DNA from: Syntrophobacteraceae bacterium
GTDB lineage: Bacteria; Desulfobacterota; Syntrophobacteria; Syntrophobacterales; Syntrophobacteraceae
Assembly (NCBI GenBank): GCA_031292215.1
Contig: JARLHO010000163.1
Span: forward strand, 1-36,649
Length of the DNA: 36,649 nucleotides
Reading direction: 5' to 3'
The position numbers and the translations under genes were made by a program. Positions within the stretch are counted from its first letter, which is position 1, and every line of letters starts with the position of its first letter. Of the stretch, positions 1 to 36,649 are shown piece after piece. The notes beneath the pieces were generated by a model that saw nothing but the letters and a program-made list of their open reading frames with translations, did no database searches and was not told the DNA's origin.

Positions 1-392
1 GAGACGACGGCCGGTCGAAAGGGCTGCGCCTTCGGACGCCCGATTGGCGAAGCCTCTTATTGCTTCCTTCTCCGTCCACGCGGGGGCAGGTTCTTTTTCA
101 GAGCGGAGGCAAAGCTTAACTCGGCGGTGAACGGTTACAAAATTCGGCGGTGGCCACCCCCTTGTCGCCTCTTGACAGTCCCCCTCCGAGGTCATATCAA
201 AGGCCCAGCACAGCCGATCCCGTCGATTGGCGCGGACCAATCCTCGGTTTCCGGCGGAAGACGACCGCATCTTTTTTTTTCGCACATGACCTTCTTGGCT
301 CGTTTCATTTTGCGCGGCGCACGCAGCTTTAGTCTTTTTTGAGAACTGACGACTTTTTTTAGTGTGGGCAATTTTCACAATCCTCACAGGCG
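1..392. other. Leader region of the hopanoid operon, no supported gene
   Basis: I see no convincing gene here; the short frames lack recognisable content and good ribosome-binding sites. Bases 3-16 (GACGACGGCCGGTC) are the exact reverse complement of 25652-25665 and are followed by AAAGGG in both places apart from one inserted base, so the left edge probably holds the end of an interspersed repeat. A sigma70-like promoter is possible at 172-200. Confidence 0.5.
172..200 (+). promoter_or_regulatory. Candidate sigma70 promoter for shc-hpnP
   Basis: A perfect -35 hexamer TTGACA (172-177) is followed after 17 bases by TATCAA (195-200), four of six matches to the -10 consensus. It would give a leader of roughly 185 bases before the cyclase start. 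Only the -35 is strong. Confidence 0.35.
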
Positions 393-2399
393 ATGGAATC
401 TATTTTGGCGGAGCAATCGCTAAAGACAGGGCTATGTCGGTCGCCTGCCATGCACCCGCATCTGGCTTCGATACGATCGATATTGGAAGACGTAAGACAT
501 GTCACCATGTCGGAGCAGTCCGAGGATGGAAGCTGGCGCTATCTGCTCGAAGGAAGCGTCCTGGCAAACGCCTACTATATCCTGGTCGAAGCCTTATTCC
601 CTCCCTCGGACAGACTTCTTGTCGAAAGCCTGGCCAGGTCCATGGAACGACGACAGATGGCCAATGGCGGCTTTGGTCTTTTCCCGGAGCATCCCGGAGA
701 TTTCAGCACTACGCTTGAAGCTTACCTGGCTTTGCGCCTGGCCGGCCGCCCTCCGGAAGCAGAAAGTGTCGCGGGGGCCAAACGGTTTCTGTGCGCGACC
801 CGGCATGAGCAGAATCTGTCCAATTTGACGCGGGTAACGCTTGCCGCCTTGGGTGTCATACCCTGGTCGGCAGTCCCGGTTTTGCCTCCCGAAATAATTT
901 TGCTGCCGGGCAGGGTCCCTTTTAGCCTCTACGATCTGGCGAGCTATACGCGCGTGCATATGCCCGCGATTATGCTCCTTGCAGCCATGAACGCGAGCCG
1001 CGAGGTTTCCCTCGCCTCGGAAATAAGGGCTCTTCTCGCTCCGCGCCATTTGCGGGCCACGGCATGCTCGCACCCCCTGCTGGGACGGCTCGACCGGCTG
1101 CTCGGGCCACTTCTAGAGCCGATGGTCACACTATGGCGCGCAACGGGGGCCAGAAAGCGGTCCATGGAGTTATGCCGCCGTTTTATCAGGGATCGGGTCG
1201 AAGCGGACGGAACGCTTGGCAGTTATTTGCTCTCGACGATATTTTCGATGTTTGCGCTCTCGTTTCTTGGTCGGCCGGAGGATGCCGAACTGGTTTGCTG
1301 CATGAAAGCTGGGCTTAGGGGTTTTACTTTCGAGAAAAACGGCGAATTGCTCATGCAGCCGTGTACTTCGGCTGTGTGGGATACGGCGCTAAACGTCGCG
1401 GCTTTGCGCCGTCTGGGAGTTTCGGACAGCGACGCCTCGCTTCTTCGAGCGGTCGATTGGCTTTTGGACCGCGAGATCACGGTATTTCCCGACCTTTGGA
1501 AGCGCACCCCGGCAATCCGCGGAGGCGCCTGGGGATTTCAGGCGGTTAACCGCTTTTATCCGGATGTCGACGACACCTGCGCGGTTCTAACGGCCATAAG
1601 CGGTCTGGGCGACCGGTTGGAGCCAAGGGTGGGCGAGGCATTTGCCCGGGGAGTCGAGTGGGTGTTGGCCATGCAAAATCGTGACGGGGGCTTTAGCGCT
1701 TTCGATGTTAACAGCTCCCGGCAATTTCTTGAGCGGCTGCCCTTTAACGACATGGGCCGCGCGATGATCGATCCGAGTTCGGCGGACATGACCGGGCGCA
1801 CCGTGATGTTTTTGTGCGATCTGCGCGACGGGAGGGCCGCCCGCTCGATTCAAAGAGGACTAGCCTGGCTTTACTCGCACCAGGAAACAGACGGTTCGTG
1901 GTGGGGGCGCTGGGGGATCAGTTTCATCTACGGGACCTGGGCCGCGCTCCTTGGCTTGGGTGCGGCCGGGGTGAATCGATTCAATTCCAAGATCGTGGAG
2001 CGAGGATGTAACTGGCTGCGATCGGTGCAAAACGGTGATGGGGGCTGGGGGGAGTCCTGCCGCTCGGATGTGGATGGATGCTTTGTGGGGCGCTCGGAAA
2101 GTACGCCTTCGCAGACCGCATGGGCCCTGGAAGGTCTTTTGGCCTCAGGTTGCAGTCCCCGGGAGGCCGCTTTACGGCGCGGTATCGAATTTTTGATCGA
2201 GAGGTATCGGCCAGGGATCGGGTGGGAGGAAAATTACCCGACGGGAGCGGGATTTGCGGGCAAATTATATCTCATTTATCACAACTATGGAAACCTGTGG
2301 CCGACAATGACGCTTTTGCGGGCAGGCCGTATTCTGGAAATGCAACTGCTGTCGCGGGCCGAGAAAATTATCCGCCCGGCGCGATGCGCAGCCTTATAA
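393..2399 (+). CDS. shc: Squalene-hopene cyclase
   Basis: This is a class II triterpene cyclase that protonates and folds squalene into hopene (hopanoid biosynthesis, HpnF type), a monotopic membrane enzyme. The catalytic motif DVDDT lies at residues 391-395, with D393 the likely proton donor by comparison with known cyclases. QW-type repeats are visible as QNRDGGF (about 428), QETDGSWWGRW (about 497) and QNGDGGWGE (about 546). Other family landmarks are an N-terminal DGSW, PSSADMTGR, STPSQTAWAL and a C-terminal GAGFAGKLYLIYHNYGN block that keeps the two aromatic tyrosines. The length of 668 aa is normal. The ATG at 393 has only a weak upstream AGG; an internal Met at residue 20 is an alternative start. 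The radical-SAM gene follows 51 bases downstream, so the two are probably cotranscribed. Confidence 0.93.
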   Translation: MESILAEQSLKTGLCRSPAMHPHLASIRSILEDVRHVTMSEQSEDGSWRYLLEGSVLANAYYILVEALFPPSDRLLVESLARSMERRQMANGGFGLFPEHPGDFSTTLEAYLALRLAGRPPEAESVAGAKRFLCATRHEQNLSNLTRVTLAALGVIPWSAVPVLPPEIILLPGRVPFSLYDLASYTRVHMPAIMLLAAMNASREVSLASEIRALLAPRHLRATACSHPLLGRLDRLLGPLLEPMVTLWRATGARKRSMELCRRFIRDRVEADGTLGSYLLSTIFSMFALSFLGRPEDAELVCCMKAGLRGFTFEKNGELLMQPCTSAVWDTALNVAALRRLGVSDSDASLLRAVDWLLDREITVFPDLWKRTPAIRGGAWGFQAVNRFYPDVDDTCAVLTAISGLGDRLEPRVGEAFARGVEWVLAMQNRDGGFSAFDVNSSRQFLERLPFNDMGRAMIDPSSADMTGRTVMFLCDLRDGRAARSIQRGLAWLYSHQETDGSWWGRWGISFIYGTWAALLGLGAAGVNRFNSKIVERGCNWLRSVQNGDGGWGESCRSDVDGCFVGRSESTPSQTAWALEGLLASGCSPREAALRRGIEFLIERYRPGIGWEENYPTGAGFAGKLYLIYHNYGNLWPTMTLLRAGRILEMQLLSRAEKIIRPARCAAL

Positions 2400-2450
2400 A
2401 ACCTCGTAGCCTGCGGGGTGGAAACTCTTAGCTTGAAGGAGTGCCCGAAG

Positions 2451-4106
2451 ATGAATTTTCAAACTACTGCGGCTTACCGCGCCCCCGGACACGAACGACG
2501 AATCCTGTGCGTATTCCCCAGGTATGGGATGTCGTTTGGAACCTTTAACTACTCGTTTGCGCTGGCCCCGCCTGTCAAAGCCTTCATGCCGCCGCAGGGG
2601 TTGCTTCTCATTGCGGCGCTGATGCCCAAAGATTGGCAGGTCCGGTTCATCGATGAAAACAATGCGTCGGCCACCGTTGAGGATTTTCGTTGGGCCGACG
2701 CGGTATTTACCTCCGGCATGCACATTCAGCGGGAAGCAATACGCGACGTGATAGAGCGGGGACACAGGGCGGGAAAGTCGGTCATACTCGGGGGCGCATC
2801 GGCCTCAGCCGCTCCGGAATGGTATCCGGAGGCCGACATTATCCATGCGGGAGAAGCAGGGGACGCAACCCTTAAAATCTTCGAATGGGTCGACCGGGAC
2901 CCCTCGCGGCCGCCCGCGCAGGAGATATTTTTCACCTCCGAGCGGCTCAGCATGACCGAGTATCCCCCGCCGGCTTATCACCTGATCGACTTATGCCAAT
3001 ACTTCTTAAGTTCTGTGCAATTTTCCAGCGGATGTCCCAACGGGTGCGAGTTTTGCGACGTCCCGGTCCTCTACGGTCGAAAACCTCGGCGCAAGACACC
3101 GGCGCAAATCATCGCGGAACTCGATCTCCTTGCGGCGGGCGGCGCACCGTCTGTCCATTTTTTGGACGACAACTTCTTCGGCGACCCCGAAGCCACGCGC
3201 GAGTTGCTCCATGAGCTGGTGGCCTGGCAGGACAAATGGGATTGCCTTGTGCGTCTATCCTGCGAAGCGACCCTGGAGATTTCCCAGCACCCCGATCTTT
3301 GCGAACTGCTCCAAAAGGCCTATTTCACCAACATCTTTTGCGGAGTGGAAAGCCCGGAGCCCGAAGCTCTGCGGGCCATAAAGAAATCCTTTAACACAAA
3401 AACCCCCATCCTCGAGGCCATCGATACCTTCAACCGCTATGGCATGGAGGTCGCCGTAGGGCTCATCATGGGCTTTGATACGGACACCGCGGAAACTCCC
3501 CGGGTGCTCGCCGACTTTGTCCGCGCCTCCCAGACCCCCGTCACCACGCTCAACATCCTCTACGCCCTGCCCAAAACCCCGCTGTACAAACGGATGGAAA
3601 CGGCCGGAAGAATCGTCTCCGACACAGGCCGAGACTCCAATATAGAATTCCTGCGACCCTATGACGAGCTGATCAATGACTGGCTTGGCCTCATCGCGGA
3701 GGTGTATGAGCCCCAAGCCCTCTACCAGCGCTACGAAACCCAGGCGATAAAAACCTACCCCAATCGCCGCCGTCCAAAATTCCCGCTGCGCCAGGTCACC
3801 CCTCGCAATCTTCGCCGCGCCTTTTCCATTTTTATCCGGCTGATCTGGCATGTGGGAATCCGCTCCGATTACCGCAGGGTTTTCTGGCGGATGTTTCGAA
3901 CCCAGTTACGCCGGGGGCTGATCGAAAACATTTTCCAGATAGCCCTCGTCGCCCACCATCTCATCCTGTACAGCCGCGACACGATCGCGGGGCGCATACA
4001 CGCGTGCCACTTCGCTCCCCGCATTCGGTGGCAGACGTCGTCTGCCCAATTGCAGGAGACTGAGTCAAATGAAACGGCCTCATCTTCTGCTCTCGTCCCC
4101 AAATGA
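2451..4106 (+). CDS. hpnP: B12-binding radical SAM hopanoid C-2 methylase (HpnP-like)
   Basis: The protein (551 aa) has an N-terminal cobalamin-binding-like domain, a radical SAM core and a DUF4070-type C-terminal region. The [4Fe-4S]/SAM motif is SGCPNGCEFCDV, with cysteines at residues 195, 199 and 202. Several blocks match what I recall of HpnP rather than generic DUF4070 proteins: SFGTFNYSF, KAFMPPQGLLLIAA, SGMHIQR, VQFSSGCP, YGMEV, and a long C-terminal tail including WHVGIRSDYR and VAHHLILY. HpnP installs the C-2 methyl group of hopanoids. I chose the ATG at 2451 because AAGGAG sits nine bases upstream; the frame is open to a GTG at 2418 without such a site. It lies 51 bases after shc. 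Its last 27 bases overlap the 3' end of the convergent exporter gene. The alternative is another B12-radical-SAM methylase acting on a hopanoid. Confidence 0.82.
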   Translation: MNFQTTAAYRAPGHERRILCVFPRYGMSFGTFNYSFALAPPVKAFMPPQGLLLIAALMPKDWQVRFIDENNASATVEDFRWADAVFTSGMHIQREAIRDVIERGHRAGKSVILGGASASAAPEWYPEADIIHAGEAGDATLKIFEWVDRDPSRPPAQEIFFTSERLSMTEYPPPAYHLIDLCQYFLSSVQFSSGCPNGCEFCDVPVLYGRKPRRKTPAQIIAELDLLAAGGAPSVHFLDDNFFGDPEATRELLHELVAWQDKWDCLVRLSCEATLEISQHPDLCELLQKAYFTNIFCGVESPEPEALRAIKKSFNTKTPILEAIDTFNRYGMEVAVGLIMGFDTDTAETPRVLADFVRASQTPVTTLNILYALPKTPLYKRMETAGRIVSDTGRDSNIEFLRPYDELINDWLGLIAEVYEPQALYQRYETQAIKTYPNRRRPKFPLRQVTPRNLRRAFSIFIRLIWHVGIRSDYRRVFWRMFRTQLRRGLIENIFQIALVAHHLILYSRDTIAGRIHACHFAPRIRWQTSSAQLQETESNETASSSALVPK

Positions 4107-6329
4107 GGAGCAGAACTCGTAGATTTTGCTTATCGGGCGAGGCGCCCACCAGTTCCAGCGGCCAAGAAGGCGCATGGTCGCTGGAACGAGCAAACAGCGT
4201 ACCACGGTTGCATCGATTACGATAGCCAGCCCCATGGCGATCCCTATCTCCTTTATGACCGTGAGGTCGGCGAAGGCGAACGCGAAAAGCACAAGGGCCA
4301 TTATCGCCGCGGCGCCGGTGACCATCCGGCCGGTTCGCTCCAGGCTCCGGGCGACCGAGCGGGTATTGTCGCATGTTTTTGCAAACTCCTCGTTGACCCT
4401 GTTTAGCAGCAGCACTTCATAGTCCATCGACAGTCCAAAAATCATGCAAAACATCATGATCGGGTTCATCGCCTCGATTGGACCCGGCGTAAAGTGAAGA
4501 ATGGTCGAGAGGTGACCGTACTCAAAGATCCAGACCAGCGCACCGTAGGAGGCGCTAATTGACAAAATGTTCATCAGCACGGCCTTAAGGGGCAGCAGGA
4601 AAGACCTTAGCATGAGGAAAAGCACGAGGTAGGTCACGATGACCATGAAGCCGATCACGCGGGGAGACTGCGCTTTTATGGCCTCGATGAAATCGAGGTG
4701 AAAGGCGGTTTCCCCGGTAACCAGCACCTCCGCGCCCACTGGCGGGTGGGATGCGCGAATCGCTCGAACGAGGTTTAGCGCCTCTTTGCCCCCGGCGTCC
4801 AAAGAGGTTTGAGCGACGAGCATCACGATGTTTTTCCCAACCGTTTTTTTCAAGGCCGGTTGCAGGCCCTGCGGAAGCTCGGAGACCGGTCGCGAGTAGA
4901 GTCGCACGTATCCGCTGCGGCCTATGGCAGGGTTTAGGTCGACTATGCTCTCTACGGAGTTGACGCCGGGAAGTTTGGACAGCCGGCGGCTAAGGTCGTA
5001 GAGACCCAAGATGTGGTCGGCGCTAAGCGGTGAGCTCCCGGAATACTTGACCACTACAATGATCGGATTGGAATTGGCGTCCTTAAAATCTGTGTGGAGC
5101 TCTTCCCATCCCCTACGGGATTGGGCCGACTTCGGAAGCCCAGTGACATCGGTTGACCCGAGCTCAATGTTTCTAAACGGTATGCCGAGCATGAGGAGAA
5201 AGAGGACCGAGGGCACTAATACCCGCCACGGATGAGCCATCACTGCGGAGGCCAGGGTGTGCCAGAATCGAGTGGTTTTCCCGGGATCGGCGCCGCCTCC
5301 AAACGGGAGTCTCCACACGTTCACCTTAGGTCCCAAAACGGCCAGAATCGCCGGTAGAAAGGTCAAGGCGTACAAAACGGCGATCGCTACGACAATGGCG
5401 CCGGCCATGCCGATCGAATTGACATGGCCGGCGTCTAGCAGAAGTAAACCCAGAAAACCAGTTGCGACCGTTCCCCCGGAGAAAAGAACAGCCCGTCCGG
5501 TAGTCGAAATGGTTTCCTCCAGCGCCTCGGGGACAGGCAGGCGCGCGAGTTCATCGCGAAAGCGGCTCAAGATGAAGAGCGAATAATCTATGGCCACTCC
5601 CAGGCCAACCATCACGATGACATTTTTGGCGTAGACCAGCACCGGGGTAAAGTGGGACAGCACCAGGGCGCCGGCCATGCCGGCCGTTACGGCGAGCAGG
5701 CCGATTACGAGGGGAATAGCGGCCCCGACCACTGAGCCGAACACGAGGACGAGCACCAGCCCAACGACAGGGAGCACCCTGATTTCGCCCCGGCCGGCAT
5801 CGCGTTCCGCAAGCGTTGTGAGGTCGTAATTGCGTGGGGTATGGCCGAACGCGGTTACCTGGAGCAAGGCGGAATGCACTTTGGCGCGCAACTGCGGGTA
5901 GATTTCTGTGGTGATCTCATTTTGGTCTGCGCCGTTGTCCCTTATCTCCACCCTGGCGATTACCGCGCGCCCGTCGCGGGATATATAGCTTTGGTCTACC
6001 CTTGACCCTTCATAGGCGGTTTTAACCGATGCCACACGCGGGTCTTTGCGCAGCGGTTCGAGCGCCTGCAGGACTTCGCGCTTGAAGGCCGGATCGGTGG
6101 CTCTACGAGTTTGGCTTCGAAGGATCAGGCCAAAGGAGGGCAACCGAGAGGGGAGTTGCCTTTTTATTAAATCAAGCGCCTGCGCGGATTTGGTGTTTGA
6201 AGGGATTATTATCGATTCGAGGTGTCCCCCCCGGTTCGTGAGCCATAAGGTGGGGGCAAGGGAAAGAAGCGAAACGACGATTATGAGCCAACGAAAACGA
6301 TAAACGAGTCGAGCCCAGGATTTCAGCAT
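4080..6329 (-). CDS. MMPL/RND-superfamily transporter
   Basis: This 749-aa inner-membrane protein has the duplicated RND layout: a TM helix near residues 14-30, a periplasmic loop, a block of TM helices (about 180-350), a second loop and a second helical block (about 555-740). Charged intramembrane signatures typical of MMPL proteins are GLGVAIDYSLFILSRFRDE (about 240-260) and GLSMDYEVLLLNRVNEEF (about 632-650). MMPL proteins export lipids and hydrophobic compounds using the proton gradient. Convergence with shc-hpnP suggests a role in moving hopanoids or other lipids, comparable to HpnN, but it looks closer to the MMPL/YdfJ branch than to HpnN itself. The terminal codons overlap hpnP on the opposite strand by 27 bases. 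The substrate is unproven. Confidence 0.88.
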   Translation of the reverse strand: MLKSWARLVYRFRWLIIVVSLLSLAPTLWLTNRGGHLESIIIPSNTKSAQALDLIKRQLPSRLPSFGLILRSQTRRATDPAFKREVLQALEPLRKDPRVASVKTAYEGSRVDQSYISRDGRAVIARVEIRDNGADQNEITTEIYPQLRAKVHSALLQVTAFGHTPRNYDLTTLAERDAGRGEIRVLPVVGLVLVLVFGSVVGAAIPLVIGLLAVTAGMAGALVLSHFTPVLVYAKNVIVMVGLGVAIDYSLFILSRFRDELARLPVPEALEETISTTGRAVLFSGGTVATGFLGLLLLDAGHVNSIGMAGAIVVAIAVLYALTFLPAILAVLGPKVNVWRLPFGGGADPGKTTRFWHTLASAVMAHPWRVLVPSVLFLLMLGIPFRNIELGSTDVTGLPKSAQSRRGWEELHTDFKDANSNPIIVVVKYSGSSPLSADHILGLYDLSRRLSKLPGVNSVESIVDLNPAIGRSGYVRLYSRPVSELPQGLQPALKKTVGKNIVMLVAQTSLDAGGKEALNLVRAIRASHPPVGAEVLVTGETAFHLDFIEAIKAQSPRVIGFMVIVTYLVLFLMLRSFLLPLKAVLMNILSISASYGALVWIFEYGHLSTILHFTPGPIEAMNPIMMFCMIFGLSMDYEVLLLNRVNEEFAKTCDNTRSVARSLERTGRMVTGAAAIMALVLFAFAFADLTVIKEIGIAMGLAIVIDATVVRCLLVPATMRLLGRWNWWAPRPISKIYEFCSSFGDESRR

Positions 6330-6701
6330 AATCTCTCACTGTGTGTGAGGCGTAAATAAATTCCAACCGCAGCATAATCCAATAGTAAATCTAAGTACTC
6401 GATGGCTAAAGGGGAGAAGTGATATATCCGGGGGGGGTGGATCGGGATTTAGAGGACTTTAGAAAAAGTCTTCTCACGCGAAGACGCGAAGGGATGAATA
6501 CTTTACGCGTGGGGGGGGGGGGCGAAGGAATGAGCGTTTGGACGACTCCCTGGCCGAGTAAGAGAAGAGAAAAAGGGAATGACGGTTTCGAAAAATTGGG
6601 CCCCAGGCGGTGCGGGGGCCGTCTGCCGCATACGATGTGCAAAAAGATAGGACCACTACGAGCTGTGTCAATCAGGCAAAAGCTTAGCGCTGTCTTTCCG
6701 G

Positions 6702-6957
6702 TATTTCGACCGGGTCGCGGGCTGCGTGCGCCACACGCCGCGAAATGTTGTCCGACCGGTCTGGAGGATAATTGACACCAGCCCTGCGAGAGAAACATTG
6801 AAGTGCGTTCTGCCGCGGTTATAATCCTTTATCTCGACCGGGTCGCGGGCTGCGTGCGCCACACGCCGCGAAACGTTGTCCGACCGGTCTGGAGGATAAT
6901 TGACACCAGCCCTGCGTGAGAAACATTGAAGTGCGTTCTGCCGCGGTTATAATCCTT
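6702..6957 (+). repeat. Two-copy 128-bp tandem direct repeat carrying a promoter-like end
   Basis: Unit 1 (6702-6829) and unit 2 (6830-6957) are identical except for about three substitutions (T/C at position 4 of the unit, AAATG/AAACG, GCGAGAG/GCGTGAG). Each contains the small palindrome GACCGGTC (6754-6761 and 6882-6889) and ends with a perfect TATAAT (6820-6825 and 6948-6953), preceded at 16 bases by TTGAAG. The repeat ends 72 bases before mutY, so it is probably a duplicated promoter block. Confidence 0.9.
6926..6953 (+). promoter_or_regulatory. Candidate mutY promoter (second repeat copy)
   Basis: TTGAAG (6926-6931), 16 bases, then the consensus -10 TATAAT (6948-6953). The same arrangement occurs 128 bases upstream at 6798-6825. 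Transcription would start near 6960, giving a 70-base leader. Confidence 0.5.
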
Positions 6958-7029
6958 GCCAATCAGCCTTCGGTGAAGTGATTCGCAAGAGGTCGAAACG
7001 GGTGTTTCCGATTTTCTGGAATAGATAAG

Positions 7030-8142
7030 ATGTCTTACGAAGATATATTCTCCAACCCTCCCAAGGAAATCGGCAGGCTGCGGGAGGGCCTCCTCGCCTG
7101 GTTTGGCGCAAACGGCCGCAGCTTGCCGTGGCGTGTAAATTATTTGCCTTACCAGGTATGGGTCTCGGAGATCATGCTCCAACAGACCCGGGTAGAGACG
7201 ATGCTGCCCTATTATCATCGATGGATGGCGCGCTTTCCCGATGCCGCCTCCATTGCGAAAGCTCCCGAAGACGAGGTGCTGCGCCTTTGGGAAGGGCTCG
7301 GCTACTATGCCCGCGCAAACAATATCAGACAATCGGCCCAGATTTTGGTCAGGGAATACGGCGGTGAGGTTCCGTGCGATTTTGAGCTGCTGCGCAGACT
7401 GCCCGGGATTGGCCCCTACACGGCGGGGGCGATCATGAGTTTTGCCTTCGACGCCGATTATCCCGCCGCTGACGCGAATGCCGGGCGGATTTTCGCCCGA
7501 CTATTCGATATCGCCACCCCCTCGGGTTCCACGGAGTTTGCCAGGGCTGTCCGGGGCTTTTCCTCAAAGCTCCTGCCCCCTGGAAGGTCTCGGGACTTTA
7601 ACCAGGCGCTAATGGATCTCGGGTCGATGGTTTGCTCCGCCAGGGCGCCCTCGTGCGTCCAGTGTCCGGTATCCTTTTGCTGTGCGGCTTTTCGCAAAGG
7701 ACTTACCGGTGTTCGGCCCGTTAGGGCTCCCAAGGCAATCCCTACACACATCGTCAGGGCTGCTGTCGTTATGGTCCTGGAGGGCAGGGTCCTCATTCGA
7801 AAGAGGCCGGAAACCGGTCTTATGCCACACCTGTGGGAGCTGCCGGGCGGGGAAGTCGCCGAAGGCGACTCACCGGAACAGGCGATTGGCCGGATAGGGG
7901 GCGATGAACTCTGCCTTCGGTTGGGGCCGTTGGAGAGTCTGGGGGTGATATTGCACGCCCACACATCGTTTCGCGTGGAGCTGCACGCCTTTTTGTGCAA
8001 CGGGTGCGACCCCTCGCCCCACTCGGTTGAAACCGGCCCACAGCTAAGGTGGGTATCAATCGATGAACTGGAAAAATTCGCCTTTCCTTCCGCCCATCGC
8101 CGGATTATCGGAGCTTTCCTGGAAAGGGTCAAAGAGCAGTAA
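7030..8142 (+). CDS. mutY: A/G-specific adenine glycosylase MutY
   Basis: MutY removes adenine mispaired with 8-oxoguanine in base-excision repair. The N-terminal HhH-GPD domain is clear: PWR, the catalytic-Glu segment SEIMLQQTRVETMLPYY, GLGYYARA, the helix-hairpin-helix LPGIGPYTAGAI and the Asp-containing DANAGRI in place of the usual DGNVKR. A [4Fe-4S] site follows with the canonical spacing C-x6-C-x2-C-x5-C (CSARAPSCVQCPVSFCC). The C-terminal third (about residue 238 on) is a NUDIX-like domain (LWELPGGEV) that reads 8-oxoG. The length of 370 aa is typical. It has its own upstream tandem promoter repeat and a downstream hairpin, so it is probably monocistronic. The ribosome-binding site before ATG 7030 is poor. 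Confidence 0.95.
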   Translation: MSYEDIFSNPPKEIGRLREGLLAWFGANGRSLPWRVNYLPYQVWVSEIMLQQTRVETMLPYYHRWMARFPDAASIAKAPEDEVLRLWEGLGYYARANNIRQSAQILVREYGGEVPCDFELLRRLPGIGPYTAGAIMSFAFDADYPAADANAGRIFARLFDIATPSGSTEFARAVRGFSSKLLPPGRSRDFNQALMDLGSMVCSARAPSCVQCPVSFCCAAFRKGLTGVRPVRAPKAIPTHIVRAAVVMVLEGRVLIRKRPETGLMPHLWELPGGEVAEGDSPEQAIGRIGGDELCLRLGPLESLGVILHAHTSFRVELHAFLCNGCDPSPHSVETGPQLRWVSIDELEKFAFPSAHRRIIGAFLERVKEQ

Positions 8143-8170
8143 AAGAGGGTCAAGATTAGGCTGATGGATT

Positions 8171-8208
8171 GCGCTTCACCCATCAAACGGGGTGAAACGC
8201 AGTCTTTT
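8171..8208 (+). terminator. Candidate intrinsic terminator after mutY
   Basis: TTCACCC (8175-8181) pairs with GGGTGAA (8190-8196), extended by GCG/CGC (8171-8173 with 8198-8200) across one mismatch, and is followed by AGTCTTTTAG. It lies about 30 bases after the mutY stop. The T-tract is short. Confidence 0.5.
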
Positions 8209-8336
8209 AGAGCGATTTGGTTGTCTTTGAGCATGAATTGTGCTACCTAAGCGGACCCGCTCGGGTTCCGCCAGGCGAGCGCGGAGAATGAAGAGTCGCG
8301 GTTCTTCTTGGTATCTCTGGAATAAAGGTGCGATAA

Positions 8337-8996
8337 ATGATCGAGTTGTATGAATTTCTAACGGGCCCCGCTGTCTGGGTCTCTTTTTCCATTTTCATCG
8401 GCGGCCTCCTGGTGCGGACGATCTACCTGCTCGGCGTGAGCCTGGAGCGGGACAGGGTTTTCTATAACCACGTCGATATGAAATGGGGGCTGCGCTCGAT
8501 TTTTCACTGGCTTGTTCCTCTTGGCAGCCGGTCGCTGAGGGCGCAGCCCGTTTTCGGGATAGCTTCTTTCGTCTTTCACCTCTTTCTTTTTGTCGTGCCG
8601 CTTTTCCTGCAGGCGCACAATATGCTTTTGCACGAGGCATTCGGGGTTTCTCTGCCCTCACTGCCCGAATCCCTGTCGGACATCCTGACGATTGTATTTT
8701 TGGCCGCCGGAGTGATTTTGCTTATAAGAAGGCTGGTGAAACCCGAAGTGCGAATCCTTACTTCGGCGTGGGACTATTTCCTTCTTCTATTCACATGCCT
8801 GCCCTTTGTGACCGGCCTTTTCGCCTACCATCAGATCGGCCCCTACCAGTCGATGCTGATTATTCACATTGTAAGCGCCGAAGCGTTACTCATACTCATC
8901 CCGTTTACCAAGCTCTCCCATGTTGTCCTGTTTTTCTTCTCCCGTGCTTTCATCGGGTTTGAAATGGGAACGCGCCGGGGAGCAAAAACCTGGTAA
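8337..8996 (+). CDS. tmcC: TmcC-like cytochrome b membrane subunit
   Basis: This 219-aa integral membrane protein belongs to the NarI/DsrM/HdrE family. About five hydrophobic helices are visible (near residues 12-32, 73-92, 113-133, 142-165 and 172-200), with histidines in or next to helices suitable for haem b. It would pass electrons between the menaquinone pool and the iron-sulfur subunit encoded next. ATG 8337 has AAAGG upstream. The iron-sulfur and c3 cytochrome genes that follow identify a transmembrane complex of the Tmc type, which in sulfate reducers links periplasmic c3 electrons to the membrane and cytoplasm. Gene order is C-B-A, unlike tmcABCD of Desulfovibrio. Confidence 0.8.
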   Translation: MIELYEFLTGPAVWVSFSIFIGGLLVRTIYLLGVSLERDRVFYNHVDMKWGLRSIFHWLVPLGSRSLRAQPVFGIASFVFHLFLFVVPLFLQAHNMLLHEAFGVSLPSLPESLSDILTIVFLAAGVILLIRRLVKPEVRILTSAWDYFLLLFTCLPFVTGLFAYHQIGPYQSMLIIHIVSAEALLILIPFTKLSHVVLFFFSRAFIGFEMGTRRGAKTW

Positions 8997-9048
8997 AGAC
9001 GCCGGCATTGCCGATATGGTTTCAAGGTCCGACAGGAGTACGGAAAAT

Positions 9049-10356
9049 ATGAGTGAGCAACTTGAAAAACCGGTAAACACGAAGGCGATAAAAGAGCTTT
9101 TGAGCCTCAACGACAGCGCCAGGATAAAGTCCTGGCTGAGCATATGTTCGCGTTGCGGTCTTTGCGCGGAGAGCTGTTTTTTCTATCTTGCCAAGAACAG
9201 GGACCCCAAGTTGTCGCCCGCCTACAAGGTGAAGGCTACCCTGCTCGAAATCTATAAAAGAAAAGGCAACGTCGATCGGGCTTTCCTGCAGAAGTGCCAC
9301 GACATCGCCTGGGGTGAGTGCACCACGTGCAAGCGCTGTTCGCTGTTTTGTCCGTTCGGAATCGATATCGCCACCATGATCTCGACGGTACGTTCCATCT
9401 GCAGCTCGCAGGGCGTCGTTCCGGAGGGGCTGGTGAGGACATCGGCCAATTACCGCGAATCGGGGAACCAGATGGGGATGGCGACCGAGGATTTCGTGGA
9501 AACCTGCACATGGATGGCCGAAGAAGCATGCGATGATGTGCGCGGAGTCGAAATCCCCATAGATAAGGCCGGTGCTCGCATCATGTACACCGTCAATGCC
9601 CGGGAGCCGATGTACTACCCGCAGGACATTTCCATGATGGCCCAGATTTTCACAGTGGCCGGGGAATCCTGGACCGTTCCCAGCACGGGGTGGGATTGCA
9701 CCAATCTGCCGATGTTTGCCGGCGACAAGGCCCTTGCGGGACAGGTAGTCAAGAACATGTACAGTAAGGCGCTTTCCCTCGGTGTCGAGGCCATTGCGAT
9801 AACCGAGTGCGGACATGCTTACCGATCCGCGCGGTTCGAAGGGCCGTATCTGGCCGGCTACCGGGACGGAAATCCGCCTGTTCCGATCATCCACTCGGTG
9901 CGCCTTTTTTACGAATACCTCCGGGACGGCCGGATAAAGATCGACCCGGCAAAGCTCATCGAGGCGCCGGTAACCTACCAGGACCCGTGCAACATCTCCC
10001 GAAACGGCGGACTGTGGCGGGAAGGCCGCGAGATCATACAATACCTGGCCAGGGATTTCCGCGATATGAGCCCCAACTCCGAGTACAACCATTGCTGCGG
10101 TGGGGGCGGCGGCTTTATTCCGATGGGCCCCGAGTTCAAACGAAGGAGAATGGAGTCGGGCAAGGTCAAGGCCGAACAGATCAGGGCCACGGGCACCAAG
10201 ATCGTGATCGCACCCTGCCATAACTGCACGGACCAGATAAACGACCTCAACAAGGAATACCAACTCGGAATCAAGGTGGTTTCCTTTAAGGAACTCATCA
10301 CTGAAATGATGCTTTTGCCCGATCATCTAAAGCCTGTGGAGGCTGAAGAGAAATAG
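9049..10356 (+). CDS. tmcB: TmcB-like HdrD-family iron-sulfur protein
   Basis: This cytoplasmic subunit (435 aa) has two [4Fe-4S] ferredoxin motifs, with cysteines at 33/36/39/43 and 91/94/97/101. Its C-terminal region has CCG domains of the heterodisulfide-reductase type. The second CCG motif is complete (C314, C349-C350 in HCCGGGGGF, C390 and C393 in PCHNC) and should hold a noncubane catalytic cluster. The first is degenerate (GWDCTN, ECGHA). Proteins of this class (HdrD, DsrK, TmcB) act on thiol/disulfide substrates, in sulfate reducers probably DsrC. I chose ATG 9049 because AGGAG lies ten bases upstream; the frame is open to 8920, but that start would overlap tmcC by 77 bases. It is cotranscribed with tmcC (52-base gap) and tmcA. 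Confidence 0.87.
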   Translation: MSEQLEKPVNTKAIKELLSLNDSARIKSWLSICSRCGLCAESCFFYLAKNRDPKLSPAYKVKATLLEIYKRKGNVDRAFLQKCHDIAWGECTTCKRCSLFCPFGIDIATMISTVRSICSSQGVVPEGLVRTSANYRESGNQMGMATEDFVETCTWMAEEACDDVRGVEIPIDKAGARIMYTVNAREPMYYPQDISMMAQIFTVAGESWTVPSTGWDCTNLPMFAGDKALAGQVVKNMYSKALSLGVEAIAITECGHAYRSARFEGPYLAGYRDGNPPVPIIHSVRLFYEYLRDGRIKIDPAKLIEAPVTYQDPCNISRNGGLWREGREIIQYLARDFRDMSPNSEYNHCCGGGGGFIPMGPEFKRRRMESGKVKAEQIRATGTKIVIAPCHNCTDQINDLNKEYQLGIKVVSFKELITEMMLLPDHLKPVEAEEK

Positions 10357-10404
10357 ATTCACGATATCGGAATCGGGGTGGTTCTTACGTTTTGAGGAAT
10401 TTTT

Positions 10405-10773
10405 ATGAGATATCTCTACTTCGTGCTGATCGTTTTAATTTGTGCTCTGTGCTCTCAAACGGCGATGTCGCAGGATGACAGGTTCCTGCTCGATCACAAG
10501 GATTTGGGAAAGCACCAAAGGCCCCTTGTGGAATTCAACCATAAACTGCATTCCCAGGATATCCCGCTGGACTGCGTAAGATGCCACCATGATTTCGATA
10601 AAAACAAAAACAACAAGGGCGGAGAAGGGCAACCGTGCGACTCGTGCCATAAGAGGAAAGCGTCCAAGAAAATAGTTTCCCTGAAGGACGCCTTTCATGA
10701 GCAATGCACGGGCTGCCATAAATCCATGAACAAAGGGCCTGTCACGTGCGGAGGGTGTCACCGCCGCAAGTAG
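10405..10773 (+). CDS. tmcA: Periplasmic tetraheme cytochrome c3 (TmcA-like)
   Basis: This 122-aa precursor has a Sec signal peptide (residues 1 to about 22, ending TAMSQ). Four CxxCH haem-binding motifs are at 57-61, 78-82, 101-105 and 115-119, with extra histidines (NHKLH, CHH) for bis-His ligation, as in class III cytochromes. Type II c3 (TmcA) takes electrons from periplasmic hydrogenases or formate dehydrogenases, usually via type I c3, and feeds the Tmc membrane complex. It follows tmcB by 48 bases, and the three genes form a complete minimal Tmc set. I see no tmcD; the next gene encodes a DsrC-family protein instead. Confidence 0.88.
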   Translation: MRYLYFVLIVLICALCSQTAMSQDDRFLLDHKDLGKHQRPLVEFNHKLHSQDIPLDCVRCHHDFDKNKNNKGGEGQPCDSCHKRKASKKIVSLKDAFHEQCTGCHKSMNKGPVTCGGCHRRK

Positions 10774-10944
10774 CGTTTTTTTCGTCTTAAGGCCTTAGGA
10801 TTTTGAGCGCCTTCGTGGTTACATAATGGCTGTTCGCGCCTCTGGAATTGGAGTATTTTATTGCCGGGGCCGATTAAAGAAATCGCCGTGGCGGCGTAAT
10901 GTACCGATTTCCTCGCATTTAACGGGCAGTGACAGGAGGGCAGG

Positions 10945-11604
10945 ATGCAGATCGTTGAATTAGTTGGAAAAAGCTACAAAATAGATGCCGATGAGTTCCT
11001 GCTCGACTCCAATCAGTGGGATGCTGATTTTGCCGAGGAAATGGCCCGGCGAAACGGCATGGCGGAAGGACTTTCCGCTTCTCATTGGCGTGTTTTGAAC
11101 TGCATCAGGGATTATTTTTCAAAAGAGGGCACCTGTCCAACCGCTTTTGACATCTGTAAGGCGTGCGGCCTGAGTTTGGCTCAATTGGCCAACCTTTTCC
11201 CGATGGATAACAAGCGGAGCGCCTATAAAATCGCAGGAATACCCTACTTTAGCCAGTATCCCGCCTACGTCAAGTGTACCGGCCGAAAGAACCCCATCCA
11301 GGAGAGGGTATACAGAATCGACATAGAGGGGTTTCTTGTCGATCCCGACGAATGGGACTGCGACTACGTCATATTCAGAATGCGCGACATGAACATCCCG
11401 GAGGCCTCCGACCTCCATTTCGACGTCATTCAGTTTCTGCGCAAACAATATTATGCCGCCGGTCGGATACCGACCGTTGAGCAGATCTGCGCGGCAAACG
11501 AGATTGACACCGAAGATTTCGGAGCGCTTTTCCCGGGCGACTTTTACCGCGCGGCGATAAAGGTCGCGGGATTGCGACCCGCTGCTCCCGGGGTCGGCAA
11601 TTAA
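10945..11604 (+). CDS. Tandem two-domain DsrC/TusE-like protein lacking the redox cysteines
   Basis: The 219-aa product is two DsrC/TusE-like domains in series (about 1-112 and 118-219). Each repeats the family pattern: a short beta start, (E/D)GFL or DEFLLD, a D/N-x-W acidic stretch (NQWDADF; DEWDCDY), a W/H-x-V-x-(N/Q)-x-(I/L)-R-(D/K) helix (HWRVLNCIRDYF; HFDVIQFLRKQYY), a LFP motif and a terminal (K/R)(S/A)AxK(I/V)AG. In catalytic DsrC the x in the last motif is the penultimate redox cysteine; here it is Tyr94 in domain 1 and Ile205 in domain 2. The C-terminal GCV cysteine is absent, the protein ending PGVGN. Domain 1 has C111 and several other cysteines. AGGAGG precedes the ATG by five bases. 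Its position after tmcCBA suggests a regulatory or adaptor partner of the complex. The fold assignment rests on motif reading only. Confidence 0.75.
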   Translation: MQIVELVGKSYKIDADEFLLDSNQWDADFAEEMARRNGMAEGLSASHWRVLNCIRDYFSKEGTCPTAFDICKACGLSLAQLANLFPMDNKRSAYKIAGIPYFSQYPAYVKCTGRKNPIQERVYRIDIEGFLVDPDEWDCDYVIFRMRDMNIPEASDLHFDVIQFLRKQYYAAGRIPTVEQICAANEIDTEDFGALFPGDFYRAAIKVAGLRPAAPGVGN

Positions 11605-11775
11605 GGGGGGACATGGCCTTGGGGCGGGCTATCGGCCGGTTTGATTGGAAATAGCGATACCTCCCGATGCACGGCATGGAAGTCATTGCGTCATTTCCAC
11701 CACCTTGTCGGCATATAGGGGAACTCATCGCCGTCGAATTTTCCATAAACAATCCCCCATTTCGGCCATCCTTGC

Positions 11776-11963
11776 TTAGGGCTTGTCCGTAAATAAAACC
11801 TTTGTGCTTGCATCCGGCTTTTGGCCTGCTTTGGCCGCTCCTCAATCACAAAATCCCGGGGCGAAAGCTCTGCTACGCCTGCGGTTTTGCTCAATCGTCG
11901 CGACCAAATCAGCCTCAAAATCCGGCGCAATCCCTAAAAGGTTTATTTACGGACAAGCCCTTA
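11776..11963. mobile_element. MITE-like element, 182 bp, with 23-24 bp terminal inverted repeats
   Basis: The left end begins GGGCTTGTCCGTAAATAA (11779 on, arm to 11802) and the right end is its reverse complement (11938-11960, ending TTATTTACGGACAAGCCC), differing by one A in a homopolymer. The element is flanked on both sides by TTA (11776-11778 and 11961-11963), a likely 3-bp target duplication. The interior of about 135 bases encodes no transposase, so it would be a non-autonomous derivative of an insertion sequence with matching ends. Confidence 0.78.
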
Positions 11964-12194
11964 ATCGATCAATCGCGGTAAAACCCATCTTTTCCATGGT
12001 GAAATCCCTCGGTCCGTACCTGCCCTTCCGTTTTATCCGGGATGAGCGAATCGTTTGAAAACGATCAAGATATCGGAGCCGCATCGACAAGACCTCGTAT
12101 CCGGCGGAAGTTTTTGGGGCGGCAATTGTTATCCGGGAAATGGAGAAAACAAAAAAATTGCACGATGCGACGAGTAGAGAGCGTACAGCCATTA

Positions 12195-12208
12195 TTCATT
12201 ATAATGAA
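12195..12208 (+). promoter_or_regulatory. Palindrome overlapping a TATAAT upstream of the CoA ligase
   Basis: A perfect 14-base palindrome TTCATTATAATGAA contains TATAAT (12200-12205) at its centre. A second dyad, TATTCA-N6-TGAATA, lies at 12300-12317. Both share TTCA/TGAA half-sites. They could be operators for a regulator of the benzoate-CoA ligase gene. No good -35 is placed for the TATAAT. Confidence 0.35.
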
Positions 12209-12419
12209 AAGGCCCCAGGGAAAATTTATCAAATTGAAAAATAATCACTCATGTTTTCACCATTTTGATTTAAAAAAGTTATTTTTCGGGCTATTTGTAT
12301 ATTCACTGAAATGAATAGGGTTTTTTGGGTTTATCAGCGGGCGGTTCTTAACTCGCTGCGCTTTGCCGCCCGGGGTACGGGTCGTTTTGGGAAAGTGATG
12401 ACTTGAGCAAAAAGGAGAA

Positions 12420-13970
12420 ATGATGCAGGTTGAGTTGAACCTCCCCGAGTTGTTTAATGCCGCCGAGTATTTTATCGATCGCAATGTTTTAGAGGGCCGC
12501 GGGGACAAAGTGGCGGTTCTTTGCCAAGATCGCGCCACTACCTACTCGCAGCTCCAGTCCGGAATGAACCGGGTCGGCAATGGGCTAAAAAGCCTTCTGG
12601 TAAGAATGGAGGAACGTGTCGCGCTCCTTTTGCCCGATACCGAGATATTCCCGCAGTGTTTTTTCGGGGCCATTAAGATCGGCGCCGTGCCTATCTGCTT
12701 AAATACGTTGATGCGGCCAAAGGACTATCTCTATTTCCTAAACGACAGCCGCGCCAGGGTCCTTATCGTTGATATCAGCCTGCTTCCGGCGATCGAGGAG
12801 GTGAGGAAAAATTTCCAATTCGTCGAGCACATTGTCGTAGTTAATGCTCCGGCCTCCGAGGGGACGATCTCTTTTTCCGACCTGGTCAACGGGCAACCCG
12901 GCGAACTGCAAACCGCTCCCACCACTCGCGACGACGCATGTTTCTGGCTCTACAGTTCGGGTTCGACCGGGCAGCCCAAGGGGACCATTCACCTTCAGCA
13001 CGACATGGTCTACTGCGCGGAGACCTGCGGCAAACAGGTTTTACAGATTCGGGAAGATGACATCTGCTTTTCGGCGGCCAAGCTCTTTTTTGCCTACGGT
13101 CTGGGAAATAATCTCTACTATCCGTTCAGCGTGGGGGCAACTGCGGTATACCTGCCCGATCGTCCCCTGCCCAGCGCGGTCTACGAAACCATCCGCCGCT
13201 ACAGGCCCACCGTATTTTTCTGCGTTCCGACATTGTACAACAGCATGCTGCAGGAAGAGGGCGATCTGACAGGGGTCCGGGTCTGCGTATCGGCAGGAGA
13301 ACCGCTGCCGGCAGACATCCTCAAACGCTGGGTAGAAAAATACGGGGTCCAGGTACTCGACGGCATCGGTTCGACCGAAGGTTGCCAGACCTTTATTTCC
13401 AACCGGCTAGGCGATGTCAGGCCCGGAAGTTCGGGCAAGGTAGTCCCCGGCTACGAAGCGCGCATAGTCGATGAAAACCTCCAGGATGTACCCTATGGCG
13501 AGATCGGCACACTTCTGATTAAGGGCGACAGCGTTGCCTCCGGGTACTGGAACAAGCACGAAAAAACCAAAAAGACCATGCTCGGGGAATGGCTAAATAC
13601 CGATGATAAGTACTACCGGGACGAAGAGGGCTACTACTACAATGTCGGCCGAGCCAACGACATGCTAAAGGTTGGAGGCATCTGGGTGTCGCCAATAGAG
13701 GTCGAGGCGTGCCTTATAAAGCATGAGGCGGTTCTCGAATGCGCCGTGGTGGGACACCCCGACCCGGAAAGGCTCATAAAGCCCAAGGCATTCATCGTGC
13801 TCGGCGCCGGCTACACGGCCTCCCCGGAGCTGGAAAAGGAACTAAAGGAGTATGTAAAAAAGACCCTGGCCCATTATAAGTATCCTCGCTGGATCCAATT
13901 TGTCGAGGAGTTGCCAAAGACTGCGACCGGCAAGATCAAGAGATTCGAGCTAAGACAAACGACCGATTAG
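12420..13970 (+). CDS. Benzoate-CoA ligase family AMP-forming enzyme
   Basis: This 516-aa ANL-superfamily adenylate-forming ligase activates an aromatic acid with ATP and CoA. The P-loop YSSGSTGQPKG begins at residue 178 and is followed by TIHLQHDM, a benzoate-CoA-ligase hallmark. Other motifs are AKLFFAYGLGN, CVSAGEPLP, DGIGSTEG, the hinge region around NVGRANDMLKVGG and the C-terminal catalytic Lys in PKTATGKIKR. It most resembles BadA/BclA; benzoate, 4-hydroxybenzoate or a related acid are all possible substrates. The 4-hydroxybenzoyl-CoA-reductase-like operon 6 kb away supports use of hydroxylated benzoates. AAGGAG lies just upstream, with two adjacent ATG codons (12420 and 12423); either may be used. 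The gene stands alone, separated by a hairpin from the convergent channel gene. Confidence 0.88.
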   Translation: MMQVELNLPELFNAAEYFIDRNVLEGRGDKVAVLCQDRATTYSQLQSGMNRVGNGLKSLLVRMEERVALLLPDTEIFPQCFFGAIKIGAVPICLNTLMRPKDYLYFLNDSRARVLIVDISLLPAIEEVRKNFQFVEHIVVVNAPASEGTISFSDLVNGQPGELQTAPTTRDDACFWLYSSGSTGQPKGTIHLQHDMVYCAETCGKQVLQIREDDICFSAAKLFFAYGLGNNLYYPFSVGATAVYLPDRPLPSAVYETIRRYRPTVFFCVPTLYNSMLQEEGDLTGVRVCVSAGEPLPADILKRWVEKYGVQVLDGIGSTEGCQTFISNRLGDVRPGSSGKVVPGYEARIVDENLQDVPYGEIGTLLIKGDSVASGYWNKHEKTKKTMLGEWLNTDDKYYRDEEGYYYNVGRANDMLKVGGIWVSPIEVEACLIKHEAVLECAVVGHPDPERLIKPKAFIVLGAGYTASPELEKELKEYVKKTLAHYKYPRWIQFVEELPKTATGKIKRFELRQTTD

Positions 13971-13995
13971 GGACTAAAAAAATCGCAAATGTCAA

Positions 13996-14025
13996 GGGTG
14001 GACCGGGCCAAGGCCTGGCCCACCC
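13996..14025. terminator. Hairpin between convergent ligase and channel genes
   Basis: GGGCCA (14005-14010) pairs with TGGCCC (14016-14021), and an outer GGGTGG/CCACCC pairing (13996-14001 with 14020-14025) is an alternative. It lies 26 bases after the ligase stop and 6 bases beyond the channel stop. No adjacent T-tract is present on the plus side; on the minus side a T7 run comes about 12 bases later. Confidence 0.35.
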
Positions 14026-14030
14026 GGAGC

Positions 14031-15416
14031 TCAATTGAGGTTGAAAAACCTCTTTAGACGCTCAAGAAATTTGCCTTCCTCCACCTTTATCTCTTCGTGT
14101 TTTCGGACCAGCCCGGCATGATGTTTCAGACCGGCAAGCCGCTCGGTTACCGTTTTGCTAAAGGCCTCGGCAAGCCTCGAGTTTTCTGTAAGCAGCTTCT
14201 GGATGGTCGTCTTGTTTATCTCCAGGACTTCGGACTCCTCAACGGCGATCACATCGGCAGATCTGGGCTCACCGGAAAAAAGCGACATCTCTCCGAAAAC
14301 CCCCCCCGCGTTTAGCACGGCAACGGTCGAATGGTCCCCGGACACCCGCACCTCGGCTTTGCCCCGGCCGATTACGAACATCGAATCCCCGGCCTGGCCG
14401 CCTCGCACCATGTACTCTCCGGGAGCAAAGAGCCGCACGGGGCTAAGGGTCAAAAGCGCCTCCTTTTCAACCGGTGTCAGCGGCTGGAATATGTCGATCC
14501 CCTCGATTGCGCACCGGTAGTCGACACAAAGAGTATTTTGCGGACCTTCGGGTTTTATCTTTTCGAGCAGGACGCGCCGGGTGGGGAAAGGCATGTCGAT
14601 ATTTTCCCGGTAGAAGGCGTACCACAGCCTCTCTCTAATTGTCGCACTGGTGGCGCTCACCGTCATGTAGTCCTTGGTCCAATAGAAGGCCTCATAATCG
14701 AGGCTCGATTCGCCAAAGCCGGTTATGCGGACCCGGGGCTCGACTTCATAGGAAACCTCGGGTAGACCTTGGAGCGCACTTTTTGCGACATTTATGACGG
14801 TTTGGGGAGAAACCGAACACGTTGCCGAAAAAGGGACCGCATGGCGGTGAAGGCCCTCGTAGGCAAACACCTCTATCGGCTCTTTGGCCAGAAGACTATT
14901 GGGGAATATCAAAAGCGAGCTGTCGTTTGTGCGCAGAGTCGTCGTGCGCCAGCTAACACTTTGGACCTCTCCCGCACGGTCGCGGAACCTGATGCTGTCC
15001 TTAATTTTAAAGGGCTGTTCGATGTGCAGGGAGGCCCCGGCGAAAAAATTTCCGAGGGTATCCTGCAAGGCAAATCCGACTACCACCGAAACGGCGGCCG
15101 AGGTGGCGACAAGGCCGGTCACATCGTATTTTAGCACGAGGCCCATCAGGAGCATGAAAAGCGTTGAATAGGAGACCAGCGAAAACATGATCTTCAGTAG
15201 GCCGGGAGCTTCCCGCCCGGTGCGTTTGAGATACAGGCCGTCAAAAAAAAGGCGGCTGCACCATCGAATGATCGTCATGCCAAGAAGAGCGTAGCAAAAC
15301 GCGAGTATATCCCTCAAAATGTCTGCGTGGATCGGACCCGGCGCCCAGGCCCTGAGGGCGAAGTAGAGGGAAAAGCTTACCAGTGTGGCTGCAGCGGGTC
15401 GGATTATATGCTTCAT
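14031..15416 (-). CDS. MscS-family channel with C-terminal cyclic-nucleotide-binding domain
   Basis: This 461-aa inner-membrane channel resembles bacterial cyclic-nucleotide-gated MscS homologues (bCNG). Helices are visible near residues 5-25, 36-55 and 75-98. The MscS pore helix region (ATSAAVSVVVGFALQDTLGN, about 107-126) and the beta domain (RDRAGEVQSVSWRTTTLR) follow. Residues about 310-430 form a cNMP-binding fold: FAPGEYMVRGGQAGDSMFVI and the phosphate-binding cassette FGEMSLFSGEPRSADV, which has the Glu and Arg needed to bind cAMP or cGMP. The end is a charged coiled-coil-like tail. The upstream gene, only 10 bases away, encodes a nucleotide cyclase, so the channel is probably opened or closed by the product of its operon neighbour. 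Confidence 0.9.
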   Translation of the reverse strand: MKHIIRPAAATLVSFSLYFALRAWAPGPIHADILRDILAFCYALLGMTIIRWCSRLFFDGLYLKRTGREAPGLLKIMFSLVSYSTLFMLLMGLVLKYDVTGLVATSAAVSVVVGFALQDTLGNFFAGASLHIEQPFKIKDSIRFRDRAGEVQSVSWRTTTLRTNDSSLLIFPNSLLAKEPIEVFAYEGLHRHAVPFSATCSVSPQTVINVAKSALQGLPEVSYEVEPRVRITGFGESSLDYEAFYWTKDYMTVSATSATIRERLWYAFYRENIDMPFPTRRVLLEKIKPEGPQNTLCVDYRCAIEGIDIFQPLTPVEKEALLTLSPVRLFAPGEYMVRGGQAGDSMFVIGRGKAEVRVSGDHSTVAVLNAGGVFGEMSLFSGEPRSADVIAVEESEVLEINKTTIQKLLTENSRLAEAFSKTVTERLAGLKHHAGLVRKHEEIKVEEGKFLERLKRFFNLN

Positions 15417-15426
15417 TGGAGCGTCC

Positions 15427-17619
15427 TTACTTGTTTACCAGGTTCCAGATGGCATCCCAGTCACTGTCGGGGTCTTTAAGGAGAGCGCGGCAGCGGTTGG
15501 CATAGAGCCTGGAGGGCGGATCGTCGGGGCTTGCTTCCAATAGTTCCAAAGCCTGCTTCCACTTTTTTTCCAGGCAGAAGGCGAGCGCCCGGTTAAAGTC
15601 GGATCGGGCGTTGTCGGCGCCGGGTTCAAATACCTCCACGGGGGTCTCGCGCCCCACCACCCGGATAAAGCCCAGCCGTCTTCCCGAAAACCTGTTGGAA
15701 GTTTTTTGCCAGGTCTTTGCGGAGACCATTATGTTCGTTCCAAAAAACTTGTTTGCCCCTTCCAGGCGCGAGGCCAGGTTTGCGGCATCTCCCAGCACGG
15801 TATAGTCAAAGCGTTTCGTGGACCCCATGTTCCCCACCACGACGGGGCCGGTGTTTATGCCTATCCGCATCCGGATGGGCGAGCCGGCCATACTCGCATA
15901 AATTTGGCGCTGCTCCCGGATTTTTTCCTGGCACTTTAGCGCCGCGCGTACGGCGCGTTCGGCGTGGTCCACCTGATCGGCCGGGGCGTTCCAGAAGGCT
16001 ATGATCGCATCTCCTTCGTACTTGTCCAGGGTGCCGCCCTCACCCAGGATGATATCGGTCATATCAGAGAGCACCCGGTTTAGCAACCGGGTGAGGCTTT
16101 CGGGGTCGAGCCTTTCGGAAATCGCAGAAAACCCCTGGAGGTCGGAAAAAAAGATGGAGAGCTCCTTTCGCTCCCCCCCGAGTTTCAGGTGTGAGGGGTC
16201 TTCGAGTATGCGCTCGATCACCGCCGGGCTTAAGTAGTGGCGGAAGGCCTTTTTGATGAAGGCTTTCTTGCGGCCTTCGGTCGCGTAATTTAGGACAATG
16301 CCTCCGGCAAGGGCTGTTGTAACGGCCAATTCCTGAACGACAACGGGCCACCAGAGCCCGAATAGATAGGTGGCAAAGCCCAAAGCCACCGGCAGGGGAG
16401 AAAATAGGGCTATCCAGCAAACGCTTTGCCACGGATGGTTGGCAAAGGAGACGAGGCAAAGCGCGGCCAGAACGGCAAGGGCCGAGGTGGACACGATGAC
16501 CCAAACGGGTGAAAGATCCCTTAGGAAATCGCCGGTAAGGAGGTTATCGAGTAGCGTTGCGTGGATTTCAACCGCGGGGGAGATCCCAAGAGGTGTGGGG
16601 CTGAGATCGGCAAGCCCCGGAGCGGAAAAGCCGAAAAAGACGTAGGCGCCCTTAAAAGAGGCGGCGTCTTTTATGAGTTCCCCGGCGCCGGATCGGCTAT
16701 TTATTTCCGACTCGATAACCGCGGCGGCGCTGTAGGACTTAAATGCGCCGGGAGGACCCCGGAACCTCAAAATCAGCTTGCCTTCCCGGTCAAGGGGGAC
16801 CTTCATGGAGCAAAGGTCGAGGCGGTCCAAACGAAGGCGCGCGGTAAGCGGTGAAAAGGAGCGGGCCCGGCCGCCGGGGCTTGCGCCCTTTGCCGCATGC
16901 CCCGCGGCGAATGCCGCAAGCCCCGGGGAAGGCACCACGTTTGCGCCCAGCACCCCAAACAGGCTTAGGCGGCGAAATATCCCGTCCGCATCGGGTTCGG
17001 CGATAACGTTGGCGAGTGTGGCGGCATTGGCCGCGACTTCTTCGATGGGAAAGGTGGCCGAAAATCTTTGGAACTTCCCTGCGGATTTGACCGCCATAAG
17101 CCGTTTAAGATTAACGATGTCGATGAGTTGTCGGTCGGGAATGGAGGCGGGCCAGGTCCGGGAGAAGTTCGCCTCTTTGTGCAGACAAAGGGAGGCTACA
17201 AAGAAGGGCGCCCGGCCGATGGCCTCTTTTAGCTTCCGGTCATCGTCTACCGAAATCGGGGAGGGCTCGGAGAACAAAACGTCAAATATCACGGCCTTTG
17301 CGCCGTTTCGCGTGCAAAAATCGATAATCGGGGCATAGACCTCGCGGGGCCAAGGCCAGGAGACGCCGATCTGTTTTTTCCCCCAGTCAAGACTTTGCTG
17401 GTCGAGCAGGATGAGCTTTACGGCCTTGGTTTCCGGGCCTCCGCAGGCCAAAAAGTGAACCCTCCAGCTCCACGTGGCGTACTCGAACCGGTCAAGGACG
17501 CCCGAATGCCAGGCGAGAAGGGAGGCGAGGGCGGCCAGGGCCCCTACAGCGATCCCTTCGACCGCCCTGCGATGTAGTAGGGCGCCCGCCGCTCGAAGCA
17601 GGCGCCCGGAAACTGCCAT
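15427..17619 (-). CDS. CHASE2-domain class III adenylate cyclase
   Basis: The protein (730 aa) has an N-terminal TM helix (about 20-40), an extracytoplasmic CHASE2 sensor (about 45-350, including SWPWPREVYAPII and AVIFDVLFSE), three further TM helices (about 365-450) and a class III catalytic domain (about 480-655). Catalytic features are FSDLQGFSAISE (metal Asp, near 491), LDKYEGDAIIAFW (Lys that selects adenine, second metal Asp, near 530) and DYTVLGDAANLASRLE (transition-state Asn and Arg, near 606-620). The Lys plus Asp-Tyr-Thr favour ATP over GTP, so it probably makes cAMP. A C-terminal helical segment of about 70 residues follows. The gene sits 18 bases after the M48 protease gene and 10 bases before the cNMP-binding channel gene. 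The CHASE2 ligand is unknown. Confidence 0.9.
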   Translation of the reverse strand: MAVSGRLLRAAGALLHRRAVEGIAVGALAALASLLAWHSGVLDRFEYATWSWRVHFLACGGPETKAVKLILLDQQSLDWGKKQIGVSWPWPREVYAPIIDFCTRNGAKAVIFDVLFSEPSPISVDDDRKLKEAIGRAPFFVASLCLHKEANFSRTWPASIPDRQLIDIVNLKRLMAVKSAGKFQRFSATFPIEEVAANAATLANVIAEPDADGIFRRLSLFGVLGANVVPSPGLAAFAAGHAAKGASPGGRARSFSPLTARLRLDRLDLCSMKVPLDREGKLILRFRGPPGAFKSYSAAAVIESEINSRSGAGELIKDAASFKGAYVFFGFSAPGLADLSPTPLGISPAVEIHATLLDNLLTGDFLRDLSPVWVIVSTSALAVLAALCLVSFANHPWQSVCWIALFSPLPVALGFATYLFGLWWPVVVQELAVTTALAGGIVLNYATEGRKKAFIKKAFRHYLSPAVIERILEDPSHLKLGGERKELSIFFSDLQGFSAISERLDPESLTRLLNRVLSDMTDIILGEGGTLDKYEGDAIIAFWNAPADQVDHAERAVRAALKCQEKIREQRQIYASMAGSPIRMRIGINTGPVVVGNMGSTKRFDYTVLGDAANLASRLEGANKFFGTNIMVSAKTWQKTSNRFSGRRLGFIRVVGRETPVEVFEPGADNARSDFNRALAFCLEKKWKQALELLEASPDDPPSRLYANRCRALLKDPDSDWDAIWNLVNK

Positions 17620-17637
17620 TTAGTATCGTCCCTTACA

Positions 17638-18576
17638 TTAAATAGTGGATAGCGCTTCCCGAAACCTTCTCTGCCTCTGGGCGGAGGGCGCCGGGGCAGG
17701 CCGGCCGCTAACAAGGGGCCGTATGTCTTCGATGCGGTCCAGCGGGTCCGGGTGCGTCTTTGCGAAGTCGAGCCCTCCGGGTCTTAGCTGCTTTTTCATT
17801 TCCGAAAGCATCTGAGCGAGCGCGCCCGGGTTGTAGCCCACCCGCTCAAGAATCGTTACCGCCCCCCTGTCGGCTTCCCTTTCCTGCCCTCGGGAATAAC
17901 CGCTTTTCATCATGGTGGAAGTAATGTCGGCGATCGATTCTCCGAATGCCCCGGTGAGTTTGGAGAGTTGAGAGGGGCCATAATTTTGGGTCGCCTCGGA
18001 GGCCATGACGGCGAAGGCATCGGTAAGTCTTGAGGCTTTGATCGCCTTTAGCCCGTGTTTTTCGACGACATGGGATATCTCATGGGCCAGTACGGCCGCC
18101 AGGGCGTCCTCGGTCTTGCAGAGCCGTATCATGCCGGTCGTAACGAAGATCAGGCCGCCGGGGGCTGCGAAGGCATTGATTTCCGGCGAGTCCAAAACGA
18201 GAAAATGGTATCCGCCGAAAGTCTCGGGCCTGTCGCAGGCCCGGGCAAGCGTTTGACCGAGGGTGTTTACGTAATAATTTAGCCGCTCGTCGTCTCTCGG
18301 GGTATAAACGGCTAGCACATTGGCCGCGACCGCCCGGCCGAGGTAGTATTCCTGCTCGGAAGTGATGTCCTGGAACGATTTGCCAAGTGCTACAGCAGCC
18401 TTGATGGCTGAGCCGACCGGGCCGGGCGCCATTTTTCCAAGGCCCGCGCCTATGCCGTTAGTTATATCCGAGAGGTCCAGGGAGCGGGCGTTTTCGCTCG
18501 GGGCAAAAAACAAAAGAGCAAGAAGAGCTGAGAAGAAAAGCGCCCGGGATATCGCGGGTTTTTTCGAAAGGCTCAT
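17638..18576 (-). CDS. M48-family periplasmic zinc metalloprotease
   Basis: This 312-aa protein has a signal peptide (about 1-31). The zinc site is HEISH (H165, E166, H169), and the third ligand comes from the downstream GQEREADRGAV block. The GG(L/I)(I/V)FVTTGM segment before the active site is typical of BepA/YfgC- and LoiP-like M48 proteases, which act on outer-membrane or periplasmic proteins. No lipobox cysteine is seen and no TPR repeats follow, so it is a short form. Its ATG overlaps the stop of the SH3 gene by four bases (ATGA), indicating translational coupling, and the cyclase gene follows after 18 bases. Confidence 0.9.
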   Translation of the reverse strand: MSLSKKPAISRALFFSALLALLFFAPSENARSLDLSDITNGIGAGLGKMAPGPVGSAIKAAVALGKSFQDITSEQEYYLGRAVAANVLAVYTPRDDERLNYYVNTLGQTLARACDRPETFGGYHFLVLDSPEINAFAAPGGLIFVTTGMIRLCKTEDALAAVLAHEISHVVEKHGLKAIKASRLTDAFAVMASEATQNYGPSQLSKLTGAFGESIADITSTMMKSGYSRGQEREADRGAVTILERVGYNPGALAQMLSEMKKQLRPGGLDFAKTHPDPLDRIEDIRPLVSGRPAPAPSAQRQRRFREALSTI

Positions 18577-19061
18577 CTCTTTTCTCCTTTCGAGGCTCTT
18601 ACTTTTCCATCGTCTAGAAAAGATATCATCTGATCCCTCGATATTTTAAGGCTTTCCATGCGATCGACCCGGGCGTAATCCAATCGAGCGTTACTCGCCC
18701 TGTATTGCCTCTCTACGTCTTGGTTAAAACCCTTTCCGGCAAGAGCTATCTCCTGGTTGCTTGCCGAGGAGGAAACTCCGGCGCCGGAGTTTAGCACCAC
18801 AAGCTTCTCCGTCAGCGCGGACTGGTGAATCCACCCCGTCCGGTTATTCGAACTCTTTACGTCGACCCAGTCGCCCTGCTTCCCAAGGGCCCGGACACGG
18901 TCGCCGTAGGCCAGGGGGCAAACGATCGAGCCAAGAAAAGAGGGGGTGGACCTCATCTGAGCCACCTTTACCTGGACGCTCATAAGCCCCGAGTCCGACC
19001 AGACCGTTCCCGCCAACACCAATACAAAACCGATAACTAAAACGAAGCTTTCGAGTTTCAT
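18573..19061 (-). CDS. Secreted bacterial SH3-domain protein
   Basis: The 162-aa product has a signal peptide or N-terminal anchor (FVLVIGFVLVLAGTVWS, residues 5-21). An SH3b domain (about 26-82) follows, seen in VQVKVAQMRSTPS, YGDRVRALGKQGDWVDVK and the closing GWIHQSAL. A Ser/Ala-rich linker and a charged C-terminal part complete it. SH3b domains bind peptidoglycan or peptides. I chose ATG 19061 because GGAGAGGGG lies just upstream; the frame is open to 19109. It is the first gene of the four-gene minus-strand operon and its stop overlaps the protease start. Its partner is unknown; coupling suggests it works with the protease in the cell envelope. Confidence 0.82.
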   Translation of the reverse strand: MKLESFVLVIGFVLVLAGTVWSDSGLMSVQVKVAQMRSTPSFLGSIVCPLAYGDRVRALGKQGDWVDVKSSNNRTGWIHQSALTEKLVVLNSGAGVSSSASNQEIALAGKGFNQDVERQYRASNARLDYARVDRMESLKISRDQMISFLDDGKVRASKGEKR

Positions 19062-19184
19062 GATCCCCTCTCCAGACAAACAAAATGGACCATCGGCCAA
19101 AGGACACACCGGTTGATCCGGATAGATATTTCCAGTGTTACGTCCCGTAAGTTATAGGTTATTGCCAACAAGCCAACGACGTAG

Positions 19185-19211
19185 GGTGGGCACGGCTTTT
19201 TTGTGCCCACC
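19185..19211. terminator. GGTGGGCAC hairpin between minus-strand genes
   Basis: GGTGGGCAC (19185-19193) pairs perfectly with GTGCCCACC (19203-19211) around a 9-base loop containing T6. It lies 40 bases past the stop of the Yip1-family gene and could terminate it, although no U-tract follows on that strand. Hairpins with this core also occur as interspersed repeats in other genomes, so it may be repeat-derived. Confidence 0.4.
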
Positions 19212-19250
19212 GACTGATTTTCAGTATCGTTGAATTTTCGGGACCCAACA

Positions 19251-19937
19251 CTAGCGGGAGCCTTTTTGCACGCCTTTCATGAATTCCCCCAGAGCTTTAC
19301 CCGCCTCTTCGGGTTTCATTTGATTTATCTGGCCAAATCGATTTTGCGCCGCCCCTAATCTTTTTGCCATATTTCGAGCGGTTATTTGCGCATTGATCGA
19401 TGCAATGGAGAGAATGGCGCAGATGGCCCCGAAAACGATCCAGGAGAGTCTGGGTTGAAGGTTATGCACTTCTTTCGAGGCAGTGACCAGTAGATAGGTC
19501 ATCCACACAAGACCCAGAACGGCGCCTATGTAGGGAATGGCATTTACAACGGCAGTAATGGGCGAAATGGCGGCGGCATAGGCAAAACAGCGAAAAGCTA
19601 CTTCGAAGGGTTCTTGAGAACCCATCGCTTTCCAGATGACAAACAGGATGGCGGCGCCGATAAAGCCAAAAATAACCGTAAAAACAGGTATAAGTATTAT
19701 GGAGGCAAGGGCCGCCGAAAAAGAGCCGGCAAAACCTATGCCCACAATGCCCAGGATAGCGCGAATAAGGCCGGCCGCAATGGACATCACGACCATAAAA
19801 ACGAGTGGATCGACAAGGCCCCCCGATTTGGACATCTGCCGGTAGAACGAAGCGGGCGTCATGATTATTTGTTGTAGGATTTCAAGGTACTTAGCGGAAT
19901 AGCTTTGAAAATCGAATTCCAGCCTGTTTTCGTCCAT
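19251..19937 (-). CDS. Yip1-family membrane protein
   Basis: This 228-aa protein has about five hydrophobic helices in its central and C-terminal parts (LVFMVVMSIAAGLIRAILG, the ASIILIPVFTVIFGFIGAAILF block, AYAAAISPITAVVNAIPYIG, VLGLVWMTYLLV, WIVFGAICAILSIAS). The N-terminal ILQQIIMTPASFYRQM and the F-(R/A)-x-AYAxAxSP motif are typical of bacterial YIP1 proteins, whose function is unknown. I chose ATG 19937 because GGAAGGGG precedes it; an in-frame ATG at 19976 lacks a site. The gene is separated from the downstream SH3 operon by about 190 bases and a hairpin, so it is probably an independent unit. Confidence 0.8.
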   Translation of the reverse strand: MDENRLEFDFQSYSAKYLEILQQIIMTPASFYRQMSKSGGLVDPLVFMVVMSIAAGLIRAILGIVGIGFAGSFSAALASIILIPVFTVIFGFIGAAILFVIWKAMGSQEPFEVAFRCFAYAAAISPITAVVNAIPYIGAVLGLVWMTYLLVTASKEVHNLQPRLSWIVFGAICAILSIASINAQITARNMAKRLGAAQNRFGQINQMKPEEAGKALGEFMKGVQKGSR

Positions 19938-19976
19938 CTTTACCCCTTCCCGATAGAGATTGCGGCCATTAGACAT

Positions 19977-20314
19977 GGAATAAACTGCGGTGGGAGTAAT
20001 GTATCATTTTCAATTTGTAATGCAATTGCAATCGTTAAGCTTATCCATATCAAGTTAGGCGAGCTCTATCTCGAAAGGTTTCTCGGGCGAAGAGGCGAAA
20101 AGGTGCTATCTAAGTAGGCGATTTAACGGAGGGATTGAGTTGGAACAGTATGGTTGACAGGGCTCTGTTTTAATAGGTATAAAGAAAGACAGGTTTTGAC
20201 GATTCGGCCATCTTGCCGAACATGACGATGTCTGGGCCTATCGAAGCACTGCACGAAAATCCTTCCGGCAAAGTGTTGTACAAGAACCTGCGGGGAAAAA
20301 ATAAGAGGGAAAAA
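19977..20314. other. Intergenic region upstream of the hydroxybenzoyl-CoA reductase operon
   Basis: No gene is supported. The stretch TTTCTCGGGCGAAGAGGCGAAAAGG (around 20079-20103, given here in outline) resembles the interspersed motif at 6472-6491. A good sigma70 promoter follows at 20154-20183. Confidence 0.5.
20154..20183 (+). promoter_or_regulatory. Sigma70 promoter for the hcr-like operon
   Basis: TTGACA (20154-20159, perfect -35), an 18-base spacer, then TATAAA (20178-20183). Transcription would begin near 20190, leaving a leader of about 125 bases before the first gene. Confidence 0.6.
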
Positions 20315-20851
20315 ATGAGTCGGGAAAACATTGAGTCGAGAAACGAACCGGTTGCCGGCGAAAAGCTAATCGAGCTACGGGTGAACTCGCAGGTCTATGT
20401 GCTAAGGGTGGGAAGGGGTCCCGGCGAGCTCGATCCGGCGCATACCCTGGCCTTTACGCTGCGCGAGACCCTGGGGCTTACGGGAACCAAGGTAAGTTGC
20501 GATAAGGGGGCCTGTGGAGGGTGTACCGTGCTGCGGGAGGCAGAGGCGGTGCTTTCCTGCATGCTTCTTACAATCGAGTGCGGCGGAAAGGAAATCACCA
20601 CCATCGAAGGCTTAAAGGACGCGAAAACCGGAGCGCTCGATCCTTTGCAGCAGTCCTTTATCGACCACTCGGCTTTCCAGTGCGGCTACTGTACCCCGGG
20701 GATGATCATGAGCTCCAAGGCGCTCCTTACGGCCAACCCTTCGCCTGCCGAAGAGGAGATAAAGGAGGCTCTCTCAGGCAATTTCTGCCGGTGTATCAGT
20801 CAATACCAGGTGGTGGAGGCGGTTAAGGCCGTGTCCGGAAAGAAAGGGTGA
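20315..20851 (+). CDS. hcrC: [2Fe-2S] small subunit, 4-hydroxybenzoyl-CoA reductase-like
   Basis: This 178-aa subunit of the xanthine dehydrogenase family carries two [2Fe-2S] clusters: a plant-ferredoxin type site (CDKGACGGC plus a later cysteine in LSCMLL) and the alpha-helical site CGYCTPGM plus CRC. It relays electrons between the molybdenum site and the other subunits. I chose ATG 20315, which follows AGAGGG at a good distance; the frame opens at 20213 but that region is leader. The large and medium subunits follow (gap 3 bases, then 37), and the Cys-rich insert of the medium subunit points to the 4-hydroxybenzoyl-CoA reductase subclass, which removes the ring hydroxyl in anaerobic aromatic degradation. 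Confidence 0.85.
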   Translation: MSRENIESRNEPVAGEKLIELRVNSQVYVLRVGRGPGELDPAHTLAFTLRETLGLTGTKVSCDKGACGGCTVLREAEAVLSCMLLTIECGGKEITTIEGLKDAKTGALDPLQQSFIDHSAFQCGYCTPGMIMSSKALLTANPSPAEEEIKEALSGNFCRCISQYQVVEAVKAVSGKKG

Positions 20852-20854
20852 TCC

Positions 20855-23185
20855 ATGGCCCAGCCGTACAGATATATCGGCAAAGCGACGCCGAGAAAAG
20901 ATGGACTAGATATTGTGACCGGCGAGTCGCGCTTTGTAGACGACCTTAAGTTCGAGCGGCTTTTACACGGCGTAGTGGTAAGAAGTCCGCACGCGCATGC
21001 GATGATAAAGAGCATCGACTCGGCCGGAGCGAAAGGTCTTGAGGGGGTGAGGGCGGTCCTTACCCGGGAGGATATTCCGGATTTTAAGTACGGCAACCCG
21101 CGCGTCTTCAGGCTTTTGGACCGAAAGGTCCGCTATGTGGGCGACGCGGTGGCGCTTATTGCCGCTGAGAGCGAGCAAATTGCGAGGGAAGCCGCGGGGC
21201 TTGTCGCAATCGACTATCATGTCCTGCCTGCGGTTTTTGACGATTATGAGGCAATGGAGCCCGGAGCCCCTCAGCTCTACGAGGAATTTCCCGGAAACGT
21301 CCTGCCCCTTGGCGATCCGTTCCTGGGACAAAAGTCCATGGTCGAAATCCGTACCGGGGACGTGGCGGACGGTTTATCGGAAGCCGATGTGATAATTGCC
21401 GGCAAATGCGGCTATGACAATCTGCCAAATCCGATGCCGATGGAGTCGCCAAGGGTCGTAGCGAGCTGGGGGCGGGGTGTGGAAGGCCGGGACTGCGTGA
21501 CTTTTTGGATTTCCAATCAGGCGCCCTACCTCATGAAGGTTATTCTCGGCGCCATTCTGGGGGCAAACCTCGATGTCAGAGTGTTTGGCGGTCCCTGCGG
21601 GGGGAGCTTTGGCTCCAAGCTCATGTCGTGGCAGCCGATGTGCTACGCTGCTCTTCTTAGCAAAAATACCGGGCGCCCCGTGAAGGTGGTTTATTCCAAG
21701 GAAGAGCATCTTGGCTCTTTTGTTTTACGGCCTTCCTCGCGGCTGGACATCAAAGTGGGAATGAAAAAGGACGGGACCGTGACAGCTATTGCCGGCGACT
21801 GGCTAATTGGCACAGGCTGCTATTCCCAGACCACCCAGGCGCAGGTGGCGGTCGGCTGCGGGGAAGCCATGATCGCTTTGCGCTGTAAAAACTGGAGTGT
21901 TAAGCCAAAAATTGTCTGCACCAACCGGACGGCCTCGGGAATCGCCAGAGGGTTTGGCGGGCAGGAACTAAAATGCGCCCTTTTTCCCATTTTGAGCCGT
22001 GGTATGGAAAAGCTTCAAATCGATCCGCTCGATTTTATGAAAAAAAATTTCATAAAACCCGGCGATGGCTATTTGTGGCGGGATGCGCAGTGGTACGATT
22101 ACCGAGGGATCTCTTTTACCGCGATGATGGACAGGGGGGCTGAGGTCTTCGGCTGGAAACAAAAGTGGAAGGGGTGGCTTACGCCAACCTCGGTTGAGGG
22201 GGCAAAAAGAATCGGCATCGGCGTTGGGGTCCACGGAAACGCCGATGTGGGAGAAGATGTCTCGGAGGCGTACGTGCGAATCGACAGCAACGGGAGCATA
22301 GTTGTCCATTCGTGTCTGCAGGAACACGGGACGGGACAGAGGAGCAATGGAGCAAAGGTTGTGGCCGAGGTGTTGCAAACGCCTCTTGAATGGGTATCGA
22401 TGACCCCGGCCGATACGATGGTAAACCCTTTCGAGTTTGGACCGTTTGGCTCAAGGGGGACCTACGTTATCCTGGGGGCGATAATCAGGGCCGCGGAGGA
22501 TGCGAGATCAAAGCTCTTCGAGGTTGCGGCGCCGATGCTCGGCTGCGCTGCCTCGGAGCTCGATACGGCCGATGGATATATCTGGGCCAAAAGCGCCCCC
22601 AAAAGACGCGTGCGCTGGCAGCGAGCGCTCTTCCAGCGGACAATTCTGGGCTATGGCCGCTTTGAGCCCGATTATTCCCTGTCAAATTGCCTCATGAGCT
22701 TTGTCGAAGTGGAGGTCGATACGGAAACGGGAAATCTGGTCTTACAGCGCGTGGTAAATGCGACCGATGTAGGACAGATTATCGATCCGCAAGGTCTTGC
22801 GGGACAGCTTTGCGGGTGCCTCGGGACGGCGGGCATCGACTCGGCGATCTTTGAGGAAACCATCCTCGATTCATCGACTGGCCGCATACTAAACGCCAAC
22901 ATGATCGATTACAAATGGCGCACCAGCAGCGAGATGCCAACGATTGATAACGTCGTTTTCCAAACGCCCATGCCCACACACCGGTTTCATGCCATCGGGG
23001 TGGGGGAGATCGCGACAGCGCCGGGGCCCTCGGCGGTGCTCATGGCGGCATCAAACGCCATCGGCGCCTGGCTGGACAGTTACCCGGTCACTCCCTGCAA
23101 GGTTTTGAGGGCCCTCGGGAAGGTGGGGAACGCGGGGAACAAACAGAGAGCGCATACGGCGAGAAAACGAGGCGCAGGGGATTAG
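20855..23185 (+). CDS. hcrA: Molybdopterin-binding large subunit, 4-hydroxybenzoyl-CoA reductase-like
   Basis: The 776-aa catalytic subunit binds molybdopterin-cytosine dinucleotide. The N-terminal aldehyde-oxidase/xanthine-dehydrogenase a/b hammerhead domain (about 10-120) is followed by the cofactor domain. Visible landmarks are GGPCGGSFGSK, the RGFGGQE loop, LQEHGTGQRSNGAKV, the GPFGSRGTYV loop and the C-terminal AIGVGEIATAPGPSA, whose Glu corresponds to the active-site base of the family. The assignment to hydroxybenzoyl-CoA reductase rather than another molybdenum hydroxylase rests on the companion medium subunit and the benzoate-CoA ligase nearby; the exact substrate (4-hydroxybenzoyl-CoA or a related hydroxyaryl-CoA) is inferred. 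The start is three bases after the small-subunit stop. Confidence 0.85.
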   Translation: MAQPYRYIGKATPRKDGLDIVTGESRFVDDLKFERLLHGVVVRSPHAHAMIKSIDSAGAKGLEGVRAVLTREDIPDFKYGNPRVFRLLDRKVRYVGDAVALIAAESEQIAREAAGLVAIDYHVLPAVFDDYEAMEPGAPQLYEEFPGNVLPLGDPFLGQKSMVEIRTGDVADGLSEADVIIAGKCGYDNLPNPMPMESPRVVASWGRGVEGRDCVTFWISNQAPYLMKVILGAILGANLDVRVFGGPCGGSFGSKLMSWQPMCYAALLSKNTGRPVKVVYSKEEHLGSFVLRPSSRLDIKVGMKKDGTVTAIAGDWLIGTGCYSQTTQAQVAVGCGEAMIALRCKNWSVKPKIVCTNRTASGIARGFGGQELKCALFPILSRGMEKLQIDPLDFMKKNFIKPGDGYLWRDAQWYDYRGISFTAMMDRGAEVFGWKQKWKGWLTPTSVEGAKRIGIGVGVHGNADVGEDVSEAYVRIDSNGSIVVHSCLQEHGTGQRSNGAKVVAEVLQTPLEWVSMTPADTMVNPFEFGPFGSRGTYVILGAIIRAAEDARSKLFEVAAPMLGCAASELDTADGYIWAKSAPKRRVRWQRALFQRTILGYGRFEPDYSLSNCLMSFVEVEVDTETGNLVLQRVVNATDVGQIIDPQGLAGQLCGCLGTAGIDSAIFEETILDSSTGRILNANMIDYKWRTSSEMPTIDNVVFQTPMPTHRFHAIGVGEIATAPGPSAVLMAASNAIGAWLDSYPVTPCKVLRALGKVGNAGNKQRAHTARKRGAGD

Positions 23186-23222
23186 GGCGGGCGCCATAAA
23201 TGGCCATACGGGAAATATTTGG

Positions 23223-24194
23223 ATGAAAACTTTCGATCATTATGATGCGCACTCCCTCGATGAGGCCCTGGGGCTTCTTGCAAATCGTTGTGGGAAAGCG
23301 CGGATAAACGCCGGGGGTACAGACCTTCTGGGGCTTTTAAAAGACGGGGTGCTTCCGCGCTACCCGGAGCTTATCGTAAACATAAAGACGATTCCCGGGC
23401 TCGGCTACATCGAAGAGGATGGGGAAAGACTGCGGATAGGCGCCCTTGCCCGGCTCTGCGAGCTCGCCGGCTCAAAACTGCTTCGGGAGCGCTACGCGGT
23501 ACTCTGTGAGGCCGCCGGCGCGGTCGCCGGCCCGCAGATCCGAAATGTCGCAACGGTTGGCGGAAACCTCTGCCAGGACGTGCGGTGCTGGTATTACCGG
23601 TATCCGGCCCACCTCGGGGGGACGATGGAGTGCGCCCGCAAGGGCAGGGGGCCCTGCTTCGCGATAAAAGGGGACAACCGCTATCATGCGATCCTGGGCG
23701 GGAGGAAATGCTTTGCGGTTTGTCCTTCGGATCTTGCGGTGGCGTTTGCGGCCCTGGGTGGGCAAATGACGATCGTGAGCCCTCGGGGGGAGAGAAAGAT
23801 TGCGGTCGGCGACTTTTACAGCCCGCTTGGAAACGGACTTGCGGACGATGAGATTGTAAAAGAAATCGATGTGGCCAAGGCGTTCGGCCCCGGGCGGCAA
23901 AGGTTTTTGAAGTTTACGGTAAGAAAGCCGATCGATTTTGCCATCGTTAGCGTGGCCGCGGTGACGGAGGAAAAAAACGGAGTATTTGCCAATGCGCGGA
24001 TCGCAATCGGCGGGGTCGCTCCCGGACCGTTTCGGGCAGAAAAGGCCGAAGAAAAATTGATCGGAAAAAAACCGAGCGAGGCTTTGGCCGCAGAGGCTGC
24101 CGAAGCTGCTGTCGAAGGGGCAAGGCCGCTTTCCAAAAACGGTTGGAAGATCGAGGTCGCCAAGGCATTGATTACAAGAGTGATCGGGAGTTAA
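23223..24194 (+). CDS. hcrB: FAD-binding medium subunit with [4Fe-4S] insert, 4-hydroxybenzoyl-CoA reductase-like
   Basis: The 323-aa subunit has the CO-dehydrogenase medium-subunit FAD fold: NAGGTDLL and NVATVGGNLCQD contact FAD, and a C-terminal CODH_FAD domain is present. Between them (residues 117-167) is a cysteine-rich insert with C117, C122, C137, C145, C163 and C167. Among xanthine dehydrogenase relatives, 4-hydroxybenzoyl-CoA reductase is known for an extra [4Fe-4S] cluster in exactly this loop, which lets low-potential electrons enter in the reductive direction. This is the best evidence that the operon makes a reductase. It lies 37 bases after the large-subunit gene and 6 bases before a binding-protein gene. 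Confidence 0.87.
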   Translation: MKTFDHYDAHSLDEALGLLANRCGKARINAGGTDLLGLLKDGVLPRYPELIVNIKTIPGLGYIEEDGERLRIGALARLCELAGSKLLRERYAVLCEAAGAVAGPQIRNVATVGGNLCQDVRCWYYRYPAHLGGTMECARKGRGPCFAIKGDNRYHAILGGRKCFAVCPSDLAVAFAALGGQMTIVSPRGERKIAVGDFYSPLGNGLADDEIVKEIDVAKAFGPGRQRFLKFTVRKPIDFAIVSVAAVTEEKNGVFANARIAIGGVAPGPFRAEKAEEKLIGKKPSEALAAEAAEAAVEGARPLSKNGWKIEVAKALITRVIGS

Positions 24195-24200
24195 CGATAT

Positions 24201-25181
24201 ATGCGTGGTGTTTTGTCGTTTGTGTCGGCCTTACTTTTGGTTTGTTTTTCCCTTTCGACCGCCATTGCGGGTCCAGTAATAGATCGGGTGAAGGCGCGGG
24301 GGGCGGTGCGCTGCGGCGGCGTGGAACGGCCCGGCCTGGCGTTTCCCGACGGCCACGGCCACTGGAAGGGTCTTGAGGTCGACGTTTGCCGCGCGGTAGC
24401 CGTTGCCGTGCTGGGGGCCCCGGACCGCATCGAATTCCATGCTTACGAGAACCCCGAAGGTTTCGAGGCCGTACGCAACCAACAGGATGACATCTTCTTT
24501 TTGACCGGCTCGGAGATCGTCAGGCAGAATCTGGCCGGTAAAGTCCTGCCCGGCCCAACCGTATTTGTGGAATCGCAAAACGTTATGGTGTCAGACAAAT
24601 CGGCCGTTCGCGACGTGGCCGACCTGGCCGGAGACAGTATCTGCTATATGATCGGAAGCCCTGAGGAACAGAGCCTCAACGCTTGCTTTGCCGGACTCCA
24701 CAAGCAGTTTTTCCACCGGGCCTTCTCCGAGTACGGGGAAATGGTCGATACCTACCAGGTGCAAAACTGCCACGCCCTGGCGGGGGAAATCACCTATCTT
24801 GCCGCCACCCGTCTCGACCATGGAGTAAACCACCTAACGAGCCGCATCCTTTCGCAGGCTCTTGCCGCTTACCCCATAATGAGCGCAACAGGCCTAACGG
24901 ATGCGAAATGGTCGGCTATCGTCGCCTGGACAGTGGATACGCTGATCAGCGCGGAGCGGCCCAAGACTCCGTGGAGCAACTCAGGGGCGCAAGCGATGCC
25001 GGTCCTCGCCCCGGAACTCGGACTTGGCAAGGGATGGCAGGAGCGGGTGGTTAAGGCTCTGGGAACCTACGCAGAACTATTTGCCCGAAACCTCGGAAGC
25101 CAATCGGCTCTTAAGCTTGACCGAGGTCTCAATGCAAACCAGGTGAACGGAGGGCTTCTTCTTGCTCCTTTTGTCCAGTAA
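24201..25181 (+). CDS. Periplasmic substrate-binding protein, family 3 (AapJ-like)
   Basis: This 326-aa protein has a signal peptide (residues 1 to about 23, ending TAIAG) and the SBP_bac_3 fold of polar amino-acid transporters: RGAVRCGG near the N-terminus, GLEVDVCRAVAVAVLG, and a C-terminal RGLNANQVNGGLLLAPF that recalls AapJ/BztA-type binding proteins. It has a good GGAG site and starts 6 bases after the FAD-subunit gene, so it is part of the reductase operon. No permease or ATPase gene is present nearby. It might deliver to a transporter encoded elsewhere or bind an aromatic or organic acid ligand. The ligand is unknown. Confidence 0.83.
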   Translation: MRGVLSFVSALLLVCFSLSTAIAGPVIDRVKARGAVRCGGVERPGLAFPDGHGHWKGLEVDVCRAVAVAVLGAPDRIEFHAYENPEGFEAVRNQQDDIFFLTGSEIVRQNLAGKVLPGPTVFVESQNVMVSDKSAVRDVADLAGDSICYMIGSPEEQSLNACFAGLHKQFFHRAFSEYGEMVDTYQVQNCHALAGEITYLAATRLDHGVNHLTSRILSQALAAYPIMSATGLTDAKWSAIVAWTVDTLISAERPKTPWSNSGAQAMPVLAPELGLGKGWQERVVKALGTYAELFARNLGSQSALKLDRGLNANQVNGGLLLAPFVQ

Positions 25182-25600
25182 GGAGGTCATCAGGCTTCCT
25201 TCGCGGGGTTGCGTCCAATCTATGGCGACCGGCAAAGCGGAAGAAAGCGTTTTTGGCTCTGGAGTAGCCGATCTGCAAGACACAGTAAACCTGGGCATGA
25301 AGGCCGGGCCGACCGCATGCGAGCGCCAGTTCCGATTCTGATAATGACAGATACTCAAGCTGCTGCCCGTCGTCAAAGTCGGCCAGGTCGTACAACGCAT
25401 AATGCTCGGCGTCGGGCAGGATGGTCAGTAGCTTATTCTTGCTGGTCAACGTTGAGGCGTTCCCTGTGCGGCCGGCCAACACACCCTTGCCGGCGTTTCG
25501 AGGTGCGCTTGACGCCGAAGTTGCGGCACACGGCTGCCTCGGACATACCACCGTCCAACCCGGCGATAATGGCGTCCAGCTTCTCACCAACAAAAAAGGC
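25182..25600 (-). pseudogene. Decayed Tn3-family remnant (resolvase end plus transposase start)
   Basis: On the minus strand about 25450-25597 encode a resolvase-like C-terminal helix-turn-helix (VGEKLDAIIAGLDGGM, then SEAAVCRNFGVKR). In a different frame, about 25210-25440 encode a DUF4158-like N-terminal part of a Tn3 TnpA (DFDDGQQLEYLSLSESELAL, then RPGLHAQVYCVLQIGY and AKNAFFRF). The order resolvase then transposase on one strand is that of Tn3-type elements. Both are truncated, with no catalytic domain of either protein left. Confidence 0.7.
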
Positions 25601-25659
25601 GCAGACAATAGAACGGAGCCGCAGACGGCAAGGCGAAAGCTCGGTCCCTTTGACCGGCC

Positions 25660-25871
25660 GTCGTCTTTCTGCCGGTCAAAAAAAAGGTTCCTCATCTTTC
25701 CCCTCTGTGCCTCTGAGCCTCTGTGGTCGGCTAATTCTTTTACTTTCTCAATGCGGTTGGCCGCGTTACCAGACCAAAACTAAAGAAACCAAAAACAACA
25801 AAAAGGCAAAAAACCAAAGCGAACCACAGAGGCACAGAGAGGACTCTATTTTTGACCGGCCGGGAGACGAC
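25660..25871. repeat. Imperfect long inverted repeat, interspersed-element-like
   Basis: The left arm (25660-25727, from GTCGTCTTTCTGCCGGTC to GCCTCTGTGGT) and the right arm (25823-25871, from ACCACAGAGGCACAGAGAGG to GGAGACGAC) are imperfect reverse complements with a 95-base centre. The left arm also forms a perfect 10-base hairpin with its flank, TTTGACCGGC (25650-25659) with GCCGGTCAAA (25671-25680). The GACCGGCCGTCGTC core recurs inverted at 3-16. No coding potential is supported. Confidence 0.7.
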
Positions 25872-25971
25872 TGCCGGGCAGGTCTTTTCCAACTCGTAAG
25901 AAATAGGGTTTTGAGTTCAGTCCCCGGATATGATACCAATCCGGCAAACAGAATCTAATTTAAGGAAATAG

Positions 25972-27213
25972 ATGAAAGCAGGCATGCAAACTGTCACCGG
26001 GGCGGCCACCGCCTCTGAGGGAACCGTCTTCAGGATACTTGGCGCGGTCAGCGTTTCACACTTTCTAAACGATATGCTCCAGTCGCTTATTCTGGCGATC
26101 TATCCTCTGCTGAAAAGCTCCTTTCACCTAAGCTTTGCGCAGATTGGGCTGATAACGCTTACCTACCAGATTACCGCCTCCATGTTGCAACCGCTTGTGG
26201 GGCTTTACACGGACCATCACCCGGTTCCTTACTCGCTTTCGATGGGAATGGGTTCGACTTTGGCAGGGTTGTTCGTGTTGGCCCTGGCGCCAAGCTATAC
26301 CTTACTGCTGGTGGGCGCCTCGCTTGTTGGGGCGGGCTCCGCGGTCTTTCACCCGGAATCCTCCAGGGTGGCCCGAATGGCCTCGGGGGGACGCTACGGA
26401 CTGGCCCAGTCCATCTTTCAGGTGGGCGGAAACTCGGGCGCAGCCATGGGACCTCTTCTGGCGGCCTGGATTATTCTTCCAAGGGGCCGTGAGGATCTGG
26501 TCTGGTTTTCGGTTGCGGCCGCGATCGCCATGGTGGTGTTGTGGCATGTGGGCAGGTGGTGCAAGCGCGGGCAGGCGATCATAAAAAAGAGGGTCTCTTT
26601 GCCTGTTGCAAACCGCGAGTCAACGCAACCCGTGGCTTTTCCGATGGTGATCCTTTTGACTTTGATGTTTTCGAAATTCGTCTACCTCTCAAGCCTTAAC
26701 AGTTATTTTACTTTTTACCTGATGGAAAAATTTCACATTTCGATCAAAGCGGCGCAGATGCACCTTTTTCTTTTTCTTCTCGCCGTGGCGACGGGGACCC
26801 TTCTTGGAGGCCCGATAGGCGACCGCATAGGCAGAAAGCGCGTCATCTGGGTCTCAATACTTGGGGCCGCGCCGTTTACGCTCCTCTTGCCCCATGTTGG
26901 CCTGGCCTGGACCAGCGTCTTGACTGTGGTCATCGGCCTCGTACTGTCATCGGCCTTTTCAGCGATCCTGGTCTATGGCCAGGAACTCGTTCCCGGCAAA
27001 GTGGGGATGGTGTCCGGGCTCTTTTTCGGCCTTGCGTTCGGGATAGCGGGCACGGGCGCGGCGGTGCTCGGGAAGGTGGCGGATATGTACGGGATCGAAT
27101 ATGTCTACTGGTTGTGTTCCTTCCTTCCGCTGCTCGGTTTGTTTGCGGCATTTCTGCCCGACTTCGGACCCTCTGCGGTACGGGCCCGTAAAGTCGTGGC
27201 AAGAGTAGAATAA
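25972..27213 (+). CDS. MFS efflux transporter, fosmidomycin-resistance (Fsr) type
   Basis: This 413-aa inner-membrane protein has about twelve hydrophobic helices. The start VSHFLNDMLQSLILAIYPLL and the HPESSRVARMASGGRYGLAQ segment are characteristic of the Fsr branch of the major facilitator superfamily; the inter-domain loop near residue 200 is short. The second half carries the duplicated GDRIGRK motif (GGPIGDRIGRKRVIW). AAGGAA lies seven bases before the ATG. Fsr proteins export diverse small molecules. The gene stands alone after the transposon remnant and is convergent with cheV (31-base gap). Its substrate is unknown. Confidence 0.88.
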   Translation: MKAGMQTVTGAATASEGTVFRILGAVSVSHFLNDMLQSLILAIYPLLKSSFHLSFAQIGLITLTYQITASMLQPLVGLYTDHHPVPYSLSMGMGSTLAGLFVLALAPSYTLLLVGASLVGAGSAVFHPESSRVARMASGGRYGLAQSIFQVGGNSGAAMGPLLAAWIILPRGREDLVWFSVAAAIAMVVLWHVGRWCKRGQAIIKKRVSLPVANRESTQPVAFPMVILLTLMFSKFVYLSSLNSYFTFYLMEKFHISIKAAQMHLFLFLLAVATGTLLGGPIGDRIGRKRVIWVSILGAAPFTLLLPHVGLAWTSVLTVVIGLVLSSAFSAILVYGQELVPGKVGMVSGLFFGLAFGIAGTGAAVLGKVADMYGIEYVYWLCSFLPLLGLFAAFLPDFGPSAVRARKVVARVE

Positions 27214-27244
27214 AAATGAGATCGCGCAGTTCTCGCTGGTCGGT

Positions 27245-28309
27245 TTACTCCGTTTGGCCGGCCTCGTTTACGAGTGCTTCCATTCTGGCTTTGCTCTGAG
27301 CGATCAGGCGGCGAGCGCTACCCGTGAGGTTGGCGGTTTCGGGCTTGGTAATCTGTTCGTCGGCGCCAACCGACCTGCCTTTATGAAGCAGCCGATCGTT
27401 TATGAGAGAGGAAAAAAGTATGACCGGCAATGTGCCAAGGACCGGGTCTTTTTTGACCGCCTGGCACAGGCTGTAGCCGTCCATTTTCGGCATTTCGATG
27501 TCGGAGATGAGAATCTCGACGTAGTGGTTGATCGGGTGGTTTTCTTTTTGACTGCGCTCCTTTAATTCCATGAGCATTGTCAGCGCCTTTTCCCCGTCGC
27601 CGGCGCTGGTGACCAGGAAGCCGTCCTTTTCGAGCATACGGGTAAGGATAGTTCTGATGGAGGAGGAATCGTCGGCTATTAGCGCTTTGGCTCGGGGGGG
27701 GGCGGCGGCCGATTTGCTGTCCAGCCCCGGGAGTTGATTTGCCTGCGAACCGTTAGGCGGATTTTCCCGCTGTTCGGTCTCGGTCCGGTCTTCCACGCAA
27801 TACTGGGCGTCTAGTTCGGCGAGGATTTTTTCCATGTCCAGGAGCAGGACATTTCGGTCCTCAAACTTTACGATCCCTGTTACCGAGGACGAAAAGTTTC
27901 CGAGCACGGCTTCGGCGGGCTCTATTTCAGACCAGGCAAGCCGGTGAATGCGATTTACTCCTGAGACCTCGAAGGCCATGGTGGTCCTGTTGAACTCGGT
28001 AATTATGGCCAGAGGGGTCCCCTGTTGCTTCAGTCTGGGCTTTCCGAGCTGCATGGTCAAATCGATCAGCGGGATGACCTTGTTTCGTAAAATAAACGTG
28101 CCGATTACGGCGGGGGGAGAGAGCGGGACCTTATTGACGTGGGGTTTGCGGATGATTTCCAGGACCTTTGCCACATTGATTCCGTAGCATACCCGGCGGA
28201 TTTCTCCTTCAGACCCCTTCCCTGCGCCGCCGGATTCATCGAGATAGAATTCCACTATTTCCATTTCGTTTGTGCCGGTCTTAAGCAGAATACCCGTTTC
28301 GTAAGCCAT
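27245..28309 (-). CDS. cheV: Chemotaxis coupling protein CheV (CheW-REC fusion)
   Basis: The 354-aa protein joins an N-terminal CheW-like coupling domain (about 1-170; YGINVAKVLEIIRKP, VIGTFILRNKVIPLIDL, TGIVKFEDRNVLLLDME) to a C-terminal response-regulator receiver (about 208-345). The receiver has the acidic pair ADDS, the phosphorylation Asp in LISDIEMPKMDGYS (near 268) and the Lys in ITKPE. CheV links chemoreceptors to CheA and adapts the signal by phosphorylation. No other che genes are nearby, but motility genes lie 4 kb downstream on the other strand. Confidence 0.93.
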   Translation of the reverse strand: MAYETGILLKTGTNEMEIVEFYLDESGGAGKGSEGEIRRVCYGINVAKVLEIIRKPHVNKVPLSPPAVIGTFILRNKVIPLIDLTMQLGKPRLKQQGTPLAIITEFNRTTMAFEVSGVNRIHRLAWSEIEPAEAVLGNFSSSVTGIVKFEDRNVLLLDMEKILAELDAQYCVEDRTETEQRENPPNGSQANQLPGLDSKSAAAPPRAKALIADDSSSIRTILTRMLEKDGFLVTSAGDGEKALTMLMELKERSQKENHPINHYVEILISDIEMPKMDGYSLCQAVKKDPVLGTLPVILFSSLINDRLLHKGRSVGADEQITKPETANLTGSARRLIAQSKARMEALVNEAGQTE

Positions 28310-28541
28310 GATTGCCCCAGTGATTGTTAAATTGTTGTAGAAATTTGTCTGTACTCACTATGATCGGCAGGACTTCGCAATTTCTTCACGCACTTTTTCA
28401 CCGTCGAGGAAGTTTTGTGGTCGATGTCTGCGGATTGGCCACATTTTTTACTTGCCAAGAATATCGTCCCCGGAAGAGAGGACTTTTGGTAAAATGGAGT
28501 TTGAGCGGGGTATGCAAACTTTAGGGGTGGGGGAATAGACG

Positions 28542-29276
28542 ATGAGCCGGATTTTGGTAATTGACGACGATACGGAGCTATGCGAGTTGCTGGCTGATTA
28601 TCTAAAACCGGAGGGGTTCCAACTCACCTCGGTTCACGACGGCGAACAGGGGCTGCAAAGAGCCATATCCGAAGCCGGGGGATACGACCTGATCGTGCTC
28701 GATATCATGCTCCCCGGAATGAATGGCTTCGAAGTTCTCCAGCGTCTGCGCTCCCAAATGGATACGCCCGTTCTCATGTTGACCGCGCGAGACGAAGATG
28801 TGGACCGCATCGTCGGCCTCGAGATGGGAGCTGACGACTACCTGCCCAAGCCGTTTAATCCCCGCGAACTGATTGCGCGCGCCCGGGCCATACTGCGCAG
28901 AACCCGGGCCGGACAGGAGAGGGGCGTTTTTGCTTCCCGGCCCGAAACCATATCGGTTGGCGATATCGAAATGGATACGGGAAGCCGGATAGTACGACGT
29001 AGCGGCGAAAGGGTCGAGTTGACCTCGGTTGAGTTTGGGTTTTTGGAGATGCTTCTTCGCTCAGCCGGACACGTTGTGACGCGCGAGCAACTGGCGGAAG
29101 GCGTCCTTGGCCGCTCCCTTGCGGCCTTCGATCGGAGTGTGGACGTTCATCTGAGTAGTCTAAGAAAGAAGCTCGGCCACAGGTTCGGGGAATTCGAACG
29201 GATCAAAACGGTTCGGGGCGCCGGTTACGTGTACACAAATCCACCCAGGTCCGAGAAGGACTGGGTCCCGCAATGA
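28542..29276 (+). CDS. cpxR: OmpR-family response regulator, CpxR-like
   Basis: This 244-aa regulator has a receiver domain (residues 1-120; DDD acidic pocket, phosphoacceptor D54 in LIVLDIMLPGMNG, Thr in LTARDED, Lys in DYLPKPF) and an OmpR/PhoB winged-helix DNA-binding domain (about 140-235; VELTSVEFGFLEMLL, REQLAEGVLG, VDVHLSSLRKKLG, RGAGYVY). The sequence style is that of CpxR. The sensor kinase gene follows 28 bases later, and a convergent Spy/CpxP-like gene with CpxR-type sites lies just beyond, which supports a Cpx-like envelope-stress role. A GTAAA-N5-GTTTG half-match at 28489-28503, 39 bases upstream of the start, may allow autoregulation. Confidence 0.88.
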   Translation: MSRILVIDDDTELCELLADYLKPEGFQLTSVHDGEQGLQRAISEAGGYDLIVLDIMLPGMNGFEVLQRLRSQMDTPVLMLTARDEDVDRIVGLEMGADDYLPKPFNPRELIARARAILRRTRAGQERGVFASRPETISVGDIEMDTGSRIVRRSGERVELTSVEFGFLEMLLRSAGHVVTREQLAEGVLGRSLAAFDRSVDVHLSSLRKKLGHRFGEFERIKTVRGAGYVYTNPPRSEKDWVPQ

Positions 29277-29304
29277 ACGATTCGCGCCGGGAGGCGAAAT
29301 TTCC

Positions 29305-30756
29305 ATGAGAAGCCTTTTCATAAAAATCTTTCTCTGGTTCTGGGTCGCGATGGCCCTTGTCAGCGTTGCCTCCTTTCTTTCGGCGGTCGTAACGGAGTCG
29401 CATCCCTTCTTCGCCATACCGTGGCTGGCAAGGCTCATCGTGCGCCCGCCCACTCGCGGCCATTTGGAGATAAAACCCGGGTCTTACGATCGGTGGTCGA
29501 GTGTTGCGGGAAATTCGCTCAGGCTCTCGGGGCAAACGGCCGTAGAGATTTACGAGCACGAAGGAAAACCGCTTTTTTTGCATTATGTGAGCGAGCTCGA
29601 AAGAGTAGTGCGCATCGACTTTTTTCTCTACGACGACCACAATGTTAAATTGACTCCGGGTCCGGCGCCTGTCCAGGTAACCACGCTATCTTTGCACCAC
29701 AGCAAAGAGGGGCTGGATTTCAGGCGGACCGAAAACGCCATTTTTCTGGCCCAGCAGCTTCCAGGGCCCAGCGGCAAAAACTATACGCTTATCACCAGGA
29801 TACCGATTCGCCACTTTCTTTTAGGCAATTTCCGCTTCTGGACAACGAACCTCTTCATTATTTTCATTACGGCCGGAGGGGTATGCTACTGGCTCGCCCG
29901 ATATATCTCGACGCCTATCAGTAAGCTTGGGGCGGCGGCAAGAAACCTTGCCGACGGAGACCTAAAAGTCCGGGTCGGTTCGGTTTGGGGAAGAAGACGC
30001 GATGAGATCGGGGAACTTGGCCGGGATTTCGACCAGATGGCGGAGCGGTTGGAATCGCTTATCGGCTCGCAGAAGCGTCTTTTGCGGGACATCTCCCATG
30101 AGTTCCGCTCCCCGCTCGCGCGGTTGACCGTGGCGCTCGAAATAGCGCGAAGAGGCGAGCGGAGGGAGACAACACATGCGTTGGATCGCATAGGGTTGGA
30201 GGCCGAGAGGCTCAATGGGCTAATCGGCAAACTGCTCATGCTGGCCCGATTGGAGAGCGGGGTGGAGGAGGCGGAAAAAACGCCTGTGGCCATGGCTGAA
30301 CTGGTGGAGGAGCTGGCGGCCGATGCCGACTTCGAAGCCAGAGGACGCGATTGCCGGGTTGAAATTGTTTCGGCCGAAAACGGTATTGTTGTGGGAAACA
30401 GGGAACTGCTGCGCAGCGCGGTGGAAAACGTGTTGCGAAATGCCGTGCGCCACACGGCCGAAGGTAGCGAGGTGAGGGTTTCCCTGGGATTTGTGCAAAA
30501 GGGCGGAAGCGGTTTTTACTCGGTAATCGAGGTGGTGGACAAGGGGCCAGGGGTTCCGGAATCATCCCTTGCCGACCTTTTTTCTCCTTTCTACAGGGTC
30601 GGGGACGCTCGCGACAGAAAGCGGGGCGGAACGGGGCTGGGGCTGGCCATAACGGAGCGTGCGGTAAGAACTCACGGCGGCCGGGTGTGGGCGCAAAATG
30701 GTTCGGGAGGAGGACTCATCGTGACTATCGAGCTTCCTGCAAAAAGCGCGGCGTGA
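29305..30756 (+). CDS. cpxA: Sensor histidine kinase, CpxA-like
   Basis: The 483-aa kinase has a TM helix at about 5-28, a periplasmic sensor region (about 30-170), a second TM helix (about 178-200) and a HAMP domain (about 195-250; the segment ISKLGAAARNLADGDLKVRV). Then come the HisKA helix with H265 in RDISHEFRSPLARL and a HATPase domain with N-box (ENVLRNAVRHT), DKGPGVP and GGTGLGLAI. Domain order and H-box match CpxA. It phosphorylates the preceding regulator. Its stop is followed by a GC-rich hairpin shared with the convergent Spy/CpxP-like gene. Confidence 0.88.
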   Translation: MRSLFIKIFLWFWVAMALVSVASFLSAVVTESHPFFAIPWLARLIVRPPTRGHLEIKPGSYDRWSSVAGNSLRLSGQTAVEIYEHEGKPLFLHYVSELERVVRIDFFLYDDHNVKLTPGPAPVQVTTLSLHHSKEGLDFRRTENAIFLAQQLPGPSGKNYTLITRIPIRHFLLGNFRFWTTNLFIIFITAGGVCYWLARYISTPISKLGAAARNLADGDLKVRVGSVWGRRRDEIGELGRDFDQMAERLESLIGSQKRLLRDISHEFRSPLARLTVALEIARRGERRETTHALDRIGLEAERLNGLIGKLLMLARLESGVEEAEKTPVAMAELVEELAADADFEARGRDCRVEIVSAENGIVVGNRELLRSAVENVLRNAVRHTAEGSEVRVSLGFVQKGGSGFYSVIEVVDKGPGVPESSLADLFSPFYRVGDARDRKRGGTGLGLAITERAVRTHGGRVWAQNGSGGGLIVTIELPAKSAA

Positions 30757-30820
30757 TAGTTTATAGACTCACAAGTACAGGGCTCTATGCGACTCTGTTG
30801 TTGGCGTATAGGGGGGGGCG

Positions 30821-30859
30821 ACCGGGCCCTCCGGCCTGGGTTTTGCCGAAGGCCCCGGT
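30821..30859. terminator. Hairpin between convergent cpxA and spy-like genes
   Basis: ACCGGGCC (30821-30828) pairs with GGCCCCGGT (30851-30859) with one bulged base, around a loop of about 22 bases. An 8-G run (30811-30818) precedes it. It could act as a bidirectional stop, but there is no clean T-tract. Confidence 0.4.
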
Positions 30860-30878
30860 TAGGAGTGCGCAAAAACAG

Positions 30879-31430
30879 TTAATGCATTTGTTCTTCAGGC
30901 GAAGATTTCTTCCAGTGTCTCGGGTGTTTGGACTTGTACGTCTCGTGCATGGTGTCGAGTTTTGCACGCTGCTCAGGGGTCAGCACTGCTCGTATCTTGT
31001 AGAGGATGTCTTCTCTTTCGACGATCACCTTAGCTAGCGTTCTGCCCTGTTTTTCTGCAATGGCCCGAACTTTGGCTTCATCAAACCTGCCGGTTTTACG
31101 AAGGGCTACAAGCTCCTCGCGTCCGGCTTTGAGTTCTTTGATGAGCGGTTTCATTTTCGGGTGAGCCTTCTCTCTTATGGCTTTTATTTCCTTTTTTTGC
31201 GCTTCGCTCAGATTGAGCTGTTTAAAGAAATTCGGGTGATGGTGAAAATCTTTGCGATGGTGCATTCCATTTGAGGGCGCAGTGGTCTGCTCCTGGTTTT
31301 GTGGGGGGGCAGGCGCTGGAGCGGGTGTGTTTTCCGCGCCTATTGCAATGGAATTGAAAAACACCCATGATCCGGTCATCCACAACGCCGCCACAATCAG
31401 TACGGCAAATCCAGTCAAAGTCTTTTTCAT
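30879..31430 (-). CDS. Spy/CpxP-family periplasmic LTxxQ protein
   Basis: This 183-aa protein has an N-terminal signal sequence (about 1-31), a Pro/Ala/Gln-rich linker and a helical Spy/CpxP domain. The two family motifs are LNLSEAQKKEI (about residue 73) and LTPEQRAKLD (about residue 150), with a His-rich stretch HHRKDFHHHP between linker and domain that may bind metal. Spy and CpxP are periplasmic chaperones and feedback inhibitors induced by Cpx/Bae envelope stress. Convergence with the cpxRA-like pair and four CpxR-type half-sites upstream suggest it is the main output of that system. AAGGAG lies about nine bases before the ATG. Confidence 0.88.
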   Translation of the reverse strand: MKKTLTGFAVLIVAALWMTGSWVFFNSIAIGAENTPAPAPAPPQNQEQTTAPSNGMHHRKDFHHHPNFFKQLNLSEAQKKEIKAIREKAHPKMKPLIKELKAGREELVALRKTGRFDEAKVRAIAEKQGRTLAKVIVEREDILYKIRAVLTPEQRAKLDTMHETYKSKHPRHWKKSSPEEQMH

Positions 31431-31473
31431 CTTGTTTTCTCCTTGTCGTTAGATGTTTAGACGATATGAAATT

Positions 31474-31479
31474 AATATA
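31474..31479 (-). promoter_or_regulatory. Candidate -10 of the spy-like gene
   Basis: On the minus strand TATATT stands about 45 bases before the start codon. The corresponding -35 position (about 31497-31502, ACTCGC) is a poor match, as expected of an activator-dependent promoter, and the first CpxR half-site begins there. Confidence 0.4.
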
Positions 31480-31500
31480 AGAAGCCTCGATGAAGAGCGA

Positions 31501-31535
31501 GTTAATATTGGTAAATGGGGGTTAAGTTTTGTAAA
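31501..31535. promoter_or_regulatory. Array of four CpxR-type half-sites
   Basis: GTTAA (31501-31505), GTAAA (31511-31515), GTTAA (31521-31525) and GTAAA (31531-31535) are spaced exactly 10 bases apart. The known CpxR box is GTAAA-N5-GTAAA, so this is two overlapping boxes on one face of the helix. They lie 71-105 bases upstream of the spy-like start codon. Confidence 0.7.
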
Positions 31536-31657
31536 GGGTTTCCATGCCTTGTGGGGGGGCAATTATACAGTGGCGGTTGTTTTAGCTTTTGAGCGGCGAG
31601 GCTGAAGGAAAGCAGGCAACCGGCTGGAATCCGATGAAAAACAGTACAAGCGCAGTA

Positions 31658-31686
31658 TTGACAGATGCATTGGAATTTCATAGAAT
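31658..31686 (+). promoter_or_regulatory. Strong sigma70 promoter feeding the GEMM riboswitch
   Basis: TTGACA (31658-31663, perfect), 17-base spacer, TAGAAT (31681-31686, five of six). The predicted start near 31693 coincides with the 5' edge of the riboswitch aptamer. Confidence 0.72.
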
Positions 31687-31691
31687 GAGTG

Positions 31692-31775
31692 TGTTCCTGT
31701 AAAAGCCAAACCCGGCGTGAGCCGGGGACGGAAAGCCAACGGGTCTTGCAGAAGACGGCCGGGTTGCCCGGGAAT
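31692..31775 (+). ncRNA. GEMM (cyclic di-GMP-I) riboswitch aptamer
   Basis: The core follows the GEMM pattern: AAAGCCAAACC (31702-31712), a hairpin with a GTGA (GNRA) tetraloop on a CGGC/GCCG stem (about 31713-31725), GGGGACGGAAAGCC (31724-31737), a second stem closed by GTCTT-GCAG-AAGAC, and GCCGGGTTGCC (31758-31768). In the Vibrio Vc2 aptamer G21 pairs with C46; here these are C and G, a compensatory swap that supports the fold. The position equivalent to G20 remains G, which favours c-di-GMP over the cGAMP-sensing variant (A20). Flanking TTCC/GGAA may form the closing stem. The downstream GCCCGGC segment could pair with the aptamer's 3' side as a switch. Confidence 0.85.
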
Positions 31776-31838
31776 TGGGTGGGGGGAGGAATAGCTCGAC
31801 CTTTTTTGCCCGGCAATCCGCAGTCCCGGAATTTGTCT

Positions 31839-32267
31839 ATGACAGGACCCGATCGGTTAACAAGCATAGTAAATGCGTATGTTCAAAGTTCGCGCATCGT
31901 TTACAAATCGCGCGGCGCGGCCGGGCCAAGCGATGACAGGGTGCAGATTTCCAGTGAGGGGCTGCAGAAATCAAAAGAGTTTTTAGCACAGGTAAATGAT
32001 CAAATTTATTCGAAAGAATATGTTTCCACTTCGCAGGAAGATGTTTCCACAAGCAGGCCGGCCGGCGATAACCTGGAGATATTGAACCTATCTTCGAGCG
32101 CGAGTCTGGACCAGATTCACAGGGCCTATGTTTCGGCCATCAAGCAATACCATCCCGATAACTTCAACCGCTACTCCCCGGAATTTAAAAAACTGGCCGA
32201 GGAAAAGAGCAAGCAGATCATTCGGGCTTATGAAAACTTAACCAAGTTTTCGTATAGATCCGCCTGA
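31839..32267 (+). CDS. Small J-domain protein with FlgM-like N-terminal region
   Basis: The 142-aa product ends in a J domain (about 83-140) with the HPD motif at residues 105-107 (AYVSAIKQYHPDN) and helix IV (IIRAYENLTKF), which would stimulate an Hsp70. Its N-terminal 60 residues (LTSIVNAYVQSSR, then DRVQISSEGLQKSKEFL) resemble the disordered N-terminal part of FlgM-type anti-sigma28 factors, a tentative reading. A VSTS repeat links the two parts. The start is uncertain: ATG 31839 has no good Shine-Dalgarno, while GGGGGAGG at about 31782-31789 is placed for a TTG at 31806 in the same frame. The gene is directly behind a GEMM riboswitch and 220 bases before fliD, so it is probably a c-di-GMP-controlled motility gene. 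Confidence 0.75.
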   Translation: MTGPDRLTSIVNAYVQSSRIVYKSRGAAGPSDDRVQISSEGLQKSKEFLAQVNDQIYSKEYVSTSQEDVSTSRPAGDNLEILNLSSSASLDQIHRAYVSAIKQYHPDNFNRYSPEFKKLAEEKSKQIIRAYENLTKFSYRSA

Positions 32268-32322
32268 ACTGCGGGGGCAAAGCATTCCGGGCGCTTCCTG
32301 TAAAAAAAATATATTTTTTGTT

Positions 32323-32349
32323 TTAGTTTTTCGCAAACTTTACCGATTT
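32323..32349 (+). promoter_or_regulatory. Possible sigma28 (FliA) promoter for fliD
   Basis: TTAG (32323-32326), 15 bases, then ACCGATTT (32342-32349) resembles TAAA-N15-GCCGATAA, with the central CCGAT conserved. Flagellar cap genes are often sigma28-dependent. The leader that follows has a hairpin, GGTCCTGT/ACGGGACC (32361-32368 with 32375-32382). Confidence 0.3.
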
Positions 32350-32486
32350 AAGAAATGAGTGGTCCTGTTACGTGACGGGACCGCGGATCGGTGGGGCCTC
32401 CGGCCGTATCCTTTTGTACGGGAGGGTCTAATCCTCGCCATTTTCCTGATCTTTTTTGCAGTGAGCGGCCCGAAAAGGAGGGTGCG

Positions 32487-34808
32487 GTGTCTACAACGTC
32501 TTCTACCTCTTCGAACCTAAGCCTTACCTCGCTGGGGACAGGCATAGACTGGCAGAGCATCGTAAGCCAGTTGACCCAGGCTTCGGAACAGGAACTTACG
32601 CCGTACAACAACGAAATCAGCGCTTACAACACCCAGCTTTCCGCCTGGGGAACGATGTCCAGCGATCTTAGCGCGCTCCAGACATCGGCCACCACCCTGG
32701 CAAGCCCGACGGGTCTTAGCCTTTACACCGCGAACGTGACGTCCAATTCAAGTACGAGCGCATCGTCTCTGCTTTCGGCAACCGCGTCTTCCTCGGCAAA
32801 CACGGGCACCTACAACGTGGTGGTAAACTCCGTTGCGCAGGCTCAAAAACTGGGATCCAGCGATTTCTCCTCGCAGACAACCGGGCTTAATTTAACGGGG
32901 AACTTCCTGGTGAACGACCAGGCGGTGTCGGTTGCCTCAACCGACACCCTGCAGACCCTTCAGACCAAAATCAACGCACTCGATACGGGCAGCAATGCTT
33001 CCGGGGTAACGGCTTCCATAGTCCAAAACAGCTCGAAGAGTTTCCGGCTGGTGCTCTCAAGCGATACCACCGGGGCCAATGGCATCAGTCTTCTAAACGG
33101 GGACACCAATAATGTGCTCGAATCCCTTGGCTTTAACGGGAGCGGGGCGGCCACGGTCAAAAACCAGGTGACCGGAGGGGCGCAAAGCGATGGTTTTACG
33201 GACACGAGCACCGCAGTCGGCACGCTTTTGGGAATAGGCGCCACTACCTCGGGCGCAGTAACCATAAACGGCAAAAGCGTAACTCTCAATCTGTCCGACA
33301 GCCTTTCAGGGATGGAGTCCGCTCTCAATACTGCGGGCCTTTCGGCCTCCATAGTCTCTTCGACCAGCGGTTCGACCACCAAATACAGCCTTCAGATCAC
33401 GGGCGGCATCAACTCCTTTTCGGACAACAACAACGTGTTGCAGAACATGGGGTTTATCCAGGGAGACCGGGCCAGCCAGACAGGCGTAACAAGCGGCACG
33501 GCGAACACAACGGACGGATCGACCCCGATCACGGCGGCAACGCCTCTTACCAGTATTTATGGCTACAACACCTGGACTTCGGGGGATTCGATCGCCCTTA
33601 CCGGAACCGATCACAGCGGTAATAGCGTCTCCTCGAATTTTTCCATAGGCCAGACTTCCACCGTTGGCGATCTTTTAAACCAGATTGACAGCGCTTTTGG
33701 CAACGTCACGGCCTCAGTTGGCACGAGCGGTCAGATCCAGGTGGTCGATAACGCCACCGGGACCAGCAAACTCTCCCTTGGCCTTGCGCCAACCGTACAA
33801 GACCCGAATTCCACCCTTGGTTTCGGCGCTTTTGGAGCGGTCGGGACATTGAGCCAGCATGTGCTCCAGCAAGGCGCCGATGCCTCTTTTAGCATTGACG
33901 GAATGAACCTTGCCAGTTCAAACAACACGGTTACGAGCGCAATATCGGGGGTGACTTTAAACCTGCTTGGAGCAAGCCCCGGCACGAACCTTACACTCAA
34001 TGTGGCTCACGATACGAACAGCATCGAAAGCCAAATCAACAGCATGATTTCCTCTTTCAATTCCATCGTATCGGCGATCAACACGCAAAACACTTATAAT
34101 GCGACTACAAATACCACGGGCGGCCCTCTTTTCGGCGACCCCGTGCTTCAGGGTCTAAAATCCCAGCTTGAATCCACTGTCTTAAATCAAACGGGCTCGG
34201 GCAACTACAACAGTATGCCGGCAATCGGGATAACCGTTGGCGCAAACGGCCTTTTGAGCTTGGATACATCGACTTTCGAAAGCGCCGTTTCAACCGATTT
34301 TCAGGCCGTATCCAATATTTTTCAGGACTCCGGGACGTCCAGCAACCCCCTGCTTAGCTACGCGAGCAACACCAGTTCCACGAAGTCGGGCGCCTACGCA
34401 GTCGATTTCTCTTCGAATTCCTCGGGAACAATCGACGGGCAAACGGCCACGGGCAACGGGAATTCCTTGAGCCTCGGCAGTTCCCAAAGCGGGGCGAACG
34501 GACTGGTGGTGAGTTATTCGGGAAACACTTACCCAGCCAACGCGACGATTACCGTAAACCGGGGAATCGCCAGTCTTTTAAACGATCTGGTCAATTCCTA
34601 CACCAGTTCCGCAGGTGGAATAATCACCACCGAGAACACGGGCATCAACAGTTCCATAACCGGACTCCAGCAACTGGAAAGCAACATGCAAACCAACATC
34701 AACACGCAGATGGCGTCGCTTTCCAAGGAATACCAGAACATGAACACCGCCGTCGCCCAGTTGGACCAGATGCAGAGCTATCTGACCACCCAGTTGGCCA
34801 ATCTCTAG
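32487..34808 (+). CDS. fliD: Flagellar filament cap protein FliD
   Basis: FliD (hook-associated protein 2) caps the flagellar filament and folds incoming flagellin. The N-terminal FliD_N region (LSLTSLGTGIDWQSIVSQLT, EISAYNTQLSAWG) is followed by several flagellin-IN-like repeats (for example GTYNVVVNSVAQAQKL, GAVTINGKSVTLNLSDSLSG, ADASFSIDGMNL). The FliD_C region has the coiled-coil end (ESQINSMISSFNSIVSAINT, YQNMNTAVAQLDQMQSYLTTQL). Composition is Ser/Thr/Asn-rich and Cys-free. At 773 aa it is longer than many FliD proteins, because of the central repeats. I chose GTG 32487, five bases after AAGGAGGG; the frame opens at 32391 but the residues before the GTG do not look like FliD. Confidence 0.93.
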   Translation: MSTTSSTSSNLSLTSLGTGIDWQSIVSQLTQASEQELTPYNNEISAYNTQLSAWGTMSSDLSALQTSATTLASPTGLSLYTANVTSNSSTSASSLLSATASSSANTGTYNVVVNSVAQAQKLGSSDFSSQTTGLNLTGNFLVNDQAVSVASTDTLQTLQTKINALDTGSNASGVTASIVQNSSKSFRLVLSSDTTGANGISLLNGDTNNVLESLGFNGSGAATVKNQVTGGAQSDGFTDTSTAVGTLLGIGATTSGAVTINGKSVTLNLSDSLSGMESALNTAGLSASIVSSTSGSTTKYSLQITGGINSFSDNNNVLQNMGFIQGDRASQTGVTSGTANTTDGSTPITAATPLTSIYGYNTWTSGDSIALTGTDHSGNSVSSNFSIGQTSTVGDLLNQIDSAFGNVTASVGTSGQIQVVDNATGTSKLSLGLAPTVQDPNSTLGFGAFGAVGTLSQHVLQQGADASFSIDGMNLASSNNTVTSAISGVTLNLLGASPGTNLTLNVAHDTNSIESQINSMISSFNSIVSAINTQNTYNATTNTTGGPLFGDPVLQGLKSQLESTVLNQTGSGNYNSMPAIGITVGANGLLSLDTSTFESAVSTDFQAVSNIFQDSGTSSNPLLSYASNTSSTKSGAYAVDFSSNSSGTIDGQTATGNGNSLSLGSSQSGANGLVVSYSGNTYPANATITVNRGIASLLNDLVNSYTSSAGGIITTENTGINSSITGLQQLESNMQTNINTQMASLSKEYQNMNTAVAQLDQMQSYLTTQLANL

Positions 34809-34902
34809 CCTTGGCGCGGCGGGTGTTCGGGTCCGCCTTGAGGCGATATTTTCGAGCAAGGTCCCCCGAAGGGACGGGTGGTGACAGAGGCGGCGTTGGC
34901 CA

Positions 34903-36498
34903 ATGGATATAAATATTTGCGCTCGGAAGGCGCTCGATCTCCTCGCCCAAAGCGCGGCCCTTCGAGGCGAAAAAAGGCTCGAAGAAGCGCTTGGACGCCT
35001 TGAGGAAGCCTCCTCCATTTATCCCGGGTTTCTGCCGATACTGGTGGAAAAGGGCATAGTTATGTTCGAGTCGGGTCGGTTCGAAGAGGCCATCGCGTGT
35101 TTTGAGCAAATTTTAAAGAAGAGCGGCAACCCGCAAGTACAAAAGTTGCGCGACATGTGCCTTGGCCATGTTCTTGCCGATTGCGACCGCATGGTCGGGG
35201 AATGCCGGGAAAATGTCGAAGCTCTTCTTAAGCGCGCGGACATCTTGCAGCGCCTTCGGCGAAATGAAGAAGCGGTCCGCGATTATAACGCGGCCCTGGG
35301 GATACGGGTAAACGAGGTTGCGGCAATTTTTAACAGGAGATCGAATGCGCTGCTGGATCTTGACAGGCCGGAGGAGGCCCTGGAGGGATATAGCCGCGCC
35401 CTGGGATTTTTGCCCTGCAATGGCTCGCTTTTGTTTAACCGCGCCAATGTGCTGCAAAAACTTGCCCGTATGGATGAAGCCGCGGCGGACTACGATCGCG
35501 CCCTGGAGGTTCGCCCGGATCTTGCCGAGGCAAAGATGGAGAGAAGTCATTGCCGGCTTGCTCTTGGGGACTTCGAAAGGGGTTTTTACGAATATGAATC
35601 GAGGTGGGAAACCGCTCAGCTACAAGCGGTCCCGTCCGGTTCCCCGCAACCTCTTTGGCTGGGGAAAGAAAATCTTGCGGGAAAGACTATTCTTCTGTGG
35701 GCCGAACAGGGGTACGGGGACACCATTCAGTTTTTGCGCTATGTGGCGCTTGTAGCGCGGAGTGCGGGTAAAACCGTCCTCAGGACCCCCCCGGGGCTGG
35801 TGGCGCTGGCTAAATCCCTTGACTGCCCCGTATCGGTAATATCTACAAATGAGGCCATGCCCGCCCATGATTTCCACTGCCCGCTGATGAGCCTGCCGCT
35901 GGCATTGGGGACAAGACTGGAAACGATTCCCGCCGATATCCCCTACCTTGGAGCGGATAGCGGGCGGGTAGAGAAGTGGCGAAAAAGGCTCGGCGCGCGG
36001 AGTAGGCCCGTAATAGGCCTTGCCTGGGCGGGCCGCAGGCGTCATCCCGTAAACCACTCGCGCGATATGCGGCTGGAGATGTTGGCGCCCCTGACGCGCT
36101 TTGACGTTGATATTATAAGTCTACAAAAGGAGGTACCCGAGGAGGACGGGCCGGCTTTACAGTCCATGCCCCGAATCGAGCGGTTTGGCGAGGAGTTGTC
36201 CGATTTCGCCGAAACCGCAGCCCTCCTGGAAAATCTCGACCTGGTGATCGGCGTCGATTCGGTAGTCGCCCACCTCGCAGGCGCCTTGGGAAAGCCCGTC
36301 TTTATCCTGCTGCGCTATTCCGGGGAGTGGCGATGGCTCCTTGGGCGCGCTGATTCCCCCTGGTATCCCACCGCGCGATTATTTCGCCAAAAAGTCCCCG
36401 GAGACTGGGCCGGGGTAGTCTCCGAGATAATGCGGGAAGTCAAGAAAACGGTGGTGCGCACAAAAGAGAAATCACTGCAAGGACTAATCGACAATTGA
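34903..36498 (+). CDS. TPR-repeat protein with GT9/heptosyltransferase-like domain
   Basis: The 531-aa protein starts with tetratricopeptide repeats (about 10-225; for example RRNEEAVRDYNAALGIR, RPEEALEGYSRALGF, RMDEAAADYDRALEVRPD). A glycosyltransferase-9-like domain follows (about 250-520), with AEQGYGDTIQFLRY, FHCPLMSLPLALGT, IGLAWAGRR, ISLQKEV, VIGVDSVVAHLAGALGKPVF and WRWLLGRADSPWYPT, a recurrent set in TPR-GT9 proteins. These are probably glycosyltransferases. Being 94 bases after fliD, it may modify flagellin or another surface protein, but this is inferred from position only. The start has no clear ribosome-binding site. Confidence 0.82.
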   Translation: MDINICARKALDLLAQSAALRGEKRLEEALGRLEEASSIYPGFLPILVEKGIVMFESGRFEEAIACFEQILKKSGNPQVQKLRDMCLGHVLADCDRMVGECRENVEALLKRADILQRLRRNEEAVRDYNAALGIRVNEVAAIFNRRSNALLDLDRPEEALEGYSRALGFLPCNGSLLFNRANVLQKLARMDEAAADYDRALEVRPDLAEAKMERSHCRLALGDFERGFYEYESRWETAQLQAVPSGSPQPLWLGKENLAGKTILLWAEQGYGDTIQFLRYVALVARSAGKTVLRTPPGLVALAKSLDCPVSVISTNEAMPAHDFHCPLMSLPLALGTRLETIPADIPYLGADSGRVEKWRKRLGARSRPVIGLAWAGRRRHPVNHSRDMRLEMLAPLTRFDVDIISLQKEVPEEDGPALQSMPRIERFGEELSDFAETAALLENLDLVIGVDSVVAHLAGALGKPVFILLRYSGEWRWLLGRADSPWYPTARLFRQKVPGDWAGVVSEIMREVKKTVVRTKEKSLQGLIDN

Positions 36499-36625
36499 TT
36501 TTGATAACTGAGCCTCTTGCAAAAGTCCGTCCGAGGCAGTGATTAAGGTTTGAAAAAAGAGCTCCATCAACGATCTTGTGGTAAAGTGCGGTCGACGAAA
36601 ACAACACTAGCCACGGGAGACGCCA

Positions 36626-36649
36626 ATGAAGCTCGGCCAAACAATATCA
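36626..36649 (+). CDS. Possible start of a gene cut by the window edge
   Basis: ATG 36626 follows ACGGGAGA by about five bases and opens a frame reading MKLGQTIS to the edge. Eight codons are too few to identify. The segment before it (CCTCTTGCAAAAGTCC at about 36513) has the look of an insertion-sequence end, so this may be the start of a transposase; both ideas are tentative. Confidence 0.3.

Follow-up and report, generated by a model that had tools for sequence, protein, structure and literature searches.

As fossil biomarkers, 2-methylhopanes are taken to indicate cyanobacteria, or aerobic organisms at the least. A gene resembling hpnP, directly behind a cyclase gene in a Syntrophobacteraceae genome, therefore raises the question of whether a true HpnP is encoded there, which cyclase it accompanies, and in what kind of host. 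The preliminary description had called this host an apparently anaerobic bacterium and had given HpnP as reported mainly from cyanobacteria, alphaproteobacteria and some acidobacteria. That distribution is out of date, as Hoshino et al. 2023 (PMC10697835) report HpnP in 12 phyla. The same study describes no synteny with a cyclase, and finds deltaproteobacterial HpnP homologues only in genomes without a squalene cyclase.

Identity of the HpnP protein and its partner cyclase

The window, the whole 36,649-nucleotide stretch of DNA analysed, contains the following features.

393 to 2399, plus strand: SHC2, a divergent second gene of the squalene-hopene cyclase family, 668 aa (TIGR01507, PF13243/PF13249, own clade apart from SHC1, residues)
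2451 to 4106, plus strand: hpnP, B12-binding/radical-SAM/DUF4070 protein of the HpnP clade (Pfam domains, tree, orthologue starts)
4080 to 6329, minus strand: MMPL-family RND transporter (PF03176; kept in L054, L055 and L057, partly in L056)
8337 to 10356, plus strand: TmcC/HmcE-like membrane anchor and HmcF/TmcB-like iron-sulfur protein (NCBIfam; context, outside the cassette)
10405 to 11604, plus strand: class III cytochrome c and DsrC-like protein (context)

That an HpnP-like B12/radical-SAM protein follows a squalene-hopene cyclase, as first described, is borne out by the genes at 2451-4106 and 393-2399, which share a strand and are separated by 51 nt. The hpnP open reading frame spans 2418-4106 (plus strand), and its first-listed start is a GTG at 2418; the ATG at 2451, preceded by AAGGAG and used as start by the orthologues too, is the more likely one. 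The product has the HpnP domain architecture, matching PF02310 (B12-binding), PF04055 (Radical_SAM) and PF13282 (DUF4070), the last with 101.5 bits against a gathering score of 22. The radical-SAM CxxxCxxC motif is formed by C206, C210 and C213 in the 562-aa reading. Naming by family models was dropped, as the NCBIfam matches of the window protein were weak, were to other B12/radical-SAM families, and included no dedicated HpnP model; the name HpnP therefore rests on the tree.

The preliminary description had asked for a phylogeny with HpnP and other DUF4070 proteins. In a tree of 54 proteins, anchored by HpnP orthologues of two genera in which 2-methylhopanoids are known, Bradyrhizobium and Nostoc, the window protein falls inside a clade with HpnP of Bradyrhizobium, Afipia, Methylocella and Nostoc. 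The split between this clade and 14 HpnP-like proteins is supported at 100/100, and a rerun without long branches left the placement unchanged with support 100. Of 64 HpnP-diagnostic residues, the window protein retains 48 (75%), compared with 0-10 in HpnP-like proteins. It shows 48-50% identity to HpnP of Bradyrhizobium and Afipia, and 28.5% identity to the paralogue in its own genome. A published yardstick, obtained with R. palustris and PSI-BLAST, puts verified HpnP at a similarity of at least about 55% and others below 34% (PMC12583986); our similarities, 65-67% to Bradyrhizobium and Afipia HpnP and 46% to the paralogue, come from a different reference and method. Tree placement and diagnostic residues led us to reject identity as an HpnP-like paralogue. 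The HpnP-like DUF4070 proteins (for example the own-genome paralogue on C164 and those of Chroococcidiopsis, Acaryochloris and Komagataeibacter) share the three domains, but are only about 28-32% identical and lie on the opposite side of the 100/100 branch. Known HpnP proteins (R. palustris B3QHD1; Bradyrhizobium, Nostoc, Afipia) share both domains and clade; unlike them, the window protein has its own cyclase directly upstream and an MMPL pump gene facing it, belongs to a Desulfobacterota host, differs at 16 of the 64 diagnostic residues, and has an activity that is predicted. Membership in the HpnP clade is thus supported, and C-2 methylation is the predicted function.

The claim that hpnP sits directly behind shc holds in part: the adjoining gene is of cyclase type, but it is a divergent second cyclase, and the housekeeping gene lies elsewhere. 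SHC2 scores 492.3 bits against TIGR01507 (squalene-hopene cyclase; cut-off 431.1), matches both Pfam SQHop_cyclase domains, N and C (PF13243/PF13249), and keeps the catalytic acid of the DxDD motif as DVDDT. Its fold can be regarded as already fixed by its sequence similarity to a solved SHC (E 1.8e-104). Alicyclobacillus SHC (1SQC/1gsz) and the genome's own SHC1 share with SHC2 the fold, length, DxDD motif and residues W312, F365, W489, F601, Y609 and Y612, but SHC2 is only 34-35% identical to them and forms its own clade with one Planctomycetota protein. In AacSHC numbering, SHC2 has Y169, Y261, L262, L263 and L605. The cavity residues W169, I261, P263 and F605, invariant among the canonical SHCs compared, are replaced by Y/F, Y, L and L, respectively, in SHC2, its orthologues and L188. 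Hopene is therefore not assumed as the product, and SHC2 may make something else. Housekeeping SHC1, on a different contig (C19), is strongly canonical (781 bits to TIGR01507), falls in a separate clade from SHC2, and is near-universal across the family. Genomes of the genus without HpnP have one canonical SHC each, except G002, which has a second of canonical type; HpnP-bearing genomes have an additional cyclase adjoining hpnP.

A shared arrangement of cyclase, hpnP and MMPL genes

The MMPL gene is convergent with hpnP and overlaps its end by 27 nt. Its product only weakly resembles the hopanoid transporter HpnN, with NCBIfam MmpL3/HpnN matches below cut-off. In the window, L054, L055 and L057, cyclase, hpnP and MMPL are the only genes in common and the flanks otherwise differ; L056 breaks off within the MMPL gene and L063 within hpnP, and the sequence available from each conforms to this arrangement. 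A cyclase lies directly upstream of hpnP on the same strand in L054, L055 and L056, and likewise in L057 and L063, where it is a different cyclase. Because every orthologous locus has this same-strand cyclase immediately upstream, the pairing is not attributable to chance, and because the three genes are the sole stretch shared between differing flanks, they look like a portable cassette whose members were probably gained or lost together.

Only in Syntrophobacteraceae were cyclase and hpnP observed as a direct pair. A search of 395 Desulfobacterota genomes at E <= 1e-110 returned the source genome alone, so wide occurrence of HpnP in the phylum was rejected and local acquisition is indicated. 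In Afipia (L107), a row begins with hpnP, continues with an adjacent pair of SQS-family genes (HpnC/HpnD) and an oxidoreductase (HpnE), and closes with shc. A general rule that hpnP and the cyclase gene lack synteny in every phylum was therefore rejected, and the published statement is too strong.

For the cyclases of L057 and L063, the best NCBIfam match is TIGR04277 (squalene-tetrahymanol cyclase, STC), with scores of 263 and 367 bits that lie below the curated cut-off of 500. Replacement of Phe by His at the C-ring cation position is described as STC-specific in PMC3317845, and both cyclases carry the diagnostic His, with GTGHPG as against GTGFPG; by our own reading, position 608 of that study would correspond to AacSHC F601. 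These cyclases, and not SHC2, thus resemble eukaryotic STC in best model and in the His at the F601 position, but differ in being bacterial, in adjoining hpnP, and in scoring below cut-off. A plasmid search for kin of the STC-like cyclase returned only ordinary SHCs at about 30%.

Oxygen, precursor supply and the predicted product

The host groups with Syntrophobacteraceae MAGs (Desulfobacterota) and is thereby related to sulfate-reducing bacteria. Of the nearby genes first cited as signs of anaerobic life, TmcC (8337-8996) scores 244.8 bits, above its cut-off of 240, and cytochrome c3 and hydroxybenzoyl-CoA-reductase-like molybdo-hydroxylase genes are likewise present on the stretch. The anaerobic label itself did not survive: a PF00115 search finds heme-copper oxidases, and the same MAG (G000) encodes two complete operons, one for an aa3-type oxidase (coxBAC with Rieske/cytochrome b) and one for a bo3-type oxidase (cyoABCDE-type). 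COX1 is found in all six HpnP-bearing Syntrophobacteraceae genomes. To judge from its genes, the host is oxygen-capable and not simply an anaerobe.

Downstream hopanoid genes are present in the genome, namely HpnH (416 bits, cut-off 225), HpnA (447 bits, cut-off 368) and an HpnG-like gene. Squalene supply is another matter. The squalene/phytoene-synthase family (PF00494) was found in none of 14 genomes, this one and 13 relatives, and HpnD in none of seven genomes, whereas nine of nine other HpnP genomes have HpnD-family matches, seven above cut-off. The lineage genomes searched thus lack a complete hopanoid pathway with squalene made by SQS or HpnCDE, and the squalene substrate is unaccounted for. 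A hidden squalene synthase at the HpnH locus was rejected, as the neighbours are HpnA, a CruF-like protein and an unassigned 671-aa protein.

The reading we favour, with moderate confidence, is that the three genes are a cassette, separate from housekeeping SHC1, by which an oxygen-capable Syntrophobacteraceae bacterium makes a dedicated C-2-methylated pentacyclic triterpenoid pool. SHC2 would protonate and cyclise squalene by means of DVDDT, giving either a hopene-like triterpene or one with a different termination; HpnP, by its clade, would methylate ring A at C-2 with methylcobalamin and radical SAM; and the MMPL pump, by analogy with HpnN for hopanoids, may carry the product toward the outer membrane. 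The HpnP tree and residues, the conserved cassette, the extra cyclase of HpnP-bearing genomes and the HpnH, HpnA and HpnG-like genes favour such a pool. The substrate range points the same way: C30 hopanoids, tetrahymanol and BHPs all occur in C-2-methylated form in hpnP-bearing alphaproteobacteria, which make them (PMC12583986). The lack of PF00494 and HpnD matches and the residue changes in SHC2 count against it, as does the finding that hpnP is not always accompanied by a detectable 2-methyl product (PMC12583986).

HpnP might act instead on hopanoids made by SHC1, with SHC2 being an unrelated or redundant paralogue placed beside hpnP by co-transfer alone. The canonical character of SHC1, the active side-chain pathway suggested by HpnH and HpnA, and the distance between SHC and hpnP in most HpnP genomes (also PMC10697835) agree with this, but the cyclase-hpnP link persists in every related locus despite differing flanks, even where the cyclase type has changed, and we consider it unlikely. 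Alternatively, the cyclase might use some polyprenoid in place of squalene, with the HpnP homologue adding its methyl group to the resulting non-hopane product, so that the cassette makes a different terpenoid. This would accord with the missing squalene synthase, the remodelled active site of SHC2 and the different cyclase type in L057 and L063. It is nonetheless quite improbable, given the placement of HpnP, its retained diagnostic residues and the presence of HpnH and HpnA; moreover, all SHC-bearing family members tested, including those with canonical SHC only, lack squalene synthase. The close relatives are all MAGs, with contamination estimates of 3 to 9%, so that the contig or the hopanoid genes could in principle come from another organism in the metagenome. 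Such a binning artefact is very hard to credit: orthologous cassettes forming one clade (100/100) occur in five MAGs of this family that were assembled independently, window GC (0.556) matches that of the bin's other contigs (0.526-0.561), and the contig's Hmc/Tmc, DsrC and c3 genes are typical of Desulfobacterota.

What is new relative to PMC10697835 is that, in a Desulfobacterota lineage, hpnP immediately follows a cyclase gene and the unit seemingly moves whole. The aerobiosis proxy is not broken, because the host has terminal oxidases, which fits the view that HpnP belongs to oxygen-capable bacteria. Because sister species pair HpnP with different cyclases, the cassette offers a direct way to test the substrate of HpnP. 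More tentatively, the cyclase may be dedicated and interchangeable, in some species a bacterial relative of eukaryotic STC, so that 2-methyl triterpenoids distinct from the usual 2-methylhopanoids, such as 2-methyltetrahymanol, might be made from squalene supplied by an unrecognised route. The lineage would then be a candidate relative of the donor of eukaryotic STC; the STC-like cyclase of L057 and L063 bears on the origin of that enzyme.

Identity of the window protein

DUF4070 proteins comprise HpnP, the hopanoid C-2 methylase, and several clades of uncharacterized HpnP-like proteins, as described by Hoshino et al. (PMC10697835). The preliminary description had called the window protein an HpnP-type methylase, to be checked by phylogeny, and the tree upholds that assignment. 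We built a 54-row maximum likelihood tree from relatives in named genomes, related genomes and plasmids, anchored by orthologues from genera known for 2-methylhopanoids. A branch with 100/100 support places the window protein with those of Bradyrhizobium, Afipia, Methylocella, Nostoc, Scytonema, Rokubacteria and Nitrospirota, and sets all 14 HpnP-like proteins, among them the host's second DUF4070 protein, on the opposite side. Removing long branches left this placement unchanged. At 64 positions, HpnP of alphaproteobacteria and cyanobacteria is invariant and HpnP-like proteins rarely match it; the window protein has the diagnostic residue at 48 of these, HpnP-like proteins at 0 to 10. Judged from sequence, this is a genuine, well-placed HpnP whose gene arrangement is unusual. 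The second DUF4070 protein (L053:6115-7809, on host contig C164) belongs to an HpnP-like group widespread in the order.

The six Syntrophobacteraceae HpnP sequences form a single 100/100 clade, nested in a mixed Verrucomicrobia/Nitrospirota/Planctomycetota group, and the loci closest to the window come from MAGs named Syntrophobacteraceae or "Deltaproteobacteria". Of the 395 genomes sampled from the phylum, none but the window's own reaches E <= 1e-110, and within the genus HpnP occurs in 5 of 11 genomes; HpnP here is thus a patchy acquisition, local to this group.

The cassette and its cyclases

Features of the cassette in the window:
393-2399, + strand: SHC2, squalene-hopene-cyclase family, 668 aa (TIGR01507, 492 bits, cut-off 431; SQHop_cyclase domains)
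2451-4106, + strand: hpnP, B12-binding/radical-SAM/DUF4070 protein (Pfam domains; ATG start at 2451)
4080-6329, - strand: MMPL-family pump, convergent to hpnP (family match)

An alternative GTG start for hpnP lies at 2418; the ATG at 2451 is preceded by AAGGAG and is the start in orthologues. Comparison of the window with five loci of related MAGs (L054-L057 and L063) found only the cyclase, hpnP and MMPL genes in common, the L056 sequence breaking off within the MMPL gene and that of L063 within hpnP; the remaining flanking genes all differ. In the window, genes downstream of the MMPL gene are MutY, TmcC/HmcE-, HmcF-, cytochrome c3- and DsrC-like, with a benzoate-CoA-ligase-family gene and a molybdo-hydroxylase. 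At 14031-17619, an MscS-type channel with a C-terminal cyclic-nucleotide-binding domain adjoins a CHASE2-adenylate/guanylate cyclase, possibly a cNMP-gated channel plus its own cyclase.

That hpnP lies directly behind shc proved half right: a cyclase-family gene ends 51 nt upstream, but it is a divergent second cyclase, not the canonical one. The host has two SHC-family genes. SHC1, on contig C19, is canonical (781 bits to TIGR01507), and its type occurs in nearly all family members searched. SHC2 shares 34-35% identity with both SHC1 and Alicyclobacillus SHC; genus members that lack HpnP lack this cyclase as well. SHC2 retains DVDDT, W312, F365, W489, F601, Y609 and Y612 (Alicyclobacillus numbering); four residues invariant among the canonical SHCs aligned are replaced, W169 by Tyr or Phe, I261 by Tyr, P263 by Leu and F605 by Leu. 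Engineering studies (PMC11165016) assign to I261 and F605 a role in directing the point at which cyclization stops. With catalytic residues kept and cavity residues replaced, SHC2 is therefore probably active as a cyclase, its product uncertain. In a quick tree with SH-aLRT support only, a separate clade holds SHC2, three orthologues and a Planctomycetota protein, L188. The latter, a second SHC 44% identical to SHC2, has Y261, L263 and L605 as in SHC2; its genome bears HpnP, on a contig whose length differs from that of the L188 contig.

In L057 and L063, the cyclase beside hpnP is a different protein, 26-28% identical to SHC2.

Cyclases resembling squalene-tetrahymanol cyclase (STC; TIGR04277 best, His at the F601 position):
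L057:2084-4041 (= L050:2084-4041)
L063:5757-7817 (= L051:8612-10672)

Their best family is tetrahymanol synthase TIGR04277, at 263 and 367 bits. Because these scores fall below the cut-off of 500, and comparison with STC was by family model and one residue, we do not class them as STC. Both carry His at the position of Alicyclobacillus F601. Takishita et al. 2012 (PMC3317845) describe eukaryotic STC as distinguished by a His/Phe difference at the C-ring cation position, probably the same site, and were unable to name a bacterial donor. These cyclases are possible bacterial relatives of the eukaryotic enzyme. The L063 gene is intact; that of L057 is split over two frames, which may reflect assembly error or decay.

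Oxygen, squalene and the proposed pathway

The host was initially thought anaerobic from Tmc, cytochrome c3 and reductase genes, a view that its own assembly does not support. The assembly encodes a complete cytochrome c oxidase operon, coxBAC, with Rieske and cytochrome b genes after it (L219, contig C117). A second operon, of the cyo quinol oxidase type (L220, C11), includes a UbiA-family gene resembling heme O synthase. COX1 occurs in all six HpnP-bearing genomes. On gene content, "oxygen-capable" is the better description of the host, in agreement with the published association of HpnP with obligate and facultative aerobes (PMC10697835).

PF00494 (squalene synthase, HpnC, HpnD) had no match in the host genome or 13 relatives, 13 of these 14 genomes having SHC. 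HpnD had no match in seven family genomes, and matched in 9/9 other HpnP genomes, seven above cut-off. Squalene supply in SHC-bearing Syntrophobacteraceae thus appears unaccounted for by PF00494 or HpnD. A hopanoid pathway is nonetheless expected in the host, since contig C132 carries HpnH, HpnA, CruF-like and HpnG-like genes. There, L143:6816-11764 encodes in a row HpnA, HpnH, the CruF-like carotenoid-hydratase-family protein and a 671-aa protein without NCBIfam or Pfam match, the HpnG-like gene lying nearby.

Direct support covers HpnP clade membership, the conserved cassette, the second divergent cyclase and the genomic oxidases. The cyclase would form a pentacyclic triterpene, to which HpnP would add the C-2 methyl with the help of methylcobalamin and radical SAM; export of the product would fall to the MMPL protein. 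In alphaproteobacteria HpnP has been linked to methylated forms of both hopanoids and tetrahymanol, which makes exchange of the cyclase with retention of the methylase chemically plausible; presence of hpnP does not guarantee product (PMC12583986).

Hoshino et al. (PMC10697835) found SC and HpnP syntenic in no phylum, and deltaproteobacterial homologues of HpnP solely where SC is absent from the genome. The window lineage differs on both counts, its cyclase adjoining hpnP and its genome having SC; some of these MAGs may lie within their sample. In Afipia sp. 1NLS2 (L107:7932-14702), hpnP, two squalene-synthase-family genes (HpnC/HpnD), an HpnE-like oxidoreductase and shc are contiguous. The no-synteny statement is therefore too strong beyond this lineage also.

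Follow-up and report, generated by a model that had tools for sequence, protein, structure and literature searches.

The window analysed here, a stretch of 36,649 nucleotides from a Syntrophobacteraceae bacterium (contig JARLHO010000163.1), carries a sigma70-type promoter, a c-di-GMP-I (GEMM-I) aptamer and a gene for a protein with a J domain, and aptamer and J-domain protein (JDP) form a unit conserved at three kinds of locus. We consider it likely that a c-di-GMP-I riboswitch of the C21-G46 subtype controls translation of a class C JDP as an ON switch, and that the JDP recruits DnaK to its clients. The riboswitch would govern translation from the extreme 5´ end of a sigma70-type transcript. 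In the ligand-free state, strands of the aptamer helices P1 and P3 would pair with the Shine-Dalgarno (SD) and start-codon region; upon binding of c-di-GMP, P1 would form, the ribosome-binding site would be freed and the co-chaperone would be made. The JDP would then recruit DnaK through its HPD motif, and its genus-specific N-terminal half would pick the clients. Both messenger and chaperone partner exist, since the genome holds 12 GGDEF matches and three Hsp70 genes.

The usual targets of c-di-GMP riboswitches are surface, secretion and motility genes. As a kind of target gene for this known riboswitch class, a JDP is new to us, and a search of the open-access literature found no paper linking c-di-GMP riboswitches and J-domain proteins in substance. 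A conserved and repeatedly linked JDP in the c-di-GMP regulon would place the Hsp70 machine under direct RNA control by a second messenger.

Promoter, aptamer and expected ligand

Transcription is predicted to start at about 31693–31696, at the 5´ edge of the aptamer, from a sigma70-type promoter (TTGACA-17-TAGAAT; 31658–31686, + strand) that matches 11 of 12 consensus positions in a scan. In an alignment, five orthologous loci keep the promoter, in sequence as well as in position, 5´ of the aptamer; the same promoter was not seen in the divergent G015 among the aligned orthologous leaders. Because weaker sites (at least 9/12) are expected by chance at about 1.3 per region, this conservation outweighs the scan score as evidence. 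An initial annotation, made from the sequence, had placed a sigma70 start at the edge of the aptamer, and the match and its conservation bear this out.

The same annotation named a covariance-model scan as the check on its aptamer. At 31696–31772 (+ strand), an RNA with a C21-G46 pair and a GUGA tetraloop scores above the gathering score of two Rfam models, RF03167 (c-di-GMP-I-GGC; 65.2 bits, E 2e-13 over the whole window, gathering 59) and RF01051 (c-di-GMP-I; 59.0 bits, gathering 35). The Rfam alignment assigns the key bases as G20 (31705), C21 (31706), C22 (31707), G45 (31730), G46 (31731), A47 (31732) and C92 (31767), so the C21-G46 swap and the preserved G20 had been read exactly. The ligand-contacting G20, A47 and C92 are all kept, as are the conserved C22, C44, G45, A48 and A49. 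These kept bases all stand in a published list of class-wide conserved GEMM-I positions (PMC3764141), from which positions 21 and 46 are absent. Because G20, A47, C92 and the C21-G46 pair are present, the aptamer should bind c-di-GMP. It has the fold of RF01051 in common with the Vc1/Vc2 examples from V. cholerae, together with G20/A47/C92, the C22-G45 pair, a GNRA loop on P2 and the interhelical contact base C44, but differs from these examples in having C-G instead of G-C as the 21-46 pair and a J-domain protein as its target.

RF03167 is the best-scoring Rfam model and has P1–P3 of similar lengths, which might indicate a c-di-GMP-I-GGC variant that senses another ligand, or a cGAMP riboswitch. 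This is very improbable. The letters GGC in the name stand, we infer, for positions 20, 47 and 92; the RF03167 consensus has G47, whereas the window and nearly all related aptamer matches of the class carry A47, and the 21-46 pair is swapped relative to the model. The Rfam label is thus misleading for this aptamer. cGAMP riboswitches, moreover, are tied to A20 (PMC7288161, on G20A), where the window has G20.

The J-domain protein and its neighbourhood

The JDP gene (31839–32267, + strand) begins with an ATG 66 nt beyond the end of the aptamer and encodes 142 amino acids. A Pfam DnaJ match (PF00226, E 8.7e-10) covers residues 80–138, with an intact HPD at residues 105–107. Pfam gave no other domain above its cut-off in the JDP, and the G/F-rich, zinc-finger and CTD regions are absent; with a J domain and HPD alone, the protein is by its sequence a class C JDP. 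Orthologs are 45–65% identical, with the J domain and HPD invariant, and the full-length architecture was found only in the genus of the window. Residues 1–75 form an N-terminal region without recognised homology, in which a motif D-x-V-x-(I/L)-S-x-E (D33, V35, S38, E40) is invariant in a set of 8 orthologs and paralogs. AlphaFold2 applied to three sequences gave a mean pLDDT of 55, with 64–77 for the J-domain blocks and poor values outside them. A 192-aa open reading frame that starts with GTG at 31689 and crosses the aptamer was rejected as a gene; conservation starts at the ATG at 31839.

Short JDPs with one dedicated task beside a general DnaJ are exemplified by the single-domain AtcJ of Shewanella oneidensis, which acts in cold adaptation and carries a 21-aa C-terminal extension (PMC6715715) where the JDP of the window has a 75-aa N-terminal region instead. 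The NCBIfam matches include a model for a J-protein of cold adaptation (ActJ). The PilZ-DnaK chaperones CsdK1 and CsdK2 of Myxococcus xanthus likewise join c-di-GMP with the Hsp70 system, but do so as a fusion of PilZ and Hsp70 at the protein level (PMC10313047), whereas the window would have an RNA switch on a co-chaperone gene.

Directly after the JDP gene lies fliD (32487–34808, + strand; Pfam FliD_N 1e-20, FliD_C 8e-43), as initially annotated; it holds the sole FliD_N match in the genome. The order promoter-aptamer-JDP-fliD is kept in six species (G018, G020, G021, G022, G023 and the window) within a conserved context of RR-HK-Spy-like-JDP-fliD. In the window, the upstream genes (28542–31430) encode an OmpR-type regulator, a HAMP histidine kinase and a divergent LTXXQ (Spy/CpxP-like) protein; they resemble a Cpx-type envelope-stress module, and are conserved beside the JDP-fliD pair. 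JDP and fliD stand side by side in a single clade of the genus only. An ancient JDP-fliD linkage was rejected: in G015, G016, G017 and G019, fliD is present and no JDP stands upstream of it. Related JDPs with a C21-G46 aptamer of their own and no fliD occur in G015 (C285) and G018 (C390), the latter being the second of two aptamer-JDP copies in that genome. A PilZ-domain protein is encoded upstream of this extra copy (L074:2080-2445, - strand). JDPs with no detectable aptamer were found within the genus in G016, G017, G019 and G018 (C397).

Because aptamer-JDP units occur without fliD, in G015 and in the second copy of G018, the JDP and not fliD is taken to be the target of the riboswitch, in agreement with the initial choice of the J-domain protein as the regulated gene. 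A riboswitch that mainly serves fliD, with the JDP as a passenger in the leader, would suit the position of fliD as the next gene on the same strand and the lack of a terminator-like site between the two genes. We give this reading little credence, considering the units just described, the four genomes in which fliD has no JDP upstream, and a conserved sigma28-like promoter that separates the genes in six species. This promoter (TTTAGTTT-12-ACCGATTT; 32322–32349, + strand) takes the form (T/C)AGTT-N-CCGATT across the six and follows the generally known sigma28 consensus; the G018 site was read by eye and ranks below the top matches of the scan. fliD thus seems to have a transcript of its own, and read-through from the JDP gene is possible. 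With its own sigma28-like promoter, and with four genomes in which it lacks a JDP, fliD is an unlikely true target.

The N-terminal half had been likened to FlgM, the anti-sigma28 factor (PF04316), and the protein had been credited with a direct role in handling sigma28 or flagellar export. The likeness reduces to one stretch, DRVQIS at residues 33–38 (31935–31952, + strand), the sole FlgM-like segment by hhalign and ortholog alignment, which the real FlgM of the genome matches over six residues as DRVQLS. Searches of Pfam and NCBIfam with a set of 8 JDP orthologs and paralogs gave no FlgM match at E<=10. When the JDP N-terminal profile was compared with a 21-sequence FlgM profile, hhalign returned 2–4% probability over 17–18 columns around DRVQIS, and one of 100 column-shuffled controls scored above the real comparison. 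The conserved C-terminal core that follows the motif in FlgM is missing from the JDP. The genome encodes its true FlgM elsewhere, on contig C88, and FlgM is present in 23 of the 26 genomes of the family. On the results from Pfam, NCBIfam, hhalign and the shuffled controls, FlgM homology was rejected beyond the short motif. A FlgM-J fusion whose N-terminus binds FliA (sigma28) and hands it to DnaK, as a direct sessile/motile switch, could draw on the similar distance of the motif from the N-terminus in both proteins and on the sigma28-like promoter of the adjoining fliD. Against the profile results, the separate FlgM and the JDP relatives at non-flagellar loci, we regard such a fusion as very improbable.

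A direct part in sigma28 handling or export likewise finds no support: members of this JDP family are also encoded away from flagellar genes, and fliD has a conserved sigma28-like promoter to itself. What would point to any flagellar or sigma28 function is position in one clade and the short motif. One intriguing, if rather improbable, possibility is that a co-chaperone whose level is set by c-di-GMP remodels a flagellar client, such as FliD, the sigma28/FlgM complex or an export component, and so couples chaperone choice to the sessile/motile decision. At another locus (L116, G010:C247), a G21-C46 GEMM-I aptamer precedes a small protein with DRVTLSPEGL, again of the form D-x-V-x-(I/L)-S. Judging from these sequences, the motif may be a mark of several small proteins controlled by c-di-GMP.

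Expression platform and direction of switching

The region between the aptamer and the start codon (31773–31838, + strand) was studied by duplex scans and folding. UCCCGG at 31824–31829 overlaps a weak SD and is complementary to the 3´ strand of P1 (31768–31773), and AUGACAGG at the JDP start codon is complementary to the 5´ strand of P1, CCUGU. Among about 80 windows, pairing of the 3´ strand with the SD comes out best in five of the six orthologs, and AUGACAGG is the best partner of the 5´ strand in four of them; for each of the P1 pairings, about 4% of common-shift controls are equally good. The complementarity between the weak P1 helix and the ribosome-binding region is suggestive. In the free fold of the window, the 3´ strand of P3 pairs with UCCCGG...UUUGUCU and buries both SD and start codon, and when the aptamer core is folded without P1, CCCGGG of P1 pairs with the SD. 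In folds constrained to contain the aptamer, the SD becomes clearly free in G022 alone and slightly so in G020 plus G021; in G023, G018 and the window it is not freed.

We moderately favour an ON switch, in which ligand binding would release the ribosome-binding site. The converse, an OFF switch by which the JDP is made at low c-di-GMP only, in the motile state, is the less probable direction, though it deserves weight. It would fit the neighbouring fliD and the three of six orthologs in which the constrained folds leave the SD unfreed, and it has a precedent in Cd1, a c-di-GMP-I aptamer likewise near flagellar genes that is described as an off switch before a flagellar operon (PMC4744006). 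Cd1 acts on the operon itself; in the window a JDP would be the target, with a separate promoter for fliD. Both P1 strands, however, complement the ribosome-binding region in the orthologs, as would fit release upon formation of P1, and a scan of the leader found no intrinsic terminator on the + strand.

C21-G46 aptamers in the class and phylum

The C21-G46 swap is present in all orthologous leaders of the locus. The initial annotation was right about its presence; a special standing of the swap was rejected on surveys of the class and the phylum. Searching 56 genomes of the class with RF03167 yielded 101 GEMM-I matches, 37 of which combine C21 with G46; this is the only count used, as regular-expression typing, when applied to G21-C46 aptamers, put about 25 of the 101 sequences out of register. 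Across the phylum, a strict C21-G46 sequence pattern turned up in 49 of the 395 genomes and in 33 of the 246 genera that were sampled, at about 80 sites versus one for a backward control. The P2 stem covaries: 39 distinct C21-G46 sites are 98% paired, versus 63% (maximum 69%) when the 3´ partners are shuffled. The C21-G46 subtype is an ordinary and widespread branch of GEMM-I, common in the phylum, for which the Rfam name GGC misleads. Eight of the 37 C21-G46 aptamers of the class stand before a member of the JDP family of the window; the other targets, read from sequence, are mostly apparent secretion-signal proteins, plus a PilZ-like protein.

Several further arrangements were seen in the surveys. 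Three C21-G46 GEMM-I cores form an array of about 230 bases at G233:C44:89111-89338, G256:C44:107945-108171 and G278:C42:114160-114383, an arrangement conserved among these three genomes of one genus, and a tandem of two such aptamers is found at G002:C1:3041693-3041894. The genome of the window has a second GEMM-I aptamer (L002, G000:C122:27549-27639), of the G21-C46 type and scoring 74.7 bits with RF01051, which precedes a repeat protein that is putatively secreted; pairs of this kind recur in G018, G020, G021, G023 and G024. G21-C46 GEMM-I aptamers at L103, L123 and L124 precede a protein, about 295 aa long, that recurs in several genomes and is HDOD-like by eye.
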